64,000 nucleotides of DNA, taken from the NCBI GenBank assembly GCA_017302165.1, contig JAFLCW010000001.1, positions 868,001-932,000 of the forward strand, in the 5' to 3' direction. Under the pieces are notes generated by a model. It was not told the DNA's origin. It did no database searches and saw only the letters and a program-made list of their open reading frames with translations. The position numbers were made by a program, and so were the translations under genes. Position 1 is the stretch's first letter; each line of letters starts with the position of its first letter. This stretch comes from Alphaproteobacteria bacterium (GTDB taxonomy: Bacteria; Pseudomonadota; Alphaproteobacteria; Micavibrionales; Micavibrionaceae). Below, piece after piece: positions 1 to 64,000 of the stretch.

Positions 1-457
1 ATTTTTGTCTGATGAACTCCGTTTTATGAATGAATCCGGAGATAATCTGGCCAACCGTCTTGAAAAACTGGCAGATCGTCATCGTGAACTGGTGGGTATT
101 ATCGACGGTGTGGGAGGCGATAAATCTGTCCCGCGTCCGCGCGCCGTCTCGGTGCCGCCGCCGTCTTTTTTGGTACCAGAAGAATTCACCCGGACGGAAA
201 AGCCCATACCCCAAAAAGTGAAGGAATCTGTTGGGGTGACCGGCGCTGAAAGCCGGGGTGGATTTGCCATCCGGGATCCTGACTTCGATGCCGAGGAACA
301 GGATGATCTATATGCCTTTGAGCGTGAGAGTGATCCCTTTATAAAAGACACGTTTCCTGACGATCAAGGGGCGGGTTTATTATCTCAAGCTGAAAAAGAT
401 CTGTATGATGCGCTTCAGCGCGGTCGGCAACCCAAAAAATCTGGATATTCACGATAG
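1..457 (+). CDS. DUF6468 (PflI-type) flagellar-associated protein, C-terminal part
   Basis: The reading frame is open to the left edge, so the gene is 5'-truncated and I see only about its last 150 residues. The first visible residues (LSDELRFMNESGDNLANRLE) form a charged helix resembling the C-terminal half of DUF6468 proteins, a family that includes the Caulobacter flagellar positioning protein PflI. The rest is acidic, Pro-rich and probably disordered. The N-terminal membrane anchor expected for the family would lie outside the window. It sits 14 bp before a MotE-like gene, the arrangement I recall from Rhodospirillales flagellar clusters (fliM, DUF6468, motE). A TTG at 5 could act as a start but is more likely internal. 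The family call rests on a short match. Confidence 0.6.
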   Translation, partial: FLSDELRFMNESGDNLANRLEKLADRHRELVGIIDGVGGDKSVPRPRAVSVPPPSFLVPEEFTRTEKPIPQKVKESVGVTGAESRGGFAIRDPDFDAEEQDDLYAFERESDPFIKDTFPDDQGAGLLSQAEKDLYDALQRGRQPKKSGYSR

Positions 458-471
458 AAAGTCTTTAGTCG

Positions 472-1305
472 ATGCCATCTCTTGTCAGCAGATTCAGTCT
501 TTTGCCCGTTCTAGTGGTTGTGGCGGCACTGGCTTTTGGTGTTCGGTTTGGTGAGATTGTCTCCGGTAAGTCTTACTATGCGGGCGCGTTGGCTCAAACG
601 CCGCCCACGCCGTCTGAAGAATCTTTATCTGCCCCGTCATCGTCCGTTCAGCCGGCCTCAACACCCCCCGTCACCCAAACAGCGAAGGATGTTGCCAAAA
701 CAACCGAGGATGGGACGAAAGCCCAACCCCCAGCCGAACCCGCCGAAGACAACAAAAAAACGGCCGATACGCCCGAAGCGCCCGCCTCTTCTGCGACATC
801 TCAGACAGAAGAATCTGCAGACCCGTCATGGAAAGATTCTGGTGATAGTGATTTGGAATTTTCAGATGCGCGCATGGCGTTGTTCAAAGATTTATCGGCG
901 CGTCGTCAGGATATTGAAAGCCGGGAAAAAGAAGTGGCCCTGCGTGAGGCTCTGCTAAAAGCCGGGGAGCAGGAGATAGACCAGAAATACAAGGAACTCA
1001 GCGCGCTTAAGGCTGAAATTCAGAATCTACTGAAGCAACAATCGGCGGAAGAAGAAAAGCGGGCGGCCAGTCTGGTTAAGATATACGAAGGTATGAAGGC
1101 CAAAGATGCCGCGCGAATTTTCGATACGCTGGATATGGATGTTCTTATTCAGGTGCTGGGTCGTATGTCAGAACGAAAATCTGCCCCGATTATCGCCGCG
1201 ATGAGTGCGGAGCGTGCCCGGTCTCTCACCGTGATGTTGGCCGAACAAAAACGTCTGCCTGGACTCGCGGATGATGTTCAGGGTGAAGAACCCGCCACTC
1301 CTTAG
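472..1305 (+). CDS. motE: MotE-like flagellar protein (MgtE N-domain type)
   Basis: The 277-residue protein has one N-terminal hydrophobic segment (about residues 9-25), a long Pro/Ala/Thr-rich linker (about 40-120), a charged coiled coil (about 140-200) and a C-terminal helical domain. The C-terminal motif around KIYEGMKAKDAARIFDTLD is typical of the MgtE intracellular N-domain as found in MotE. MotE is a periplasmic chaperone for the stator-linked protein MotC in Sinorhizobium; in other alphaproteobacteria the homologue lies in the flagellar cluster with less certain function. It is followed after a 179-bp gap by cheY and cheZ. Family assignment is good; the exact role here is inferred. Confidence 0.75.
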   Translation: MPSLVSRFSLLPVLVVVAALAFGVRFGEIVSGKSYYAGALAQTPPTPSEESLSAPSSSVQPASTPPVTQTAKDVAKTTEDGTKAQPPAEPAEDNKKTADTPEAPASSATSQTEESADPSWKDSGDSDLEFSDARMALFKDLSARRQDIESREKEVALREALLKAGEQEIDQKYKELSALKAEIQNLLKQQSAEEEKRAASLVKIYEGMKAKDAARIFDTLDMDVLIQVLGRMSERKSAPIIAAMSAERARSLTVMLAEQKRLPGLADDVQGEEPATP

Positions 1306-1369
1306 ATTTTCTTTTATTTGGGGAAGAATACAATGGTCACCCGCATGGTTTCCCGCCGTGACAGGCTAT

Positions 1370-1397
1370 TTGTGTCATGATAATATGCAGATATACT
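1370..1397 (+). promoter_or_regulatory. candidate sigma-70 promoter for cheY-cheZ
   Basis: TTGTGT at 1370-1375 and TATACT at 1392-1397 are separated by 16 bases in the 179-bp gap between motE and cheY. The -10 is good and the -35 poor. It would give a leader of about 80 bases before the GTG start of cheY. Confidence 0.3.
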
Positions 1398-1484
1398 GCG
1401 TTAATATTTTTTAAACCAGTTTTATTGCATACTTTACTTTCGGTTTGAATTTTCCACTCATTTCTTCAAAAAAGGTTCTTTTCC

Positions 1485-1877
1485 GTGTCCGTCAATAAAA
1501 ATATGAATGTATTGGTTGTCGATGATTACCAGACGATGGTGCGTATCATTAAAAACCTTCTGAAACAAATTGGCTTTAATAATGTGGACGAAGCCAGTGA
1601 CGGCACCATGGCACTTGGTATGATTAAGAAAAAACAATATGGTTTGGTGATTTCAGATTGGAATATGGAGCCGATGAGCGGGCTGGAGCTTTTAAAACAA
1701 GTGCGTGGCGCCGGGGAGCATTTCAGTGACGTTCCTTTTATTATGGTCACCGCTGAAAGCAAGACAGAGAACGTTATTGCCGCCCGTCAGGCCGGGGTCA
1801 ATAATTACATCGTGAAACCGTTTAATGCGGATACCCTTAAAACTAAGATTTCTGCTGTCCTTGGGGATTTAGGCTAG
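1485..1877 (+). CDS. cheY: CheY-type single-domain response regulator
   Basis: This 130-residue protein is a lone receiver domain. The acidic pair D13-D14, phospho-acceptor D58 (VISDWNMEP), T89 and K111 (IVKPF) are all present, so it should be phosphorylatable and bind the flagellar switch. The GTG start at 1485 has AAGG 9 bases upstream; an internal ATG at 1503 lacks such a site. The stop lies 3 bp before the next start, cheZ, which suggests co-translation of the regulator with its phosphatase. A sequence-near paralogue with another role cannot be excluded, but the cheZ neighbour argues for a chemotaxis CheY. Confidence 0.92.
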   Translation: MSVNKNMNVLVVDDYQTMVRIIKNLLKQIGFNNVDEASDGTMALGMIKKKQYGLVISDWNMEPMSGLELLKQVRGAGEHFSDVPFIMVTAESKTENVIAARQAGVNNYIVKPFNADTLKTKISAVLGDLG

Positions 1878-1880
1878 GTT

Positions 1881-2462
1881 ATGACTGAAAAATCCTATGA
1901 GCGCGGCAAAGTTGTCGAAATCATCCAGTCGGTCATTCACAAGATGGAAGGCTCTGGGGCTTCGGATCATGAAATACATGCCGAGCTTGCTGATTTATCG
2001 CATACCATTGATCTTTTGCGCCACGACATCGCCCAAAGCCATACAGGGAATTTGAAGCATACCGATATTCCGGGGGCTACGGATGAACTGGATGCCGTTG
2101 TTTTGGCTACCGCTGAAGCCACAAACACCATCATGGCCGCGTGTGAGGCGATTGAAAAACGCGCGAACACCACAGGGGATAATGCCCTCATTGACGAAGT
2201 TACACGTATTTACGAAGCTTGCGGATTTCAAGACATTACGGGTCAGCGTATTTCAAAAGTTGTGGCCACCTTGCGGCAGATTGAAACCAAAATTGATCAT
2301 TTGCTATCGGCGTTGGATCGCCGGATGGGGCCTATCGATCATGCGGTTCCTGTACCTGATCAACGCCAAGGGGATAAAGCCTTACTCAATGGTCCCCAAA
2401 TGCCCGCTAAGGCGGTCTCTCAGGATGATATTGACCGGCTTCTGGCTGAATTTGATAACTAG
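1881..2462 (+). CDS. cheZ: CheZ protein phosphatase of CheY-P
   Basis: The 193-residue protein is mostly helical and has the CheZ active-site motif FQDITGQRISK, with D118 and Q122 matching the catalytic Asp and Gln of enterobacterial CheZ. The C-terminus (QDDIDRLLAEFDN) is an amphipathic peptide of the kind CheZ uses to bind CheY. CheZ speeds dephosphorylation of CheY-P and so ends the switch signal. It follows cheY by 3 bp. CheZ is found in some but not all alphaproteobacteria. Confidence is high because both motif and neighbour agree. Confidence 0.9.
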   Translation: MTEKSYERGKVVEIIQSVIHKMEGSGASDHEIHAELADLSHTIDLLRHDIAQSHTGNLKHTDIPGATDELDAVVLATAEATNTIMAACEAIEKRANTTGDNALIDEVTRIYEACGFQDITGQRISKVVATLRQIETKIDHLLSALDRRMGPIDHAVPVPDQRQGDKALLNGPQMPAKAVSQDDIDRLLAEFDN

Positions 2463-2500
2463 TTCTTGGGCATAGCGCCGCCGTCCTTTATAATCAGGAT

Positions 2501-3235
2501 ATGAAACGATTTCGCCGCCGGCGTATCCGCCCGTTGGATCATCATGTGCCCAGTGACCTGATGAGCTTGTCGCTCTTTATCATGTTGCTGGCCTTTTTTA
2601 TTGTGCTGAATGCCATTTCTTCGTTTGAAGAAAAAAAAGCAAAGCCCGTGATGGAGAGCGTGGAACGCACCTTTTCCAAACAGGCGATTCAAACCGATGT
2701 CAAACCCTCGCCGGTACCTTCACCCGAAAAATCCATTCGAGAGGGAGAAACAACGGAACGGCTGGATGCGTTGTTTAATGCCCAGATTTCAGATTTTAAG
2801 GTTCAGAAAACAACCCCCGCTCTCCCGGGTGTGATGACGGTTGTCTTACCGCTAGACGCATTTTCGTCTGCGATTATGACGCTGGGGCAGGAAGATTTAT
2901 CCCGGGCAAGCCTGTTGCCAAAAGATCAGGTTTTCTTTCTGCCCACATTAGTGTCGATTTTAAAAACAGACCGTCAAAAAACACCTTACCGAATGGATAT
3001 GGTATTCCATCTTAAAGGTAATCCGGCTTGGGTTCAAAATCAGGCGCCGGAAAAAATACGGCCCCTCATGAATCAGGCCAGCGTGATATCAGAAAAAATT
3101 CAGGCCGCCGGCATGCCGGAAAAATTATTATCCATTGGCATCGAGCAAGGCGCAGAAGACACCGTGACCCTTTATTTCAGACCGCATGTGCCTTTTACTT
3201 TGGAATCTACTGCGTCGCCCAAGGTTCAACCATGA
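2501..3235 (+). CDS. MotB-like membrane protein lacking the stator Asp
   Basis: The 244-residue protein starts with a basic stretch (KRFRRRRIRP), then one membrane span (about residues 20-40) of MotB type (LLAFFIVLNAIS). Counting back from the FF pair, the position of the proton-carrying Asp of MotB is Ser24; the nearest acid, D19, is more than one turn earlier. I see no OmpA-type peptidoglycan-binding motif in the rest. It overlaps the following, canonical motB by 4 bp (ATGA), so the two are probably made together. It may be a structural partner of the true stator subunit. Whether the span carries ions is doubtful. Confidence 0.6.
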   Translation: MKRFRRRRIRPLDHHVPSDLMSLSLFIMLLAFFIVLNAISSFEEKKAKPVMESVERTFSKQAIQTDVKPSPVPSPEKSIREGETTERLDALFNAQISDFKVQKTTPALPGVMTVVLPLDAFSSAIMTLGQEDLSRASLLPKDQVFFLPTLVSILKTDRQKTPYRMDMVFHLKGNPAWVQNQAPEKIRPLMNQASVISEKIQAAGMPEKLLSIGIEQGAEDTVTLYFRPHVPFTLESTASPKVQP

Positions 3236-4014
3236 CTATCGCTCGCCGCCGAAAAATATCAAATACATCCGTCAGACGGCGAAGATTCTTTCGACGATCT
3301 GGGGATGGTTTGCCGCCAGTGAACACATGGATTTTATCGTTTACGGACGTGATGGCATTAATGCTCACCTTTTTTGTCATGATGTTTGCCATGTCACATC
3401 CCAAAGAAGAAGCATGGGAAGATTTTACCGATACGATCAAATCTAACTTCAGCAAATTCGACGGGCCTTCGGCATTTCGGGGGCCTGAAGAAGACATTCA
3501 GATTGACCAGATCAATTTCAATCAGGCACTTGATCTTTCTTACCTTAAGGCAATCATGGGTGTTTTATTGAAAGAAGAACCGAGTTTGTCTCGCGTGCAG
3601 ATGATCGAACAGCCGGGGGCTCTTATTCTCTCTCTGCCAGATGACGTCTTGTTTGAACCGGGGCAGGCGGATGTCAAGGCAGGGTCAGACAAAGCGCTTT
3701 ATGCGCTCGCGGGGTCGCTATCGCGTATCCAAAACCGAATCGAAGTGGTGGGGCATGCCGATCCCCGGCCTGTGACAGGCGGCACCTTTACCTCAAATTG
3801 GGATTTATCCTTAGCGCGCGCCGCCCATGTGGCGGCTGTCTTGGAAAATGTCGGATATGACAGACCTGTCACGATCCGTGGTGCATCAAGTGGACGATAC
3901 CGTGATTTATCACCACAATTATCCGAGGAGACGCGGCTATCCTTGTCCCGGCGGGTAGATATCGTCATTATGGAAGATGATGGCGCGACGATAAAACTTT
4001 TTGATATCCAGTAG
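3232..4014 (+). CDS. motB: MotB flagellar stator protein with OmpA domain
   Basis: The 260-residue protein has a basic N-terminus, one membrane span (about 32-54) with the essential Asp at D39 (LSFTDVMALMLTFFVMMF), and a C-terminal OmpA/MotB domain. The domain shows EVVGHADPRP and later SLARAAHVAAVL and LSLSRRVDIVI, as expected for peptidoglycan binding. The start at 3232 overlaps the stop of the preceding MotB-like gene; a longer frame begins at 3028 but would run through that gene. No motA lies in the window, so the partner must be elsewhere. Confidence 0.85.
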   Translation: MTIARRRKISNTSVRRRRFFRRSGDGLPPVNTWILSFTDVMALMLTFFVMMFAMSHPKEEAWEDFTDTIKSNFSKFDGPSAFRGPEEDIQIDQINFNQALDLSYLKAIMGVLLKEEPSLSRVQMIEQPGALILSLPDDVLFEPGQADVKAGSDKALYALAGSLSRIQNRIEVVGHADPRPVTGGTFTSNWDLSLARAAHVAAVLENVGYDRPVTIRGASSGRYRDLSPQLSEETRLSLSRRVDIVIMEDDGATIKLFDIQ

Positions 4015-4025
4015 ATATCTCCTGT

Positions 4026-4045
4026 CCCCTGCTTGTGGGGTTTTG
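4026..4045 (+). terminator. weak hairpin between motB and the TPR gene
   Basis: CCCC and GGGG enclose a 7-base loop and are followed by TTTT. The 4-bp stem is too short for a convincing terminator; it may be an attenuator or chance. Confidence 0.2.
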
Positions 4046-4068
4046 CGTGCTATGGCAAGGTTTTAACC

Positions 4069-7000
4069 ATGTTTTTTAAACGCTGGACAGCCGCCTTCGT
4101 CTTGGGTGCCGTTATCTTGTCCCTCTGGCCTTCGGGCGCTGGAGCGCAACAGGATGTCACGGTGCGTTCCGGCGTGCATCCTTCTTATAGCCGCCTAGTG
4201 TTTGACTGGCCGGGTATTCCAGATTACGTCGTGGCTCAACAGGGTCAGACATTGACCATTACATTTACCCAACCCGCCAATGCCGATATCGCGGCTGTGT
4301 CGGATCGTGATTTGCCAAACATCAAAAATTTTAAAATTACGTCATCGTCTCCCCTGACTTTAATGCTGGAGATCCCCGCCGAAAGCCGCGTTCGCCATTT
4401 TTCGGCGGGCGACCGCATGGTGCTTGATGTTTACGGTGCTGGACAGGAAAACACAAAATTATCTGCCGTCAAAGAAGACACAAAAAAAGCATCGCCAGTT
4501 AAACCTGTTCCTGATCAGAAAGCACCGGAAAAAAAGCTACCTCCTGAAAAGACACAAGCTGAAGCTCCCAAAACGGAGATGAAAAAACCGGATCAAGCGT
4601 TACCGGTTGCGCCCGCACCTGCCGTTCAAGTTCCAGCCAAAGGGGATACGGTCGAAGTCGCACAGCCCGTGACACCTGTTCAAAACGAAGCCGTAGCCTC
4701 AGCGTTGACCGAACCGCAGGTCATTACCTTGACCTCAACCGAAGCTATGGGACTTGCGGTGTTTGACCGAGGTGGGTTTGCCTGGATTGTCACCGATCAA
4801 CCCGGCATGACATCTGAGCCCAGTATCGCCGGCTCACAAAAAAACCTGTTAGGTACAATTGATCGCACTGACATTACAGGTGGCACCGCTTTCCGCGTGG
4901 CACTGCCAAAAGTGGCGCATATTCATGCTGAAGGTGGGGGATTGGTGTGGCGGGTGATCATTTCTCCCAAGATGCCTTCGTCAAAACCTGTTTCAGTGAC
5001 GCGCGAGACGACGCCCGTGCCCAGTCTGCGTTGGCCAATGACGGGAACTCGCAAACTCCTGACAGTCATGGATCCGGTGTTCGAAGATCAGATCCGGGTT
5101 GTGACCGTAGAGACGCCGGATCAATTTTCAGGAAATCCCCTTGATTTTATTCCCGTCAGAACCCTGCGCTCTGCGGTGGGGTTGGCCGCGGTTGCCAAGG
5201 CAGATGATCTTGAGATTAAAGTCAACCGCGATGGGATTATGATGACCCGTCCGCAGGATATGCCGCTGGCTCGGCCTGAAGATGTTAAATTATCTTCCTT
5301 GAGTCAGGCTGGAGCGCCCACCCTCACGAAACAAGACACCCAACAAGCGCCCGCATTACCCTCTGGTGAGACTGCGTCCGTACCGGCGGTAACGAGTGCC
5401 GTGGATATGTCCCGCATATATCATTTTGATCGCTGGGAAATGGGGGGTACGCGCGCGCTAGATGAAAATGAACGACTATTGATGAAATCGCTTTCTCAAA
5501 AACCTCAGGATCAGCAAACGGAAGAACTTGTTACGCTGGCCAAATTATCGTTGGCCAATGACAGGGGGGTTGAATCGCTGGGCTATTTGCGCGTGGCCTT
5601 GATGGAAACACCTGAGCTGGAAGATAATAATGAATTTGTCGCCCTGCGTGGGGCGGCGTCACTGGCGGCGGGACGTCCAGACGAAGCCATCATTGATCTA
5701 TCACGAGATTCATTAAAAGATATTGGCGAATTGGCCTATTGGCGATCTGCCACACTAGGGGCGCTCGAAGATTGGGCGCAGGCACTCTCTGTGCTTCCGG
5801 GGTCGTTTGATGTTCTGGCGCAATATCCTGACCATGTGCGGGATCCGATGGCGATACGCTTGGCCGAGGTGGCCTTGCGTGGGGGAAAGCCTGAGATCGC
5901 CAAAGGTCTTTTGGGCATGATGGAAAAGAATAAAGATATCCTGCCCCCGGCACAAAAGGCCGCATGGGCATATTTAATGGGGGAGACCCAGCGGCAAATG
6001 GGACAAACAGCCAAGGCCGAAGAATTATGGACCCCGTTGGTGACGGGGCCGGATGATTATCACCGGGCGAAGGCCGGTTTGTCGCTCACGAAACTTCAGC
6101 TAGACAATAATAAACTGACCCCGGCGCAGGCGATTGACCGGCTGGAGGGGCTTCGGTATCTCTGGCGCGGGGATGAACTGGAAACACTGATCAATTACAG
6201 ATTGGGACAGGTATATATTCAAAATGGCGATTACTTAAAAGGCCTCTCGGTGCTTCGCAATGCCGCTTCGCTATTTCCTGAATCGCCGATGGGAAAAGAA
6301 GTCACCGCTTATATGACCAAAACATTTCGTGACCTGTTCATGCAGGGCGGGGCGGATAAAATCAAACCGCTGGATGCCGTGACGGTATATGATGAGTTCA
6401 AGGAATTAACCCCGGCAGGCGCAGAAGGGGATGCGTTTATTGAACGTTTGGCCGAACGTCTGGTGGATGTCGATTTATTGGGACGCGCCGGGACACTTCT
6501 TGAAAACCAAGTCACACATAGATTGGAAGGTGAGGATAAAGCGCGGGTCGCGCTTCGGCTCGCGGCGATCAAACTTCTTGATAGCAAGCCCGAAGGGGCT
6601 TTGCGAGCCCTTGATCTGGCACAAAGTATCTATGAGGCAAAACCCGAAGGTATGAGCGAAGCGCAAGATAAGGATATCCGGCTTTTGCGAGCGCGGGCTC
6701 TGGCGAAGATGAAAAAAGTGGATGAGGCGTTTGAGGTGCTGGGGGGGTTAAAGGTTGATCCGAACTTAACGCGCCTCAAGGTCGATACCGCCTGGTCTGC
6801 CGGGAAATGGGATGATGCCGCCGATGCCTTGAATGATTTGATTATCGAAGAAGATATATCACTGACCCGTCCGTTGACGCCTTATCAGGTGGATTTGATT
6901 TTAAACCGGGCGATTGCCCTTAATCTGGGGGGGAACCGCGTGGCCTTGGGGAGCATGCGGGAGCGTTTTGTCGATGCAATGAAACAAACAGATAAGGCAC

Positions 7001-7134
7001 AGCTTTTTGATGTGGTCACACGTCCGCGCCAGATGGGGTTGATCGGGACACGCGAAAACATTACGTCGTTGATGTCCGAAGTGGATATGTTCAAAGACTT
7101 TCTGGAAAGCTATCGGAAGATTAAGCCGGAATAA
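4069..7134 (+). CDS. large secreted TPR-repeat protein in the motility cluster
   Basis: The protein has 1021 residues from the ATG at 4069, which has AAGG 9 bases upstream and begins a clear signal peptide (RWTAAFVLGAVILSLWPSGAGA, cut near AGA-QQ). Residues about 25-120 look like an AMIN-type beta domain (YSRLVFDWPG). A Pro/Lys-rich linker follows, and the C-terminal 550 residues are helical repeats of TPR type. It is therefore probably periplasmic and peptidoglycan- or envelope-associated. Its place right after motB suggests a role in building or anchoring the motor or in pole organisation, but that is inference. It ends 2 bp from the convergent stop of fliP. Confidence 0.65.
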   Translation: MFFKRWTAAFVLGAVILSLWPSGAGAQQDVTVRSGVHPSYSRLVFDWPGIPDYVVAQQGQTLTITFTQPANADIAAVSDRDLPNIKNFKITSSSPLTLMLEIPAESRVRHFSAGDRMVLDVYGAGQENTKLSAVKEDTKKASPVKPVPDQKAPEKKLPPEKTQAEAPKTEMKKPDQALPVAPAPAVQVPAKGDTVEVAQPVTPVQNEAVASALTEPQVITLTSTEAMGLAVFDRGGFAWIVTDQPGMTSEPSIAGSQKNLLGTIDRTDITGGTAFRVALPKVAHIHAEGGGLVWRVIISPKMPSSKPVSVTRETTPVPSLRWPMTGTRKLLTVMDPVFEDQIRVVTVETPDQFSGNPLDFIPVRTLRSAVGLAAVAKADDLEIKVNRDGIMMTRPQDMPLARPEDVKLSSLSQAGAPTLTKQDTQQAPALPSGETASVPAVTSAVDMSRIYHFDRWEMGGTRALDENERLLMKSLSQKPQDQQTEELVTLAKLSLANDRGVESLGYLRVALMETPELEDNNEFVALRGAASLAAGRPDEAIIDLSRDSLKDIGELAYWRSATLGALEDWAQALSVLPGSFDVLAQYPDHVRDPMAIRLAEVALRGGKPEIAKGLLGMMEKNKDILPPAQKAAWAYLMGETQRQMGQTAKAEELWTPLVTGPDDYHRAKAGLSLTKLQLDNNKLTPAQAIDRLEGLRYLWRGDELETLINYRLGQVYIQNGDYLKGLSVLRNAASLFPESPMGKEVTAYMTKTFRDLFMQGGADKIKPLDAVTVYDEFKELTPAGAEGDAFIERLAERLVDVDLLGRAGTLLENQVTHRLEGEDKARVALRLAAIKLLDSKPEGALRALDLAQSIYEAKPEGMSEAQDKDIRLLRARALAKMKKVDEAFEVLGGLKVDPNLTRLKVDTAWSAGKWDDAADALNDLIIEEDISLTRPLTPYQVDLILNRAIALNLGGNRVALGSMRERFVDAMKQTDKAQLFDVVTRPRQMGLIGTRENITSLMSEVDMFKDFLESYRKIKPE

Positions 7135-7136
7135 AT

Positions 7137-7922
7137 CTATCCCGTGGGTAATACAGGGGTGCCATCAAAGCTTTGGATCAAGGATCCACAGATAAGATAC
7201 CATCCATCGACCAGCACAAAAAACACAATCTTGAACGGCAGAGAGATGGTGACCGGCGGCAACATCATCATCCCCATCGACATCAGGATAGACGCCGTCA
7301 CCATATCAATAATCAAAAACGGCAAAAAGAGCATAAAGCCGATTTCAAACGCCCGTTTGAGTTCAGAAATCATGAAGGCTGGGACGATCACTTGAATGGG
7401 GGTATCGATCACCTGTTCAGGCGGCTCTGTTTTGCTTAAATCCATGAATAATTGCAAATCCTGTTCACGGACATGTTTTAACATGAATTCCTTGAACGGC
7501 GTGATGCCGCGTTCGAACGCGGTCACTTCATCAATTTCTTCGTTGATCATCGGTTTGAGGGCGTTGTTATACGCAGACTCAAACGTAGGCGCCATGATGA
7601 AAAAAGTCAGAAACATCGCCAAAGACACCATGACCGTGTTCGGCGGTGTCTGTTGAATACCGATGGCCGTTCTTAAAAAAGAGAGTACGACCACAATACG
7701 CGTGAACGAGGTCATCATAATCAGGATAGAGGGCGCGAGCGACAAAACCGTGAGTAGGAGTACCAGTTGAATCACACGCCCGGAAACAGTACCACTTCCT
7801 TCTTCCCCGCCGCCCAGATCAACGGTAAAGGCCTGCGCTAGCGCAGGTGAACTGCCCAGAATCAGACCTGCCAGAATCGTAAGCCCGGCCAGCAGACATA
7901 ATTTGGGGTTAAACAGCGGCAT
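7137..7922 (-). CDS. fliP: FliP, flagellar export gate protein
   Basis: The 261-residue protein has a signal peptide (LAGLTILAGLILGSSPALAQ) and the FliP hallmarks: MMTSFTRIVVVLSFLR, a Q-x-PPN segment, a central periplasmic region and two C-terminal spans. FliP forms the export gate ring with FliQ and FliR. The ATG at 7922 lies 14 bp inside fliO, which implies translational coupling; the longer frame to 8018 would overlap fliO far more. fliP is separated from fliQ-fliR, which are on the opposite strand about 2.3 kb away. Confidence 0.93.
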   Translation of the reverse strand: MPLFNPKLCLLAGLTILAGLILGSSPALAQAFTVDLGGGEEGSGTVSGRVIQLVLLLTVLSLAPSILIMMTSFTRIVVVLSFLRTAIGIQQTPPNTVMVSLAMFLTFFIMAPTFESAYNNALKPMINEEIDEVTAFERGITPFKEFMLKHVREQDLQLFMDLSKTEPPEQVIDTPIQVIVPAFMISELKRAFEIGFMLFLPFLIIDMVTASILMSMGMMMLPPVTISLPFKIVFFVLVDGWYLICGSLIQSFDGTPVLPTG

Positions 7923-8205
7923 GTTCCTGACCCTTTTCGTGACCCTTAATATTGGTTTCCACCACAGTTTCGCCTGAGGATGATAAAATAACAAGATGTT
8001 GAACATCGTCCCGTTCAATCATCATCAACTTTCTGCGAGAGTCGAGGGGAAGGACTTCCAGGATTTTTAAGCGCCGCTTGCCCCCGGCGAGCGTGGACAT
8101 ACCTTGCCCCATGCCCAGACGTTTCATGACATAAGCCAGCCCCCCCATGAGAGAGAGAACAAACACAAGAGCCACGACAAATTTCAGATAATCATAAGCT
8201 TCCAT
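7909..8205 (-). CDS. fliO: FliO, flagellar export assembly factor
   Basis: The 98-residue protein has one N-terminal membrane span (FVVALVFVLSLMGGLAYV) followed by a basic loop and the short beta domain RRLKILEVLPLDSRRKLMMIERDD, broken here by no gap, as in FliO. FliO helps assemble the FliP ring. It precedes and overlaps fliP, the usual order. The stop of the upstream small gene lies 6 bp away. The short C-terminal tail is polar. Confidence 0.85.
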   Translation of the reverse strand: MEAYDYLKFVVALVFVLSLMGGLAYVMKRLGMGQGMSTLAGGKRRLKILEVLPLDSRRKLMMIERDDVQHLVILSSSGETVVETNIKGHEKGQEHAAV

Positions 8206-8211
8206 CGGTAT

Positions 8212-8478
8212 TTACTTTTTTTGTTGGATTAAATGGGCTTTTAACTCTTCAAGACTTTTCCCCAGATCCTCAAGATGCCCGATCATGTTGGCGATCAGGG
8301 GTTGCATTTCCATCGCCTCTGCAGGGGGGAGTTTAATTGTGTCATTACATACTTGGCTGACCTTGGCATCAAGCCCGATCAAGTTCACATTTTGACCCTG
8401 ACGCACCTGATGTTGAGCGTCTATGATAAAATCAGTGAGAGCCCTCATTCTGTCCTGAAGAGAATAAAGATCATTCAT
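8212..8478 (-). CDS. small helical protein, possible flagellar chaperone
   Basis: From the ATG at 8478 the product has 88 residues and is almost entirely predicted helix, with no membrane segment or cysteine motif beyond one Cys. I do not recognise a named family. Size, helicity and position between an FlhB-like gene and fliO resemble export chaperones of the FliT/FlgN type, but that comparison rests on context and general form. The start is 4 bp after the upstream stop, which supports ATG 8478 over the longer frame to 8517. Confidence 0.5.
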   Translation of the reverse strand: MNDLYSLQDRMRALTDFIIDAQHQVRQGQNVNLIGLDAKVSQVCNDTIKLPPAEAMEMQPLIANMIGHLEDLGKSLEELKAHLIQQKK

Positions 8479-8482
8479 GGTG

Positions 8483-8872
8483 TCAGGAGGTTCCTTTGTC
8501 TTCCTTCTTCTTATCATCAGTCAAAAGCGCATCAAAGGGATTTGGTTGCCCATTGGCGCGATACACATAAGACATGATTTCGGCCACGGCTGAAAAAGCT
8601 TCGGGCGGGATGGGGCTATCGATTTCAATGGCCGCCAGCATTTCGGCCAGCGCGCTATCTTCCCGGATACGGATGTCATTGTCATAAGCCAGTTGCAGGA
8701 TTTGCTCGGCAATTTTTCCCCGTCCGGCCGCTACCACCTGAGGCACCTTGCGTTCCAGCGTGCGGTCTTTAAGCGCGACAGCGGTCTGGCGCTTTGATTT
8801 TTCCTTTATATTCAAAGGCTTTAGCGGATCATCCGCCGCAGGGTTCAGGGGGTCGGGGTCATGGGTGGTCAT
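8483..8872 (-). CDS. FlhB C-terminal-domain-like protein (FhlB type)
   Basis: The 129-residue protein matches the cytoplasmic C-terminal domain of FlhB: VPQVVAAGRGKIAEQILQLA, then IRIREDSALAEMLAA, and IPPEAFSAVAEIMSYVYR, which parallels IPPEHYKAVAEVISYVFR of the full FlhB at 11288. There are no membrane spans and the self-cleaving NPTH motif is absent. Such stand-alone FlhB2/FhlB proteins occur in many flagellar clusters and can partly replace the FlhB domain. ATG 8872 is used; a GTG at 8878 is two codons earlier. Its start region overlaps the sigma-54-type promoter of the divergent flgB operon. Confidence 0.8.
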   Translation of the reverse strand: MTTHDPDPLNPAADDPLKPLNIKEKSKRQTAVALKDRTLERKVPQVVAAGRGKIAEQILQLAYDNDIRIREDSALAEMLAAIEIDSPIPPEAFSAVAEIMSYVYRANGQPNPFDALLTDDKKKEDKGTS

Positions 8873-8888
8873 TGGCACGGTTTCTGCA
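8872..8888 (+). promoter_or_regulatory. sigma-54-type promoter of the flgB operon
   Basis: TTGGCACG, four bases and CTGCA give the -24/-12 pattern: GG at 8874-8875 and GC at 8886-8887 with exactly 10 bases between. It points at flgB (start 8930), leaving a leader of roughly 30 bases. Sigma-54 promoters before rod and hook genes are known in alphaproteobacteria such as Caulobacter. The element covers the start codon of the divergent FlhB-like gene. Confidence 0.7.
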
Positions 8889-8929
8889 AATTTTGATCCA
8901 GAAGGTTCGCCTATTTTAAGGGGTATATG

Positions 8930-9340
8930 ATGACATTACAAAACATTCCTTTGATGAAAGCCATGAGCGCGAAGATGAATTATCTCGAAAAGCGTCAGGG
9001 CGTCCTATCGGAAAATATTGCGAATGCCGATACACCGAATTACCGCGCACGTGATCTTACCAAGGTGGATTTTGGCAGTGTCCTGAAAGATGTCGTGAAA
9101 ACAGACCGCGTGCGTCTGGCCACCACCCAGCCCGGCCATATGCCGCCGCCGGGGGAGATTGAAACCGCCAAGGATGCCAAACAAAAGATCACCTACGAAG
9201 TGGCACCTGCCGGGAATGCCGTGATTATCGAAGAGCAGATGGTCAAAGCCAACGAAACCAACATGGAATACACGTTGTTGACGAATTTAATGCGCAAGCA
9301 ATCTGGCATGATCCGCACAGCCTTAGGCCGCGGTCAGTAA
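8930..9340 (+). CDS. flgB: FlgB, flagellar proximal rod protein
   Basis: The 136-residue protein has the rod/hook family N-terminal motif VLSENIANADTPNYRARDL and a C-terminal heptad region (NETNMEYTLLTNLMRKQ). FlgB forms part of the rod that crosses the periplasm and is exported by the flagellar system, not by Sec. ATG 8930 is preferred since AAGGGG ends 6 bases before it; ATG 8927 is directly adjacent. It is the first gene of the plus-strand run to cckA. Confidence 0.93.
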   Translation: MTLQNIPLMKAMSAKMNYLEKRQGVLSENIANADTPNYRARDLTKVDFGSVLKDVVKTDRVRLATTQPGHMPPPGEIETAKDAKQKITYEVAPAGNAVIIEEQMVKANETNMEYTLLTNLMRKQSGMIRTALGRGQ

Positions 9341-9364
9341 TTATATATATTTATCAGGGAGTAA

Positions 9365-9790
9365 ATGATTATGGCGGAAGATAGTATATTCGGGGCAATG
9401 ACAACATCGGCATACGGAATGCGGGCGCAAGGTGAACGCACCCGGGTCATATCTGAAAACATCGCCAATGCGAACACGGCCGCGAATACCCCGGACAGCG
9501 AGCCGTATAACCGTAAAATCATTACGTTTAAAAATGAAATGGATCGCCAACAAGGCCAGCGTCTGGTCAAGGTGGATGATATCCGTGATGACAAGGAAAA
9601 AGATTTCCCCTTAAAATATATGCCAGACCATCCCGGGGCGAACGCCGAAGGATATGTCAAAATGCCGAACGTCAATAGCTTGATTGAGCTGACCGATATG
9701 CGGGAAGCACAACGTTCCTATGAAGCCAATCTGGGGATGATGGAACAAAGCCGAACCATGGCCCAACGAACGATTGATATGTTGAGATAA
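9365..9790 (+). CDS. flgC: FlgC, flagellar proximal rod protein
   Basis: The 141-residue product has the rod motif VISENIANANTAANTPDSEP near its N-terminus, the central YMPDHPGANAEGYVKMPNVN segment typical of FlgC, and a C-terminal DMREAQRSYEANL helix. It joins FlgB, FlgF and FlgG in the rod. A GGGAG site sits just before ATG 9365. It lies 24 bp after flgB and 38 bp before fliE, the classical order. Confidence 0.94.
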   Translation: MIMAEDSIFGAMTTSAYGMRAQGERTRVISENIANANTAANTPDSEPYNRKIITFKNEMDRQQGQRLVKVDDIRDDKEKDFPLKYMPDHPGANAEGYVKMPNVNSLIELTDMREAQRSYEANLGMMEQSRTMAQRTIDMLR

Positions 9791-9828
9791 GGTAAAATAG
9801 AGTATCTTTAACCGTAAAGGAATCATCG

Positions 9829-10140
9829 ATGGTTGATAAAATTGCCAATCCCGCCGTTGCCGCCAGTGCGTATGCCAACACGGCCAAAGGTGGATCGTTG
9901 CCCGGCATCGGACAGGAACAGGACGCTTCGTTCGGGGATGTCTTAAAAAACATGGCCGTTTCGACCATCCAGACCCTTAGAGCCGGGGAAACGGCGTCAG
10001 CTCGTGCGGTGACGGGTTCGGCCAGTCTGCCGGAAGTTGTCCAAGCCGTGAATGCCGCCGAATTGACCCTTCAAACCGTGGTGGCCGTGCGTGACCGGTT
10101 GATCGGTGCGTATCAGGAAATCATGCGGATGCCTATTTAA
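9829..10140 (+). CDS. fliE: FliE, MS ring-rod junction protein
   Basis: The 103-residue protein has the FliE C-terminal signature AVNAAELTLQTVVAVRDRLIGAYQEIMRM, here quoted only in part as VRDRLIGAYQEIMRM. FliE joins the MS ring to the rod and is the first exported substrate. AAAGGA precedes ATG 9829 at good distance. It continues the flgB-flgC order. Confidence 0.93.
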   Translation: MVDKIANPAVAASAYANTAKGGSLPGIGQEQDASFGDVLKNMAVSTIQTLRAGETASARAVTGSASLPEVVQAVNAAELTLQTVVAVRDRLIGAYQEIMRMPI

Positions 10141-10170
10141 GGCTGAGTGTTTTTATACGTAAAAAATCGG

Positions 10171-10204
10171 GGACAGGGCATTTTTTTGTTTATCTGACCT
10201 GTCT
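10171..10204. repeat. inverted repeat in the fliE-fliQ gap
   Basis: GGACAGG at 10171-10177 pairs with CCTGTCT at 10198-10204 (last pair G-T) around a 20-base loop that contains a run of seven or more T. It lies in the 85-bp gap between fliE and fliQ. A terminator is unlikely since the T run is inside the loop and the operon continues. Confidence 0.35.
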
Positions 10205-10225
10205 CTCATCTGATAGGTTATATCC

Positions 10226-10492
10226 ATGAACCAGACAGAAATTATCGAACTGGCACGCGAGGCCGTGATACTCACGTTACAGATTGGTGCACCGGTGATG
10301 ATTGTGGGGCTGATTGTCGGTGTTTTGATTGCATTGGTTCAAGCTCTGACTCAGATTCAGGAAATGACCTTAGTGTTCGTTCCCAAAATTATTGCCATTT
10401 TTGCCGCCATCTTTTTTCTGTTTCCGGCCTTTGTATCCGTCATGACCGCGTATATGCAAAGCCTTGCAGAACGCATCATCGGCATGGGATAG
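10226..10492 (+). CDS. fliQ: FliQ, flagellar export gate protein
   Basis: The 88-residue protein has two membrane spans, about residues 17-40 and 50-72, with the conserved ALTQIQEMTLVFVPKI segment between them. FliQ joins FliP and FliR in the export gate. It starts a fliQ-fliR-flhB triplet with 15-bp and 3-bp spacing. Length is normal for the family. Confidence 0.94.
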   Translation: MNQTEIIELAREAVILTLQIGAPVMIVGLIVGVLIALVQALTQIQEMTLVFVPKIIAIFAAIFFLFPAFVSVMTAYMQSLAERIIGMG

Positions 10493-10507
10493 AGGGTACA
10501 GGCAGTC

Positions 10508-11284
10508 ATGCTCACGCTCGAAACATTCCTGAGCGATATGGTCTTCGGGTTTTTCCTGATTTTCGTTCGGCTGGGCACGGCATTGATGATTATGCCGGGT
10601 CTTGGCGATTCTTTTGTTCCGCAAAATATACGTTTATTCATGGCACTCGGGTTGTCCTTTGTGATGTTACCCTTGACCTTGCCATTTGTGCCATCGCCCG
10701 TGCCGGGTATGAATATGATGTTATCCCTTATTTTCATGGAATTCGTCATTGGCTTATTGATCGGAACCGTAGCGCGTATATTAATGACCGCACTGGACAC
10801 GGCGGGGATGATTATTGCCAGTACATCAGGGTTGGCGAACGCGCAGGTGTTTAACCCGTCCATGGCCGCTCAAGGGTCTGTGGTGGGGGCGTTTTTATCG
10901 GTGACAGGGGTGCTGTTCATCTTTGCCACTAATCTTCACCACATGTTGATTTATGGATTGGTGGAAAGTTACCAGATGTTTCCTATTGGCGGCATCCCGG
11001 ATTCAGGAAGCATGGCTGACCTGATGGCGCGCACTGTATCGGTCAGTTTTATGACCGGGCTTCAGATGGCCATTCCCTTTATTGTTCTGACATTGATGGT
11101 GAATATTCTGATGGGGGTGCTCTCGCGCCTGATGCCCCAGCTTCAGGTTTTCATTCTGGTACTCCCGGTTCAGATTATCCTGACCTTGCTGGTTCTTTCC
11201 CTCACGCTATCATCCATGTATTTATTCTGGGCAACCCAGTTTCAAGACGGCATCACGTTTTTTTATCAATCGGCGGGAAAATAA
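10508..11284 (+). CDS. fliR: FliR, flagellar export gate protein
   Basis: The 258-residue membrane protein has about six spans and FliR features such as FVRLGTALMIMPGLGDSFVP near the N-terminus and the segment EFVIGLLIGTVARI. FliR completes the FliP-FliQ-FliR gate, and FlhB wraps around it. The stop is 3 bp before flhB, which implies coupled translation. Confidence 0.93.
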   Translation: MLTLETFLSDMVFGFFLIFVRLGTALMIMPGLGDSFVPQNIRLFMALGLSFVMLPLTLPFVPSPVPGMNMMLSLIFMEFVIGLLIGTVARILMTALDTAGMIIASTSGLANAQVFNPSMAAQGSVVGAFLSVTGVLFIFATNLHHMLIYGLVESYQMFPIGGIPDSGSMADLMARTVSVSFMTGLQMAIPFIVLTLMVNILMGVLSRLMPQLQVFILVLPVQIILTLLVLSLTLSSMYLFWATQFQDGITFFYQSAGK

Positions 11285-11287
11285 CCC

Positions 11288-12370
11288 ATGGCCGAAAGTG
11301 ATAACGAAGCCGACGATTCCCAGAAAACCGAAGACCCCACACCCAAAAAACTGGAAGATGCACGAAATAAGGGACAGGTGGCTCTGTCCCGTGAGATTAA
11401 TAACTGGGTGATCCTGTTTATGGGGACTCTGGTCATTTTGGCCGTGGGCCCCGGCATGATGATGTCATTGGCGAAATATCTTCAAACCTATATTGAACAG
11501 GCACATGCGCTACCGCCTCCGCCAGGGGGGATGGGTGTTGTTGTCGCTGACTCGTTTATCGAGATTTTAAAGATTCTGGCTGTGCCGTTTATACTCATGA
11601 TGGTGGCGGCTTTTTTGGGAACGTTTGTTCAAATTGGCGCGCTGTTTTCATTTGAGACCATCAAGCCGGATATCAGCAAGATATCGCTGATCCAGGGGTT
11701 CACGCGGCTTTTTTCCGGACGGGCGATTGTTGAGTTCATTAAGGGGATATTGAAACTGGTGGTAATTGGGGTGGTGGGGGCGATGTTGCTCTTCCCATTT
11801 TTAGGCAATCTGGATCACATGGTGGGGCTTCCTTTACGTGAGACCCTGTTTGAAATTTCGGACATGACACGCCGGCTCATGATTGGGGTACTGGTGGCAC
11901 TCTTGATCATTGCCGTTCTGGATTTGGTGTATCAACGTACCGAGCATTACAAAAAAATGCGGATGACCAAGCAGGAGTTAAAGGACGAATATAAACAATC
12001 CGAAGGTGATCCGCATGTAAAGGCAAAGTTGCGCCAGTTACGGCAGGAAAAAGCCCGCGCCCGGATGATGCAGGCTGTTCCAACCGCCGATGTCATTATC
12101 ACGAACCCAACCCATTTTTCGATTGCCTTGAAATACGATCCAGATGAAATGGCCGCCCCGACACTGGTCGCCAAGGGGGTTGATGATCTGGCGCTACGTA
12201 TTCGGGAAGTCGCCAAGGAACATGATGTGCCGTTGGTGCAAAACCCCCCGTTGGCGCGTGTTCTTTTCGATAAGGTTGAGGTGGATGAGGCGATCCCGCC
12301 TGAACATTACAAGGCGGTGGCCGAGGTCATCTCCTATGTCTTCCGTTTAAAGGGAAAACTTAAGGTTTAG
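11288..12370 (+). CDS. flhB: FlhB, export substrate-specificity switch
   Basis: The 360-residue protein opens with the typical QKTEDPTPKKLEDARNKGQV segment, has four membrane spans and a cytoplasmic domain with the self-cleaving motif NPTH (IITNPTHFSIALKYD). Cleavage between Asn and Pro switches export from rod/hook to filament subunits. The C-terminal domain closely parallels the separate FlhB-like protein at 8483-8872. The gene is of normal length and ends 51 bp before cckA. Confidence 0.96.
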   Translation: MAESDNEADDSQKTEDPTPKKLEDARNKGQVALSREINNWVILFMGTLVILAVGPGMMMSLAKYLQTYIEQAHALPPPPGGMGVVVADSFIEILKILAVPFILMMVAAFLGTFVQIGALFSFETIKPDISKISLIQGFTRLFSGRAIVEFIKGILKLVVIGVVGAMLLFPFLGNLDHMVGLPLRETLFEISDMTRRLMIGVLVALLIIAVLDLVYQRTEHYKKMRMTKQELKDEYKQSEGDPHVKAKLRQLRQEKARARMMQAVPTADVIITNPTHFSIALKYDPDEMAAPTLVAKGVDDLALRIREVAKEHDVPLVQNPPLARVLFDKVEVDEAIPPEHYKAVAEVISYVFRLKGKLKV

Positions 12371-12421
12371 GCTACCTGTGCACTGGTCAATATCCTCTGA
12401 AAATGGCATTCTGGCACTCTG

Positions 12422-14920
12422 ATGCCGTTAGATCACAGCGATTTTATCAAAAAATACCATACGCCGCCCGATCAGGCGGCAATCACGCATAAAAGAATCC
12501 GTAAAATTCTTATCTCCACACTGATCCTCATTGTCTATGTCGTGGGGTGCGTCATTCTGGCGGCGGTGCTGGGGATTGATCAATCGACTATGCTCGCGGC
12601 GGCGTTACTTTTTTTGTTGGCGGCTTTTGTTGGCTTTACGGTTCAGGATTTTCTGGGACGTCAGGCCGATAAAGAAAAAGAACGCCTTGTCATTCGTGAG
12701 GTACTAGAGGGATCGAGAGGGGCACGCTTGATCACCGATGGCGCGGATAATACGTTTTTCGCTAATCAGCGTTTTTTTGAATTATGCGGTAAAAAATCGC
12801 TCCCCGGGCTTCCGGCTTTGGCGGCTCTGTTCGAAGATAATGCCGAAGCGTTTAATCACTTCCGGCTTTTGTCTGAACAGGCACATCGGGGGTTAACGGA
12901 TTCCATTGAACTTCGTACAGGTCACGAAGAACGGGAACGCTGGTTCCTGGTCACGGCACAACCTATCGCCGGATGGGCGGGATATGTGCATTGGCGGGTG
13001 GATGATATTACCCGCCAGCGTGATTTGGATCGGTCGGTGCGCGAGGAGCGGGAAAAACTGATTGATTTCACGGATAATGCCCCCGTTGGATTTTATTCGA
13101 CCGATGAAACAGGCCGGTTTGTATTTGTGAATGCAACGCTGGCGCGATGGCTGGGGACGGATATTCAAACATTACTATCAGATGGACGTCTTCATACCTA
13201 TATGGTGACACCCCCGATGGGGGCACTTCCCCATGATATTACAGAGAAAGGCGGCGTTCGGCAGGTGGCCGAAATCACGATGAAGGGGCCCTATGGCACC
13301 AGCTTTCAGGCGCAGATTTCGCAGGCCGTTCACCAAGAAGCCGAAGGTCTGGTGCGTACCCGCGGCGTGGTACACGACTTGACGTCTGAGCGCGAAATGC
13401 GCCGCGCGCTCGAAGCGTCAGAAGACAGGTTCCAGCGTTTCTTTGAAGAAGCCCCGCTTGGGATTGTGCTGATTGATTCAGCCGGGAAGATTAAAGATTG
13501 TAATGTCGAACTGGCGGAGATGCTGGGTCAAACGATTGAGCAGATCGAGGGAAAATCCTTCCGCGACATCATGTCCGAAGATGACCGCGATACGGTCTTC
13601 ATGGCGATGAGCCGGATCGGACAGGGGGAGCAGATGTCGGCACCCATGGAAATTACCCTTCGAGGACACAAGGATGTATCTGTGCAGATGCATGCCCGCC
13701 GTTTCAAAGGAAGCGATCATATTGTGCTTCACTTTATCGACCTGACGGATCAAAAACTGCTCGAGGCGCAATTTATCCAGTCACAAAAAATGCAGGCCGT
13801 GGGGCAACTGGCGGGTGGTGTGGCACATGACTTTAACAATTTGCTGACAGCTATTATCGGTTTTTGTGATCTGTTATTGTTGAGGCACAAGCCAGGAGAT
13901 CCTTCCTTTGGCGATATCATGCAGGTGAAACAGAATTCCAATCGTGCCGCCAATCTGGTGCGTCAATTATTGGCGTTCTCCCGGCAACAGACTTTGCGCC
14001 CGAAGGTTCAGGATATGACTGATATTCTGGTCGAAGTCTCCCATCTAATCCGCCGGTTGATTGGTGCGAATATCGAGCTCGATCTCGTGCATGGACAATC
14101 GCTGGGTCTGGTCAAGGTCGATGTAGGGCAAATGGAACAGGTGCTGGTTAATCTGGCTGTGAATGCCCGTGATGCGATTGGGGACAAAGGCGGTAAACTG
14201 ACGATTGCAACGTCTAATTTTGAAAATGATAAACCCCTGAAACGTGCCAGTGAATCTATGCCCCCGGGCGCATGGGTCAAGATTGAATTTTCAGATACCG
14301 GATGCGGCATCCCCGAAGAGAATATGGTTCGCATTTTTGAACCGTTTTTCACGACCAAGGATGTGGGGCAGGGCACCGGGTTGGGGCTGGCCACTGTCTT
14401 TGGGATCATCCGCCAGACTGGGGGCTATGTTCATGTCGAAAGCACGGTTAATGTCGGGACAACATTTTCGATTTATCTCCCCCGTCTTTCGGAAAGCGAA
14501 ATCAAGGAAAGTGCCGAAGACCGTAAACAGGAAGACGAACCACAGGGTGACTTGACCGGCACCGCACGTATCTTGCTGGTTGAAGATGAAGATGCTGTGC
14601 GTACGTTCTCGACCCGGGCGCTCACCAACAAAGGATACGAAGTGCTGTCTGCCGAAAGTGGTGAGGCAGGGCTTTCCCTGATGGAACAAAGCGAAGGTAA
14701 AAAAATAGATCTTCTGATTACCGATGTCATGATGCCCGGTATGGATGGCCCCACGATGGCCAAACAAATCCGGGCGCGTTATCCGGATTTAAAAATTATT
14801 TTTATTTCAGGGTATACCGAAGACAAACTGAAAGACCATATGGGGGATAATATTTTCTTCCTGCCGAAGCCCTTTACACTCAAGCAATTAGCCGCGAAGG
14901 TCAAAGAGGTCATGGGCTAG
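12422..14920 (+). CDS. cckA: CckA-type hybrid histidine kinase
   Basis: The 832-residue protein has two N-terminal membrane spans (about 29-51 and 55-75), PAS-type sensory regions (about 95-440), a HisKA domain with the phospho-histidine H469 in GGVAHDFNNLL, a HATPase domain (NLAVNARDAI, DTGCGIPEENM, GTGLGLATVFGI) and a C-terminal receiver with D768 (ITDVMMPGMDG). This layout and the H-box match CckA, which sends phosphate through ChpT to CtrA and CpdR and controls the cell cycle and motility in alphaproteobacteria. Placement after flhB is one I recall from Rhodospirillales. ctrA and chpT are not in the window. I see no clear ribosome site before ATG 12422. Confidence 0.9.
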   Translation: MPLDHSDFIKKYHTPPDQAAITHKRIRKILISTLILIVYVVGCVILAAVLGIDQSTMLAAALLFLLAAFVGFTVQDFLGRQADKEKERLVIREVLEGSRGARLITDGADNTFFANQRFFELCGKKSLPGLPALAALFEDNAEAFNHFRLLSEQAHRGLTDSIELRTGHEERERWFLVTAQPIAGWAGYVHWRVDDITRQRDLDRSVREEREKLIDFTDNAPVGFYSTDETGRFVFVNATLARWLGTDIQTLLSDGRLHTYMVTPPMGALPHDITEKGGVRQVAEITMKGPYGTSFQAQISQAVHQEAEGLVRTRGVVHDLTSEREMRRALEASEDRFQRFFEEAPLGIVLIDSAGKIKDCNVELAEMLGQTIEQIEGKSFRDIMSEDDRDTVFMAMSRIGQGEQMSAPMEITLRGHKDVSVQMHARRFKGSDHIVLHFIDLTDQKLLEAQFIQSQKMQAVGQLAGGVAHDFNNLLTAIIGFCDLLLLRHKPGDPSFGDIMQVKQNSNRAANLVRQLLAFSRQQTLRPKVQDMTDILVEVSHLIRRLIGANIELDLVHGQSLGLVKVDVGQMEQVLVNLAVNARDAIGDKGGKLTIATSNFENDKPLKRASESMPPGAWVKIEFSDTGCGIPEENMVRIFEPFFTTKDVGQGTGLGLATVFGIIRQTGGYVHVESTVNVGTTFSIYLPRLSESEIKESAEDRKQEDEPQGDLTGTARILLVEDEDAVRTFSTRALTNKGYEVLSAESGEAGLSLMEQSEGKKIDLLITDVMMPGMDGPTMAKQIRARYPDLKIIFISGYTEDKLKDHMGDNIFFLPKPFTLKQLAAKVKEVMG

Positions 14921-14925
14921 ATTGA

Positions 14926-16047
14926 TTATTGTATCAGTTTCTGAAAGATGGACGTCTTTTGTATTTCTTTTGCCGCTAATTCATGTGCCAGTCCATTCCA
15001 GTGGGCATCTGACGGAAATTCAAACTTCTGCTTGTTTTTTTGGTAATGCGCCGCCATGACAGGTTCCATGTCAATCACGTGATATCCTTTTTGTCTGGCC
15101 TGCGTGATCACATAACGGCGCATCACATCAAAATAATATCCACGTTCTGATTCTGGCTTGCCGATATAAATATCCCCCCGACTGGCATCCATGATCAAAA
15201 TGATATCTTTGGGCTTTAAACCGCTATTCTGTGGAAGTTGCGCTAAAAAAAGATCAACGGCCATTTTTGAATCTGCCATCCGCTGTGAATCTGTATCTGC
15301 CGACGTGTTCCCGGCATAAACGGCTTCTGGCATATCCTGCCGCATCAGGAATTGTTTTATTTTTGCCCATGTCTGCCACGCGGAGAGGTTAAAAAAGATA
15401 TAACGCGCCAAGGCAGAACGCTTGATGATATCCCGCTTCCAGTTGGGATGATATTCCTGAATCAGGCGCGGTACCATACGGCCTTGCTCATCCGGGGCGA
15501 ATTGATGAAACACTTGCTTTAAATCATAGGCTGGCAGGCTTTCGTCAAAATCATTTCCCACAATCAAAATGGTCAAGGCCTGAGGGCGATATGTATCATG
15601 GGCATATCGTGCCCATACCAGATATTGGCTTAAAGGCGCGCCGCTGGCCGCGAAACTATAGATGCGGGCGTGGTTTTCTGACTCTTGGGCGAGACGACCC
15701 TGAAGCGTCTGTGCATAAGGCACCATGAGGGATTCAATATATGAATCACCAATCACGGCCATCAGAGGACGTGTGTCTGCCGGGTCATAATCCTGATCAT
15801 TCACAAAACCGTCGTTATTGACTCGTCCCTGATTGACGATTTGAAAATTCCATTCATCCGACCAGGTAAAATTCTGATTTGGGGTGAAGCGGGCAATGGG
15901 TTGATCCTGTGTCACCGCCTGTGTGGAGAGGCCTGTCCCGACGGGCAGGAAACGCAAGGTAATTTCCAGCAGGCCGACCACCATTAAAACAGGAAGGATC
16001 AAGGCAATGGCGATAAAGAGTTTTTCACGAGAGGGTGCGTGGGTCAT
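14926..16047 (-). CDS. membrane-anchored SGNH/AlgX-like protein
   Basis: The 373-residue product has an N-terminal membrane anchor (about 11-31, FIAIALILPVLMVVGLLEI) and an SGNH hydrolase fold: the Ser block is MAVIGDSYIES and the Asp-His block is SDAHWNGLAHELAA near the C-terminus. The latter resembles the DxHW motif of AlgX/AlgJ polysaccharide O-acetyltransferases. A periplasmic acyl transferase or esterase is likely; the substrate is unknown. ATG 16047 is chosen because the anchor follows at once; longer frames to 16167 add residues without a good site. It converges on cckA and diverges from recA. Confidence 0.6.
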   Translation of the reverse strand: MTHAPSREKLFIAIALILPVLMVVGLLEITLRFLPVGTGLSTQAVTQDQPIARFTPNQNFTWSDEWNFQIVNQGRVNNDGFVNDQDYDPADTRPLMAVIGDSYIESLMVPYAQTLQGRLAQESENHARIYSFAASGAPLSQYLVWARYAHDTYRPQALTILIVGNDFDESLPAYDLKQVFHQFAPDEQGRMVPRLIQEYHPNWKRDIIKRSALARYIFFNLSAWQTWAKIKQFLMRQDMPEAVYAGNTSADTDSQRMADSKMAVDLFLAQLPQNSGLKPKDIILIMDASRGDIYIGKPESERGYYFDVMRRYVITQARQKGYHVIDMEPVMAAHYQKNKQKFEFPSDAHWNGLAHELAAKEIQKTSIFQKLIQ

Positions 16048-16118
16048 GACTGTGTCATGACAGGCAGAGAAGGGGATCGTCAACCCATTCCCCCCAGAAG
16101 AACACATTATGCCAAAAT

Positions 16119-16133
16119 GTTCTTTTTTTGTTC
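16119..16133 (+). promoter_or_regulatory. LexA/SOS box of recA
   Basis: GTTC, seven T and GTTC match exactly the alphaproteobacterial LexA operator GTTC-N7-GTTC. It lies just before the recA promoter elements and about 126 bases before the recA start. It is also inside the divergent region shared with the SGNH gene. Confidence 0.8.
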
Positions 16134-16140
16134 TTTTTTC

Positions 16141-16168
16141 TTGATCATGGGAACAAAAAGAGTACAAT
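16141..16168 (+). promoter_or_regulatory. sigma-70 promoter of recA
   Basis: TTGATC at 16141-16146 and TACAAT at 16163-16168 are 16 bases apart, both close to consensus. The LexA box ends 7 bases upstream of the -35, so repressor bound there could hinder polymerase. Confidence 0.65.
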
Positions 16169-16258
16169 CAATATCAGAATCGCCTGTGGGTCACTTATTC
16201 GGCCTCTGCCGGCTTCATTGAAACCCTGTACCGACTATGCCAGAAAGGACATATTCCC

Positions 16259-17392
16259 ATGACCGTCACCCCCTTTAAGAAAGAGAGCAATAGCATGATG
16301 GAAGGTAAAAACCCCGTGGAGCGTCAAAAAGCCCTCGAAGCGGCACTCACCCAGATTGAACGCGCCTTTGGTAAAGGCTCTGTCATGAAATTGAATGCCG
16401 AACATAACCCGATGGAAATCGAAGCGGTGTCGACAGGATCGCTGGGTCTTGATATCGGTCTTGGCATTGGTGGCTTACCCCGGGGACGGATCACGGAAAT
16501 TTATGGTCCCGAAAGCTCAGGTAAAACAACCCTTGCCCTTCATGTGATTGCCGAAGCACAGAAAGCAGGTGGCACCTGTGCGGTCGTGGACGCGGAACAT
16601 GCGCTGGATCCATCCTATGCGAAAAAATTAGGAGTGGATGTCGATAATTTGCTCATCTCTCAACCAGATACGGGTGAGCAAGCTCTTGAAATTGCCGATA
16701 CGCTCGTACGATCCGGTGCGATAGATGTTTTGGTCATCGATTCAGTGGCGGCCTTGGTGCCCCGTGCCGAACTGGAAGGTGAAATGGGTGATAGCCATGT
16801 GGGACTTCAGGCGCGCCTGATGTCACAGGCTTTGCGTAAAATTACCGGATCTATTTCTCGTTCCCGGTGTGTGGTGATTTTCATCAACCAGATTCGCATG
16901 AAAATTGGCGTGATGTTTGGTTCACCTGAAACGACAACGGGTGGAAACGCCTTGAAATTCTATGCCTCAGTGCGTCTTGATATTCGCCGCATTGGTTCGA
17001 TTAAAGAGCGCGAAACGGCGGTGGGTAACCAGACGCGGGTCAAGGTGGTCAAAAATAAAATGGCACCGCCCTTCCGTCAGGTCGAATTTGACATCATGTA
17101 CGGGGAAGGTATCTCCAAAACAGGTGAAATCATTGATCTGGGCGTACAGGCCGGGGTTGTTGAAAAATCGGGTGCGTGGTTTGCCGCCGAGGGTGAGCGC
17201 ATTGGGCAAGGCCGTGAAAACGCCAAGCAATATCTGCGGGATCATCCAGACATGATGGCGACTCTTGAGCACAAGATCCGGGAAAAATCAGGAGTCATGT
17301 CCGAAGCCATGCTGGCGGGTCCTGAATCAGACTCTGATCCGGCGTCTGAAGATGAAGCACCCGCACCAAAATCTAAAAAATCCGCAGGATAA
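16259..17392 (+). CDS. recA: RecA recombinase
   Basis: The 377-residue protein has the Walker A motif GPESSGKT at 83-90, [19 protein letters not shown], the loop regions [16 protein letters not shown] and [13 protein letters not shown], and an acidic C-terminal tail. It forms filaments on single-stranded DNA for recombination and drives LexA self-cleavage. AAAGGA precedes ATG 16259; a second Met pair lies 12 codons in. An SOS box and a good promoter lie upstream, and a strong terminator follows, so it is a single-gene unit. Confidence 0.98.
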
Positions 17393-17439
17393 CGCGGCAG
17401 GTTTTGACAACAAGCTTGGGTTCAAGTTTGGATTGTAAT

Positions 17440-17470
17440 AAAAAGGCCGGATCTCCTCCCGGCCTTTTTT
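17440..17470 (+). terminator. intrinsic terminator after recA
   Basis: AAAAGGCCGG at 17441-17450 pairs with CCGGCCTTTT at 17459-17468 around an 8-base loop and runs into a T tract. The A tract on the other side gives a T run on the minus strand, so it can also end the convergent smpB transcript. Confidence 0.9.
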
Positions 17471-17509
17471 CTGTTTTTTAATGTTGTGGCTTAATTTTTA
17501 GGGGGCGCG

Positions 17510-18004
17510 CTACCCGCGTTCTCTTAACATACGGCCTTTTTGGCGTTTCCAATCACGGGATTTCTCAGTATCCCGTTTATCATGTTCTTTTTTCCCTTTG
17601 CCTAGGGCAATTTGAAGTTTAGCTAACCCTTTGCCGTTAAAATAAAGGCTTAACGGGACAATTGTATATCCTTCCCGTGTGACAGAGCCCATGAGCTTGT
17701 CCAGTTCTTTTTGTGACACCAGTAATTTTCGAAGACGCCGGGGCGCGTGATTCAGGTGCTTACCGGCCTGTTGGTATTCGGGAATATGGGCGTTGAATAA
17801 ATAAAGTTCACCCTCTTTGGGGGAGACATGGGCTTCGTTGAGCGAACATTGTCCATGACGCAGAGATTTTACCTCAGTGCCGGTCAAAACAAGGCCGGCT
17901 TCAATTTTATCTTCGAGATGATAATCAAACCGCGCACGTCTGTTTTCCGCCACGGTGACGTTGACGGAGAGAAGCCCTGTTTTTTTATCTTTTTTCTTGG
18001 CCAT
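17510..18004 (-). CDS. smpB: SmpB, tmRNA-binding protein
   Basis: The 164-residue protein has the SmpB features [32 protein letters not shown] and a basic C-terminal tail ([20 protein letters not shown]). It brings tmRNA to stalled ribosomes for trans-translation. ATG 18004 begins MAKKKDKK, the normal start; the frame upstream to 18085 is not needed. It follows the ACT-domain gene by 16 bp as last gene of a dapA-led run. No tmRNA gene was seen nearby. Confidence 0.95.
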
Positions 18005-18020
18005 CTGGTGATATTCGTTT

Positions 18021-18422
18021 TCAGGCCTTTCTTGCCATATCCTGAAGCACTTGTAACGCCAAATCTGCGCGATCTTCAGGAACAAACAGATGGTCGTGAT
18101 AATAGGCCGATATGGGATTGACGCTGATGCCGGACGCCCCTAATGCCTGTGTGATAGCCGCCATAAAGCCTATGGCATCAAGGGCAGAGTGAATTGAAAG
18201 CGTCAAACACCGGCATGGATAAATATAGGGAATCTGGTGTTTTTCCGCGGTTGATTTCAAAAGAATAAGGGTAACACCCTCGGCTTCCCTGAACATGCTG
18301 ATGGATTCTGAGATATAAGGTTGTGCTTGATCTTCAGGCAAGGTGCTGAACACAAACACATCTTTCCCCAGATGGGGGGTCATATTTTTTAAAAGAAGTG
18401 AGAGATCGGTCTGTCCAGTCAC
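18021..18422 (-). CDS. small ACT-domain protein
   Basis: From GTG 18422 the product has 133 residues. It fits stand-alone ACT-type proteins: [26 protein letters not shown], then [21 protein letters not shown] and [20 protein letters not shown], quoted in parts. Such proteins are thought to bind amino acids; the ligand is unknown. GTG lies 10 bp after the dapA stop, and no in-frame ATG precedes it in the gap. A later ATG at 18383 would remove the first strand. Its place after dapA suggests a link to lysine or amino-acid metabolism, but this is only context. Confidence 0.7.
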
Positions 18423-18432
18423 GCTAACATGC

Positions 18433-19326
18433 CTAGGCCGCTTGGGATCGGGACATCGCCAGCCCCACTTTCCCCATGGCTTGATCCATCTGCGCACGTG
18501 CCGAGGCCGAAGCTGGAACCAGAGGCAGACGCACATCATCTGTGCCAAAGCCAAGACGTGAGGCCGCATATTTGACAGGTGCCGGAGACGTTTCACAAAA
18601 CAGGGCGCGGTGAAGACAGGAAAGTTGATCCCGGATACGCGACATCGTCCCCAAATCACCCTTTTGCCAAGCAGAATGCATATCTGCGCAGAGCCGAGGC
18701 GCAATGTTTGAGGTCACGGAAATGCATCCATGTCCCCCCTGTGCCAGAAAAGCCGTGGCGGTGGCATCCTCGCCGGAAAGCTGACAAAAGCCATTTCCGA
18801 GCCGTTCACGCAAAACCAAGGGCCGCGCTAGATCAGCGGTGGCATCTTTGACTCCAACAATATTTTTTATTTCGGCCAATCGGCACATCGTATCAACGGA
18901 CATATCCACGACAGATCTTCCGGGGATATTGTAAATGATGATCGGTATGTTCACAGATTGAGCCAAGGTTTTGAAATGGGCGAACAAACCTTCTTGTGTC
19001 GGTTTGTTGTAATAGGGTGTCACGACCAATGCCGCATCTGCCCCGGCGGATTTGGCTTGATGGGTGAAATCCAGTGCTTCGGCCGTGCTATTAGACCCGG
19101 TACCGGCGATCACAGGGATACGTTGGGCGACAATCTGTACGCATCTCTCGACGATTTTTTTATGTTCATCATGGCTGAGTGTGGGCGACTCTCCGGTTGT
19201 GCCACAGGGGACAACCCCGCTTGATCCCTCAGCGACTTGCCATTCCACAAATTGGTCAAACGTTTTCCAATCAATATCACCGTTTTTAAACGGGGTGATC
19301 AAGGCCGTGATGGAACCTGTAAACAT
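18433..19326 (-). CDS. dapA: DapA, 4-hydroxy-tetrahydrodipicolinate synthase
   Basis: The 297-residue protein has the DapA signatures GSITALITPF, CGTTGESPTLSHDEH, VTPYYNKPTQEGL with the catalytic Tyr, YNIPGRSVVDM, and the Schiff-base Lys in VGVKDATADL. It condenses pyruvate with aspartate semialdehyde in lysine and peptidoglycan synthesis. ATG 19326 has AGGAG upstream. It is the first gene of a dapA-ACT-smpB run and is divergent from a lytic transglycosylase across a 100-bp gap. Confidence 0.97.
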   Translation of the reverse strand: MFTGSITALITPFKNGDIDWKTFDQFVEWQVAEGSSGVVPCGTTGESPTLSHDEHKKIVERCVQIVAQRIPVIAGTGSNSTAEALDFTHQAKSAGADAALVVTPYYNKPTQEGLFAHFKTLAQSVNIPIIIYNIPGRSVVDMSVDTMCRLAEIKNIVGVKDATADLARPLVLRERLGNGFCQLSGEDATATAFLAQGGHGCISVTSNIAPRLCADMHSAWQKGDLGTMSRIRDQLSCLHRALFCETSPAPVKYAASRLGFGTDDVRLPLVPASASARAQMDQAMGKVGLAMSRSQAA

Positions 19327-19426
19327 GGGACGCTCCTGTCGCGATACGTGTTTCTGTTTGTGGAAAACGCCAAAAAATATCTGATTTATAGTGATATTAT
19401 CCAAAGAAACATGACAATAGCAAGTC

Positions 19427-21466
19427 ATGATCAAACATATCTTTGTTTTTCTGGTGATGGGGCTTTGGCTGGGTACGTATCCTGTTCTGGCGGGGCAGAA
19501 TTTTAACACATCATCTTCTGTGTCTTCCCCGGTATCCTCTAAAGCGTCGGTTACGCCAGTATCTGGCGGGGGTATTGTTACGGCCTTGAAACTGGCGGAT
19601 AAAGGGCAGTGGTCTGAGGCACGCCGCATTGCCCGAAATCTTCCCGAAGCCGAACGCAATACCTTTCGCTGGAAGGAATATCGCGATGGGGCACCCGGCA
19701 TAGATTTTCAAGATATTTCTGCCTTTGTTCGGGCACGCAATGATTGGCCGCTCATGGATATCATCCGTCTTGAAGCCGAAAAAGTCATTCCGCAAAATTT
19801 GCCGGCGCAACAGATCGTTGACTGGTTTAGTGCCAATAGCCCGCAAACCGCCAAGGGCATGAGGCTTTATGTTCAGGCGTTGACAAAGTCGGGGCAGGGA
19901 TCGGATCTGGAAAAACTACTTAATACTTGGTGGGAAGATGCCGATTTAACCCGGGATCAACAGCGTCAATTTTACGCGGATTATGGCCGTTATCTTGATA
20001 AAGCCAGTCATAAAAAGCGTCTGGATACCTTGCTGGATCGGGGAGATTATTCCCAATCCTACGGCATTGCCGATGTTCTGGGGGCAGGTTATACCGCGCT
20101 GACGCAGGCACGCGTGGCGCTCGCCAACGGTGAAGGCAATGTGAATGGATATTTGAATAATGTCCCGTCCCAACTGCAGAATGATGAAGGTCTGTTGTAT
20201 GAGCGACTTCGGTGGCGTCGCCGTAACGACATGGATTCAGGGGCAATTGAAATTCTGTCACAAGAACCCCCCTATGGTGCCAAACACGACCCTGCGGGCT
20301 GGTGGCAGGAACGTCAGATCATTGCCCGGCGTCTGCTCGAGAAAAAGAATTATAAACAGGCTTATCAGATGGCGCGTAACCATCGGCAGAAAGAAGGTCT
20401 GCCGTTCGCTGAGGCAGAATGGCTGGCGGGCTGGCTTGCGCTAGAGCGTTTAAATAAACCTTGGGAAGCATTCGAGCATTTTGAACGCATGTACCACAAA
20501 GTCGAAACCCCGATCAGCCGTGGACGGGGTGCCTATTGGGCAGGCCGCGCCAGCGAGAGATTGGGGCATCGTGAGATTGCTGAAAAATGGTACCGTGCCG
20601 CCGCAAAAGAAACAGGCACGTTTTACGGACAGATGGCATCTGCCGCCTTGGGGCTTGAACCCTCACTGCCACAATCTTTTTCCCAATCACCTCAAACTGC
20701 CCTGACATCGATGTCAGGATTGGTACAAAGTGCGAAATGGTTTGATCAGGCGGGGATTAGATCTGATGCATCGGCTTTTCTTTATCGCATGGGTAAATTA
20801 TCTGAAACGCCCGAGCAGTTTTCGGCCGCGGCTAACTTGGCTGAAAATCTCGGCTTTCGCCATGTGGCGATTAAAATCGCTCAGGATGCGCAGGCCAATC
20901 ATGGTGTTTTGCTACGAGAGAGCGCTTATCCGTCACTGACCCAATATCTGGGCGGCGTCAAAGATGTGGAATGGGCACTTATTCATGCCTTGATTCGTCA
21001 AGAATCGCGGTTCGACCATCAGGCTGTATCCAGCGCCGGGGCACGGGGATTGATGCAGGTCATGCCGGCGACGGCCAAACAAGTCGCGGGCAAGATGGGC
21101 ATTTCCCATCAGACGGATTGGTTGGTGGCCAGACCCGACCATAATATCAAATTAGGGTCGCGATATATCGCCCAGATGTTGGATCGTTACGATAATAACT
21201 ATGCCATGGCGTTGGCGGCGTATAATGCAGGGCCAGGGCGTGTGGATAAATGGATCAACATATATGGTGACCCGCGCACGGGACAAATTGATCTGATTGA
21301 TTGGATTGAATCCATCCCCTTCACGGAAACACGGAATTACGTTCAACGCGTGATGGAAGGGGCGTATGTGTATCGTGTCTTACTTAAGGGCAAGCAACGG
21401 GAATGCACGATACCGCTTCATGTGGCAGAAGTTAAAAAAGAGAAGGATATTCTCAAAAAGAATTAG
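19427..21466 (+). CDS. slt: soluble lytic murein transglycosylase
   Basis: The 679-residue protein has a signal peptide (about 1-22), a long helical superhelical region (about 40-480) and a C-terminal SLT domain (about 510-640) with the catalytic Glu in ALIRQESRFD, then GARGLMQVMPATA and YNAGPGRVDKW. It cleaves peptidoglycan glycan strands with anhydro-ring formation in the periplasm. The start has no obvious ribosome site. It is divergent from dapA and not clearly part of a longer operon. Confidence 0.93.
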   Translation: MIKHIFVFLVMGLWLGTYPVLAGQNFNTSSSVSSPVSSKASVTPVSGGGIVTALKLADKGQWSEARRIARNLPEAERNTFRWKEYRDGAPGIDFQDISAFVRARNDWPLMDIIRLEAEKVIPQNLPAQQIVDWFSANSPQTAKGMRLYVQALTKSGQGSDLEKLLNTWWEDADLTRDQQRQFYADYGRYLDKASHKKRLDTLLDRGDYSQSYGIADVLGAGYTALTQARVALANGEGNVNGYLNNVPSQLQNDEGLLYERLRWRRRNDMDSGAIEILSQEPPYGAKHDPAGWWQERQIIARRLLEKKNYKQAYQMARNHRQKEGLPFAEAEWLAGWLALERLNKPWEAFEHFERMYHKVETPISRGRGAYWAGRASERLGHREIAEKWYRAAAKETGTFYGQMASAALGLEPSLPQSFSQSPQTALTSMSGLVQSAKWFDQAGIRSDASAFLYRMGKLSETPEQFSAAANLAENLGFRHVAIKIAQDAQANHGVLLRESAYPSLTQYLGGVKDVEWALIHALIRQESRFDHQAVSSAGARGLMQVMPATAKQVAGKMGISHQTDWLVARPDHNIKLGSRYIAQMLDRYDNNYAMALAAYNAGPGRVDKWINIYGDPRTGQIDLIDWIESIPFTETRNYVQRVMEGAYVYRVLLKGKQRECTIPLHVAEVKKEKDILKKN

Positions 21467-21558
21467 CATTTTGCAAATATTTTTAATCTGCAAAGACGGT
21501 TTTGAAACAAGCCCATCTCTATCCCATTGATATAGCAACTAATTGGTTAGCGCGTGCG

Positions 21559-21575
21559 TTGGTATAAAACTTGCG
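21559..21575 (+). promoter_or_regulatory. sigma-54-like promoter before the LuxR-type gene
   Basis: TTGG at 21559-21562 and TTGC at 21571-21574 put GG and GC exactly 10 bases apart, the -24/-12 rule. The intervening bases (TATAAAAC) match the CACG part of consensus only partly. The start of the regulator lies 32 bases downstream of the -12. Confidence 0.5.
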
Positions 21576-21605
21576 ATGGCAAGGGACAACAGCAGGAGTG
21601 CCCGT

Positions 21606-22211
21606 ATGTCCCGAGTTTTAATAATAGACCCTCAAATTTTATTTGCCACAGCCATCCAATATTATCTGACGCATATAATAACTCAGGTCACGGTGGATAT
21701 TGCATCCTCATGGCCGGATATCAATGTTGAAACTCGTTATGATCTGGTGATTTTTTCAGATGAAATAATCAATCAAGAAGATTTGCTCTTATTATCCCAA
21801 ATAAAAAGCCGTTTCGCGCAAGCGCGGCTGGCGCCATGTTTTGGGGTTTATCAAAAAGCCGACATGATGTTTTGCCAGACACATCAATGCGCCGGGTATT
21901 TTACCAAAACCATGTCGGGACGACTGTTTCGTCAGGGTATTAGTACCTTGTTATCGGGACAGAATTTTTATCCTGTCATGGATGTGCCTGTGGTCATTGA
22001 TTCAAATGAACGACCCTTGCCAGAGCTGACCGGCCGGGAGCACGAGGTGCTTCGATATTTGGGGCGAGGACTATCTAATAAAGATATTGCCCATCGTTTA
22101 GGGATTCAGGTGGTTACCGTTAAACTTCATATTCGCGGAATCTGCCGCAAAATGGGTGTGTCAAACCGCACCCAAGCCGCGCTACAGGGCAAGGCATGGC
22201 GTTTAATTTAA
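21606..22211 (+). CDS. LuxR/NarL-type regulator with degenerate receiver
   Basis: The 201-residue protein ends in a LuxR-type DNA-binding domain (LTGREHEVLRYLGRGLSNKD, VTVKLHIRGICRKMGV). The N-terminal 120 residues have receiver form (VLIIDPQILFATAI), but only one acid of the acidic pair is present and the usual acceptor position in DLVIFSDE is Ser51, with Asp52 one place on. A Lys remains in GYFTKTM. Phosphorylation is thus doubtful. ATG 21606 has AGGAG upstream. A sigma-54-like promoter precedes it, which would link it to flagellar or nitrogen-type control. The target genes are unknown. Confidence 0.75.
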   Translation: MSRVLIIDPQILFATAIQYYLTHIITQVTVDIASSWPDINVETRYDLVIFSDEIINQEDLLLLSQIKSRFAQARLAPCFGVYQKADMMFCQTHQCAGYFTKTMSGRLFRQGISTLLSGQNFYPVMDVPVVIDSNERPLPELTGREHEVLRYLGRGLSNKDIAHRLGIQVVTVKLHIRGICRKMGVSNRTQAALQGKAWRLI

Positions 22212-22260
22212 GATATTAATGTTTTCCGGTGCCCGGACTATGCGATAAGATATCATTCGC

Positions 22261-22737
22261 ATGTTTTATATTGATTATGAGGGGGAGTGGTATCACGAGG
22301 GAGAGGTCATTCGCCGCCATGCCCTGAAGAAATTATTTTCGGACAGAGCTTTATCCATAGATCATGAGGGGCGTTACTGGCTCAGTTCCCCTGAGGCACG
22401 ATACCCCGTACAGGTTGAAGATGTCCCTTTTGTCGTGATTGACTTTGATATTCATGTGACGGGCACACACAGCCAAGAAATTATATTACTGACGAATATG
22501 GGCGATAAAATTATTCTGACATCTGAACAAAAGCTTTTTTTAAGGCCTGAAGCGCGCCGTCAACAGATCGTTCCGTATGTTGAGGTGCGGTGCGGATTAT
22601 TGGCGCGCCTGGGTCGGTCTGTTTGGATGAATCTGGTCAATCGAGCATTAGAGCAAATACAAGATAACTCATCGAATATTTTAACAATTTACAGTGGAGG
22701 TGATGTTCATCCACTTGGGGAAATGCAGGACGCATGA
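22261..22737 (+). CDS. DUF1285 family protein
   Basis: The 158-residue product matches DUF1285 in GEWYHEGEVIRRHALKKLFS, EGRYWLSSPEARYPVQVED and FVVIDFDIH. The family is common in proteobacteria; biochemical function is unknown to me. The gene overlaps the CCA-adding enzyme by 4 bp (ATGA), a pairing I recall from alphaproteobacteria, so it may be tied to RNA metabolism. No signal or membrane span is seen. Confidence 0.8.
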   Translation: MFYIDYEGEWYHEGEVIRRHALKKLFSDRALSIDHEGRYWLSSPEARYPVQVEDVPFVVIDFDIHVTGTHSQEIILLTNMGDKIILTSEQKLFLRPEARRQQIVPYVEVRCGLLARLGRSVWMNLVNRALEQIQDNSSNILTIYSGGDVHPLGEMQDA

Positions 22738-23894
22738 AACATACGCTGACCATACCTTTGCCCCCTGAGTTGACCGACCACAACACTTGCCGGCTGATGA
22801 ATCTTTTGGGCGGGGATAAATCAGAACCTGACACACTGTTTGTCGGCGGCGTTGTGCGTAATATGGTGCTGGGGGTGCCTGTGGGGGATGTGGATATGGC
22901 CACCCGGTACACGCCGGATGAGGTTATGTCGCGCCTAGCCCACAATAACATCACCGTTATTCCCACGGGATTTGATCATGGGACGGTGACAGCCGTGATG
23001 GACAATCGTCCCTATGAAATAACGACCCTGAGACGTGATGTGACGACCGATGGACGGCGGGCAGATGTGGCGTTTACGGATAGTTGGGCGCAGGATTCTG
23101 CCCGGCGCGATTTTACGATGAACGCGCTCTATGCGGACATGCAAGGACGCGTATATGACCCAACGGGTCAAGGTATATCTGACATAAAGAATCAACGTGT
23201 TCGTTTTGTCGGGTCTGCACAGGCCCGCGTGGCCGAAGATTATTTACGAATTCTCCGTTATTTTCGGTTTCATCTTTTTTATGGAGCCGAGGAACCTGAC
23301 CCTGAGGCGCTTCAGGCCTGTCGGGAAGGTGCTAGGAACGTGATGTCGTTATCCCGTGAACGCATCACACAGGAATGCAAGAAAATACTCGCTCACCCGC
23401 AACCGTCGGCTGTTTTATCCCGGATGTTTGATCTGGGGGTGTTATCAGATCTTCCGGATCATGCCTATGACCCTCACATCATGTCTCTTTATCGCGGCGA
23501 CGATGTGATCCTGCGCCTTTTTATATTGAACGCTATGAGGAACAGGGACATGTCACCGTGGTTATTATTGTCTGGTGCCGATAAAAAAGCACTTACGATT
23601 CTGACCCAAGCCTATGATTTCGTCACGTCATACGGCATGACGGAAGATAAAGTTCGCGAAATGATGTACCGTTTTGGAAGAGATACTGCCCAGCGTGCCT
23701 GTCTGGTGGCCAGTTTTCAGGCCGGCAGGAACGTCCCGGAAGTCCCTGTGCAGGATATTCTCACGGATTGGATCATCCCGGTTTTCCCGGTGCGCGGGGA
23801 TGATTTGATCCGTCAGGGGATGAAACCCGGCCCCGAGATGGGTAACCGATTGAAAGAGTTAGAAGAAAAATGGATTGCGAATGGGTTTAATTAA
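22734..23894 (+). CDS. cca: CCA tRNA nucleotidyltransferase
   Basis: The 386-residue protein has the class II nucleotidyltransferase head domain: LFVGGVVRNMVLG, the metal-binding DxD in VGDVDMAT, EITTLRRDVTTDGR, the segment DSARRDFTMNALY and a Arg-rich RILRYFRFHLFYG. It adds or repairs the 3' CCA end of tRNA; a poly(A) polymerase role cannot be excluded by sequence alone. It overlaps DUF1285 by 4 bp. Note that both tRNA genes in this window encode CCA already. Confidence 0.92.
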   Translation: MKHTLTIPLPPELTDHNTCRLMNLLGGDKSEPDTLFVGGVVRNMVLGVPVGDVDMATRYTPDEVMSRLAHNNITVIPTGFDHGTVTAVMDNRPYEITTLRRDVTTDGRRADVAFTDSWAQDSARRDFTMNALYADMQGRVYDPTGQGISDIKNQRVRFVGSAQARVAEDYLRILRYFRFHLFYGAEEPDPEALQACREGARNVMSLSRERITQECKKILAHPQPSAVLSRMFDLGVLSDLPDHAYDPHIMSLYRGDDVILRLFILNAMRNRDMSPWLLLSGADKKALTILTQAYDFVTSYGMTEDKVREMMYRFGRDTAQRACLVASFQAGRNVPEVPVQDILTDWIIPVFPVRGDDLIRQGMKPGPEMGNRLKELEEKWIANGFN

Positions 23895-23914
23895 ACTGAC
23901 GCCAATTTAGGCTT

Positions 23915-24163
23915 TTATTTAGGTGAGAAGAGATAGGAACCATCATGAGCGTATACACGACCACGCTCAACTTCTGCAACAGTAACAACTACAGCGGCAC
24001 CATTAGCACGATTTTTTTCCCAGAAAGCCCAATCCATTTCGGTCACTTCTGGTAAGGGTAGTTCGTCACCACATGACAGGACATTGGAGCCTGCCTCAAA
24101 TTCATCTTGTAATCTGCCAACAACATCAGATTGTGAAGGATTATGTTTTTTTGTGTCAGACAT
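23915..24163 (-). CDS. hypothetical 82-residue acidic protein
   Basis: I do not recognise this family. The product is acidic, soluble, with one Trp-containing segment (EMDWAFWEKNRANG) and a short beta-like end (AAVVVTVAEVERGRVYAHDG). AGAGG precedes the ATG, and a near-consensus promoter lies just upstream, so it is likely expressed as a single gene. It converges on cca and lies downstream of hemF on the same strand. Confidence 0.55.
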   Translation of the reverse strand: MSDTKKHNPSQSDVVGRLQDEFEAGSNVLSCGDELPLPEVTEMDWAFWEKNRANGAAVVVTVAEVERGRVYAHDGSYLFSPK

Positions 24164-24191
24164 TTCATACCTCTAAAGTTAATTTGGGACA

Positions 24192-24220
24192 AATTTAAAC
24201 GCATATAAAAACAAAGTCAA
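24192..24220 (-). promoter_or_regulatory. sigma-70 promoter of the 82-residue gene
   Basis: On the minus strand TTGACT (24220-24215) and TAAATT (24197-24192) are 17 bases apart, in an AT-rich gap. A transcript would start about 20 bases before the ATG at 24163. Confidence 0.55.
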
Positions 24221-24239
24221 CTATAATTATGTTAATAAT

Positions 24240-25157
24240 TTAGGGCCATTTGACCTCGGGGGGTAGTGACATCAGGATGGCATCTGTATTGCCCCCGGAT
24301 TTTAGGCCGAACTGCGTCCCCCGATCATATAAAAGATTATATTCCACATATCGCCCGCGTTTGATGAGTTGATGTTCACGTTGTTCGGCGGTCCAGTTTT
24401 TGTTCATATGGCGGCGGACGATCTGGGGGTAGATATCTAAAAAAGTCTTACCCACATCCTGAGTAAAGGCAAAGTCTGTCTCCCATTCCCCGGTGTCATG
24501 ATAATCATAAAAGATACCGCCAATCCCGCGGGGTTCTTGACGATGGGGCAAGAAGAAATACTCATCGCACCATTGCTTGAATTTGGGATAAAAGCCCGTG
24601 TCATATCGATCGCAGGTCTGTTTAAAGGCGAAATGAAAATCAGCCGTATCAGATTCGTCTGGATACATGGGGGTTAAATCGGCTCCGCCGCCAAACCATC
24701 CTTTTGATGTGACAATCATGCGGGTATTCATGTGAACGGCGGGCACCAGCGGAGAGCGCATATGCGCCACCAATGAAATGCCAGAGGCCCAAAATTGGCC
24801 GTCTTTTTCCGCGCCCGGGATTTGCGCCCGGAAGGCTGGCGAAAAAATGCCGTGAACGGTTGAAATATTCACGCCGACTTTTTCAAACACTCTGCCCTTC
24901 ATGAGAGAGACTTCGCCCCCCCCTTTCAGAACAGACCCGGATGTATTTTCTGTTTGATCGGCACGAACCCATGGTTTGCGCTCAAACCGTCCGGCGGGCA
25001 TGTCCTGTGTGTTGCCGCCTGTTAAAGAATCCTCCAGCGACTCGAAGGCGGTACATATCTCATCCCGTAGGGACTTAAACCATGCGGCCGCCGTGTCTTT
25101 ATGAGAGTCCCATATGGCCACATCTGATAAAACCGGAGAGGATGAGAATGAGGTCAT
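24240..25157 (-). CDS. hemF: HemF, oxygen-dependent coproporphyrinogen III oxidase
   Basis: The 305-residue protein shows HemF signatures: [62 protein letters not shown] and [19 protein letters not shown] (all quoted as short parts). It converts coproporphyrinogen III to protoporphyrinogen IX using oxygen in heme synthesis. It follows trmL by 3 bp. The use of the aerobic enzyme fits the bc1 complex next door. Confidence 0.96.
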
Positions 25158-25160
25158 GAC

Positions 25161-25631
25161 TTAAGACTCCGTCAGTGTGTGTGAGGGGATGCGGGTTTGT
25201 CTTAACGCTTCGCCCACCACCATGGCACAGGCATTAATGACATTCAAAGACCTAAGGCTTCCGGCCATGGGAATAGTGATTTTGTAGGGAGCGGATTGAT
25301 GCACGGCCGGAGGGACGCCGGCACTCTCCCGCCCCGCCATCAGAATATCCCCCGGCTGAAAGGCAAAATCCCAATAGGGCAGGGTGGTTTTGGTCGTCAT
25401 CAGGATAACGCGGTGCGCCTTAGTCTTGGTTTGAAAGGCAGACCAAGACTCGTGCCGGGTTAGGTTCACGTGATCCCGATAATCCAAGGCCGCCGTCCTG
25501 ATTTTCCGTTCATCCCAGGGAAAGCCGCAGGGTTCGATGATATGCAAAGGAATGCCCAAACCTGCACCCAGCCGTATGGCAGAACCGACATTACCGGGGA
25601 TATCCGGCTGATATAGGGCAAGTGAAATCAT
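25161..25631 (-). CDS. trmL: TrmL, tRNA (cytidine/uridine-34-2'-O)-methyltransferase
   Basis: From ATG 25631 the product has 156 residues, the normal length for TrmL. SPOUT features are present: ALYQPDIPGNVGSAIRLGAG, LMAGRESAGVPPAV and ITIPMAGSLRSLNVINACAM, quoted in parts. It methylates the wobble ribose of certain tRNA-Leu. A longer frame to 25739 lacks support, and AAGG lies before 25631. It is divergent from petABC and directly followed by hemF. Confidence 0.9.
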   Translation of the reverse strand: MISLALYQPDIPGNVGSAIRLGAGLGIPLHIIEPCGFPWDERKIRTAALDYRDHVNLTRHESWSAFQTKTKAHRVILMTTKTTLPYWDFAFQPGDILMAGRESAGVPPAVHQSAPYKITIPMAGSLRSLNVINACAMVVGEALRQTRIPSHTLTES

Positions 25632-25773
25632 AACCAAGGCCTTATCGCATAGGGATAATTTAAAAGAAACCCTAGAAATACCCCCTTGTTTTGGGTAGGT
25701 ATAGAGTGTTATTTCATATTCGGCCATTTTCATGGCCATGTATCTTTAACCCTTAAGGGACATGTTTTTAACC

Positions 25774-26322
25774 ATGACTGCAGATAACGCCCATTCTCCC
25801 TCTGAAGACGGTAGCACCCGCCGCGATTTCCTTTATTTAACGGCGGCCGCGTTCGGCGCAGTTGGCGCCGGATCCGTGGCGTGGCCGTTTATCAACCAGA
25901 TGAATCCGGCCGCAGACACGCTGGCGATGTCCACGACTGAAGTGGATTTGGGACCTATCGAAGTGGGTCAGTCCATTACGGTGATGTGGCGGGGTAAACC
26001 TGTTTTTATTCGTCACCGGACGCCCGAAGAAATCGCCGAAGCCGAAGCTGTGGACGTGTCCAGCCTTCGCGATAAAGAAACAGACAAACAACGTGCCGAA
26101 AAACCGGCATGGTTGGTCACGGTCGGCGTGTGTACCCATCTGGGATGCGTGCCGCTGGGGCAAAAGACTGGGGATGCCAAGGGGGAATATGGCGGATGGT
26201 TCTGCCCGTGCCATGGGTCACATTACGATACATCCGGCAGAATTCGCAAAGGCCCAGCGCCTAAAAATTTGGCCGTACCGCCGTATACCTTTACCACTGA
26301 TACAACCATTAAAATTGGGTAG
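25774..26322 (+). CDS. petA: Rieske iron-sulfur subunit of the bc1 complex
   Basis: The 182-residue protein has a Tat-like N-terminus ([20 protein letters not shown]) that also serves as membrane anchor, and the 2Fe-2S ligands in VCTHLGC and CPCHGSHYD. It moves electrons from ubiquinol to cytochrome c1. ATG 25774 gives the typical short leader before TRRDF; ATG 25762 in the same frame is possible. It heads petA-petB-petC, with 11-12 bp gaps. Confidence 0.95.
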
Positions 26323-26333
26323 GAGCATTTCCC

Positions 26334-27614
26334 ATGGCCTCAGGTCCGCGTCAAAAATTTGATAATCCAGTAATTGAATGGGTGGATAGCCGTCTGCCGA
26401 TCTTTACACTGATGAATAAAGAATATGGTGTTTTTCCAACACCTCGTAATTTCAACTATTTTTGGAATTTCGGCGCGATTGCGATGGTGATGCTGGTGAC
26501 GATGATTGTCACGGGGATTACGCTCGCGATGCACTACAATACCTCGACAGCGGGCGCATTTGACTCCGTGGAACGCATTATGCGGGATGTCAATAGCGGC
26601 TGGCTCATTCGTTACCTTCATATGAATGGCGCGTCTTTCTTTTTTATTGCTGTCTATATCCATATTTTCCGCGGCATGTATTACGGGTCTTACAAAAAAC
26701 CCCGTGAACTTTTGTGGATGCTGGGTGTTTTGATCTTCTTATTGATGATGGCCACCGCGTTCATGGGGTATGTGCTTCCGTGGGGACAAATGTCTTTCTG
26801 GGGGGCTACGGTTATTACCAATCTTTTCTCGGCTATTCCATTGGTGGGAGATTCGATTGTGACATTCCTGTGGGGTGGTTTCTCGGTGGATAATCCGACA
26901 TTGACGCGGTTTTTTGCCCTTCATTACCTGCTTCCGTTTGTGATTGTAGGGGTCGTATTCCTTCACGTCTGGGCGTTACATGTGACGGGTTCTAATAATC
27001 CGCTGGGGATTGATGTGAAAGGGCCGCAGGATACTTTGCCCTTCCATCCGTATTACACCATGAAGGATATGTTCGGGATTCTGGTTTTCCTGATCGTTTA
27101 TGTGGCTTTTGTGTTCTTCATGCCGAATGCGTTAGGACACCCGGACAATTATATTCCGGCCAACCCGATGGTGACACCTGCCCATATTGTGCCGGAATGG
27201 TATTTTCTGCCGTTCTACGCCATCTTGCGCGCCATTACCTTTGATATCGGCATACCGTTTACGGATATCGTCTTCATCGAGGCTAAATTAGGCGGCGTTC
27301 TGGCGATGTTTGGGTCGATTGCCATGCTCTTTATCCTGCCGTTTTTGGATACGCATCCCATCCGGAGTGCAACTTTCCGTCCATGGTATCGGATCGCGCT
27401 CTTTGGTTTTGTCGTGGTGTTCCTCATTCTCGGGGTATGCGGTTCCAAACCCGCCGAAGGGTTCTGGGTGCCGCTGTCTCAATTATGCACATTACTTTAT
27501 TTTGCATTTTTCGTGGTGGCGATTCCGTTTTTCAACAAAAAAGAACCTGTGGCTGAATTGCCGCCGAGCATTCATCAAGCCGTGTTAACATCTCAACCCG
27601 TGGCCGCCGAATAA
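26334..27614 (+). CDS. petB: cytochrome b of the bc1 complex
   Basis: The 426-residue membrane protein has about eight to nine spans, the heme His region ([22 protein letters not shown] and [23 protein letters not shown], each partly quoted), and the Q-o site motif [12 protein letters not shown]. It oxidises ubiquinol. It is full length and not fused to cytochrome c1. A good GGAG site precedes ATG 26334. Confidence 0.97.
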
Positions 27615-27626
27615 AGGATATTTGAT

Positions 27627-28388
27627 ATGAGAACAAAAATACTTGCCGCGGCGTTGTTGCTTTCCATGGTTGGCTTTTCGTCTGCTCATGCGGCCGGGGA
27701 GCATATCGAATATCCGGATGTGAAATGGTCATTCGAAGGCCCATTTGGGACTTTTGACCGTGCCGCCCTTCAGCGCGGATTTCAGGTGTACAAGCAGGTA
27801 TGCTCGGCGTGTCATGGGATGAAAAAAGTCCATTACCGCAACCTGTCGGCACTCGGCTATAACGAAGACGAAATCAAGACCATCGCGGCTGAATACCAGA
27901 TCACAGATGGCCCCAATGACGAAGGCGATATGTTTGATCGTCCCGGCCGTCCATCAGACCGGTTTAAATCTCCGTATCCAAATGATAATGCCGGAAAATT
28001 TGCGAATAATGGAGCCCTGCCGCCAGATTTATCGCTGATGATCAAGGCGCGCAAAGACGGGGCTGATTATGTGCATGCCTTGTTGACGGGGTATGAGACA
28101 CCGCCCGAAGGCGAGGAATTGTTGAACGGTCAGCATTGGAACAAATATTTCGCTGGGCATAAAATTGCCATGGCGGCGCCTTTGGCAGACGGCGCTGTGT
28201 CATATGAAGATGGGACAGAGGGGACTGTAGAGCAATATGCGCTCGATGTAACACATTTCCTGGCATGGGCGGCAGAGCCCGAAATGGAAAAACGCAAACA
28301 AACCGGCATCAAGGTTATTTTATTCTTGGTCGTTTTCGCCGGATTGATGTACGCCGTGAAACGCAAAATCTGGAGCAAGGTGCATTAA
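27627..28388 (+). CDS. petC: cytochrome c1 of the bc1 complex
   Basis: The 253-residue protein has a signal peptide (about 1-23), the heme motif VCSACHG, a probable Met ligand in KIAMAAPLADG and one C-terminal membrane anchor (IKVILFLVVFAGLMYAV). It passes electrons from the Rieske centre to a soluble cytochrome c. It completes the petABC run; a small membrane-protein gene begins 1 bp after its stop. Confidence 0.96.
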   Translation: MRTKILAAALLLSMVGFSSAHAAGEHIEYPDVKWSFEGPFGTFDRAALQRGFQVYKQVCSACHGMKKVHYRNLSALGYNEDEIKTIAAEYQITDGPNDEGDMFDRPGRPSDRFKSPYPNDNAGKFANNGALPPDLSLMIKARKDGADYVHALLTGYETPPEGEELLNGQHWNKYFAGHKIAMAAPLADGAVSYEDGTEGTVEQYALDVTHFLAWAAEPEMEKRKQTGIKVILFLVVFAGLMYAVKRKIWSKVH

Positions 28389-28389
28389 T

Positions 28390-28680
28390 ATGGCGGTATC
28401 TTCAACTTCTTCCGTATCTCGGGAAAAGCTACGGGAGATGTTGATCCGGTCGAAATTCTATCGGCTGGCGGCCAGCGTTTTTGCCCTTGTCGGGATCGGG
28501 TTGCTGATGGTCTTGATGTCCCAATATATCCAAGGGGACATGTTCTCGGCACTCAAAGACCCCTTCATCCTGCTTATTCTGGTCATCCCTTTCCTGCCGG
28601 CGGTCGTTTTGTCGTGGCTGGCCACCAAAGCAGAAAAGAAATTCAATGATGCGCTTGAATCCCTTGAGAAGTCGTCTTAA
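28390..28680 (+). CDS. small two-span membrane protein after petC
   Basis: The 96-residue protein has two hydrophobic spans (about 25-47 and 56-76) and a charged amphipathic tail (KAEKKFNDALESLEKSS). I do not recognise the family. It starts 1 bp after petC, so it is probably translated with the bc1 complex and could be an accessory factor, but that is position-based inference only. Confidence 0.55.
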   Translation: MAVSSTSSVSREKLREMLIRSKFYRLAASVFALVGIGLLMVLMSQYIQGDMFSALKDPFILLILVIPFLPAVVLSWLATKAEKKFNDALESLEKSS

Positions 28681-28689
28681 ATTTGACGT

Positions 28690-29241
28690 ATGAACGATTC
28701 ACAGGATGATGTCCTGACCTTCTGGTTTGAAGAAACACAGCCCGCGCAGTGGTTTCAGGTCAATCCTGATTTTGATCAAGCGGTTCGGGATCGTTTTGCA
28801 GATACGTATGATAAGGGTCAACGCGGCATTCTGGATGATTGGCGCCGGGATGCGGATGGGTGTCTGGCGCTCTGTCTGGTTCTGGATCAATTTCCCCGAA
28901 ATATGTTTCGCGGCACATCTCAGGCATTTGCCACGGATGCTAAGGCGCTGGTGATCTCAAAATATGCAGTGGCCAAAGGGTTTGATCAGGTATTGCCGCC
29001 CTTGAAGCGTCGTTTTCTTTATCTACCCTATGAGCATAGCGAGCATCTGGGCGATCAGCGAAAATGTGTCGAATTATTCGAAAAAATGAAAAAAGACGAT
29101 CCGCTGGGGCATGAATACGCGCTCAAGCACCTCAAGGTGATTGAACGCTATGGCCGATTTCCGCACCGTAACAAAATTTTAGGCCGGATGAATACCCCGG
29201 AAGAAGAGACCTATCTTGCGCAGGCGGGCGCAGGCTTTTAG
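28690..29241 (+). CDS. DUF924 family protein
   Basis: The 183-residue product matches DUF924: VLTFWFEETQPAQWF at the start, LCLVLDQFPRNMFRGT in the middle and RRFLYLPYEHSEHL later. The family has a TPR-like helical fold and unknown function. It follows the small membrane protein by 9 bp on the same strand, so it may belong to the same transcript as petABC. Confidence 0.85.
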   Translation: MNDSQDDVLTFWFEETQPAQWFQVNPDFDQAVRDRFADTYDKGQRGILDDWRRDADGCLALCLVLDQFPRNMFRGTSQAFATDAKALVISKYAVAKGFDQVLPPLKRRFLYLPYEHSEHLGDQRKCVELFEKMKKDDPLGHEYALKHLKVIERYGRFPHRNKILGRMNTPEEETYLAQAGAGF

Positions 29242-29273
29242 AATCATATGAACTTTAAGGAGTCTCTGAGCTG

Positions 29274-30959
29274 ATGACACCCACCATAGTGCTCATACAT
29301 ATTATTGCTGGCGTGTGCCTTTTGCTTTGGGGGGTCATGCTCCTGCGCTCTGGGGTGACCAAGGGGTTTGGGGCGTTGTTGCGCCGGGTACTCTCTGCCA
29401 GTACCAGTAATCGATATAAATCTTTCCTGTCTGGCTTGGTGATCACGACGTTTCTGCAGAGCTCTATGGCGACGACGTTAATTGTGTCGTCTTTTGCGGG
29501 GCAGGGGATGATCACGGCCGGGATGGGGATTGCGGTTGTGCTGGGCGCAGATGTCGGGACAACCCTTGTGGCGCAGGCACTGTCACTCAACATGGGGCTT
29601 CTCTCTCCCATTCTTATGATTGTTGGGTATGTTTTGTATTCATTTGAATCAAACGGTAAGTTGAAGAATCTTGGCCGCATAGCAGTCGGTTTATCCCTGA
29701 TGATTATGGCGCTGGCTTTGATCCGCGAGGGGGCAGAACCCTTGAAAGATTCAGAAACATTGCCACTTATTCTGGCACCTTTGGAGAGTGATCCATTTTT
29801 TGCTGTGCTTGTCGCGGCACTACTGACATGGATTGCGCACTCATCTCTCGCGATTGTCTTATTACTTATGTCGCTGGTGGCGGGCGGGGCTTTGCCGATG
29901 ATGCTGGGGCTCTATATGGTGCTGGGCGCGAATGTCGGGGGAACAATTGCCCCCTTAATCGCGACACTTCGGGATAATCCCAATGCCCTTCGTATCCCGC
30001 TGGGAAATATGTTGATACGGGTGATCGGCGTGTGTGCCGCCATTCCGTTTTTACATTATATCCATCCGCTTTTGTTTGAAATCGACCCGACCCCGGAGCG
30101 AGAAATCGTCAATTTTCATACGGCCTTTAACTTGGCTTTGGCGATTGTATTTCTGCCTTTTGTCAACATCATCAGTGAATTGTTAAAACGAGCCTTACCG
30201 GATCGGCTTCAACCTGAAGATCCGGGCAAATCAAAATATCTGAACGATAAAGATCTGGATACACCTTCGGTGGCCTTGTCCTCGGCGATGCGGGAGACGT
30301 TGCGCATGGCCGACCTGATGGAAAAGATGCTTCAGGATACCATGACAGTCTTCAAGACCAATGACGAACGCCTGCTGGATAAAATCAAGGAAGAAGATAA
30401 CACGCTAGATCAGATTTATGGACAGATCAAAAATTACATGGCGCGTTTGACCCAAGGGTCCATGGATAAAAAAGAAGCCGCGCGGTATTTTCAGATTTTA
30501 ATGTTTTCGACGAATTTGGAGCATGCTGGCGATGTCATTGATAAAAACCTGATGCCGCTCGCGCAGAAGAAAATTAAAAATCAGTTTAATTTCTCGCCAG
30601 AGGGATTAAAGGAAATTGAGCATATGCACGGCTTGATTGTCGAAAGCGTGAGACTGGCACAATCTGTTTTTGTCTCGCAGGACGTCAACATGGCGCGCAA
30701 AATGCTTGAGGACAAAGATATCATCCGCAAAGCAGAAACGGATGGTATGTCTACGCATATTGAAAGACTTCGCGGCGGGGTGCCGGAAACAATTGCGACC
30801 AGCTCGCTCCATTTAGATATCATCCGGGATTACCGCAGAATTAACACGTATATGTGTACGGTCGCGTATCCGATCCTTGAGGAAAAAGGACAAATCAACC
30901 CCAGTCGTCTGCGTCCTCAGGAAATAAAAATGACCTTGGATGATGAGGTAAAATTATGA
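29274..30959 (+). CDS. Na/Pi cotransporter with PhoU-like domain
   Basis: The 561-residue protein has two inverted membrane halves of the Na+/Pi cotransporter (NptA) family with the motif TTFLQSSMATTLIV and, in the second half, AHSSLAIVLLLMS. A PhoU-like helical domain occupies about 345-540 (MADLMEKMLQDTM, LEHAGDVIDKNL). It probably imports or exports phosphate and senses status by its PhoU part. It overlaps the following aldehyde dehydrogenase by 4 bp. Confidence 0.9.
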   Translation: MTPTIVLIHIIAGVCLLLWGVMLLRSGVTKGFGALLRRVLSASTSNRYKSFLSGLVITTFLQSSMATTLIVSSFAGQGMITAGMGIAVVLGADVGTTLVAQALSLNMGLLSPILMIVGYVLYSFESNGKLKNLGRIAVGLSLMIMALALIREGAEPLKDSETLPLILAPLESDPFFAVLVAALLTWIAHSSLAIVLLLMSLVAGGALPMMLGLYMVLGANVGGTIAPLIATLRDNPNALRIPLGNMLIRVIGVCAAIPFLHYIHPLLFEIDPTPEREIVNFHTAFNLALAIVFLPFVNIISELLKRALPDRLQPEDPGKSKYLNDKDLDTPSVALSSAMRETLRMADLMEKMLQDTMTVFKTNDERLLDKIKEEDNTLDQIYGQIKNYMARLTQGSMDKKEAARYFQILMFSTNLEHAGDVIDKNLMPLAQKKIKNQFNFSPEGLKEIEHMHGLIVESVRLAQSVFVSQDVNMARKMLEDKDIIRKAETDGMSTHIERLRGGVPETIATSSLHLDIIRDYRRINTYMCTVAYPILEEKGQINPSRLRPQEIKMTLDDEVKL

Positions 30960-32470
30960 TTCCCGCCTATCAGGACATTTTATCGGTGAATGGTGTTGAT
31001 GGATTTAAGACAGGTGATCTGGTTGTTCGTACACCCATAGATGGAACGGTGCTGGCCAGACTTTCGGCTCAAACCCCGGCTCAGGTCATGTCGGCGGTCA
31101 AAAAATCCCAATCCGCCTTTTTATCGTGGCGCGTCATTCCGGCACCCGTGCGCGGGGAATTGATACGGTTATGGGGCGAAGAATTACGGCAGGAAAAAGA
31201 AAATCTGGGAAAACTGATCACGCTTGAATGCGGAAAAATCCTCTCCGAAGGACGCGGTGAAGTTCAGGAAATGATTGATATCTGTGATTTTGCTGTAGGA
31301 CTGTCGCGTCAGTTATATGGTTTGACCATTGCGTCGGAACGTCCTGGGCATCATATGCGCGAAACATGGCAACCGTTAGGAACGGTTGGCGTGATCACGG
31401 CTTTTAATTTTCCGGCCGCCGTGTGGGCGTGGAATACGGCGCTCGCGATTATTTGTGGAAATCCCGTAATTTGGAAGCCGTCCGAAAAAACACCACTGAC
31501 CGCTCTATCCTGTGCACGTATTTTTGATCGTGCCATCAAACGGTTTCGTGAAAATGGGCACGCGGTTCCTGATCATCTCTCTCAGGTTATTATCGGTGGT
31601 GCAGATGCTGGTCAGGTACTTGTAGATCATCCAAATGTTCCCCTCATAAGCGCGACGGGAAGTACCCGCATGGGACGCATCGTGGGAGAATGTGTGGCGA
31701 GACGTTTGGGTAAGTCTCTGTTGGAATTAGGGGGGAATAACGCCATGGTGGTGACGCCGACGGCGGATCTGGATATGGCGGTTCGCGCTATTTTATTTGG
31801 GGCTGTTGGTACGGCGGGGCAACGGTGTACGACGTTACGCCGGTTGATTGTACATCGTTCGATAAAAACAAAACTTATATCGGCGTTGAAAAAAGCCTAT
31901 AGGTCTATCCGGGTTGGTTCCCCTTTAAACCCTCAAACACTGGTGGGGCCGTTGATTGACGCGGGATCATATAAGAATATGCAAGGAGCCTTGAAAAAGG
32001 CCACTCAGTCAGGGGGAAAAATTCTATCTGGAGGTGACCCGGTTATCGTCAAGGGATGCGAAAAGGGCGCCTATGTTCGCCCCGCCTTGGTGGATATGCC
32101 GCATCAGGCCGATATTGTTTGCCATGAAACCTTTGCCCCGATTTTGTATATCTTGACGTATGACACGCTGGATCAGGCCATCGAGATTCAAAATGATGTT
32201 CCGCAAGGCCTGTCTTCGTGTATCTTTACCCGCGATATTAGAGAGGCTGAGTTTTTCCTGTCATCTGCCGGAAGCGATTGTGGCATTGCGAATGTGAATA
32301 TTGGCCCCAGTGGTGCCGAAATTGGCGGTGCTTTTGGCGGTGAAAAAGATACGGGCGGGGGAAGGGAAAGCGGATCTGATTCCTGGAAGGCCTATATGCG
32401 CCGGCAGACCCAGACAGTCAATTATTCATCTGCCCTGCCGTTGGCGCAGGGGGTTGTTTTTGACCTTTAG
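30956..32470 (+). CDS. aldehyde dehydrogenase, ALDH7 / piperideine-6-carboxylate type
   Basis: The 504-residue protein has the general ALDH motifs: VITAFNFPAAVWAWN, the catalytic Glu in LLELGGNNAM, and the catalytic Cys in GTAGQRCTTLRR. The pattern ELGGNNAM and QRCTTLRRL fits the ALDH7 group, which oxidises alpha-aminoadipic semialdehyde (piperideine-6-carboxylate) in lysine breakdown. The substrate remains inferred. It overlaps the upstream transporter by 4 bp, an odd functional pairing. Confidence 0.85.
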   Translation: MIPAYQDILSVNGVDGFKTGDLVVRTPIDGTVLARLSAQTPAQVMSAVKKSQSAFLSWRVIPAPVRGELIRLWGEELRQEKENLGKLITLECGKILSEGRGEVQEMIDICDFAVGLSRQLYGLTIASERPGHHMRETWQPLGTVGVITAFNFPAAVWAWNTALAIICGNPVIWKPSEKTPLTALSCARIFDRAIKRFRENGHAVPDHLSQVIIGGADAGQVLVDHPNVPLISATGSTRMGRIVGECVARRLGKSLLELGGNNAMVVTPTADLDMAVRAILFGAVGTAGQRCTTLRRLIVHRSIKTKLISALKKAYRSIRVGSPLNPQTLVGPLIDAGSYKNMQGALKKATQSGGKILSGGDPVIVKGCEKGAYVRPALVDMPHQADIVCHETFAPILYILTYDTLDQAIEIQNDVPQGLSSCIFTRDIREAEFFLSSAGSDCGIANVNIGPSGAEIGGAFGGEKDTGGGRESGSDSWKAYMRRQTQTVNYSSALPLAQGVVFDL

Positions 32471-32647
32471 GCACACCGATTCGTGTCATTTTTCATGATT
32501 TTTTAAGATATTGAATGACATAATAGTCATTGTGTCTTGGATCTTCCTTATATTTCAGAGTGGCGGGCTTTCACCTTAACATGTTGGAAGATCGGTTAGA
32601 TTCTTCATATCAGTTTTTTCTGACATAAGATCCCGATTCTCAACCTT

Positions 32648-32677
32648 TGCAGGTACCCCCGCTCTTGAGGTATAGTG
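32648..32677 (+). promoter_or_regulatory. candidate promoter of the DUF465 gene
   Basis: In the 256-bp gap after the aldehyde dehydrogenase I see TTGCAG and TATAGT with an 18-base spacer. Nothing else was recognised in this gap: no RNA gene and no ORF above 20 codons with a ribosome site. Confidence 0.35.
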
Positions 32678-32726
32678 ATAGTCATTAAGCAAAAATAAAC
32701 CAATATGAACGAAAGGGAATTTTCAC

Positions 32727-32927
32727 ATGAGTGATCGTCACGTTTCCTCTGCTTTGCCTGCCCGCGTTGAAGCTTTACGCGCCCGCCATTCCGCACTTTC
32801 ACGAAAAATAGAAACAGAACAGACAAGACCATCGAGCAGTGACTGGTATCTGAAGGATCTCAAACGCCAAAAGCTGAAAATTAAAGAAGAACTTGAAGTA
32901 CTGAAAGACGGCACGCGTTCACATTAA
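32727..32927 (+). CDS. DUF465 (YdcH-type) small protein
   Basis: The 66-residue protein matches DUF465: ARVEALRARHSALSRKIETE and WYLKDLKRQKLKIKEEL form a helical hairpin. The family is widespread in proteobacteria with unknown function. AAAGGGA precedes ATG 32727 and a good terminator follows, so it is a single-gene unit. Confidence 0.85.
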   Translation: MSDRHVSSALPARVEALRARHSALSRKIETEQTRPSSSDWYLKDLKRQKLKIKEELEVLKDGTRSH

Positions 32928-32949
32928 TAAAAAGCCTTAACCCATTAAA

Positions 32950-32976
32950 AAAACGACCCCTTTTGAGGGTCGTTTT
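32950..32976 (+). terminator. bidirectional intrinsic terminator
   Basis: AAAACGACCC at 32950-32959 pairs with GGGTCGTTTT at 32967-32976 around a 7-base loop. A and T runs on both sides let it serve the DUF465 gene and the convergent trcR. Confidence 0.85.
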
Positions 32977-33007
32977 GCGTTGTGGCCCCCTGTGCAGAGC
33001 CAAAAGA

Positions 33008-33709
33008 CTAGTTATTCCCAGACCCTGATTTGTTATTGGACAGGAAGTTCGAGAAATCGAACCCGGCAAATAATTTTTTATTATCATCTGCCTGTTCCTG
33101 AGGTTGGTTCTGGGCTTCCAGTTCCTTTTGACGTTGTGCCTTGACGGTCTCTGGATCCTTACCTTGAGCTTTCAATCCTTTAATAGACGAAGCTTCTAGT
33201 TCCTTATAGCTACAGAGACCCAGTTCTGCCGGGTTACGGGGGCGTAAATTGGCAGAATTAGGATGACTGCGATCCCGTACAGCCGCAATCGTGGGCTTCG
33301 TCGTGCCGACCAATTTAACGATCTGGGCATCCGAAATTTCTGGATGATGCTTGATGATCCACGCAATGGCGTCGGGTTTATCGCTTCGTTTGGACACAGG
33401 GGTATATTTGGGTCCCTTGGCACGTGTTTTGATGATAGGCATGTCACGAGAGGCGCGTTTCATGACCATGCGGTAATCCGGATCTGCATTGGCTTTATCC
33501 AGTTCTTCCGCTTCGATTTCATGATGCATGACAGGGTCACGACCGACTAATCCCCGGCTGACATCCTCATCCGCCAAGGCTTGAACCTCAATGGCATGAA
33601 GGCCTGTGAAATCGGCGATCTGGCCAAAGGTCAGGCCGGTATTATCAATCAACCATACGGCTGTGGCCTTGGGCATCAGCAGTTTGGGGGCATCCATGGG
33701 TTTGCTCAT
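33008..33709 (-). CDS. trcR: TrcR (DUF1013) cell-cycle transcriptional regulator
   Basis: The 233-residue protein matches DUF1013/TrcR: LLMPKATAVWLIDNTGLTFG, QIADFTGLHAIEVQALAD, and a second helix-turn-helix-like part AIAWIIKHHPEISDAQIVKL, then VGTTKPTIAAVRDRSH. TrcR is an alphaproteobacterial DNA-binding regulator, essential or important for growth in several species. ATG 33709 has AGGAG at 9 bases; a TTG two codons upstream is too near it. The C-terminal tail is Gln/Asn-rich. With CckA it adds a second cell-cycle gene to the window. Confidence 0.88.
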   Translation of the reverse strand: MSKPMDAPKLLMPKATAVWLIDNTGLTFGQIADFTGLHAIEVQALADEDVSRGLVGRDPVMHHEIEAEELDKANADPDYRMVMKRASRDMPIIKTRAKGPKYTPVSKRSDKPDAIAWIIKHHPEISDAQIVKLVGTTKPTIAAVRDRSHPNSANLRPRNPAELGLCSYKELEASSIKGLKAQGKDPETVKAQRQKELEAQNQPQEQADDNKKLFAGFDFSNFLSNNKSGSGNN

Positions 33710-33767
33710 CGGCAATAGCTCCTGTTAAATTTTTAAATCACCCCAAGCAGACATAGGTCTTCGGGGT

Positions 33768-33788
33768 CGATCCGTTCCCTAACCGGAT
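33768..33788. repeat. inverted repeat upstream of trcR
   Basis: GATCCG and CGGATC enclose 9 bases. A second imperfect dyad (ACCCC ... GGGGT) lies at about 33740-33767. Both fall in the leader or promoter region of trcR and could be operator or RNA structure. Confidence 0.3.
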
Positions 33789-33898
33789 CAACTGTTTCGA
33801 CGATATTCATGTCGGGGGAATGACGGAAATATACCTATTTCTATCTTGATTGCAAGCTTTTCAAGACAAAACCATGTGATTTTGATAGAATTTTCGCC

Positions 33899-34081
33899 AT
33901 GTTCGATGAAGATTTTGACCCAAAAAAGAAGAAACCAGCCTTAAAAAATCTAGAGCCGATGTCTTTGGATGAACTTGCGGCTTATATCCAATCCATGGAA
34001 ACCGAAATTACGCGCGTTAAAGCAGAAATTGAACGTAAAAAGGCGCATTTGAACGCCGCCGCTACTTTTTTCAAATCCTGA
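33899..34081 (+). CDS. DUF1192 family small protein
   Basis: The 60-residue protein matches DUF1192: MSLDELAAYIQSMETEITRV followed by a charged helix ending AAATFFKS. The family is restricted largely to alphaproteobacteria, function unknown. It is divergent from trcR across a 189-bp gap. Confidence 0.85.
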   Translation: MFDEDFDPKKKKPALKNLEPMSLDELAAYIQSMETEITRVKAEIERKKAHLNAAATFFKS

Positions 34082-34112
34082 TCTTGTATGCCTTGGCGCG
34101 GTGATTGCTGAC

Positions 34113-34141
34113 TTGCAGTCATAAGGTGAACGTCGTATGCT
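34113..34141 (+). promoter_or_regulatory. candidate promoter before the Gly-rich gene
   Basis: TTGCAG at 34113-34118 and TATGCT at 34136-34141 are 17 bases apart, about 45 bases before the ATG at 34187. Confidence 0.4.
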
Positions 34142-34186
34142 CTGGCCTTATTCCATTTTTATATAACTAATCAAAGGATTGTCCCG

Positions 34187-34618
34187 ATGGATGAGATTGA
34201 ACAAAGATTACGCACATCATCCGAAACCTGCATCAAGAATTACGAGGCCTGGCGCAAAGACCAGAAAAACATTCCAGCGCGCGAAATGCTTCAAGAAGCT
34301 GTCCATGAATTGCGCAAGGTCGCATCGCGTCTGGAAATTGAAATGGCGGTCAGCGAGCGTGACCAGATGTCAGACCGTCCTCTTTTAATTCCGCCGCACA
34401 GATCATCTCAACGTCCTCGCCGTCCTGAAGGGGCGGGTGATGATATGCCGGGCGATGATGCCGGTAATCACGGCGGGGGCAACCCCGGTAATGGGGGCGG
34501 TTCATCTCAAGGGGGGGGGCAAAGCCGCCCGCCTTTTAGCCGGAATAATAACAATGCTGGCCGTGGGCGTCGTCCGATGTCTGGGGGCGGTGGAAACCGT
34601 CCACCCCAAGGCGAATAA
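34187..34618 (+). CDS. hypothetical protein, helical head and Gly/Asn-rich tail
   Basis: The 143-residue product has a charged helical N-terminal part (about 1-65, with RTSSETCIKNYEAWRKDQKN) and a low-complexity tail rich in Gly, Asn, Arg and Pro (about 75-143, e.g. GNHGGGNPGNGGG and RGRRPMSGGGG). The tail resembles RGG-type RNA-binding or phase-separating regions, which is only a comparison. AAAGGA lies 9 bases before ATG 34187. I do not recognise the family. Confidence 0.6.
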   Translation: MDEIEQRLRTSSETCIKNYEAWRKDQKNIPAREMLQEAVHELRKVASRLEIEMAVSERDQMSDRPLLIPPHRSSQRPRRPEGAGDDMPGDDAGNHGGGNPGNGGGSSQGGGQSRPPFSRNNNNAGRGRRPMSGGGGNRPPQGE

Positions 34619-34638
34619 TTCACCCGGAATATGTTCTG

Positions 34639-35358
34639 CTAAAGTGTATCTTTTTCTGCCCGGAGCTTGGCAAACTCTGTGGCATCTTTAGCCCTAAGAA
34701 AAACATTGGTCTTCTTTTCCTGTCCTATCGTTGTTGGAAGGGTCGGCAGACCTAACGCTCTTAAGTCTCGCGCTGTTTCCACACGTTCTCTCAAGGCCAA
34801 ATTATCTGGCTCTACCGTCAGGCTGAATTCACCATTGGAGAGAGTATATTCATGACCGCAATATACATCTGTTTCATTAGGCAGTTGGCCTAGTTTACAA
34901 AGTGATTGCCACATTTCATCCGGCGTCCCTTCTAAAATCCGGCCACAGCCCATGGAAAACAACGTGTCACCACAAAAAAGAACATGGCGTGTGCGGCTAT
35001 AAAAACAGATATGCCCGCGTGTATGGCCGGGGGTTTCTATCACCTGAAAAACACTCTCGCCGAGTGTGATGTGATCTCCCTGACGCACACCTACATCTAT
35101 ATTCGGGATTCGGTTTTTCTCAGATGCCGGGGCAAAAATACGGGCGCCGTATCGTGACGTTAATTCGGCATTCCCCCCAATATGGTCATCATGATGATGC
35201 GTATTAAAAATATGCGTCGGCGTCAATTTCAAGAACTCAAGTTGTTTGATCACCGGCAAGGCTTCGCCCGGATCAATGACCACACACTGTGTTCCAGAGA
35301 TAAATATATAGGCATAGTTATCGTCAAGGGTGGGAATGATATGCACAGCATGTGTCAT
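34639..35358 (-). CDS. gloB: hydroxyacylglutathione hydrolase (glyoxalase II)
   Basis: The 239-residue protein has the metallo-beta-lactamase motif THHHDDHIGGN, later ETPGHTRGHICFY, FCGDTLFSMGCGRI and the C-terminal domain with YCGHEYTLSNGEF. It hydrolyses S-lactoylglutathione in methylglyoxal detoxification. It overlaps the upstream methyltransferase by 4 bp. Length is a little below the typical 255. Confidence 0.95.
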   Translation of the reverse strand: MTHAVHIIPTLDDNYAYIFISGTQCVVIDPGEALPVIKQLEFLKLTPTHIFNTHHHDDHIGGNAELTSRYGARIFAPASEKNRIPNIDVGVRQGDHITLGESVFQVIETPGHTRGHICFYSRTRHVLFCGDTLFSMGCGRILEGTPDEMWQSLCKLGQLPNETDVYCGHEYTLSNGEFSLTVEPDNLALRERVETARDLRALGLPTLPTTIGQEKKTNVFLRAKDATEFAKLRAEKDTL

Positions 35359-36221
35359 GGGAGGGCTTTTTCTCCGGCACCAATTTCACTCGTATTCAAG
35401 GCATCCGCAAGACGTTTTTGCGCACTCCCCGGACGAAGGGGTTTTTGCTGGCTATCGTGTGCCTGCCAGCCACAGGCATAGAGAATATCAAATGTGGCAG
35501 GTATTCTGCCATCGTCTTCGGAAAACTGAGTACGGTAGACATTTTGAGCATGTTGCCAAACCGTCCGTGATAGCTTAGGACGTGCCGAGGGCGAGAAGGG
35601 GTTCCCTTCACCCATGCCCCGCAAATCATGGATCAGTTTTAAAGGATCAGCATAGGTCACAGTGATTTTTTCATGATCTACAACGGGTAAGGTAAATTGT
35701 GCCCGTTGCATGAGGGCGGATATGTCCTGAAGCGAGATCAGGGGGGCAAGACGGCGCGCCAGCCCGCCCCCTTGTTCCATATCAGCTTGGGAAAGTGCCG
35801 TTCGCAATTCCCAAAGCGTTTCCCCCCCCATAAGTGCTGTCATAAAAAACCCATCTGGTTTTAGACTCTGCCGGAGTTGCCAGAACGCCCCCGGTACATC
35901 ATTTAAGATATGCAGAGAGAGCGGGCATAGAATCAGATCAAATCGCCCCGCTCCAAAGGGTAGGTAATCAGGTGTACCGATCACCGTAGAGCGAGGAGAC
36001 AGATCCAGCACCGTCACGGGGCAATCAAATTTAGATTCTATCTGTGGTGCCAGATCTGGCATACCCACCATCAGGATATGTTCGAAAGAACGTTTGACCA
36101 TATCCAGACGCGACAGCATTTCATTGAGTACCCGGCGATGAAGAAAATCATATTGGCAAAAGCGAGATTCTGCCCGAATTTTATTCTGACGCAGTGCAGA
36201 GAGGGAAAAAAGAGGGGTCAT
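35355..36221 (-). CDS. NDUFAF5/BioC-like SAM-dependent methyltransferase-fold protein
   Basis: The 288-residue protein resembles the bacterial relatives of NDUFAF5: FLHRRVLNEMLSRLDMV at the start, then a class I fold with VTVLDLSPRS, YLPFGAGRFDLILCPLSLH and LRQSLKPDGFFMTALMGGET. NDUFAF5 modifies a complex I subunit; whether this protein does the same is inference. Motif I is atypical (ILMVGMPDLAP). It overlaps both neighbours (gloB and the 816-residue gene) by 1-4 bp, making a three-gene unit. Confidence 0.75.
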   Translation of the reverse strand: MTPLFSLSALRQNKIRAESRFCQYDFLHRRVLNEMLSRLDMVKRSFEHILMVGMPDLAPQIESKFDCPVTVLDLSPRSTVIGTPDYLPFGAGRFDLILCPLSLHILNDVPGAFWQLRQSLKPDGFFMTALMGGETLWELRTALSQADMEQGGGLARRLAPLISLQDISALMQRAQFTLPVVDHEKITVTYADPLKLIHDLRGMGEGNPFSPSARPKLSRTVWQHAQNVYRTQFSEDDGRIPATFDILYACGWQAHDSQQKPLRPGSAQKRLADALNTSEIGAGEKALP

Positions 36222-38671
36222 TATCGGCCGGGTGGGCTGTTTTCGAAGGGGCGATGAAATGTGTCAACTTCTGATGCCTTAAGCGCTACAGGCTGACTAA
36301 GCGCTTGGACACGCGAATAAGTAAAATCAGACCGAGGGCTGTGTTCACTGTTCAGCCCAAGTCCCGAGCGATAGGCGAGGGCAACCACACGCATAAAGCT
36401 GTAATAATTATCCAGATATAAAAGTTCATTTAAGTGATAGAGGGGGCAGTATTTCGTAGGCCCATGTGTGCGCCCTATCTTCCGCCAGCCAGTTGATCCG
36501 GCCGTACTGACGGCAAAGGGATAAATTCGCCGGGGTGTTACACCTGCATGACAGAAATAGCTTTCACCCATTTTTGATACACAGTCGATCTGAACTTCGA
36601 ATTTTTCGGCAATATATTTCCGCGCCAGTTCCATATTGGTGATGTCTTTAGGCAATGCCAGCGACGGACAGGTTAGAATATATCCGTTACCTTTATATCG
36701 TTGGGGAACAGGTAAAAACTGTTCAATCACGCCCGCCATCACCTCGCCATTGATTTTTTTGGTCAGTGGAAGGACGACCGCCACATTCAGGCTTTCTTGT
36801 TGTGGGATCACAAAACTCATATCCTTTGAGGCAAGTCCTGTAATGCCGCCACTTTGCGTTTGGCCTTCGTCCACAAAGACGGATTGTATGGTTTTCAATT
36901 GTCCGGCATTGCCGCGTACTTCCTTAAACCGATGATCCTTCATTGCAAGATTACGGACAATTTCATCCAGTTTTGTTGTCTCTTCGATCTGCTCTTCTTG
37001 AAGAATAAGCGGTGTTTCTGTCCAGGATTGATAGGGGATATTCATTTTTTGATACAGTGCCAGTATCTGTATTTCAAGGCGGCTGGACGGGATTAATCCC
37101 ACACCTATGGCGTTCAGAATGATTTGTGCATCAATTTCTTTTAAATGGCCGCGTGTCGAAAATCCCTGTAGGTCATCAATGACAGGCGGTGGCGAATGAC
37201 TTCGGCTGTGGGCATCAATGCGCAGATATTTGGTTTCAATACGCTCATCAATACTATCAGGCGCAGGATAAAAGCCGGGACCGTCTTCAAGGGATGTTCC
37301 CATGTCAGGCTTAAGTCCCAAATAATCCTGACAAAAATGAAGCAAAGATCTCATGTCCCCTGGCTTCATGTCATGCAGTATGTGTTGCGGTACAGCCAAG
37401 GCTTCGATCATATGACCTGACCATCTTTTACCGTCCAGATTGGGGACGCCCCGGGGCACAGCATTTGTAATGCACCGTGGGATGCCTTCATGCACAAACA
37501 CATTTAAGGTGCCTGTGTCTGTCACCCGGTAAGGTAGAATTTCAGTCGTTTCGACGCCACGGAAGACAACATCCAGCAAGCGTCCGGTGACGTCATCGCG
37601 CATGGCCGAAATTCTAAAACTGGATTGGGATTTTTTGGAAGGCTTGCGTTCCTGAAGCACCAGAGATTGACGCTCAGGATTCTTTGTCGCGAGAGCCATA
37701 AAGCTGGTAGGAGGGGGGCCTAGCGGTGTTCCTTCTTCAGAGAGAAGTTTAAATTTTTTATCAAATCTGTTTTTGATAATTTGTGGATCCCAATGTGGTG
37801 CTGTATACAGCACCCGCATACCAAGGCCATTTAACGTACGGCGGAATTCTTGACCAGTGAAAAAAGCATATTCTTTTTGAAGTTCTGTTTCCCACGCATC
37901 GCGGTTGTTTTTACGTAGGACAAATTCATGTGCCCATTTTGCTGGAAGGCGGAATAAACGTGTGCGCGGGAAGCGTGCCGGAAGTTCTTCGAGATAAAAA
38001 CCACGGCAATTTTCATCATCCCGGGGGCGTGCCTGTTCTGAATAACGTATCAATAAGTCCGATTCCGACATATCGGCAATGGTTTGGCCGCCGGGTTTAT
38101 CGGGCATTTCAATCAAAACCAGATCTTCGGATTGACGGGCATGGTCACGAATCAATAACTGTCCCCCCTGACGGAGCATGTCATATTGACGTTCCAACAG
38201 CATATGAACCGTTTTTTCACTGCATCCCGAAGATGAGTAGACTTCATACAAGGTAAAATTATTGACGATGGCATCCAGAGAGTTTTTAGGAACGAAACTA
38301 TCGTGAATATCCCCGCAGATAAATTGAAGATTGGGAAGCGTAAAGAGATCCTGTGCCTTGCGGATGGCTTTTTTATCCCGGTCAATGCCGATAAATTTCA
38401 TCTGGGGGTTCATGACCGCCATGGCATAGGTCAGCATGCCTTCGTGACAGCCAGCATCCAGAATACGCGAGCCGTTTTCCAACACCAAGTGTGCCATGAT
38501 GAACCACGCACTGCGCGCCACAGAATTTGGAATATCCACAGCCGGGAGCGGCGATGAGGTAGAAGGGGAGAGAGAGGAAATATCCGCCGCAGGATCGTCA
38601 ACAGAAGAGATATCCGCGGAGCCCGGTGCCACGCGTTCCATTTTTTCGCGAATGGTTTTCACCTTGATCAT
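36221..38671 (-). CDS. 816-residue fusion: methyltransferase plus unknown C-terminal region
   Basis: Residues about 48-230 form a class I methyltransferase domain: motif I RILDAGCHEGML (69-80), motif II FIGIDRD (93-99), and FICGDIHDSF. The remaining 580 residues match nothing I can name. Two parts (about 370-470 and 640-760) have strand-helix patterns that recall degenerate Nudix folds, for example ELARKYIAEKFEVQ, but the Nudix box is not intact. There are no membrane spans or signal. Residues 1-47 are Ser/Pro/Asp-rich. It is the first gene of a unit with the NDUFAF5-like gene and gloB. Start ATG 38671 has no clear ribosome site; ATG 38641 is possible. Confidence 0.6.
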   Translation of the reverse strand: MIKVKTIREKMERVAPGSADISSVDDPAADISSLSPSTSSPLPAVDIPNSVARSAWFIMAHLVLENGSRILDAGCHEGMLTYAMAVMNPQMKFIGIDRDKKAIRKAQDLFTLPNLQFICGDIHDSFVPKNSLDAIVNNFTLYEVYSSSGCSEKTVHMLLERQYDMLRQGGQLLIRDHARQSEDLVLIEMPDKPGGQTIADMSESDLLIRYSEQARPRDDENCRGFYLEELPARFPRTRLFRLPAKWAHEFVLRKNNRDAWETELQKEYAFFTGQEFRRTLNGLGMRVLYTAPHWDPQIIKNRFDKKFKLLSEEGTPLGPPPTSFMALATKNPERQSLVLQERKPSKKSQSSFRISAMRDDVTGRLLDVVFRGVETTEILPYRVTDTGTLNVFVHEGIPRCITNAVPRGVPNLDGKRWSGHMIEALAVPQHILHDMKPGDMRSLLHFCQDYLGLKPDMGTSLEDGPGFYPAPDSIDERIETKYLRIDAHSRSHSPPPVIDDLQGFSTRGHLKEIDAQIILNAIGVGLIPSSRLEIQILALYQKMNIPYQSWTETPLILQEEQIEETTKLDEIVRNLAMKDHRFKEVRGNAGQLKTIQSVFVDEGQTQSGGITGLASKDMSFVIPQQESLNVAVVLPLTKKINGEVMAGVIEQFLPVPQRYKGNGYILTCPSLALPKDITNMELARKYIAEKFEVQIDCVSKMGESYFCHAGVTPRRIYPFAVSTAGSTGWRKIGRTHGPTKYCPLYHLNELLYLDNYYSFMRVVALAYRSGLGLNSEHSPRSDFTYSRVQALSQPVALKASEVDTFHRPFENSPPGR

Positions 38672-38844
38672 GTTCGCGTCTGATCACCCCTTATGACCGT
38701 TTTTTTGACGATGCTTATTAATTTTTTTATGTCTTTTTATATAAGGAGAGTAAGGTCAAAAAGTAAATCTGAATCTGAATATGTATGTGGGCTTTACATG
38801 ATATGATTTTTTCTAAAGCCAAAATGATATAAATATTTAATATT

Positions 38845-39579
38845 ATGAAAATAAATGCCCTGATTGATATAGTTCTGCCCCCCAGATGCCCGTTATCGGG
38901 GGAATGCGTGGATTCGCCCGGGATGTTGTCGCCGTCTGTCTGGAAAAAATTATCTTTCATCAGCGACCCTGTCTGTTCGGCCTGTGGTGTGCCTTTCGAT
39001 TTTACGATCGACGCACAAGGCATGTTATGTGCGGCGTGCTTGACGGATCGTCCACCCTATGACCACGCCCGTTCGGCACTAGTGTATGAAGATACGTCAC
39101 GTGATCTGATTTTGGGGTTCAAACATGGGGATCAGACACAGAATGTTCATGCGTTTGTCCCGTGGCTGAAAATGGCGGGCGCACCTTTTTGGGCACAGGC
39201 GGATATATTAATCCCGGTGCCGCTTCATTGGACCCGCTTGCTTCGGCGTAGATATAATCAATCCGCCCTGATGACACAGGCCTTGGGTAAAGACATGAAT
39301 ATTCCGGTTCATCTGTCGGCGCTGGCACGGCAGAGAGCCACCCCCACTCAAGGTCATTTGAAAGCCAAAGACCGCGCCCGTAACGTGAGGGCGGCCTTTA
39401 TCGTCCGGCCTCAATTTCAAGAATATATTAAAGGTAAAAATATTGTTTTAATTGATGATGTCTATACCACGGGATCAACGGTCAAGGAATGTGCGCAGGC
39501 CTTGAGGGCCGCCGGGGCAGGGCAGGTGAATGTGTTAACCTTGGCGCGTGTCATTAAACCCCAAACACTGGATGTGTAA
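38845..39579 (+). CDS. comF: ComF family phosphoribosyltransferase-like protein
   Basis: The 244-residue protein has an N-terminal zinc-type Cys set (CSACGVPF, CAACLTDRPP) and the C-terminal PRPP-binding motif IVLIDDVYTTGSTVKECA, plus VPLHWTRLLRRRYNQSA. ComF proteins aid DNA uptake in competent bacteria; in alphaproteobacteria the role is unclear. No ribosome site is evident before ATG 38845, in an AT-rich divergent region. It converges on the ubiquinone hydroxylase gene. Confidence 0.9.
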   Translation: MKINALIDIVLPPRCPLSGECVDSPGMLSPSVWKKLSFISDPVCSACGVPFDFTIDAQGMLCAACLTDRPPYDHARSALVYEDTSRDLILGFKHGDQTQNVHAFVPWLKMAGAPFWAQADILIPVPLHWTRLLRRRYNQSALMTQALGKDMNIPVHLSALARQRATPTQGHLKAKDRARNVRAAFIVRPQFQEYIKGKNIVLIDDVYTTGSTVKECAQALRAAGAGQVNVLTLARVIKPQTLDV

Positions 39580-39588
39580 GAGCAGAGA

Positions 39589-40824
39589 TTATAAAGCACT
39601 CTCCTGCATGAGCCGGATGTGCCCGGTGAGGGGTGATAGACCTTCTTTCATCATCACCTGACGCAAGGTTGGAAAACGCGCCAGCGTTTTTAACCCTGTG
39701 CGCCGTAACCCCCGCAGGAATTCGGTATCATTGCTCACCATACGGTTGAGATTGTTGACCCCCCATGTTCGGGTCTGGATATCCGTTTGACGCCGGGATT
39801 GATACCGGGAAAGAACGAGTAAATCCCCGATATCTTCGCCAAGGCGTGCTGAATCCGTCAAGATTTCTGCCAGTACTGCGACGTCACGTAACGACAGGTT
39901 CAATCCTTGCGCGCCAATCGGTGAAAAGGCATGAGCGGCTTCACCGGCCAGAGCTATTCTGGGGGCGATGAGTTTTTGCGCCGTGAGCGTGACCAAAGGC
40001 CATGATTGTGGATCGGTCATCAAGGTGACACGCCCCAGCGCATCCAAACTTCTGTCTTGGATCGCGCGCTCCAAATCCTGCTTTTTCAAGCTAAGATAGG
40101 CAGGGATATCCTCGTCCTTTTCAACCCACACAATGCTTGAGATATTTCCCGGCAACGGCACATAGGTGAAAGGCCCCCCGGGGCGGTGATGTTCGGCCGA
40201 GGTGTTATGATGGGGGCGTGTATGGCGAATGAGACAGGTCATGGCCGTCTGGCCATAGGATTTTTTATCTAATTCAATCTGCGCCGCCTGACGTACGATT
40301 GATTTTTTACCATCCGTTCCAATCACCAGACGCGCCGTGAAAATCCCGTTATCTGTTGTCAACGTGACACGGGCGGGCGATACGGCAATATGTGACACGC
40401 TGGTTTTAGGAAGATAAGAGATATTCCCCATAGCCTTGAGGCGCTGGATCAACGCAGGTTTCAAGACATGGTGCGGTATATTATACCCAAAAGAAGATCG
40501 GCCGATATCCTCAGGCTTAAAATCAATCCGAAGCGGCGAAACATGCCCGGCACTATCATCAATAATCCGAAGCACATCTAAAGGGCAGATGTCATTGATA
40601 ATATTTGGCCAAATTCCCGTTGCCTTGATGATATCGATTGATCCCCCCATTAACGCCACGGTTCGCCCGCTGGGGATCGCAAAATGCCGCGGGTCTTCGG
40701 CATCCGCGACGCATACTGAAAAACCAGACTGTCCCAGAAGACAGGCCAGCACCAGCCCCGCCATGCCCCCCCCGACAATGGCCACGTCGAAATTGTTTTT
40801 TTGTTCTGGCTCTTTTGTTTTCAT
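39589..40824 (-). CDS. UbiH/COQ6-type FAD monooxygenase
   Basis: The 411-residue protein has the FAD motifs DVAIVGGGMAGLVLACLL, RLVIGTDGKKSIVR and IALAGEAAHAFSPIGAQGLN, the last being typical of UbiH/UbiF/VisC hydroxylases. It probably hydroxylates the ring in ubiquinone synthesis; which carbon cannot be said. It is divergent from grxC with a 48-bp gap. Confidence 0.88.
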   Translation of the reverse strand: MKTKEPEQKNNFDVAIVGGGMAGLVLACLLGQSGFSVCVADAEDPRHFAIPSGRTVALMGGSIDIIKATGIWPNIINDICPLDVLRIIDDSAGHVSPLRIDFKPEDIGRSSFGYNIPHHVLKPALIQRLKAMGNISYLPKTSVSHIAVSPARVTLTTDNGIFTARLVIGTDGKKSIVRQAAQIELDKKSYGQTAMTCLIRHTRPHHNTSAEHHRPGGPFTYVPLPGNISSIVWVEKDEDIPAYLSLKKQDLERAIQDRSLDALGRVTLMTDPQSWPLVTLTAQKLIAPRIALAGEAAHAFSPIGAQGLNLSLRDVAVLAEILTDSARLGEDIGDLLVLSRYQSRRQTDIQTRTWGVNNLNRMVSNDTEFLRGLRRTGLKTLARFPTLRQVMMKEGLSPLTGHIRLMQESAL

Positions 40825-40872
40825 GGTGACGATCTATATGGATTTGAGTATCTTAAAAGAAAAGGGATATTC

Positions 40873-41130
40873 ATGCCAAATATTGAAATGTACACCACCA
40901 AAATATGCCCCTATTGTGTTCGGGCAAAGGCTTTATTTGAGAGCAAAGGGGTTAAAGTCACAGAAATAGATGTGTCTGATGATGAAGACTTAAGAAACAA
41001 AATGATGCAACGCGCCGCCGGACGTCGTTCTGTACCGCAGATTTTTATCGGAGATCGCCATATTGGCGGATGCGATGATTTATATGCGCTGAACGCCAAA
41101 GGTGAGCTAGATTCTTTGCTCAAGGGATAA
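40873..41130 (+). CDS. grxC: glutaredoxin 3
   Basis: The 85-residue protein has the dithiol site CPYC (TKICPYCVRAKALF), the TVPQIFIGDRHIGG-type segment (here RSVPQIFIGDRHIGGCDDL) and a normal GrxC length. It reduces disulfides with glutathione. ATG 40873 has AAAGGGA upstream. The nitrilase-family gene begins 1 bp after its stop, a pairing common in alphaproteobacteria. Confidence 0.95.
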   Translation: MPNIEMYTTKICPYCVRAKALFESKGVKVTEIDVSDDEDLRNKMMQRAAGRRSVPQIFIGDRHIGGCDDLYALNAKGELDSLLKG

Positions 41131-41131
41131 T

Positions 41132-41947
41132 GTGATTAAAGCCGCCTGTATCCAAACCAATGCGAAACCCTCACTGGCCGAAAGCCGAGAGGAGGCGGAA
41201 CATTTGATACGCACAGCCGCTGGCCAGGGGGCAGGTTTTATTGTCACGCCTGAAAATACCTGCCGCATGCGGGCGGACAAGGCCGGTAAATTTGCCGAGG
41301 CGTTTGTTCAGGATGAACATCCCTGCGTTTATTTTTATGCGGCGCTGGCCGAAGAATTATCGGTCTATTTATGCATCGGTTCCTTGTCTTCCATCTGGGT
41401 GGGTCAAGATAAACTGGCTAATCGGTCATTTTTGTTTTCACCGCGCGGGCATATTATTTCGACCTACGATAAAATTCATATGTTCGATGTTGTTTTGCCA
41501 AATGGCGATATATACCGGGAAAGTGATACGCATCAACGCGGGACTGAGGCCGTCATCGCGAATATCGGTGAGGCCTTGGTGGGGATGAGCATATGTTATG
41601 ACGTTCGATTCCCTGCCTTGTATCGCACCCTCGCTCAAAAAGGCGCGCAAATTTTAACCGTGCCCGCCGCCTTTACGGTTCCTACCGGGCAAGCACACTG
41701 GAAAACCTTATTGCGTGCCCGCGCTATCGAAAACGGGGCGTATGTTCTGGCACCTGCCCAATGCGGTGTGCATGAGGGCGGGCGCGGCACATGGGGACAT
41801 TCGATGATCATATCACCATGGGGCGATATATTGGCGCAGGCCGAAAACCAGCCGACTTTTATTATGGCGGATTTAGATATGGATCAGGTCGCCAAGGCAC
41901 GCTCTGCTATTCCTTCATTGCGGCACGATCAGGAATATGCTTTTTAA
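41132..41947 (+). CDS. nitrilase-superfamily amidase (Nit1-like)
   Basis: The 271-residue protein has the catalytic triad context: Glu in VTPENTCRM, Lys in YDKIHMFDV and Cys in MSICYDVRFPALYR. It resembles Nit1/YbeM, which hydrolyse deaminated glutathione; that would fit its position 1 bp after grxC. The start is GTG 41132, since the nearby ATG is out of frame and stops at once. Substrate is inferred. Confidence 0.88.
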   Translation: MIKAACIQTNAKPSLAESREEAEHLIRTAAGQGAGFIVTPENTCRMRADKAGKFAEAFVQDEHPCVYFYAALAEELSVYLCIGSLSSIWVGQDKLANRSFLFSPRGHIISTYDKIHMFDVVLPNGDIYRESDTHQRGTEAVIANIGEALVGMSICYDVRFPALYRTLAQKGAQILTVPAAFTVPTGQAHWKTLLRARAIENGAYVLAPAQCGVHEGGRGTWGHSMIISPWGDILAQAENQPTFIMADLDMDQVAKARSAIPSLRHDQEYAF

Positions 41948-41953
41948 TAAGGC

Positions 41954-43438
41954 ATGACACAAAATTTTTCTAACATCTATATGGGTTCCGTCACGGGCAA
42001 TCCGGATCAAAAACAGTTTCTTGACCTGAAGTGGGCTAATCGGCATGGACTCATTGCCGGGGCAACGGGGACAGGGAAAACCGTCACGCTTCAGGTGTTG
42101 GCCGAGGGCTTTTCGAATGCAGGTGTACCTGTTTTTATGGCTGATGTGAAGGGTGATTTATCAGGGATATGTGAGCCGTCAACCCTGCCTGATTTTCTGG
42201 TCAAGCGGGCTGAGACTATCAAGCTCACGGATTATCGTCCTAAGGCATTTCCTGTCACGTTCTGGGATGTGTTTGGCAAAAAAGGCCACGCGGTTCGAAC
42301 AACGATTTCTGAAATCGGCCCACTTTTGCTCTCCCGCATGTTGGAATTAAATGATACGCAGGAAGGGGTTTTGAATATCGCCTTTCGTTATGCCGACGAA
42401 CAGGGTTTGATGTTACTGGATCTTAAGGATCTTCGGGCGTTGCTGAATGCGGTGCATGATCACGCCGCCGAGATATCCAAGGAATATGGTCAGGTGAGCA
42501 AGCCGTCCATTGCCACCATCCAGCGAGCCTTGCTTCGGCTGGAAGATCAGGGTGCAGATCAATTTTTTGGCGAACCCGCCATTGATCTGAATGACTTTAT
42601 TCGCACTGATGCCGATGGTAGGGGGTATATCAATATCCTGTCAGCCGAACAGTTAATGGCGTCGCCGCGGCTGTATGCCACGTTTTTGTTGTGGTTGCTC
42701 GCAGAACTTTTTGAAAACCTGCCCGAAGCCGGGGATAGCGAAAAACCCAAGTTGGTTTTCTTTTTCGACGAAGCCCATTTATTATTTGATGATACCCCCA
42801 AGGCCTTAAGTGATAAAATTGAGCAAGTTGTTCGGTTAATCCGGTCAAAAGGGGTGGGTATTTATTTTGTGACACAAAACCCACAAGACATACCAGACTC
42901 TGTTTTGGGACAGTTGGGAAACAGAGTGCAACATGCATTACGTGCTTTTACGCCCCAGCAACAAAAATTTATAAAAAATGCCGCTGTGACCTATCGGGCG
43001 AACCCGGATTTTGCCGTGGAAACGGCGATCACGGATCTGGCGGTGGGAGAGGCATTGGTATCCACCCTTGAAGACAAGGGTAATCCATCGATCGTTCAGC
43101 GGATCTTGATCCGTCCGCCGGCGTCTAAATTAGGCGTCGCCAGCGCACAAGCACACCGACTGACCATGATGTCGGACGGGATGGGGGATAAATATGCCGC
43201 CGTTCAGGATCGGGAAAGCGCGTATGAAGTGTTAAAAGCCAAGGCCGAACATGCCGCCAGCCAAGCCGAAAAGGCGCAAACCAGCGCCAAAACATCCGCT
43301 CCTAAATCAGGAGGCCGCACACGCGAGACCATGGGCGAAGCCGCCGTTAAATCCATGGTACGGGCGGCCACATCATCTATCGGGCGCACCATTGCGCGGG
43401 AATTGATCCGCGGGGTGCTGGGCGGATTAAAACGCTAG
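41954..43438 (+). CDS. DUF853 HerA-like ATPase (YjgR type)
   Basis: The 494-residue protein has Walker A LIAGATGTGKTVTLQ, Walker B LVFFFDEAHLLFDD and FVTQNPQDIPDSVLGQLG. The C-terminal 80 residues are basic and Ala-rich. The family is found in many proteobacteria and is HerA/FtsK-like; the cellular role is unknown. It follows the amidase by 6 bp. Its stop overlaps the stop of the convergent XRE gene by 4 bp. Confidence 0.88.
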   Translation: MTQNFSNIYMGSVTGNPDQKQFLDLKWANRHGLIAGATGTGKTVTLQVLAEGFSNAGVPVFMADVKGDLSGICEPSTLPDFLVKRAETIKLTDYRPKAFPVTFWDVFGKKGHAVRTTISEIGPLLLSRMLELNDTQEGVLNIAFRYADEQGLMLLDLKDLRALLNAVHDHAAEISKEYGQVSKPSIATIQRALLRLEDQGADQFFGEPAIDLNDFIRTDADGRGYINILSAEQLMASPRLYATFLLWLLAELFENLPEAGDSEKPKLVFFFDEAHLLFDDTPKALSDKIEQVVRLIRSKGVGIYFVTQNPQDIPDSVLGQLGNRVQHALRAFTPQQQKFIKNAAVTYRANPDFAVETAITDLAVGEALVSTLEDKGNPSIVQRILIRPPASKLGVASAQAHRLTMMSDGMGDKYAAVQDRESAYEVLKAKAEHAASQAEKAQTSAKTSAPKSGGRTRETMGEAAVKSMVRAATSSIGRTIARELIRGVLGGLKR

Positions 43439-43749
43439 ACCAGCAATTCCATGGAAACGCCCAGGGCATTGGCGATGGATTTCAGAGCACGGATGGACCC
43501 TTCTTTCCGGCCTGTTTCGATTTCGGTGATGTAAGGACGTGAGAGTCCCGTCGCACTGGCCAGTTCATCTTGCGTCAGGCCTCGGAATTTACGCAGAATC
43601 TTGAGCGGTGTTTTTTGCCTTAGGGTCAGTTCATCCCGCACATCCGCCGGAAGATGCGCGCCTTCGGTGCCGTTCTTCATGACAGTAAAATCATGTAGGG
43701 GCACCAGAACATGGGGTTTACCGGCAATGTGAATAATGTCGTATTGCAT
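43435..43749 (-). CDS. XRE-family antitoxin-like regulator
   Basis: The 104-residue protein has a C-terminal XRE helix-turn-helix (LRKFRGLTQDELASATGLSR, PYITEIETGRKEG) and an N-terminal Phd-like beta-helix part (DIIHIAGKPHVLVPLHDFTV). This form is seen in antitoxins of type II toxin-antitoxin pairs. ATG 43749 begins the conserved part; the frame upstream to 43836 is AT-rich spacer. No RelE/HigB-type toxin lies beside it. The divergent neighbour is an AT-rich membrane protein, 53 bp away. Confidence 0.75.
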   Translation of the reverse strand: MQYDIIHIAGKPHVLVPLHDFTVMKNGTEGAHLPADVRDELTLRQKTPLKILRKFRGLTQDELASATGLSRPYITEIETGRKEGSIRALKSIANALGVSMELLV

Positions 43750-43802
43750 TTGTAAACTATAAGCAACATAGTGTAGAAAAACTAGTAAATTGGAAATACA
43801 AT

Positions 43803-44498
43803 ATGACAAAAAAAGAAAAATGGTATTCAGTACCAACTCTTATAACTCTCTTGACAACAAACTGGCCGTTTGTAGTGAGTACAATTCTAGCGTTTATAGT
43901 GAGTTTTTGGTCTTTTGCCGTAGATATTTTTAGCCGTAATGATGTTCAAGCAGGTTTAATAGTTTTCTTTGTCTCTTTATGGACTTTAATAGGCATTATT
44001 ATTATTAAAAATTTAAACAAACCAAGACCAGTTAAGATTGTGCATGATTGTGCCTATTCTTTAGCCATTACTTCGGTTGCTTTAAGTATTTTTAAGTTTC
44101 CTAATAATCATATTAGTCATCAAAATAAATCAGGAATTGCACTTCTTTTGGGTATACAAAATTTAAGTAATTCACCTCTGAAGGTTAGGGTTAAGAATAT
44201 CAATCTTGTGTTAAGTGGGAGGGCAATAGTTGGTGCGCCAAATGATGTTAACTTATACATTCCAATGGGTACTTTGAAGTCAATCAGGAGCGGATTAGTT
44301 GAGTATATTCCTACGCAACGTGAACTCAATGGTTATTTTAGTTGTGAGGTAGATTACGGCCCATGGGATAAAGAGTATCAAAGGACGTACACATGTAGAT
44401 CAGACATCTTTGCGAATATTGTTAATTCCAATGATGATTCTTATGAGATAACTACTTCTACCGAGTCAATTCAGGATGATGATCGGGAGTTTCGTTGA
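43803..44498 (+). CDS. AT-rich two-span membrane protein of unknown function
   Basis: The 231-residue protein has two membrane spans (about 20-44 and 50-69) and a soluble C-terminal part of about 160 residues with beta-rich, Asn/Ser-rich composition (e.g. LLLGIQNLSNSPLKVRVKNI). I do not recognise it. Base and codon use differ sharply from neighbours: it is full of A- and T-ending codons, and the change begins near 43750 and ends at its stop. That suggests recent transfer of a single gene. No strong ribosome site is seen. Its stop is 2 bp from the convergent stop of the iron permease. A phage-defence or toxin role is possible but unproven. Confidence 0.6.
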   Translation: MTKKEKWYSVPTLITLLTTNWPFVVSTILAFIVSFWSFAVDIFSRNDVQAGLIVFFVSLWTLIGIIIIKNLNKPRPVKIVHDCAYSLAITSVALSIFKFPNNHISHQNKSGIALLLGIQNLSNSPLKVRVKNINLVLSGRAIVGAPNDVNLYIPMGTLKSIRSGLVEYIPTQRELNGYFSCEVDYGPWDKEYQRTYTCRSDIFANIVNSNDDSYEITTSTESIQDDDREFR

Positions 44499-44500
44499 TT

Positions 44501-45280
44501 TTACTCTGCTGCAGCATTGTCCGTAGCATATAAGCGGTGGCGGAAATAGTTAAAGATAATCCATCCCGCGGGCACCACCAAAAGCCCTGCCGTCATCAGG
44601 TTGCCGATGAATTCGCCGGGTTCAAAAGGCTCTGTCAGATTGTGCCAATAGAAATTGTCAATGAAAGGCACGGCGTTGACTTCGGTTAATTCGTGGAAGC
44701 CGTACATAAACAGGTGGACACAGAACAACATCAAGAAAATACCTGTCACCTGCATGAACACTTTCAGGTTGATAGATGCGCTTTGCTTGACCCACAAATA
44801 TCCAATCACCCCAACCGAGGCAAAACCCATAATTGCCCCAAACAGCATATCCCCGGCATTAATAGTGCCGGAGAGTGAGCCCAGCATCATGGCGGTTTCC
44901 ATCCCCTCGCGCGCGATCATCAGGACGGTAAAGATAAAAACCCCCACAAATGCCCCTTTTCCGGCGCGCTCGGCCTGACGGTCAATACCGGCCGTGATAT
45001 GCTGACGGATATTTTTGGCATTCTTCATCATCATCCATGTGAATGACGCCACCATAATGCCGGCCGCAATCGCTAAACCGCCTTCCATGTATGGATCTTC
45101 CGCCAATTCGGCGATATGCCATCCTGTTGTCAGGCTAATCAGCACGGCCGCGGCGACCCCCCAATACACTGGCGAAAAAAGATGCGCCCGGCCTGTCTTG
45201 GCCAAATACGCCAGCATGATCGCAATGATCAAAAACATTTCTAAACCTTCGCGGAAGGTGATCAGTGTGGTTTCGAACAT
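44501..45280 (-). CDS. FTR1-family iron permease
   Basis: The 259-residue membrane protein has seven spans and the two REGLE-type motifs: FREGLEMFLIIAI and IAREGMETAMMLG, which bind iron in FTR1/EfeU. It imports ferric or ferrous iron. AGGAG precedes ATG 45280. A Fur box lies across its promoter. No EfeO or EfeB partner is next to it, so a different oxidase or periplasmic protein must serve. Confidence 0.92.
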   Translation of the reverse strand: MFETTLITFREGLEMFLIIAIMLAYLAKTGRAHLFSPVYWGVAAAVLISLTTGWHIAELAEDPYMEGGLAIAAGIMVASFTWMMMKNAKNIRQHITAGIDRQAERAGKGAFVGVFIFTVLMIAREGMETAMMLGSLSGTINAGDMLFGAIMGFASVGVIGYLWVKQSASINLKVFMQVTGIFLMLFCVHLFMYGFHELTEVNAVPFIDNFYWHNLTEPFEPGEFIGNLMTAGLLVVPAGWIIFNYFRHRLYATDNAAAE

Positions 45281-45313
45281 GGGGGAACTCCTGACGTTAT
45301 TGGATCGTTAGTT

Positions 45314-45332
45314 AAGAATGATTATCATCTAC
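45314..45332 (-). promoter_or_regulatory. Fur box of the iron permease gene
   Basis: The 19-base site has the perfect Fur core ATGATAATCATT (minus strand) and agrees with the consensus at 14 of 19 positions by my count. It covers the -10 of the promoter and lies about 35-50 bases before the start. Confidence 0.75.
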
Positions 45333-45350
45333 TACGCCCCCTGACGTCAA
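45321..45350 (-). promoter_or_regulatory. promoter of the iron permease gene
   Basis: On the minus strand TTGACG (45350-45345) and GATAAT (45326-45321) are 18 bases apart. The Fur box overlaps the -10, which fits repression in iron-rich cells. Confidence 0.6.
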
Positions 45351-45405
45351 AAGGCAAGCCTCAAAAAGAGATTGGGCAGGGCAGGTGTCTGTGCTACGCA
45401 AAAGT

Positions 45406-46068
45406 ATGAGCCATTTGAAAACCTATACACATACACCCAGTTCTGGTGAAAAACCGACCAGCCTTGTGGTGTTACTCCATGGTTTGGGGTCAAACGGGCA
45501 GGATTTGATTGGTCTGGCGCGATACTGGGAACGGGCATTACCGCGTGCCGTCTTTGTGTCCCCGGATGCCCCGTTTCCGTGCGATATGTCCCCGCCTTGG
45601 ATGGAAAATTCGTATCAGTGGTTTTCGCTACAGACGCGCGATCCTTCCGCGATGCTTCGGGGGGCTGAAACGGCATTTCCGATATTGAATGAATATATCA
45701 ATAAAATGCGCGATCTTTATGAATTAGAAGATAAAAACATTGTTTTGGGCGGGTTTTCGCAAGGCGCAATGATGAGTCTTTATACCGCCCCGCGCCGTGC
45801 CCAAAAAATCGCCGGGGTTATCGGATATTCAGGTGCTTTGATCGGGGGAGATCAGCTTTCTGACCCCGATAAGCATAAATTACCTGTTTTATTGGTGCAT
45901 GGTGAGGCCGATTCGGTCGTGCCAGTCTCTGCCTATCATCAGGCGCGCGACATTTTGACTCAAAAGGGCTGGGATGTTGCGGGGCACACAGCCCCCGGTC
46001 TTGATCACACCATTGACGATCGCGGCATTGAGTCCGCCGCAGAGTTTTTGATCAAAAATTTGTCTTAA
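45406..46068 (+). CDS. phospholipase/carboxylesterase family hydrolase
   Basis: The 220-residue protein is an alpha/beta hydrolase of the YpfH/carboxylesterase group: VVLLHGLGSNGQDLIGLA (oxyanion region), the Ser elbow GGFSQGAMMSL, Asp in HGEADSVVPVSAY and His in GLDHTIDDRG. It cleaves an ester; the substrate is unknown. ATG 45406 is used; GTG 45385 in frame is possible. It is divergent from the iron permease. Confidence 0.88.
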   Translation: MSHLKTYTHTPSSGEKPTSLVVLLHGLGSNGQDLIGLARYWERALPRAVFVSPDAPFPCDMSPPWMENSYQWFSLQTRDPSAMLRGAETAFPILNEYINKMRDLYELEDKNIVLGGFSQGAMMSLYTAPRRAQKIAGVIGYSGALIGGDQLSDPDKHKLPVLLVHGEADSVVPVSAYHQARDILTQKGWDVAGHTAPGLDHTIDDRGIESAAEFLIKNLS

Positions 46069-46087
46069 AATTATAATTTTCAAAAAT

Positions 46088-46117
46088 TTGTGCAGTGTTC
46101 CTAAAGCAGTTGCACAA
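46088..46117. repeat. inverted repeat after the esterase gene
   Basis: TTGTGCA at 46088-46094 and TGCACAA at 46111-46117 are perfect inverted copies, 16 bases apart. No T run follows, so it is not a clear terminator. Confidence 0.35.
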
Positions 46118-46126
46118 GATATCATG

Positions 46127-46153
46127 TGTCATAACCATATGTGGTATATGACA
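46127..46153. repeat. long imperfect hairpin in the esterase-HNH gap
   Basis: TGTCATAACCA at 46127-46137 pairs with TGGTATATGACA at 46142-46153, with one bulged base and a 4-base loop. It may be an operator dyad or RNA hairpin upstream of the HNH gene. The rest of the 261-bp gap holds the dyad at 46088, a weak terminator at 46204 and no gene I can support. Confidence 0.4.
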
Positions 46154-46203
46154 TATTTTGGCCTAATCCTACACGCGCCGCACTGCAATAAAAACGTGGG
46201 ACG

Positions 46204-46227
46204 AACCCTTAAAAATCAAGGGTTTTT
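46204..46227 (+). terminator. weak intrinsic terminator
   Basis: AACCCTT at 46204-46210 and AAGGGTT at 46218-46224 form a 7-bp stem with a 7-base loop, followed by further T. It may end the esterase transcript. Confidence 0.4.
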
Positions 46228-46329
46228 GTGGTATGATGAAGTTACAAGCGCGAGGCCTTCACGACCTTGTTTATCCCCCTCAAAAGGCCTCCCCCGGGAG
46301 CCTCTCGGGTATGAACAAAGGAGCGATGA

Positions 46330-46917
46330 ATGGAAGGAACAATGCCCTTGGAACAATGTAACGCCCTGGTGTTAAATGCCGATTACCGGCCCTTGAGCTA
46401 CTACCCCTTGTCGGTATGGTCTTGGCAGGATGCGGTGCGCGCCTTGTTCCGCGATTCAGTAACTGTTCTTCATGAATATGACCGTGTGGTCAGATCCCCC
46501 GGATACGAATTTAAACTGCCCAGTGTTCTGGTGCTGAAGGAATACATACCTTCGGCACGAAGACCGGCCTTTACCCGATTTAACGTGTTTTTACGGGATG
46601 AATGGAACTGCCAATATTGCGGCGACCATTTCAAAACCCCCGACCTGACATTCGACCACGTGGTGCCCAAATCACGTGGCGGCAAGACTTCCTGGACAAA
46701 TATTGTCACGGCCTGCCGAACGTGCAACACCCAAAAGGGACATCGCCTACCGCATGAATGCGGCATGTACCCCAGGGTAGAGCCGGTCGCGCCGAGCGTA
46801 TTTGCACTCCAGGATAAAGGACGAAAATTCCCCCCGAACTTTCTGCACACAAGTTGGGGGGATTTTCTTTACTGGGATAGCGAACTGGATTCAGAAGAGG
46901 AAGGCTCGCCCCGGTAA
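46330..46917 (+). CDS. HNH endonuclease family protein
   Basis: The 195-residue protein has an HNH domain with two zinc-type Cys pairs: CQYCGDHF, then TFDHVVPKSRGGKTSWTNIV and CRTCNTQKG. The N-terminal part (ALVLNADYRPLSYYPLSVWS) is conserved in a group common in alphaproteobacteria and other bacteria. The natural substrate and role are unknown. AAGGAG lies 6 bases before ATG 46330. It precedes a small membrane-protein gene by 38 bp. Confidence 0.88.
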   Translation: MEGTMPLEQCNALVLNADYRPLSYYPLSVWSWQDAVRALFRDSVTVLHEYDRVVRSPGYEFKLPSVLVLKEYIPSARRPAFTRFNVFLRDEWNCQYCGDHFKTPDLTFDHVVPKSRGGKTSWTNIVTACRTCNTQKGHRLPHECGMYPRVEPVAPSVFALQDKGRKFPPNFLHTSWGDFLYWDSELDSEEEGSPR

Positions 46918-46955
46918 TTTGGTACCAAATGAACGCACAACAAAGGAGGTTGCAC

Positions 46956-47309
46956 ATGTTTGGTAAAATACTTGATGTTGGTTCGCACAGAACGGTCAGT
47001 GAAGCCATTTGGTTTTACATCCTATCCCTTGTCCTGCTTGTCGGTCTTTCGACAACGCTGGTACATTTTCTGGGGATGGTTGGTGTGGTCGATGGCACAG
47101 TCGGCGGTTTCTTCAGCGGGGGTGAAGTTCACACGCTGATTGGTTCGATCTTTGTCATGATGGTCTCAGGACTGATCCTGACCAGCCGTAATCTGACCAG
47201 CGATATTTTCTCGGTTCTGGTAGCGGGCGTGGCCATCTATCTGGCCTACACGACCAGCGTGATGATCGGGTTAATCCCGGTTGCCTTGCTGACAACCCTG
47301 AAGAAGTAA
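46956..47309 (+). CDS. small multi-span membrane protein with RTxxExIxFY motif
   Basis: The 117-residue protein has about three membrane spans. AAAGGAGG before ATG 46956 decides the start; ATG 46929 lacks a site. Residues 12-21 (RTVSEAIWFY) recur at the same position in the 40-residue protein at 48522 (RTLKESIGFY), so the two are related at the N-terminus. Function is unknown to me. A strong terminator follows. Confidence 0.65.
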   Translation: MFGKILDVGSHRTVSEAIWFYILSLVLLVGLSTTLVHFLGMVGVVDGTVGGFFSGGEVHTLIGSIFVMMVSGLILTSRNLTSDIFSVLVAGVAIYLAYTTSVMIGLIPVALLTTLKK

Positions 47310-47334
47310 CATTCTTCATCACAGACGATTTACG

Positions 47335-47366
47335 ACCGGGCGGCGCGATCCGCCCGGTTCTTTTTT
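47335..47366 (+). terminator. strong intrinsic terminator
   Basis: ACCGGGCGG at 47335-47343 pairs perfectly with CCGCCCGGT at 47350-47358 around a 6-base loop, followed by TCTTTTTT. It ends the HNH/membrane-protein transcript. Confidence 0.93.
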
Positions 47367-47374
47367 GATCACGA

Positions 47375-48358
47375 CTACATCCAGCCTTTTCTTCTAAAAT
47401 ATAAAAAAGGAATAAGGGCTGACACGAACATAAGGCACAGGGCGAATGGGTATCCCCATGTCCAGTCCAGTTCTGGCATGTGATGAAAATTCATCCCATA
47501 GAGAGAGCCAACCAATGTGGGCGGTAAAAAGAACACAGCCACAATAGAAAACATTTTGATGATGATGTTCTGTTCAATATTGATCATGCCTAACGTCGCA
47601 TCCAGTTGAAAGGTGATTTTATCTGATAAAAAGGCACTTTGTGTTGTTAATGCCGAAGCGTCCATAATTAAGATATCAATATCGGCGATCAGTTCTGAAT
47701 CTGATCCAGAAAGCTTTTTGAAATAAACCATCAGGCGGCTGAGACTGTGCAGGCTTTCATGTATTTTTGAATTCAGGTCTGCGGTTTCCCCCAAGGATCT
47801 GAGCACATGTTTCATTTGCTTGGACATGTTCTTCGTCTTACCCACCTGTTCAGACGGGGTATGATTAAAGATGCTTCGCGAAAGATTATCCAGCGATGTT
47901 ACGACAGATTCAGCATTATACGCGACACGGGTGATAATCTCTTCTAATAGTCCTTCTAGAAGATGAGCCGTTGTCGGGAAACGTTCATTGGCCTTACACA
48001 ACCTATCTTCAAAGTTTTTGAATGACGTCGGATCAATTTCATGCAACGTGAGTAAAAACCGGGGGGAAAGTATGAAGGTGACCGCACTGGTTCGAGGATG
48101 TTTGCTGGATGCTTTGCTGATCAGGGCGGCCGTCATAAAAGCCACCCCATCCTCGACATAGAGACGGTTCATGACATGGTTCTTCCATCGTTCCGTCTTG
48201 TTTGGAATTTCAATACCGAATTGTTTTTGAACAGTTTGCAATTCTTCCGGGGTAGGAGATCTGAGGTCAATCCACACAATACCTTGCGGGAGTGGGGCGT
48301 CAGCAGGCAGGGTTTCGGTAGTGCATCCCTGTTCGTGACGGGTATGGACGATGATCAT
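47375..48358 (-). CDS. corA: CorA-family magnesium transporter
   Basis: The 327-residue protein has a large cytoplasmic N-terminal part, a long helix and two C-terminal spans with the selectivity motif GMN (LYGMNFHHMPELDW) and a basic end (YFRRKGWM). It carries Mg2+ or other divalent ions as a pentamer. Zinc transport (ZntB-like) is possible. Its start region is divergent from the 40-residue gene at 48522. Confidence 0.92.
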   Translation of the reverse strand: MIIVHTRHEQGCTTETLPADAPLPQGIVWIDLRSPTPEELQTVQKQFGIEIPNKTERWKNHVMNRLYVEDGVAFMTAALISKASSKHPRTSAVTFILSPRFLLTLHEIDPTSFKNFEDRLCKANERFPTTAHLLEGLLEEIITRVAYNAESVVTSLDNLSRSIFNHTPSEQVGKTKNMSKQMKHVLRSLGETADLNSKIHESLHSLSRLMVYFKKLSGSDSELIADIDILIMDASALTTQSAFLSDKITFQLDATLGMINIEQNIIIKMFSIVAVFFLPPTLVGSLYGMNFHHMPELDWTWGYPFALCLMFVSALIPFLYFRRKGWM

Positions 48359-48521
48359 GGAAAAAAAGCCTCTGTAATATCAAGACCTCTCATTCTACTT
48401 GAAATCCAGAATGTCAGGCACACAAAAAGGTATGAAAAACACCTAAAAACATTGACTTTTTTGCATATTATCTCTAGGGATATTCCAGATTTCAAAAAAA
48501 TAGATGAAAAAGGAACGCCCT

Positions 48522-48644
48522 ATGTTTAAAGAACCCTTCAATTTTGCCAAGCAACGTACCCTCAAAGAGTCGATTGGATTCTATTTGTTTTATGCCTGTT
48601 TGTTTATGGGGATCAGCGGGATTGCAAGCTTGCTCGGCGCATAA
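48522..48644 (+). CDS. 40-residue membrane protein with RTxxExIxFY motif
   Basis: The ORF has 40 codons, one membrane span (about 19-38) and an AAAGGA site 7 bases before ATG. Residues 12-21 (RTLKESIGFY) match the 117-residue protein at 46956 in both sequence and position, and both start with Met-Phe. That agreement is the main reason to call it a gene. Its 3' end overlaps the convergent dsbB by 32 bp. Function is unknown. Confidence 0.65.
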   Translation: MFKEPFNFAKQRTLKESIGFYLFYACLFMGISGIASLLGA

Positions 48645-49149
48645 TCAGCCGGGCTGAATAGATCGCCGCCAGAGAAGCCGCCAGACAGAACGCCACATTA
48701 TAATTCGCCATGGATAAACCCAAAATGGGGTCTGCCCAAGGAATTTCATCGCACCTGACAACAGGTGCGGCTTCTATTTTGGCGAGGACATCCGTAATGC
48801 TTCCTTCCATCTCAGGTACGGCGCACCCTTCGAACAGGGATCGCCACCAATGACGTTCTACCCCGGTATGGTAAAATGCAATGAAGCTATTGATCAGAAA
48901 ACTGAATGATATCCCCCCCATCATCCATCCGGTCACATAGGGAGAACGCCGAGAGATGAGGGCACCCAAAATCCCTAAGCCGATGACCACGGCATAAGGA
49001 ACCCGCTGATAAAGACAGAGAATACAAGGAGCCAGACCAAACACATATTCCGCCGTATAAGCCATCGCCAAAGCCAGCGCGGCCACAAGCGTGAAAGATA
49101 GTGCGGCGCGTTCCGGACGGGATAACACATTGTGAATGAAAGCGATCAT
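48613..49149 (-). CDS. dsbB: DsbB-type disulfide bond formation protein
   Basis: The 178-residue membrane protein has four spans, the first Cys pair in APCILCLYQRVPYA and a second pair formed by the Cys in EGCAVPEM and VRCDEIPW. It reoxidises DsbA and passes electrons to quinone. It ends within the convergent 40-residue gene. exoD lies 17 bp upstream on the same strand. Confidence 0.9.
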   Translation of the reverse strand: MIAFIHNVLSRPERAALSFTLVAALALAMAYTAEYVFGLAPCILCLYQRVPYAVVIGLGILGALISRRSPYVTGWMMGGISFSFLINSFIAFYHTGVERHWWRSLFEGCAVPEMEGSITDVLAKIEAAPVVRCDEIPWADPILGLSMANYNVAFCLAASLAAIYSARLIMRRASLQSR

Positions 49150-49166
49150 TCTTTTAAAATAAGGTT

Positions 49167-49832
49167 CTAAAAGAGAGAAGTCAAAGCCTGATGCAACAGG
49201 CTAAGCCCTTCCATACCAAAGAACGCAATCAGGCCAAAGATCATCAAGCTCCAAACCCCGCCAATAATCGTACCCAAAAGGATGGCGAGCCCGTCCCGCA
49301 TCAATAAGCCGATGGCGATGACCGCCAGACACAGTGCCGGAAGTGTGTTGGAAAACGGAAACGGCACGGTGATACAGATGGCCATCAGAATACCCATGAC
49401 CCCCACGATATTCGACCCCGGGTGTGATGTCATAAAGGCAAGACGGGGTTTCGTGATGTTTTCAAACCGTTTAACCCACGGCATGGCGTGAGAGATCAAC
49501 TTAAGAAACAACTTTGTTTCCATTTGATATAACTTGAATTTGTCCGGGAGCCAGAGTGTATGGTTCCCCACCATCATTTGCCAAGACAGTACCACGAGCG
49601 GGATACCGGCAATCTGGTGGAGCCCCAGCCCCGGGAACGGCCAAGCCGCCGGAAGGGAGATTAAAAACAGAAAAAAACCAAATCCGCGCTCATGAAAGGC
49701 CTCAAGCAATTCGGCAATCGTCATATGGGTTTGCGTCGAAAAACGCCCATGAATTTCCTGTAACAGGGCGCTTAACGGCCGGGGGGGGCTGGTATCCGAA
49801 GAAGGGGCAGAATCGGGGCTATAATTTTCCAT
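49167..49832 (-). CDS. exoD: ExoD family membrane protein
   Basis: The 221-residue protein has the ExoD pattern: LLEAFHERGFGFFLFLISLP, GLHQIAGIPLVVLSWQMMVG and several C-terminal spans. ExoD affects exopolysaccharide production and alkaline tolerance in Rhizobium; the mechanism is unknown. It precedes dsbB. It may relate to the alginate genes 10 kb away, but this is only inference. Confidence 0.88.
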   Translation of the reverse strand: MENYSPDSAPSSDTSPPRPLSALLQEIHGRFSTQTHMTIAELLEAFHERGFGFFLFLISLPAAWPFPGLGLHQIAGIPLVVLSWQMMVGNHTLWLPDKFKLYQMETKLFLKLISHAMPWVKRFENITKPRLAFMTSHPGSNIVGVMGILMAICITVPFPFSNTLPALCLAVIAIGLLMRDGLAILLGTIIGGVWSLMIFGLIAFFGMEGLSLLHQALTSLF

Positions 49833-49889
49833 GGATTTTTATACGCTGATGGACTAGAAAGTAAACCTGTCTTAACGACCATATCATAT

Positions 49890-49974
49890 GCGGGTGTGGT
49901 GAAATTGGTAGACGCGCCAGACTCAAAATCTGGTATCGCAAGATGTGTCGGTTCGAGTCCGACCACCCGCACCA
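49890..49974 (+). tRNA. tRNA-Leu (anticodon CAA)
   Basis: The 85-base gene folds as a cloverleaf with acceptor GCGGGTG/CACCCGC, D arm, anticodon stem CCAGA/TCTGG with loop CTCAAAA, long variable arm and TTCGAGT T-loop. The CCA end is encoded. It reads codon TTG. Confidence 0.95.
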
Positions 49975-49996
49975 TCTTTTCTTATCCCGTCTTATC

Positions 49997-52849
49997 TTAC
50001 CCCGCCTTACGTTTTGTGTCGGTCTTGAGCAACGGCTTGAGATATTGGCCGGTATAACTGGCGGGCACCTTCAAAATATCTTCGGGGGTGCCGATGGCCA
50101 CAATCTGACCGCCTTTGTTACCGCCTTCGGGGCCGATATCAATCATCCAATCTGCGGTTTTAATCACCTCAAGATTATGTTCGATCACCACAACAGTGTT
50201 GCCTTGATCGACTAGTTTATGAATCACCTCAAGCAATTTGCGCACATCTTCAAAATGCAGACCCGTCGTCGGTTCATCTAAAATGTAAAGGGTCTTCCCG
50301 GTTGAGCGTTTGGAGAGTTCCTTGGAAAGCTTAACCCGCTGAGCTTCGCCGCCGGACAAGGTAGTGGCCGGTTGTCCCACCTTGATATACGTCAAGCCAA
50401 CATCAATCAGTGTTTGCATCTTTTCACGGATAGACGGCACCGCCTTGAAAAATTCTGCCGCTTCTTCAACGGTCATATCCAAAACATCGGAGATGGATTT
50501 ATCCTTAAACTTCACCTCAAGCGTTTCACGATTATATCTTTTGCCACCGCAACTCTCGCATGTGACATAGACATCCGGTAGGAAGTGCATTTCAATTTTA
50601 ATGACCCCGTCGCCTTCACACGCTTCGCACCGCCCGCCTTTGACGTTGAACGAAAAACGTCCGGGGCCGTATCCTCTGGCTTTGGCTTCAGGTAATCCGG
50701 CAAACCATTCCCGGATGGGGGTGAAGGCACCTGTATAGGTGGCCGGGTTGGAACGGGGTGTTCGCCCAATCGGGGATTGGTCGATATCAATGACCTTGTC
50801 CAAAAATTCCAGTCCCTTGATATCCTTGAAGGGCAGGGGCTGTTCCCGCGACCCCATCAGACGCGAGGAGACGGCACGAAAAAGCGTATCAATCGTAAAG
50901 GTCGATTTACCCGAACCCGATACCCCCGTGACGCAGGTCAGCGTCCCTAAGGGGATGTCAGCCGAAATGTTCTTTAAATTATTGCCGCTGGCCCCTGTGA
51001 TTTTCAGAGACTGTCCTTTTTTACCTTTTCGCCGGGCGGCAGGTACCGGGATATGTTTGCGCCCGGTCAGGTAATCCGCCGTGATGGAATGCCTGGATTT
51101 CATCACCTGTTCGGGGGTGCCTTCGGCGACAATCGTTCCGCCATGAACACCCGCCCCGGGTCCCATATCAATTAAATAATCGGCTGTGCGGATGGCATCT
51201 TCATCATGTTCAACCACCAAAACCGTATTGCCGATATCGCGCAAATGCCGAAGCGTATCCAAAAGTCGGTTATTGTCACGTTGATGAAGTCCGATGGAGG
51301 GTTCATCCAGCACATACAAAACCCCCGTCAAGCCCGACCCGATTTGTGAGGCGAGACGAATACGTTGTGATTCCCCGCCCGACAGCGTGCCAGAAGAACG
51401 TGATAAGGTGAGGTATTCAAGGCCGACATTCATCAAAAAATTAAGACGTTCATTAATTTCTTTGAGGATTTTTTCTGCAATCTGAAATTGTTGTTTTTTA
51501 AGTTTTTTATGAAGCGTGGCAAACCATGCTTGAGCATCTTCGATACTCATCTCGGAAATTTCGGAGATATGCTTTCCGTCAATTTTGACAGCCAGTGCTT
51601 CGGGTTTTAACCGCGCCCCGTGGCATGAATCGCATTCACTGAAGTTTAAATATTCCTCCAGTTTTTCCCGCTGGGAATTACTATCGGTTTCCAGCAGACG
51701 CCGCTCTAAATTCTTAATGACACCTTCGAATGGTTTATTGCTTTTCCACGTGCTGTCATTTTTACTTTGGTAAGTGGTGGAAATCACCTGATCGCCCGTG
51801 CCATATAAAATCAAATTCTGATGTTCTTTTTTCAGGCGTGACCAGGGCGTAGTGATTTTAAACCCATAGTGTTTGGCCACCGATTCCATTGCCTGAAGAT
51901 AATATGTCCCAAAAGCACCGCCCCACGGCACAATCGCGCCCTCTTCAAGGGATAAAGACGGGTCAGGGACAATCAATGCCGGATCAAAATACCGTTTCAT
52001 CCCCAACCCATCACAGGTCGGGCATGCTCCGTGGGGGGAGTTAAACGAAAAAAGGCGGGGTTCAATTTCGGCGATTGTGAATCCTGAAACAGGACACGCG
52101 AATTTTTCGCTAAAAATTGTTTGAACGCTGGTATCGGCATTTTCGGCAATGCATAAACCGTCTGCAAGGCGCAAAGCTGTTTCAACTGAATCGGCCAAAC
52201 GGTTGCCCAAATCATTCCGGATCACCAGTCGGTCAACTACCACTTCGATGTCATGTTTCAATTTTTTATTGAGTTCAGGCACGGCATCAATATCATGCAA
52301 GGTGCCATCCACTTTGACGCGCTGAAAACCCTTGGCCTGAAGTTCCTTAAACTCTTTTTTATATTCCCCTTTACGTCCCCGGACGATGGGGGCGAGGATA
52401 TAAAGCTTGGTGCCGTCTTTCATCTCCATGATCCGATCCACCATCTGAGAGACCGTCTGGCTTTCGATTGGCAGACCCGTTGCCGGGGAGTAGGGCACCC
52501 CCACACGTGCCCATAAAAGACGCATATAGTCATGAATCTCTGTGACGGTTCCTACGGTAGAACGTGGATTTTTAGAGGTTGTTTTCTGCTCAATCGATAT
52601 CGCTGGCGACAAGCCCTCGATGGAATCCACATCCGGCTTTTGCATCATTTCCAGAAACTGACGAGCATAGGACGAGAGGGATTCAACGTACCGCCTTTGT
52701 CCTTCGGCATAAATGGTATCAAACGCCAGTGATGATTTTCCTGACCCGGATAATCCCGTGAGGACAACCAGTTTATCCCGGGGGATATCGACGGATATAT
52801 TTTTCAGGTTATGTTCACGCGCGCCGCGGATGGACAGGGTTTTCAGCAT
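49997..52849 (-). CDS. uvrA: UvrA, excinuclease ABC subunit A
   Basis: The 950-residue protein has two ABC ATPase halves with Walker [14 protein letters not shown] and [13 protein letters not shown], two signature motifs ([24 protein letters not shown]) and the zinc Cys pairs ([18 protein letters not shown]). It finds damaged DNA with UvrB. No GTTC-N7-GTTC box was seen before its start, unlike recA. It lies 40 bp downstream of the diguanylate cyclase gene on the same strand. Confidence 0.97.
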
Positions 52850-52888
52850 GTCCTGTTATATGGTGCCAAGAAGCCAAAAGTCCAGAAG

Positions 52889-53692
52889 TTATGGAGAAGG
52901 TACCGAGCCCCCCGGAGCAGGGGATGACGACAATTTCAAAACTCGGCGGGCTTCTCCTTTGGCGTCTTTGGCTTCATATAGCTTGCTATCCGCGCTTTTG
53001 AAAATATCCTCAACCGTATCACCCGGACGGGCATAGTGAACCCCGGCACTAATGCCAATGGATAGATAATCCCCCCGTCCGGTTGGAATGAAGGTTTTTT
53101 GTCGTTTGACTTCAATACGGTCAAGAATGGATTTGATGGCCACTTCAGGCGGTACATCGCCAATCGCCGGGACGATGATGGCGAATTCTTCGCCCCCGAT
53201 ACGCGCCAAAAAGTCACTGGGTCGGATGGATTTGCCTAAAATAAGTTTTGCCACACCCTTTAAGACGCGGTCTCCAAAGTCGTGGCCGAATGTATCGTTC
53301 ACGACTTTGAACCCATCCAGGTCCATCAGGATCAAGGCAAAATCCTTAATCGGGGTTTGACGGGGGGCTTGGCCGCGTGTCCGGCGATCATCTTGACGCA
53401 TTTCCTGATTTATTTCATCTGTCATACGCTGAAGGGTTTTATTAAAAACCCGGCGGTTATTAAGCCCTGTCAGGGCGTCAGTATTCGCTAATTTTTCAAG
53501 TTCATCTTTTTGTTTCTGGAGTTTTTTGATTTCTCTCAATAGTTTGGCGATATCTTCTGTTGAAAAAACTTTTCCTACGGCCAGCGCACGAAGGTGACGA
53601 GCGTTCGTCTGCTTGAAATCGGGAAAATCTTTGGTTGGCAGACCGCCAGCATGACGAAAAGGGTCTTTAACAGCGAGCGGCGATTTTTTCAT
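52889..53692 (-). CDS. soluble diguanylate cyclase (GGDEF)
   Basis: The 267-residue protein has a short coiled coil (about 45-75) then a GGDEF domain with active motif GGEEF ([13 protein letters not shown]) and an inhibitory RxxD site (RPSD) exactly five residues before it. Other features are [14 protein letters not shown] and [14 protein letters not shown]. It should make cyclic-di-GMP and be feedback inhibited. There are no membrane spans. Cyclic-di-GMP often controls both flagella and alginate, which fits this window. Confidence 0.92.
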
Positions 53693-53754
53693 GACACATA
53701 TTATAAATTATTTTCATAATAAATTAAATAGTTTTCTGACAAACTAAGGTGTCA

Positions 53755-53767
53755 TCAAATAATTTGA
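53755..53767. repeat. palindrome in the GGDEF-GST divergent region
   Basis: TCAAA TAA TTTGA forms a 5-bp perfect dyad in a 185-bp AT-rich gap between divergent genes. It could be an operator. I saw no confident promoter or RNA gene in this gap. Confidence 0.25.
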
Positions 53768-53877
53768 TAAGTTATTGTATTAATTATATAAATTACAATA
53801 TGGAGATATCCCCCTTGTTATCCTATAGCGAATGGCTACATGGTTAAGGCAATCATGCTTCAATGTGAAAGGAACAG

Positions 53878-54501
53878 ATGATGTATCAACTTTATTACTC
53901 CCCCGGCGCATGTTCTATGGCGGTTCATGTGGTGCTCAATGAAATGAACCAGCCTGTAGAACTAATTAAATCTGCGATTGGCGTGCCGAATGCTGACCCC
54001 AAATTACATCAGGTTAATCCGCGTAATCAGGTGCCAGTGCTGGTCGTGGACGGTAAGCCACTTTTGGAAGGTGGGGCGATTATCACTTATTTGTGCGACA
54101 CGCACGCGTCTTCACTCATGCCTGCTTCGGGATGGGATCGGGCTATGGCGCTTCAATGGTTGATGTATGCCAACGCCTCACTTCACGTCGGGTATAGCAA
54201 GGCTTCTTTTGTGAAAAAGAACGGTGGCGCACCAGAATTATTTGAAAAAGCCTGCCAGCAGATTCAGGCTATGTGGGATCAAATTGAAGACCATCTGGCA
54301 AAATCCGGCAAGCCTTACCTGTGTGGGGATACGATGACCGCGGGTGATATTTTGGTGACGGTTATCGCGAACTGGGGCTTTTTGGGCTATCCGTTCACGA
54401 TGGGTGCCAAAACCAAAGCCTTGCTGAAAGCCGTTAGTACCCGCCCGGCCTATCAAAAGGCTTTGGCCGCCGAACAGGTTGAATATAAAGCTGCGGCTTA
54501 G
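53878..54501 (+). CDS. beta-class glutathione S-transferase
   Basis: The 207-residue protein has the bacterial GST start LYYSPGACSMAVHVVLNE with the Cys typical of beta-class enzymes, the thioredoxin-fold segment NPRNQVPVLVVDGK, EGGAIITYL and a helical C-terminal domain. It conjugates or reduces glutathione adducts; the substrate is unknown. AAAGGA lies before ATG 53878. A strong terminator follows. Confidence 0.9.
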   Translation: MMYQLYYSPGACSMAVHVVLNEMNQPVELIKSAIGVPNADPKLHQVNPRNQVPVLVVDGKPLLEGGAIITYLCDTHASSLMPASGWDRAMALQWLMYANASLHVGYSKASFVKKNGGAPELFEKACQQIQAMWDQIEDHLAKSGKPYLCGDTMTAGDILVTVIANWGFLGYPFTMGAKTKALLKAVSTRPAYQKALAAEQVEYKAAA

Positions 54502-54521
54502 TTGTCATAGAAAACATAAGA

Positions 54522-54558
54522 ATTGTTCCCTTGAAACAACAAGGGGACAATTTTTTTT
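54522..54558 (+). terminator. strong intrinsic terminator after the GST gene
   Basis: ATTGTTCCCTTG at 54522-54533 pairs with CAAGGGGACAAT at 54540-54551 (one G-T pair) around a 6-base loop, followed by a run of eight T. Confidence 0.92.
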
Positions 54559-54564
54559 GGGCGC

Positions 54565-54593
54565 GTGACAGAGTTTTATGAACCCGTTATAAC
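54565..54593 (+). promoter_or_regulatory. sigma-70 promoter of ssb
   Basis: GTGACA at 54565-54570 and TATAAC at 54588-54593, each one base from consensus, are 17 bases apart. The ssb start is 40 bases downstream. Confidence 0.6.
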
Positions 54594-54632
54594 GGCTTTA
54601 TTCATGATCATTTAGCGCATAAGGAAAATCAC

Positions 54633-55121
54633 ATGGCAGGTAGCGTCAATAAAGTCATTCTGGTCGGTAATGTAGGTCAAGACCCGGAAATTCGTTCCAT
54701 GCAATCGGGCGATAAAGTCGCTTCTTTTTCTGTGGCGACATCCGAAAGTTGGAAAGACAAAACGTCCGGCGAGAAAAAAGAAAAGACAGAGTGGCACCGT
54801 GTTTCGGTTTGGAATCAAGGGTTGGTCAAAATAATCGAAAGCTATGTGAAAAAAGGTTCAAAAGTATATTTGGAAGGCGCGCTTGAAACCCGTAAATGGC
54901 AAGATAAAGACGGTCAGGACAAGTATACAACCGAGGTTGTGTTGCGAGCCTATCGCGGTGAATTAACGCTTCTGGACTCTCGAGGCGGTGGCCAAGGGGG
55001 CGGGTATAGCAATAATAATGGCGGACCAGATTATGAGGCACCGATGTCTTCTGGATCTTCCGGTGGCTCCTCCAAACGTCCGGCACCTGTGGACGAACTT
55101 GAAGACGAAATCCCTTTTTAG
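54633..55121 (+). CDS. ssb: single-stranded DNA-binding protein
   Basis: The 162-residue protein has an OB fold ([36 protein letters not shown]), a Gly-rich linker and the acidic tip DELEDEIPF that binds partner proteins. AAGGAAA precedes ATG 54633. It has its own promoter and lies 13 bp before a DUF2059 gene. Confidence 0.96.
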
Positions 55122-55134
55122 ATATACTGGTATC

Positions 55135-55593
55135 ATGAAAAAACTTGCGCTCGTCCTTTTGCTCTCGTGCTTAACCCTGCCTGTGGCGGCGCAGGAAAAG
55201 CCCGCAGAACCTGCGCTTGCCGAAACCCCGGCAGGTTCGCCGGATATGGATCAGCGTGTGGCCTTGGCCGAAAAAATGCACGATATCTGGCCTGTGAGAC
55301 CTAAAGTTGAAGAAGCGTTGGATGTTGCCGCTCAAAGCTTCCCCGAAGAAGAACGCGCCGCGTTTAAGGCCGGGATGCGCAAGGCGATTAAGTACGATCA
55401 ATTAGAAGAAGAATCCATCGCGGCCATGGCTAAGATTTTTACCGTGCCTGAACTTCAAAAAATGGTTGATTTTTATGGCTCCCCCGAAGGTCGTGCCGTT
55501 TCGGCCAAGACAGGGGATTACGCCGAAATGCTTCAACCTGTCATGACCAAAATGCTGGATCAGGCCTTGATTCAGGTGCGTACCGGGCGTTAA
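55135..55593 (+). CDS. secreted DUF2059 protein
   Basis: From ATG 55135 the product has 152 residues with a signal peptide (KKLALVLLLSCLTLPVAAQ) and a helical DUF2059 domain (KIFTVPELQKMVDFYGSPEG, MLQPVMTKMLDQAL). Periplasmic location is likely; function is unknown. The longer frame to 54988 would run through ssb. It follows ssb by 13 bp. Confidence 0.85.
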   Translation: MKKLALVLLLSCLTLPVAAQEKPAEPALAETPAGSPDMDQRVALAEKMHDIWPVRPKVEEALDVAAQSFPEEERAAFKAGMRKAIKYDQLEEESIAAMAKIFTVPELQKMVDFYGSPEGRAVSAKTGDYAEMLQPVMTKMLDQALIQVRTGR

Positions 55594-55703
55594 TCTTTTT
55601 AGTCGTTTTATCCCTTGAAAACACAGGCTGAATGGCCGCTATTTCCTTGTGATAACGGGGTGATTTTGCTAGTTTCAGGCATAGATTCACTAAAGGGAAT
55701 ATG

Positions 55704-58415
55704 ATGACCGATATGGCCGCCTCTACACCGTCACAACCGACGGTGACCATCGAAGATGAAATGAAGCAATCCTATCTCGATTACGCGATGAGCGTGATTG
55801 TCAGCCGGGCGCTTCCGGATGTCCGTGATGGGCTAAAACCTGTTCACCGCCGCATTTTTTATGCGATGCGCGAAGGCGGATATACGTCCGATAAAGCCTA
55901 CCGCAAGTCGGCGCGCATCGTCGGGGATGTCATGGGTAAATACCACCCCCATGGTGATCAGGCGATCTATGACGCGCTTGTGCGGATGGCGCAGGATTTC
56001 TCACTTCGTTTGCCGTTGATTGACGGGCAGGGAAATTTTGGATCAATGGACGGCGATCCGCCTGCCGCGATGCGTTACACAGAATCGCGTTTGAACAAAG
56101 CGGCCGAAGCGCTACTTGATGATATCGACAAGGATACTGTCAATTTTCACCCCAACTACGACGAGAGCACAAAGGAACCCGAAGTCATTCCCGCCCGTAT
56201 CCCCAATTTGCTGGTGAACGGCGCCGGGGGTATTGCTGTCGGGATGGCCACCAATATCCCCCCGCATAATCTGGGGGAGGTCATTGACGGGTGCCTTGCC
56301 TATATCGACAATCCGGATATTTCAACGGATGAACTGAACGACATTATCCCCGGGCCTGATTTCCCGACGGGGGGTCAGATTTTGGGCAAGATGGGTATCC
56401 GAAGTGCGTACCACACAGGTCACGGGTCAGTGATGATGCGTGCCAAAACATCTGTTGAGGAAAAAGCCGGCGGACGTGAGTCATTGATCGTCCATGAGGT
56501 ACCGTATCAGGTCAATAAAGGCAAATTGCTGGAACGTTTGGGGGAGGTTGCCCGCGAGAAAATTGTCGAAGGTATTTCTGAAATCCGCGACGAGTCAGAC
56601 CGTGAAGGTGTTCGGATTGTTATTGATTTGAAAAAAGACGCCGTGGCCGATGTGGTCTTGAACCAGTTGTTCAAACATACCGCACTTCAAACTTCTTTCG
56701 GATGCAACATGGTCGCGCTCGACCATGGCCGTCCTAAAATGTTTTTGCTGAAAGATTTTATTTCGGCCTTCATTAAATTCCGCGAAGAAGTCATCACCCG
56801 CAGAACGGTGTTTGAATTGGGCAAAGCGCGGGAACGTGCCCATATCTTGGCTGGGCTTGCTGTGGCGGTCGCGAATATTGATGAAATTATTGCCTTGATC
56901 CGCTCAGCCAAAGACCCCCAAGAAGCCCGCGAATCCATGTTGGCCAAAAAATGGCCAGCCAAGGATATTTCACCCTTAATTGCCTTGATTGATGATCCTG
57001 AATATTTTGTGGATGAGCAGGGTTTCTATCAAATGTCCGAAATTCAGGCCAAGGCCATTTTGGATTTACGTCTGCATCGTTTGACCGGTCTTGAGCGTGA
57101 TAAGATTGGCGATGAATTGCGCGAGATTACGGATGCGATTGCCGAATATCTGGCAATTCTGGCCTCTCGTGAAAAAATGCAAGAGGTTATGCGCACGGAA
57201 CTTCGCGATGTTAAAGAGAAATTCAATACCCCGCGCCGGACAGCCTTGGTTGATTCCGAATTCGAAATGGACATCGAAGAATTGATTCAGCGCGAAGACA
57301 TGGTTGTCACCGTCACCAATGGCGGATATATCAAACGGGTTCCGTTATCGACCTACCGTGCCCAAAAACGAGGGGGTAAAGGCCGAACCGGTACGGCACT
57401 GAAGGATGAAGATTTTGTCTCTGACTTGTTTGTGGCCTCAACCCATACGCCCATTATCTTTTTCACCTCACGTGGGATCGCTCACAAGATCAAGGTCTGG
57501 CAATTACCGCTGGCCTCTCCCCAATCGCGGGGCAAGGCACTCGTAAATTTACTTCCCTTGGCCGAAGGAGAGAATATATCCGTGTATCTTCGGGTGCCGG
57601 AAAACGAGGATGTCTGGGATAATTTGGACATTATGTTTGCAACCTCCATGGGTACGGTGCGCCGGAATAAACTGACAGACTTCCAGAGCATACGCAAAGG
57701 CGGTTTGATCGCCATGAAACTTGAGGAAGGTGAAAAACTGGTCTCGGTGAAGATTGCCGCGCCAGACGAGGATATCATCCTGTCGTCAAAACTGGGTAAG
57801 GCCATTCGGTTCCCCGTCGATGAAATCCGTGTATTTTCTGGACGGACATCAACCGGTGTGCGCGGGATTAAGCTTACCAAAGGGGATGAACTGATTTCCA
57901 TGTCTGTTTTGAAACATGTGGATGCCACCCCCGAAGAACGCAACGCCTTTTTGAAAATGGCCAATAAACTCCGTGGCGCGGATGACGAAGGCGTTGAAAT
58001 GGAAGAGGGGGGTGAAGTCACCCTGACGCCGGAACGCCTGCGGGAGCTTCAGTCCAAGGAACAATTCATCCTGACGGCGACCAATGGCGGTTTTGGCAAG
58101 CGCACTTCCGCGTATGAATACCGGATTACAGGTCGGGGCGGCCAAGGCGTCACCAGCATGGGATTAACGGCGAAAAATGGGGGTGAGGTTGTGGCCTCGT
58201 TCCCGGTCACGGACTCCCATCAGGTGATGTTGATCTCCTCAGCGGGGCAGATGATCCGGATGCCGGTATCCGGCGTTCGTTTCACCGGCCGAAGCGCACA
58301 GGGCGTCACGTTGTTTAAAGTGGCCGAAGGCGAAAAAGTGGTGTCAGTGGCTTGGCTTATTCAAGATGAAGAGGATGTCAACGAAGCGGACGGCACTGAA
58401 GGATTGGAAGAATAA
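55704..58415 (+). CDS. gyrA: DNA gyrase subunit A
   Basis: The 903-residue protein has the catalytic Tyr in [10 protein letters not shown] (residue 125 from this start), the GyrA box as QKRGGKG, and six C-terminal wrapping repeats, so it is GyrA rather than ParC. It introduces negative supercoils with GyrB. In the quinolone region [18 protein letters not shown], Gln86 takes the place of Ser83 of E. coli, while Asp87 is kept. ATG 55704 is preferred since AAAGGG is 6 bases upstream; ATG 55701 is adjacent. Confidence 0.95.
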
Positions 58416-58418
58416 TCG

Positions 58419-58937
58419 ATGCCGATTGCTTCGACAGCACCGCGCGTGTTTCCGGATACCGCAGAGGCAATGTACCGGACGGATCTGGTTGACGTACGCG
58501 AGTCACCCGTTTCCGGTACGGGGGCTTTTGCCGCCGGGGATGTGCCGGCGGGAACGCGCCTGATGCCCCTGACCGGAACTGTCCTGCGCCGGGATCAGGT
58601 GGATATGGACACGATCGAGGTGGGAATTCTTCAAATCGGTGATGATAAATTTTTGATCGCCGCCGGCGGCCCTGATGATTACATCAATCATGCCTGTGAC
58701 CCCAATGTGGCCTTTACCCCGGACGGCATGGGGTATTATGCCTTGCGTGATATTCAGGCTGGCGAAGAATTCCTGATTGATTACGCCACCAGCGAATATG
58801 ATTCAGGATGGAAGGTCACCTGCCTGTGCGGCAGTTCTGTCTGCCGCGGAGTTGTCACGGGTTTTGCCGATCTCGACGACGTAACCCAGCAACGACTTCT
58901 TCCTATGGCGCTTCCGTATATCCGGGTGAAGTTTTGA
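58419..58937 (+). CDS. SET-domain protein
   Basis: The 172-residue protein has SET features: GTGAFAAGDVPAGTRLMPLT, the cofactor motif YINHACDPNVAF, GEEFLIDYATSEYD, and a post-SET-like Cys cluster CLCGSSVCRG. It should methylate Lys in a protein; bacterial targets are mostly unknown. It starts 3 bp after gyrA and ends 14 bp before coaD, so the three may be co-transcribed. Confidence 0.85.
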   Translation: MPIASTAPRVFPDTAEAMYRTDLVDVRESPVSGTGAFAAGDVPAGTRLMPLTGTVLRRDQVDMDTIEVGILQIGDDKFLIAAGGPDDYINHACDPNVAFTPDGMGYYALRDIQAGEEFLIDYATSEYDSGWKVTCLCGSSVCRGVVTGFADLDDVTQQRLLPMALPYIRVKF

Positions 58938-58951
58938 AAAGGATCGATGTC

Positions 58952-59455
58952 ATGACCCAACGCATTGGTATATATCCCGGCACGTTTGACCCGATCACCA
59001 AGGGGCATTTGCACCTGATACGCCGTGCCAGCCATTTGGTGGATAAATTAATCGTGAGCGTGGCCGATAGTTCGCGTAAAAGACCCATGTTCACCCAGCA
59101 CGAGCGTCTGGCACTCGTTCAAACCGACATCGATAATCTTCACGACAAAGCCTGTGAGGTGGTGGTGCAGGGGTTTGATAACCTTCTGGTTCACTATGCA
59201 CGGGAAATGGGGGCGGCCTGTATTTTCCGGGGACTTCGGGCGGTGTCGGATTTTGACTATGAATTCCAGATGACGGGGATGAATTTAAGGATTGCCCCGG
59301 ATATTGAAACGGTCTTTTTGATGGCGTCAGATAAGTGGCAGTTTGTCTCGGCCTCTTTCGTCAAGGAAATCCATGGATTAGGGGGGGATGTCAGCGAATT
59401 CGTCACGCCGTCCGTTTTGGCCGCCCTTCAGGATAAAATTGATAAAATCGCATAG
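58952..59455 (+). CDS. coaD: CoaD, phosphopantetheine adenylyltransferase
   Basis: The 167-residue protein has the nucleotidyl motif GIYPGTFDPITKGHLHLIRR and IFRGLRAVSDFDYEFQM, with SASFVKEIHGLGGDVSEFV near the end, all typical of CoaD. It makes dephospho-CoA. ATG 58952 has AAAAGGA about 10 bases upstream; a longer frame to 58808 runs inside the SET gene. Confidence 0.96.
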   Translation: MTQRIGIYPGTFDPITKGHLHLIRRASHLVDKLIVSVADSSRKRPMFTQHERLALVQTDIDNLHDKACEVVVQGFDNLLVHYAREMGAACIFRGLRAVSDFDYEFQMTGMNLRIAPDIETVFLMASDKWQFVSASFVKEIHGLGGDVSEFVTPSVLAALQDKIDKIA

Positions 59456-59461
59456 AAAAAC

Positions 59462-59490
59462 TTGACGGGGGGGGCGGATATCCATATGTT
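59462..59490 (+). promoter_or_regulatory. promoter of tRNA-Lys
   Basis: TTGACG at 59462-59467 and TATGTT at 59485-59490 are 17 bases apart, about 31 bases before the tRNA. Confidence 0.6.
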
Positions 59491-59521
59491 CGCCCGAGGT
59501 TTAGGCCTGTTTTAAGGTTTT

Positions 59522-59597
59522 GACCGCGTAGCTCAGCTGGTAGAGCAACTGACTTTTAATCAGTAGGTCGTGGGTTCGAATCCCACCGCGGTCACCA
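59522..59597 (+). tRNA. tRNA-Lys (anticodon TTT)
   Basis: The 76-base gene folds as a cloverleaf with acceptor GACCGCG/CGCGGTC, anticodon loop CTTTTAA, T-loop TTCGAAT and encoded CCA. It reads AAA and AAG. Confidence 0.96.
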
Positions 59598-59646
59598 TTT
59601 TATCCTCCCTTTTTAAGACGTCTGCGATAAGGCCGGGTTCGGTACC

Positions 59647-59675
59647 TTGACCGTCTTAAACAAACCCCCTATAGA
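59647..59675 (+). promoter_or_regulatory. sigma-70 promoter of algF-algI
   Basis: TTGACC at 59647-59652 and TATAGA at 59670-59675 are 17 bases apart. The start of algF is 32 bases downstream with AAAAGGA between. Confidence 0.7.
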
Positions 59676-59707
59676 TACCGCATTCCATAAACAAAAGGAC
59701 GAAAACG

Positions 59708-60331
59708 ATGCGTCTGCTCATTCTAACCTGTCTGATGATGATATCCGCCGTCACACTCGCCATGGCCAATGCCGATGAGGGGCTGTATCCGCCGCCCGTC
59801 CCCAAAGACGCGGCGGTTGTGCGTTTCATGAATTTGACCTCCGGCGATATGGCGGTCAAGGCAGGTTCGAAATCCTATGGCACCGTCAAAACAGGAACGG
59901 CCTCGCCTTATTACGTACAAAAGGCCGGAAAGATATCGCTTGATCTCAATAAATCGGCCTCCGCTCATACGCTCGCCGGAGGTCAACGTTATACCGCCGT
60001 GCGTACGGCAGATGGCAAGACGGTTCTGCTCAAAGACCCCGCAGGCGATAACCGTGCCAAAGCTACGGTCGTTGTCTATAATTTTTCATCCCAGCCGATC
60101 ACGTTAAAGGCCAAAGCCGGGAGTGTTGCGGTCATTGAAAATGTGCCTGCTAATAGTAATGGCACGCGTGATATTAACGGGGTGAAGGCAGACTTTTCCG
60201 TGCATGGGGCAGATGGTAAAGAGCTGACGAAAATAACACCAGTCATTCTAGAACGCGGCATTACCTATGGGATTATTTATCATGGCAACAAGGCTGTGAT
60301 GTCTTCGGCGACGACCGACACCCGTAAATAA
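59708..60331 (+). CDS. algF: AlgF-like alginate O-acetylation protein
   Basis: The 207-residue protein has a signal peptide (about 1-21), then EGLYPPPVPKDAAVVRFMN and a two-lobed beta structure ending ERGITYGIIYHGNKAVM. Start, length and domain plan match AlgF, a periplasmic protein needed for alginate acetylation in Pseudomonas. It precedes algI by 14 bp, which supports the call. Overall similarity to Pseudomonas AlgF appears modest. Confidence 0.75.
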   Translation: MRLLILTCLMMISAVTLAMANADEGLYPPPVPKDAAVVRFMNLTSGDMAVKAGSKSYGTVKTGTASPYYVQKAGKISLDLNKSASAHTLAGGQRYTAVRTADGKTVLLKDPAGDNRAKATVVVYNFSSQPITLKAKAGSVAVIENVPANSNGTRDINGVKADFSVHGADGKELTKITPVILERGITYGIIYHGNKAVMSSATTDTRK

Positions 60332-60345
60332 TTACCTTAATCGGT

Positions 60346-61743
60346 ATGGTTTTTTCGTCGAATATTTTCCTGTTCCTTTTTTTGCCGGCTTTTCTGGCAA
60401 TTTATTATCTGACGCCTTTTTCGAAAAGGTCCATCCCCATTCTCGTGGGGTCATTTCTTTTTTATGCGTGGTGGCGGATAGATTTTATGGGGCTTTTTGC
60501 GGGCACCATCCTTTGGAATTACGCTATTTATAAGATGATGCGCCGGGTACCTGCGCAGGAACGACGTTGGATGCAGGCCGGAGTTGCTGGCAATCTTTTT
60601 ATTTTAGGCGTATTTAAATATTTCAATTTCGGGGTCGATAGTTTAAATGCCGCGCTGATGGCCTCGGGCATGCCGCCGTTTGATGTGCTCAAGATTATAT
60701 TACCCATCGGTATATCTTTTTATATTTTTCAATCCATCAGCTTTTTGATTGATATTTATCGTAAGGACGCACCTGACCCTAAAAACATATGGGATTTTGC
60801 CGCGTTTATCTCTCTTTTCCCTCAACTGATTGCAGGGCCTATCCTTCGGTATAAGGATGTGGCCAATCAATTTTCTGACCGGGTTCATAGCTGGGATTAT
60901 TTTTCCGAAGGGGCATACCGGTTTATGATAGGGTTCGCCCAGAAGATTTTAATTGCGGATAGTGTTGCCCCGCTGGTGGATATGATGTTTGGATTAGAAA
61001 ACCCAACCTTCCTTGAGTCATGGGTTGGGGCGCTCGCCTATACGCTCCAACTCTATTTCGATTTTATGGGATATTCTTCCATGGCCATTGGCCTTGGGTT
61101 GATGATGGGGTTCCGGTTCATGGAGAATTTCAATCATCCTTATATCAGTCGGTCTATCACTGAGTTCTGGCGGCGTTGGCATATATCGCTGTCTACATGG
61201 CTTCGTGACTATCTCTATATCCCGCTGGGGGGAAATCGTCAGGGTGAGGCTAAAACCTACCGCAATTTGTTTCTGACTATGTTGCTGGGTGGGGCATGGC
61301 ATGGGGCAAACTGGACGTTTGTTATCTGGGGGGCGTGGCATGGGTTTTGGCTCGCACTGGAACGCAAAACTGGGTTCAAAGGCGGGTGGGCTGTGACGGG
61401 GTTTTTGGTTGTTCTAGGTTGGGTTATGTTCCGTGCCGAACATGTATCAGACGCCCTTCAGTTTTATCAAGGCATGGCTGGATTGAACGGCTGGGGCTTT
61501 AGCGAGATGACACGCTGGCAGGTCTGGGGTATGCCGATGGGTGTTCTGATTTTGGGATGGATGCTTGTTTTTCTTCACGCTCGGTTTTTTGAATTTAGAA
61601 CAGAAATTCAAGGTACCCCGGACATGAAGACAGATGGGCAGACAAGGCCTGCAGTAGTGATCATCACGTGTGTATTATTCTTGATGGCGATTACTAAACT
61701 CTCGGCGGAGAGTTACTCCCCATTCTTATATTTTCAATTCTAA
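60346..61743 (+). CDS. algI: AlgI-type MBOAT O-acyltransferase
   Basis: The 465-residue membrane protein has MBOAT features: SSNIFLFLFLPAFLAIYYL at the N-terminus, LPIGISFYIFQSISFLIDIY, TEFWRRWHISLSTWLRDYLY and the catalytic His region LLGGAWHGANWTFVIWGAWHG, quoted in parts. It passes acetyl groups across the membrane for polysaccharide O-acetylation. The flanking algF, alg8 and algD point to alginate. It ends 4 bp from the convergent alg8 stop. Confidence 0.9.
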   Translation: MVFSSNIFLFLFLPAFLAIYYLTPFSKRSIPILVGSFLFYAWWRIDFMGLFAGTILWNYAIYKMMRRVPAQERRWMQAGVAGNLFILGVFKYFNFGVDSLNAALMASGMPPFDVLKIILPIGISFYIFQSISFLIDIYRKDAPDPKNIWDFAAFISLFPQLIAGPILRYKDVANQFSDRVHSWDYFSEGAYRFMIGFAQKILIADSVAPLVDMMFGLENPTFLESWVGALAYTLQLYFDFMGYSSMAIGLGLMMGFRFMENFNHPYISRSITEFWRRWHISLSTWLRDYLYIPLGGNRQGEAKTYRNLFLTMLLGGAWHGANWTFVIWGAWHGFWLALERKTGFKGGWAVTGFLVVLGWVMFRAEHVSDALQFYQGMAGLNGWGFSEMTRWQVWGMPMGVLILGWMLVFLHARFFEFRTEIQGTPDMKTDGQTRPAVVIITCVLFLMAITKLSAESYSPFLYFQF

Positions 61744-61747
61744 ACGA

Positions 61748-63250
61748 TTAAATCACACCGGCCATCATGCCGATAAGAATAATGAAAACAAGCAGAGATA
61801 GCGTGTGAAGCGTAGCCGACATAAACCCATTGAGTTTCTGATCCAACGCACTTTGCCCCGATACTAATTTTGTTTTTTGCCGTGTCCAGCTCTGGCGATC
61901 CAGCCTAAAAAATACATAGGTTTTAATAAATGATCCGTAAATCTGATTGTAATAAAGCAGAAAAGGATACATCCAACTTGTCTGGGTGCGTGTTGTTAAT
62001 AACATAAAGGTCATAATCAGCCGTGTAAAACCAATCCACACCAGATAGACCCATAAAAATGAAAGAGAGTATTTAAGGCATAACATCGTCACAAAAACAG
62101 GGCCTGAAAGTGACGTCCACATAGAGATGCGTTGATCCAGAAGACACCACCATGTAAAAAAGCCGGTAATATGCGGGGGTACATCTAGCGCTCGCTCATT
62201 CGTCCGAAGCATATTCCCAAACCAGCGAAACATTAGCTGAGTAGACGCCTTTAAGAAATTATCAGAGGGCGGATGTTCAACCGTATGAATTTTAACATCC
62301 GGCACATACAACATTTGCCAGCCATTCTTTAAAACCCAGTACCAGCTTGATTTGTCATCCCCGGTCAGGAATTTTAAATGCCCAAACCGCCAATGTTCCA
62401 GATAATCATTCTCAACCTGGGCGATGAAGTCAGGATGGGTAATGATTTCGCCCCGGAACATAGACATGCGTCCGGTCAATGTTAAAACACGCTTGGATAA
62501 CCCCATTGAGGACATAAGCATCTGACGTTGAGCAAAGCGCAGGTCATGCCATTCCCGGATAATACGCGATCCTTTGACGTCGCATTCTTCATCGGTCGTG
62601 AGGGCGCCGATATCCGGCATCATTTTAAAAAAACAAGCTGTGCGACGTATCAGCCCTTCTTCGACAATCGAATCACCATCGATGACCGCCACTACGGCAT
62701 CTGCGGGCGGTAGGTCACGGGAAATAGCCCGAAACCCCTGTGCTAATCCATCACGTTTACCAGTGCCCGGAATACGCACCAGATTAAGTTTGACATGCTC
62801 TGGTGGATTTAATTCTCGGAAAATTTCTTTGATTAAAAACTCATCCGCCAGTTCAACAATCGATGCAACGATGGTGGCGGGAATGTCGCAGGCTATGGCT
62901 TCGCGTATCGTTGCCCGGAAAACTTCTAAGGATGTTTGGCCGTCAATTCTAAAAGATGTAATCAGCAGGTAGATATGGGAGGGCATGACATCTGCCCCCA
63001 GATGATCTGCAATCCGGCGATATTTGGGAAAGACCCAATTTTTGTAAATCATCGCCCGTATAAAGTGAACGGCACCCCATGAATATCGCCATGCGGCCAG
63101 CGCGCCAATAACAAAGATGAATTGTTTGGAACTGGCATCCAGTGCCACAGGCGGCAGAGAAAAAATCGCTGTCACAAGTGCCAGCGTAAAAATACCTAAG
63201 CCCAGAGATCCTTTAGGGAGTAGAGAGGGGCTACCAGCAGATTCCATCAT
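61748..63250 (-). CDS. alg8: Alg8-type mannuronan synthase (GT2)
   Basis: The 500-residue protein has N- and C-terminal membrane spans and a GT2 domain with VVAVIDGDSIVEEGLI (DxD), TTDEECDVKGSRI, VENDYLEHWRFG and the QxxRW-type motif TQLMFRWFG. Alg8 polymerises GDP-mannuronate; it needs Alg44 and cyclic-di-GMP in Pseudomonas. ATG 63250 follows from an AAGAG site; the frame extends to 63295. It overlaps the end of algD by 20 bp, so the two are coupled. Confidence 0.9.
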   Translation of the reverse strand: MMESAGSPSLLPKGSLGLGIFTLALVTAIFSLPPVALDASSKQFIFVIGALAAWRYSWGAVHFIRAMIYKNWVFPKYRRIADHLGADVMPSHIYLLITSFRIDGQTSLEVFRATIREAIACDIPATIVASIVELADEFLIKEIFRELNPPEHVKLNLVRIPGTGKRDGLAQGFRAISRDLPPADAVVAVIDGDSIVEEGLIRRTACFFKMMPDIGALTTDEECDVKGSRIIREWHDLRFAQRQMLMSSMGLSKRVLTLTGRMSMFRGEIITHPDFIAQVENDYLEHWRFGHLKFLTGDDKSSWYWVLKNGWQMLYVPDVKIHTVEHPPSDNFLKASTQLMFRWFGNMLRTNERALDVPPHITGFFTWWCLLDQRISMWTSLSGPVFVTMLCLKYSLSFLWVYLVWIGFTRLIMTFMLLTTRTQTSWMYPFLLYYNQIYGSFIKTYVFFRLDRQSWTRQKTKLVSGQSALDQKLNGFMSATLHTLSLLVFIILIGMMAGVI

Positions 63251-64000
63251 ATCCAGCTCTTTTCTCAAGGTCAGGATTGAGCCGAACCAGATCAATCACG
63301 GGCGTATTGTCATTTGTGAGTGTCATCACGATCGTTGCAAAATCCTTGGTCGGATTACCGATGACAAAAACATCCGATCCCTTCATATCATCTGACTTTT
63401 CAACCAGACAGGATGAAATATGGGATAATTTTTCTTTGATATATTTTTGGTTTGCGCCTTCTTGCTCACGGGCATGCCAGATATTGGGATCATAAATTTT
63501 TAGATCATATCCTTTATTCAAGAGATGATTGGCGAGTGTGACCAGCGGGCTTTCTCTTAAGTCATCTGTTCCAGCTTTAAATGACAAACCCAGAAGTGCA
63601 ATTTTCTTTGATCCGATTTTATCGATCATAGACACGGCACGGTTAACTTGAAGTTCATTCGCTTCCAGCAAGGCATCAAAAATAGGGGTTTTGATGTTTT
63701 TTGAGTTAGCGGCGGCTCTAATGGCTCTCACATCTTTGGGTAAACATGAGCCGCCAAAGGCAAAACCCGGCTTCAGATAGGCTTTGGAGATATTTAGCTT
63801 TGTATCGAGACAAAAAATATCCATGACCTGGTGAGAATCAACGCCATGTGCCTTTAGAATATTGCCCATTTCATTGGCAAACCCAACTTTCATGGCATGC
63901 CAGGCATTATCGGCATATTTAACCCCCTCGGCGATGGCGATTTCCGTGGTCACGCGGGGGGCGTCGATGCCGTCATATATAGACATGATGAGCGAAGCTG
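63231..64000 (-). CDS. algD: AlgD, GDP-mannose 6-dehydrogenase, C-terminal part
   Basis: The gene is cut by the right edge; about 255 C-terminal residues are visible and the frame stays open. They include NAWHAMKVGFANEMGNI, the catalytic Cys in FAFGGSCLPKDVRAI, LLGLSFKAGTDDLRESPLV and the end GICW, all as in Pseudomonas AlgD. It makes GDP-mannuronate, the committed step of alginate synthesis. A UDP-glucose dehydrogenase is less likely given the alg8 neighbour and the GICW end. The promoter lies outside the window. Confidence 0.92.
   Translation of the reverse strand, partial: ASLIMSIYDGIDAPRVTTEIAIAEGVKYADNAWHAMKVGFANEMGNILKAHGVDSHQVMDIFCLDTKLNISKAYLKPGFAFGGSCLPKDVRAIRAAANSKNIKTPIFDALLEANELQVNRAVSMIDKIGSKKIALLGLSFKAGTDDLRESPLVTLANHLLNKGYDLKIYDPNIWHAREQEGANQKYIKEKLSHISSCLVEKSDDMKGSDVFVIGNPTKDFATIVMTLTNDNTPVIDLVRLNPDLEKRAGYDGICW

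Follow-up and report, generated by a model that had tools for sequence, protein, structure and literature searches.

Gene arrangement at the flgB locus

The analysed window, a stretch of 64,000 bp from the genome of an alphaproteobacterium of the Micavibrionaceae, contains two divergent sets of flagellar genes (Table 1). On the minus strand flhX, a reading frame of 101 amino acids, fliO and fliP are tightly packed, and flgB heads the genes on the opposite strand. The first-pass annotation had described the gene divergent to flgB as FlhB-like, which is appropriate insofar as its product matches the end of the FlhB profile, but flhX is no full FlhB, and a full-length flhB is located separately after fliR. 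Against the TIGR00789 family ('FlhB-like') flhX scored 71.5 bits, under the cut-off of 117.35. The reading frame between flhX and fliO matched nothing in Pfam or NCBIfam at E 0.001. As flgB begins with ATGAC in most relatives, its start may be 8930 instead of 8927. Within flgB, codon 48 (approximately 9068-9073) is a strongly constrained synonymous position (GAT 0.92 vs 0.56 expected). A recA gene, named from the sequence by eye, is situated near the CckA-like kinase.

The first-pass annotation had made its reading of the locus dependent on an rpoN gene, and one is present (PF04552, E 8e-65, C1:410859-411335). FliX is encoded as well (PF10768, 133.4 bits vs a cut-off of 25). For a FlbD-like sigma-54 activator, whose gene clusters with fliG and fliF, NF050807 was the best family, at 709.7 bits somewhat below the cut-off of 750.

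Table 1. Features at the flgB locus and at the flgF promoter of the same genome
Feature	Position	Strand	Basis and remarks
fliP (longest reading frame; true start probably further in)	7137..8018	-	PF00813
fliO	7909..8205	-	TIGR03500, E 3e-11, 43.2 bits vs cut-off 55.25
101-aa reading frame, function unknown	8212..8517	-	open reading frame; 35-base overlap with the flhX end
flhX, 129 aa	8483..8872	-	C-terminal FlhB part only, PF01312 positions 261-335, E 2e-15
constrained codons 49-56 of flhX	8705..8728	.	codon constraint; holds dyad GGCAATTTTTCCC at 8708-8720
A/T-rich constrained tract, flhX codons 18-27	8792..8821	.	codon constraint; between dyad and promoter
flhX probable ATG start, touching the -24 box	8870..8872	-	sequence and relatives
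sigma-54 -24/-12 promoter of flgB (predicted)	8873..8888	+	sequence; exact TGGCACGNNNNNTGCW match; kept in 49/56 relatives
flhX alternative in-frame GTG start, inside the -24 box	8876..8878	-	sequence and relatives
weak sigma-70-like candidate promoter for flhX	8913..8941	-	TTGTAA, 17, TAAAAT; overlaps the flgB start
flgB (start 8927 or 8930)	8927..9340	+	PF00460; orthologues in 56/58 genomes searched
flgC-like rod gene	9365..9790	+	PF06429 and PF00460; name from position
fliE	9829..10140	+	PF02049
fliQ	10226..10492	+	PF01313
fliR	10508..11284	+	PF01311
flhB, full length	11288..12370	+	PF01312, E 7.5e-128
CckA-like hybrid kinase, directly after flhB	12422-14920		profile match
flgF/fliLM divergent promoter	L095:15598-15882 = C1:865598-865882		sigma-54 site 47 bp before flgF

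The sigma-54 site in front of flgB

On the plus strand, TGGCACGGTTTCTGCA comprises TGGCACG and, at the correct spacing, NTGCA. The standard distance between the -24 GG and the -12 GC (TGGCACG-N4-TTGCW type) is present, and the single departure is that TTGC begins with C in place of T. Relative to the first possible ATG of flgB, the site is 54 bases upstream. Sigma-54 transcripts usually start about 12 bases past the C of the GC; applying this rule, we take the flgB transcript to begin at approximately 8899.

The string itself is no rarity: the 2.0 Mb genome has four exact copies vs 1.9 expected in random sequence of equal base composition, which would leave room for a chance string and a different promoter for flgB. 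Yet the same random model expects only 0.00014 exact sites on a single strand of 300 bp, the stretch before flgB, and the site is conserved at 49 of 56 FlgB loci; a chance match is thus very improbable, and the evidence is the position before flgB together with conservation. The near-perfect element described in the first-pass annotation is real, with no mismatch between TGGCACGGTTTCTGCA and TGGCACGNNNNNTGCW, and tied to flgB. We infer that it is used in vivo. The related pattern TGGCACNNNNNTTGCW with up to two mismatches showed no enrichment in the window (35 found vs 35.2 expected). Two of the other three exact sites in the genome are within reading frames; the third, TGGCACGGGACTTGCA at C1:274482-274497 (L002:1501-1516), is a perfect sigma-54 site 37 bp before a reading frame of 189 amino acids with unknown function, which is divergent from a response-regulator-like reading frame.

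Conservation of the site and its overlap with flhX

The promoter was said in the first-pass annotation to cover the ATG/GTG of the divergent gene, and this is correct to the base: the ATG (8872-8870) adjoins the first T of TGGCAC, and the GTG (8878-8876) is inside the -24 box. Conservation was studied in a discovery set of 58 genomes, of which 56 had FlgB, with an upstream range of 300 bp and a site score of at least 11, a threshold of our own choice on a matrix of our own making. A site before flgB was present at 49 of the 56 FlgB loci, 45 of them with a recognisable flhX. Overlap was defined as any in-frame ATG, GTG or TTG start of flhX within -4 to +5 relative to the site's first base; 36 of the 45 loci had such a start. 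Among the families (f1 to f7, labelled from the 58-genome search) overlap was found in 32 of 35 loci of the own family, in all four of f7 and in none of the remaining six. The codon equivalent to 8876-8878 was the sole start within this range in 9 of the 36 overlapping loci.

A search by flhX alone covered 80 of 172 confirmed loci. Rows with a site below 11 (L204-L206), rows with no flgB in range (L136 and L207) and 31 duplicates among L128-L203 were left out; among the matches listed, this left 44 unique new loci with flgB and a site, and all 44 showed the overlap, four of them with the in-box codon as the sole start. Outside the order, 26 loci (L212-L237) were collected, from which five with no flgB in range, four with non-adjacent genes and eight with no site were dropped. 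None of the nine loci with flgB next to flhX and a sigma-54 site showed the overlap, thus the divergent pair with its sigma-54 promoter appears to be older than the overlap. In eight of these nine, TTGC begins with its canonical T.

The site before flgB was missing in seven of the 56 relatives, L090, L092 and L093 of family f3 and L078, L083, L085 and L087 of f5. Loss of rpoN was considered as the cause and ruled out, because all seven have the gene; the upstream sequence of L085 comprised only 112 bp. Conversely, genome G057 had a sigma-54 site before flgB but no rpoN match. Further conserved strings, among them a TTTAC-N6-GTTAAC stretch, are present before flgB in the f3 regions.

A possible ribosome binding site on the flhX strand

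Read on the flhX strand, TGGCAYGNTTCCTGCA becomes TGCAGGAANCRTGCCA, that is AGGA followed by a start codon at or just past the box. The -12 box and the spacer (TCCTGCA) yield the AGGA, while the -24 box abuts the flhX start or is the start itself. At positions 10-13, TCCT was present in 19 of 35 flgB promoters of the own family vs none of 26 flgF promoters (Fisher p 2e-6, shared descent ignored). It also went along with the location of the start codon: among the matches listed, TCCT was present in 48 of the 67 loci whose start is at -4 to 0 vs one of 13 with only an in-box start (p 2e-5, shared descent ignored). The distance from AGGA to the start is approximately 8-12 bases for starts at -4 to 0 and approximately 4 for in-box starts. 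TGGCAT instead of TGGCAC, a change that converts the in-box codon from GTG to ATG, was found in 10 of 13 in-box-only loci vs 17 of 67 others among the matches listed (p 7e-4, shared descent ignored). Since few evolutionary events underlie the overlap in the 80 loci, these Fisher p values treat the loci as more independent than they are. The genome studied here has TTTCTGCA, with AGAA rather than AGGA on the flhX strand; the Shine-Dalgarno argument therefore rests on the relatives, and this genome belongs to the weaker cases. In the relatives, ribosomes presumably use the AGGA.

All this could also be the by-product of a compact genome, with an ordinary sigma-54 promoter for flgB, incidental AGGA and start codons, and two operons lacking any regulatory link. 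We hold this quite possible, albeit short of probable. The genomes are small (approximately 1.3-3.2 Mb), few evolutionary events are behind the overlap, and the C at position 12 occurs in flgF promoters of the own family too (9 of 26, the canonical T in 2 of 26), so this C is partly a lineage habit. According to the accessible part of the E. coli study, sigma-54 bound within genes formed inactive complexes and overlapped the gene with no detectable effect, no roadblock being apparent (PMC4591121). Against mere compactness speak the restriction of TCCT to flgB promoters and its dependence on the start position, and the geometry of the locus, in which any flhX promoter must face or overlap the sigma-54 promoter.

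Constrained codons in flhX and a putative FlbD site

When only synonymous codons were compared in 35 genomes, codons 49-56 and 20-25 of flhX were unusually constant. In 80 reading frames, windows of eight codons starting at codons 18-21 and 50-51 reached 0.67-0.69, with the stretches 18-27 and 50-58 at 0.68-0.69, and the maximum over 200 codon shuffles of these reading frames was 0.55. A third constrained window at codon 119 is explained by the overlap with the next reading frame and acts as positive control. The stretch of codons 49-56 holds a dyad with its centre approximately 185 bp ahead of the expected flgB transcript start.

The 13-base dyad pattern, GGNAANNNTTNCC, was derived by visual inspection of flhX and of 12 sequences upstream of flgF. 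A first enhancer model of 24 bases was discarded, as it had no partner near flgF, and so was the core CTCGGCAA, with matches within 200 bp upstream of flgF in just two regions. Exact dyads were present in 25 of 45 flhX regions (shuffles: mean 0.27, maximum 3) and in 18 of 30 flgF upstream regions (mean 0.31, maximum 3), including 8 of the 18 flgF regions that were uninspected when the pattern was chosen (shuffles 0.17, maximum 2). The flgF coding controls had no exact dyad in 18 and a one-mismatch dyad in 8 of 18. The distance to the sigma-54 site was 165-166 bp in 14 of 31 cases at flgB and 109-113 bp in 17 of 23 dyads at flgF. Helical phasing of these distances (mean vector 0.52, distinct distances, 10.5 bp) was calculated and not used. 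A further exact dyad was noticed 52 bp before fliX, between fliX and flgI (L095:11073-11247), a region with a weaker sigma-54-like site on its flgI side.

The constraint on codons 49-56 may alternatively reflect a coding or RNA feature of flhX and no activator site at all. This stretch encodes the most conserved peptide, AAGRGKIAEQ, and the dyad is frequent across the genome, with 67 exact matches vs 52 for a reversed-pattern control. However, constancy was measured against codons for the same amino acid, and before flgF, where the DNA is non-coding, the dyad appears again, spaced at a fixed distance from the sigma-54 site; we thus consider a coding or RNA feature unlikely. Since the dyad recurs approximately 110 bp before the flgF sigma-54 site, an enhancer for FlbD is probable, and we infer the assignment from the need of sigma-54 for an activator and from FlbD being the flagellar one. 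Binding of FlbD to the dyad is suggested by this co-occurrence and by work on Caulobacter. The activator site that the first-pass annotation proposed to look for upstream has therewith a probable representative, encoded in flhX codons.

The flgF promoter of the same genome served as comparison. A match to flgF was found in 47 genomes; 30 were fetched, of which 26 of the own family entered the promoter comparison, and all 30 had a sigma-54 site before flgF. Like the flgB region, the flgF/fliLM region of this genome combines a sigma-54 site, a dyad (one mismatch) about 111 bp upstream and a divergent early gene, fliL. Unlike at flgB, the intergenic region is long (approximately 280 bp), fliL is not overlapped, TCCT is absent and an IHF-like site is present. 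In Caulobacter-type FlbD/FliX promoters, an IHF site is situated between enhancer and promoter. With up to one mismatch, an IHF-like site was present in 20 of 30 flgF regions (shuffles 3.9, maximum 9), in many relatives about 30 bp ahead of the sigma-54 site. From its sequence, the flgF region looks like a complete Caulobacter-like promoter opposite fliL. In the A/T-rich tract of flhX, the IHF consensus with up to one mismatch was not enriched (1 of 80, shuffles 3.7); with two mismatches it occurred in 52 of 80 (shuffles 27, maximum 36). The tract is perhaps a bending or IHF-like site, a weak assignment.

Search for a promoter of flhX and for CtrA sites

In an anchored profile of 80 loci, no conserved -35/-10 promoter for flhX was visible on the minus strand, and the intergenic stretch had no conserved element except the sigma-54 site. 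The candidate at 8913-8941 has 9 of 12 matches, and the window scan found one such promoter vs 0.4 expected. Sigma-70-like matches were present in 17 of 80 relatives vs 8.3 in shuffles (SD 2.8, maximum 17), and in 7 on the plus strand. The candidate is too weak to name. A second sigma-54 site at 8885-8900 on the minus strand, with two mismatches, was rejected after the anchored profile of the 80 loci gave no support.

The nearest known system is flgBp/fliOp of C. crescentus, where the rod operon (flgB and following genes) and the fliO operon are likewise back to back. These divergent promoters are reported to be 144 bp apart and to be served by a common CtrA site, through which CtrA activates the fliO-side promoter and represses flgBp (PMC6180460). 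Most rod genes of C. crescentus need RpoN and FlbD (PMC6180460, PMC7064773). CtrA might set the order here in the same way: the gene pair is identical, and a CckA-like kinase is encoded in the window. Yet no CtrA-like site (TTAA-N7-TTAA with up to one mismatch) was found between 8245 and 11555, and beside flgB in 80 relatives such sites were not enriched (11 vs 18.7 in shuffles, none exact). Together with the sigma-54 site as sole conserved intergenic element, this makes control by CtrA improbable. The locus further differs from C. crescentus by the extra flhX at the head of the fliO side and by the overlap of the sigma-54 promoter with the flhX start.

Opposed operons and the order of expression

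Classes of transcription determine the order in which the flagellum is assembled. To our knowledge, early and late operons that are neighbours and share few dozen bases have been little studied outside Caulobacter and Rhodobacter. For the present locus the site, its overlap and conservation, the codon constraint, the shared dyad, rpoN, FliX and the FlbD-like gene are observed in the sequence. We consider it likely that a Caulobacter-type sigma-54/FlbD rod promoter has been fused into the translation start of flhX and faces the putative promoter of flhX itself. The RpoN-dependent promoter would drive the rod operon flgBC-fliE(-fliQR-flhB), with activation from the FlbD site, approximately 185 bp ahead of where transcription begins. 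On this model flgB and the divergent operon flhX-orf-fliO-fliP were once separated by a spacer, which collapsed in the Micavibrio lineage. The promoter would thereby double as translation start of flhX, the -12 box and spacer acting as Shine-Dalgarno sequence and the -24 box abutting or supplying the start codon, with the FlbD site and the A/T-rich tract encoded within flhX codons. A complete sigma-54 control region, with core site, probable enhancer and A/T-rich tract, would then be contained in the first 170 bases of another gene.

From the usual footprint, sigma-54 polymerase presumably covers 8863-8905 or thereabouts at the flgB promoter. The transcript of flhX cannot begin to the left of its start codon, thus its promoter overlaps or faces the sigma-54 promoter, and local mutual exclusion is expected between the export operon, which is early, and the rod operon, which is later. 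The polymerase of each operon would cross the promoter of the other. In an early phase FlbD would be held inactive and flhX-fliOP would be readable; later, active FlbD would reach the sigma-54 polymerase by looping, and transcription would pass to the rod operon. An order control by opposed promoters is geometrically plausible; the idea that mutual exclusion determines which operon is expressed first is speculative. Most far-reaching, and in our view doubtful, is the notion that the 16-bp promoter and the ribosome binding site and start of flhX form a dual-purpose element under two-strand selection in the whole family, and that with the FlbD enhancer in the codons it would act as a one-way switch, export first and rod once FlbD is active. 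The interpretation in the first-pass annotation is partly supported, by rpoN, the conserved site and the probable upstream activator site. Its proposal that activation of one side could limit the other found no support, and no flhX promoter was convincingly located. Rod against export genes is no clean split either, since the sigma-54 operon seems to carry fliQ, fliR and flhB. No terminator or promoter was found between fliE and fliQ.

A very short divergent control region at flgB is also known from the fla2 system of R. sphaeroides, where flgB2p and fliI2p are divergent CtrA promoters with 47 bp between the transcript starts (PMC6180460). Unlike here, these are CtrA and sigma-70 type promoters, and involvement of RpoN or FlbD is not reported (PMC6180460). 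E. coli likewise has conserved sigma-54 sites within genes or antisense to them, and some drive a neighbouring gene. They have long leaders, and an overlap with a translation start is not noted in the accessible part of that study (PMC4591121), whereas the present site has a short leader and is merged with the opposite start. The same part states that sigma-54 can repress where its site overlaps another promoter (PMC4591121). In the open-access literature, as far as its text was accessible, we found no account of a sigma-54 promoter that is merged with a Shine-Dalgarno sequence on the other strand, nor of the flgB/flhX locus in Micavibrio.

Dozens of genomes offer natural variation in the start codon, which is either an ATG left of the box or an ATG or GTG within it, and in the presence of AGGA and of the overlap. 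With this variation one could test cleanly to what extent a sigma-54 promoter can be adapted to translation on the opposite strand, and whether opposed promoters time gene order. The start type changed approximately six times on the tree of the 80 overlapping loci, among the matches listed. In one pair of loci at short distance, L201 and L081, the left ATG was lost and TGGCAC was changed to TGGCAT.

Follow-up and report, generated by a model that had tools for sequence, protein, structure and literature searches.

A probable alginate synthesis, modification and export locus with a one-piece AlgK-AlgE exporter in a bacterium of the family Micavibrionaceae

Background

Accounts of alginate production come almost exclusively from Pseudomonas and Azotobacter (PMC7112194, PMC4444821). 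The corresponding operon has the order algD-8-44-K-E-G-X-L-I-J-F-A (PMC3815931). According to PMC9384988, the alginate export system has its repeat domain in a protein of its own, the lipid-anchored AlgK; in BcsC, PelB and PgaA, the domain forms part of the porin.

Here, an alginate-type locus is described from a genome of the alphaproteobacterial family Micavibrionaceae. A homologue of each core gene of the Pseudomonas/Azotobacter operon is present with the catalytic motifs retained, but the gene order is different, the genes lie in six alternating units, AlgK is fused to AlgE, AlgG is present twice and the proteins belong to a separate clade. The sequence evidence makes it very probable that the locus encodes a complete and probably functional system for alginate synthesis, modification and export with a one-piece AlgK-AlgE exporter. 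New here are the AlgK-AlgE fusion, the presence of two AlgG proteins and the lineage of the host; a partial search of the literature returned no reports of alginate genes in relatives of Micavibrio or of an AlgK-AlgE fusion, which is weak evidence of novelty. A full locus in a small-genome, Micavibrio-related lineage extends the known range of alginate.

Methods

The stretch of DNA under analysis, hereafter the window, comprises 64,000 nucleotides (G000:C1:868001-932000). The locus was followed beyond the right edge of the window in a 20 kb stretch, L007 (G000:C1:927001-947000), a window coordinate being equal to the L007 coordinate plus 59000. The distribution of the alginate proteins was examined in samples of 104 Micavibrionaceae genomes, 142 genomes of the order, 385 alphaproteobacteria and 398 Pseudomonadota. 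A structure was predicted for the fused exporter of a related genome (G392), using 12 sequences (mean pLDDT 76.8).

Results and discussion

Gene content and organisation

The full locus spans 17 kb (G000:C1:927708-944675) and each of its alginate genes is an intact open reading frame (Table 1). The preliminary description, made from the window, had recognised an alginate-type locus in an alphaproteobacterium, which is borne out by the full gene set. It had also placed algF-algI and algD-alg8 tail to tail, and the stop codons of algI (61743) and alg8 (61748) indeed converge with 4 bp between them. The range that it gave starts at 59647, with the TTGACC-17-TATAGA element, and leaves out the tRNA-Lys immediately to the left. 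The genes reported as missing from the window, alg44, algK, algE, algG, algX, algL and algJ, were all located to the right of algD; an epimerase, an exporter and Alg44, the absence of which would have spoken against the description, are all encoded within the 17 kb. The start of algD lies at 64547, 547 bases to the right of the window, while alg8 may instead start near 63250 and its start overlaps the end of algD.

Table 1. Coordinates and assignments of the features of the alginate locus and its surroundings
Feature	Coordinates	Strand	Assignment
GGDEF (diguanylate cyclase) domain	window 52955-53488	-	in a 272-aa ORF about 6 kb left of algF
tRNA-Lys(TTT)	window 59522-59597	+	left edge of cluster; ARAGORN and synteny with L187
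TTGACC-17-TATAGA	window 59647-59675	+	promoter-like, predicted only; 32 bp upstream of algF ATG
algF	window 59708-60331	+	O-acetylation factor; Pfam AlgF PF11182, E 8.2e-36
algI	window 60346-61743	+	MBOAT acetyl carrier; Pfam MBOAT, E 3e-30; WHG histidine motif kept
alg8	window 61748-63295	-	mannuronan polymerase, GT2; Pfam Glyco_tranf_2_3, E 8e-40
algD, 3' part	window 63231-64000	-	GDP-mannose 6-dehydrogenase; runs past right window edge
algD, whole gene	L007 4231-5547 (G000:C1:931231-932547)	-	ORF
algJ	L007 5648-6748	+	SGNH protein; AlgJ 198 vs 88 bits
algX	L007 6735-8033	+	SGNH protein; AlgX 158 vs 56 bits
algL	L007 8257-9360	-	matches P. aeruginosa AlgL
algG1	L007 9412-11061	+	AlgG epimerase, DPHD motif
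algG2	L007 11058-12704	+	AlgG epimerase, DPHD motif; tandem with algG1
algKE fusion	L007 12589-15102	-	Sel1 repeats and Alginate_exp barrel, 837 aa
algA	L007 15161-16597	-	above NCBIfam cut-off; GMP/PMI
alg44	L007 16608-17675	-	PilZ and HlyD parts; glyQS comes next

Other parts of the preliminary description required revision. In place of two convergent units, the reading directions define six alternating units once the sequence to the right of the window is included, namely algF-algI, algD-alg8, algJ-algX, algL, algG1-algG2 and alg44-algA-algKE. The proposal that a promoter of algF-algI allows acetylation to be tuned apart from polymerisation is too simple, because the acetylation genes are divided between algF-algI and algJ-algX. 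Sites similar to the one upstream of algF occur at about chance frequency (39 found against 33.2 +/- 6.2 in shuffled sequences), and it is therefore graded as promoter-like only; scans for terminators and promoters likewise performed no better than shuffles. Clusters of the Pseudomonas type form one long operon and encode AlgK on its own, as an outer-membrane protein with a lipid anchor, whereas here it is part of a chain without a canonical lipobox; a separate AlgK and a single operon are variant features, not required of all alginate clusters.

Protein identities and the putative pathway

AlgD aligns over its full length with 1mfz, the GDP-mannose dehydrogenase of P. aeruginosa, at 463 bits, while the best UDP-glucose dehydrogenase reaches 258 bits; the motif GGSCLPKD is kept. 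Alg8 shares 52-53% identity with the A. vinelandii and Pseudomonas proteins, its invariant positions including DGD, TGDDK and RW, and AlgI shows the same identity (52-53%) to its Azotobacter and Pseudomonas counterparts; a search by sequence for a solved relative of Alg8 found none. Alg44 matches the structures of Alg44 PilZ domains, with RxxxR and DxSxxG kept. The alignment of AlgL to P. aeruginosa AlgL reveals equivalents of H202, W205, R249 and Y256, the roles of which are given in PMC8829089, and both AlgG proteins retain DPHD, the motif of the AlgG catalytic histidine according to PMC4444821. AlgX, AlgJ and AlgG were likewise assigned through matches to solved structures. The scores of AlgG and AlgK fall below the NCBIfam equivalog cut-offs and these proteins are therefore diverged, while identity to Pseudomonas is 23-26% for AlgE and about 30% for AlgF.

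In the proposed pathway, AlgA and AlgD would generate GDP-mannuronate together with a phosphomannomutase encoded elsewhere in the genome, where two genes of the phosphomannomutase family were identified that would close this part of the pathway. Alg8 would polymerise GDP-mannuronate across the inner membrane, probably gated by c-di-GMP on the PilZ domain of Alg44, and the proteins behind six GGDEF matches in the genome could supply c-di-GMP. Some of the mannuronate would be converted to guluronate by AlgG1 and AlgG2, AlgI, AlgF, AlgJ and AlgX would carry out O-acetylation and AlgL would clear stray chains. Export would take place through one AlgK-AlgE polypeptide, in which a periplasmic Sel1-repeat scaffold is predicted to be covalently attached to an 18-stranded porin. 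The window itself holds a GGDEF-domain ORF to the left of algF (Table 1), a possible source of c-di-GMP for Alg44.

Alginate-type machinery might instead make another acidic or acetylated polymer, for example a low-guluronate polymannuronate or a different hexuronan. The product is predicted from sequence, proteins such as AlgE and AlgF have diverged from those of Pseudomonas and AlgF-I-J cassettes free of a polymerase occur in other alphaproteobacteria; however, the match of AlgD to GDP-mannose dehydrogenase far exceeds its next best, AlgA exceeds its family cut-off, and AlgL and both AlgG proteins retain the active-site motifs of mannuronan enzymes, so that a product other than alginate appears unlikely. 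Decay of the locus, with the polymer no longer made, might be suspected from its absence in many members of the family, but with all the genes intact and the catalytic motifs retained it is very improbable.

The fused AlgK-AlgE exporter

The AlgKE protein has its Sel1 repeats at the N-terminus and the Alginate_exp barrel at residues 390-826. Compared with solved structures, the barrel hits AlgE (E 8e-27), and the repeats hit AlgK (E 5e-11) along with other Sel1 proteins; the match of the repeats to the NCBIfam AlgK model (E 6e-14) is below its cut-off. The fusion is a single open frame in three further genomes (G136, G392 and G388, with 654, 761 and 769 aa, respectively). Since the four fusion genomes form one clade in the trees of Alg8 (100/100), AlgE (98/99) and AlgG (99/99), the simplest reading is that the fusion arose once, in their common ancestor.

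The unfused AlgK proteins of the family carry a lipobox-like Cys in all 11 sequences read, one of them weak (PSAC), and the unfused AlgE of these relatives has its own signal peptide. By contrast, the four fusions begin with a signal peptide in which a canonical lipobox is never found (0/4), and a second signal peptide is absent; a Cys occurs in three of these signal peptides, but the residue at -1 is L, V or T. As the four fusions represent one evolutionary event, this pattern counts once and not four times. Joining AlgK to the barrel may have rendered both the lipid anchor of AlgK and the porin's own signal peptide dispensable.

The model of the G392 fusion consists of helical repeats (31-298) followed by 18 strands (316-760). 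Over 416 residues, its barrel superposes on AlgE with Z 34.6 and an rmsd of 3.1. The repeats match Sel1 proteins with Z of about 17-18, which is middling for repeats. The best matches of the barrel are AlgE, with BcsC and PgaA not among the matches listed. The model resembles BcsC, PgaA and PelB in that a periplasmic helical-repeat domain at the N-terminus and a porin at the C-terminus form a single chain, but the barrel, for which 18 strands are predicted, is of the AlgE type and the Sel1-like repeats are related to AlgK; AlgKE is most simply regarded as independent of the BcsC, PgaA and PelB fusions. The natural fusion favours a picture in which AlgK and AlgE work together as a single exporter. 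It connects alginate export with the one-chain exporters of cellulose, PNAG and Pel and offers structural studies a covalent construct that already exists in nature. On balance, it seems likely that one clade of the Micavibrionaceae, a lineage related to predators of Pseudomonas, combines a one-piece, anchor-free exporter of the BcsC/PgaA/PelB layout with a second AlgG that would change the epimerisation pattern.

At three other loci (L051 and L052, from G478 and G479, and G862:C88:17082-18914), algK and algE are adjacent and in the same frame, with only a stop codon and a short spacer between them. This is a possible pre-fusion state, although one in three such neighbours would be in frame by chance.

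Distribution and phylogeny

AlgG was identified in 13 of the 104 Micavibrionaceae genomes, three of the 13 carrying a second, long type, and AlgE in 16 of the 104 as well as in three genomes from other families of the order. Representation is low in the broader samples, with AlgG in 3 of 385 alphaproteobacteria and 14 of 398 Pseudomonadota, 11 of the 14 belonging to one family, presumably the Pseudomonadaceae. The earlier statement that such loci are rare outside the gammaproteobacteria stands as to their rarity in these samples, with its scope restated as outside one gammaproteobacterial family. In some relatives, the 20 kb read contains alg8-alg44-algK-algE-algL but no algG, and not every locus of the family therefore need make epimerised alginate.

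The Alg8, AlgG and AlgE trees place Pseudomonas and Azotobacter in a separate clade with full support and group the proteins of the window genome with their own family, which makes recent transfer from Pseudomonas unlikely. AlgG2 has an end branch of 2.8 and no firm placement. Scans of viral contigs for AlgKE and Alg8 returned no relatives and hence no sign of phage carriage.

AlgF was considered as a marker for alginate and rejected, four of its seven alphaproteobacterial matches (G022, G187, G266 and G042) being acetylation cassettes with neither alg8 nor algG in the 20 kb read; the existence of AlgF-I-J cassettes without a polymerase implies that acetylation genes alone do not denote alginate. 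A second type of alginate-like cluster, in which AlgG lies within proteins of about 960-1250 aa together with alg8 and alg44, was observed in Micavibrionaceae and other alphaproteobacteria (L181, L182, L183, L185 and L186 from G401, G412, G419, G095 and G575, respectively); these long AlgG proteins were left out of the count of loci with the same layout.

Genomic site and origin

A relative without the cluster (G426) has the order gst-ssb-gyrA-coaD-tRNA-Lys-glyQS-recG, the same as in the window genome, with a gap of about 280 bp between coaD and glyQS that contains the tRNA-Lys. In the window genome, the entire cluster lies between tRNA-Lys and glyQS, and in G136, G392 and G388 it borders on glyQS directly or with a single gene in between. 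The empty site in the relative makes the gain or loss of the whole alginate trait traceable. Signs of a tRNA-borne integrative island were looked for and not found: no integrase occurs among the cluster genes, all of which are assigned, and the last 10 nt of the tRNA-Lys have no second copy in the 20 kb of L007. Both insertion and precise loss are therefore possible. In G419, the tRNA-Lys/glyQS site holds other, unrelated genes (L189:6043-12198), including two similar tandem genes that are flagellin-like by eye, and the interval is thus variable across the family.

The patchy occurrence in the family and the absence of the cluster from the tRNA-Lys/glyQS site of a relative (G426) could be taken to indicate recent acquisition from a Pseudomonas-like donor, perhaps the prey of a Micavibrio-like predator. 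Such an origin has little probability in view of the separate position of Pseudomonas and Azotobacter in all three trees, the gene order unlike theirs, the proximity of glyQS to the cluster in the three other fusion genomes, a cluster G+C of 0.39-0.49 that grades into the flanks, and a cluster that contains no integrase and whose far edge does not repeat the 3' end of the tRNA. An error of assembly or gene calling might in turn have produced the AlgK-AlgE fusion, algK and algE being neighbours in relatives and sometimes in the same frame; yet a single frame of 654-837 aa recurs in four separate assemblies and the fusions have lost both the AlgE signal peptide and the AlgK lipobox, so that an artefact is hardly credible.

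Alginate clusters of the relatives

Other Micavibrionaceae clusters and that of the metagenome-assembled genome JAICWS010000003 (L105) comprise the same genes as the window genome, and L105 shares its convergent algI / alg8-algD layout, but AlgK and AlgE are separate genes in these clusters, unlike the fusion described here. Some clusters of relatives additionally contain AlgX-like genes, a phosphomannomutase gene or a SASA esterase. At least three AlgX/AlgJ-like SGNH genes are present in each of the clusters L050, L054 and L068, which suggests elaborated acetylation. In three relatives, the alginate cluster is flanked by a gene for a SASA-type carbohydrate acetylesterase (L047:2445-4592, L048:3467-5632 and L053:8211-10379), a candidate alginate deacetylase.
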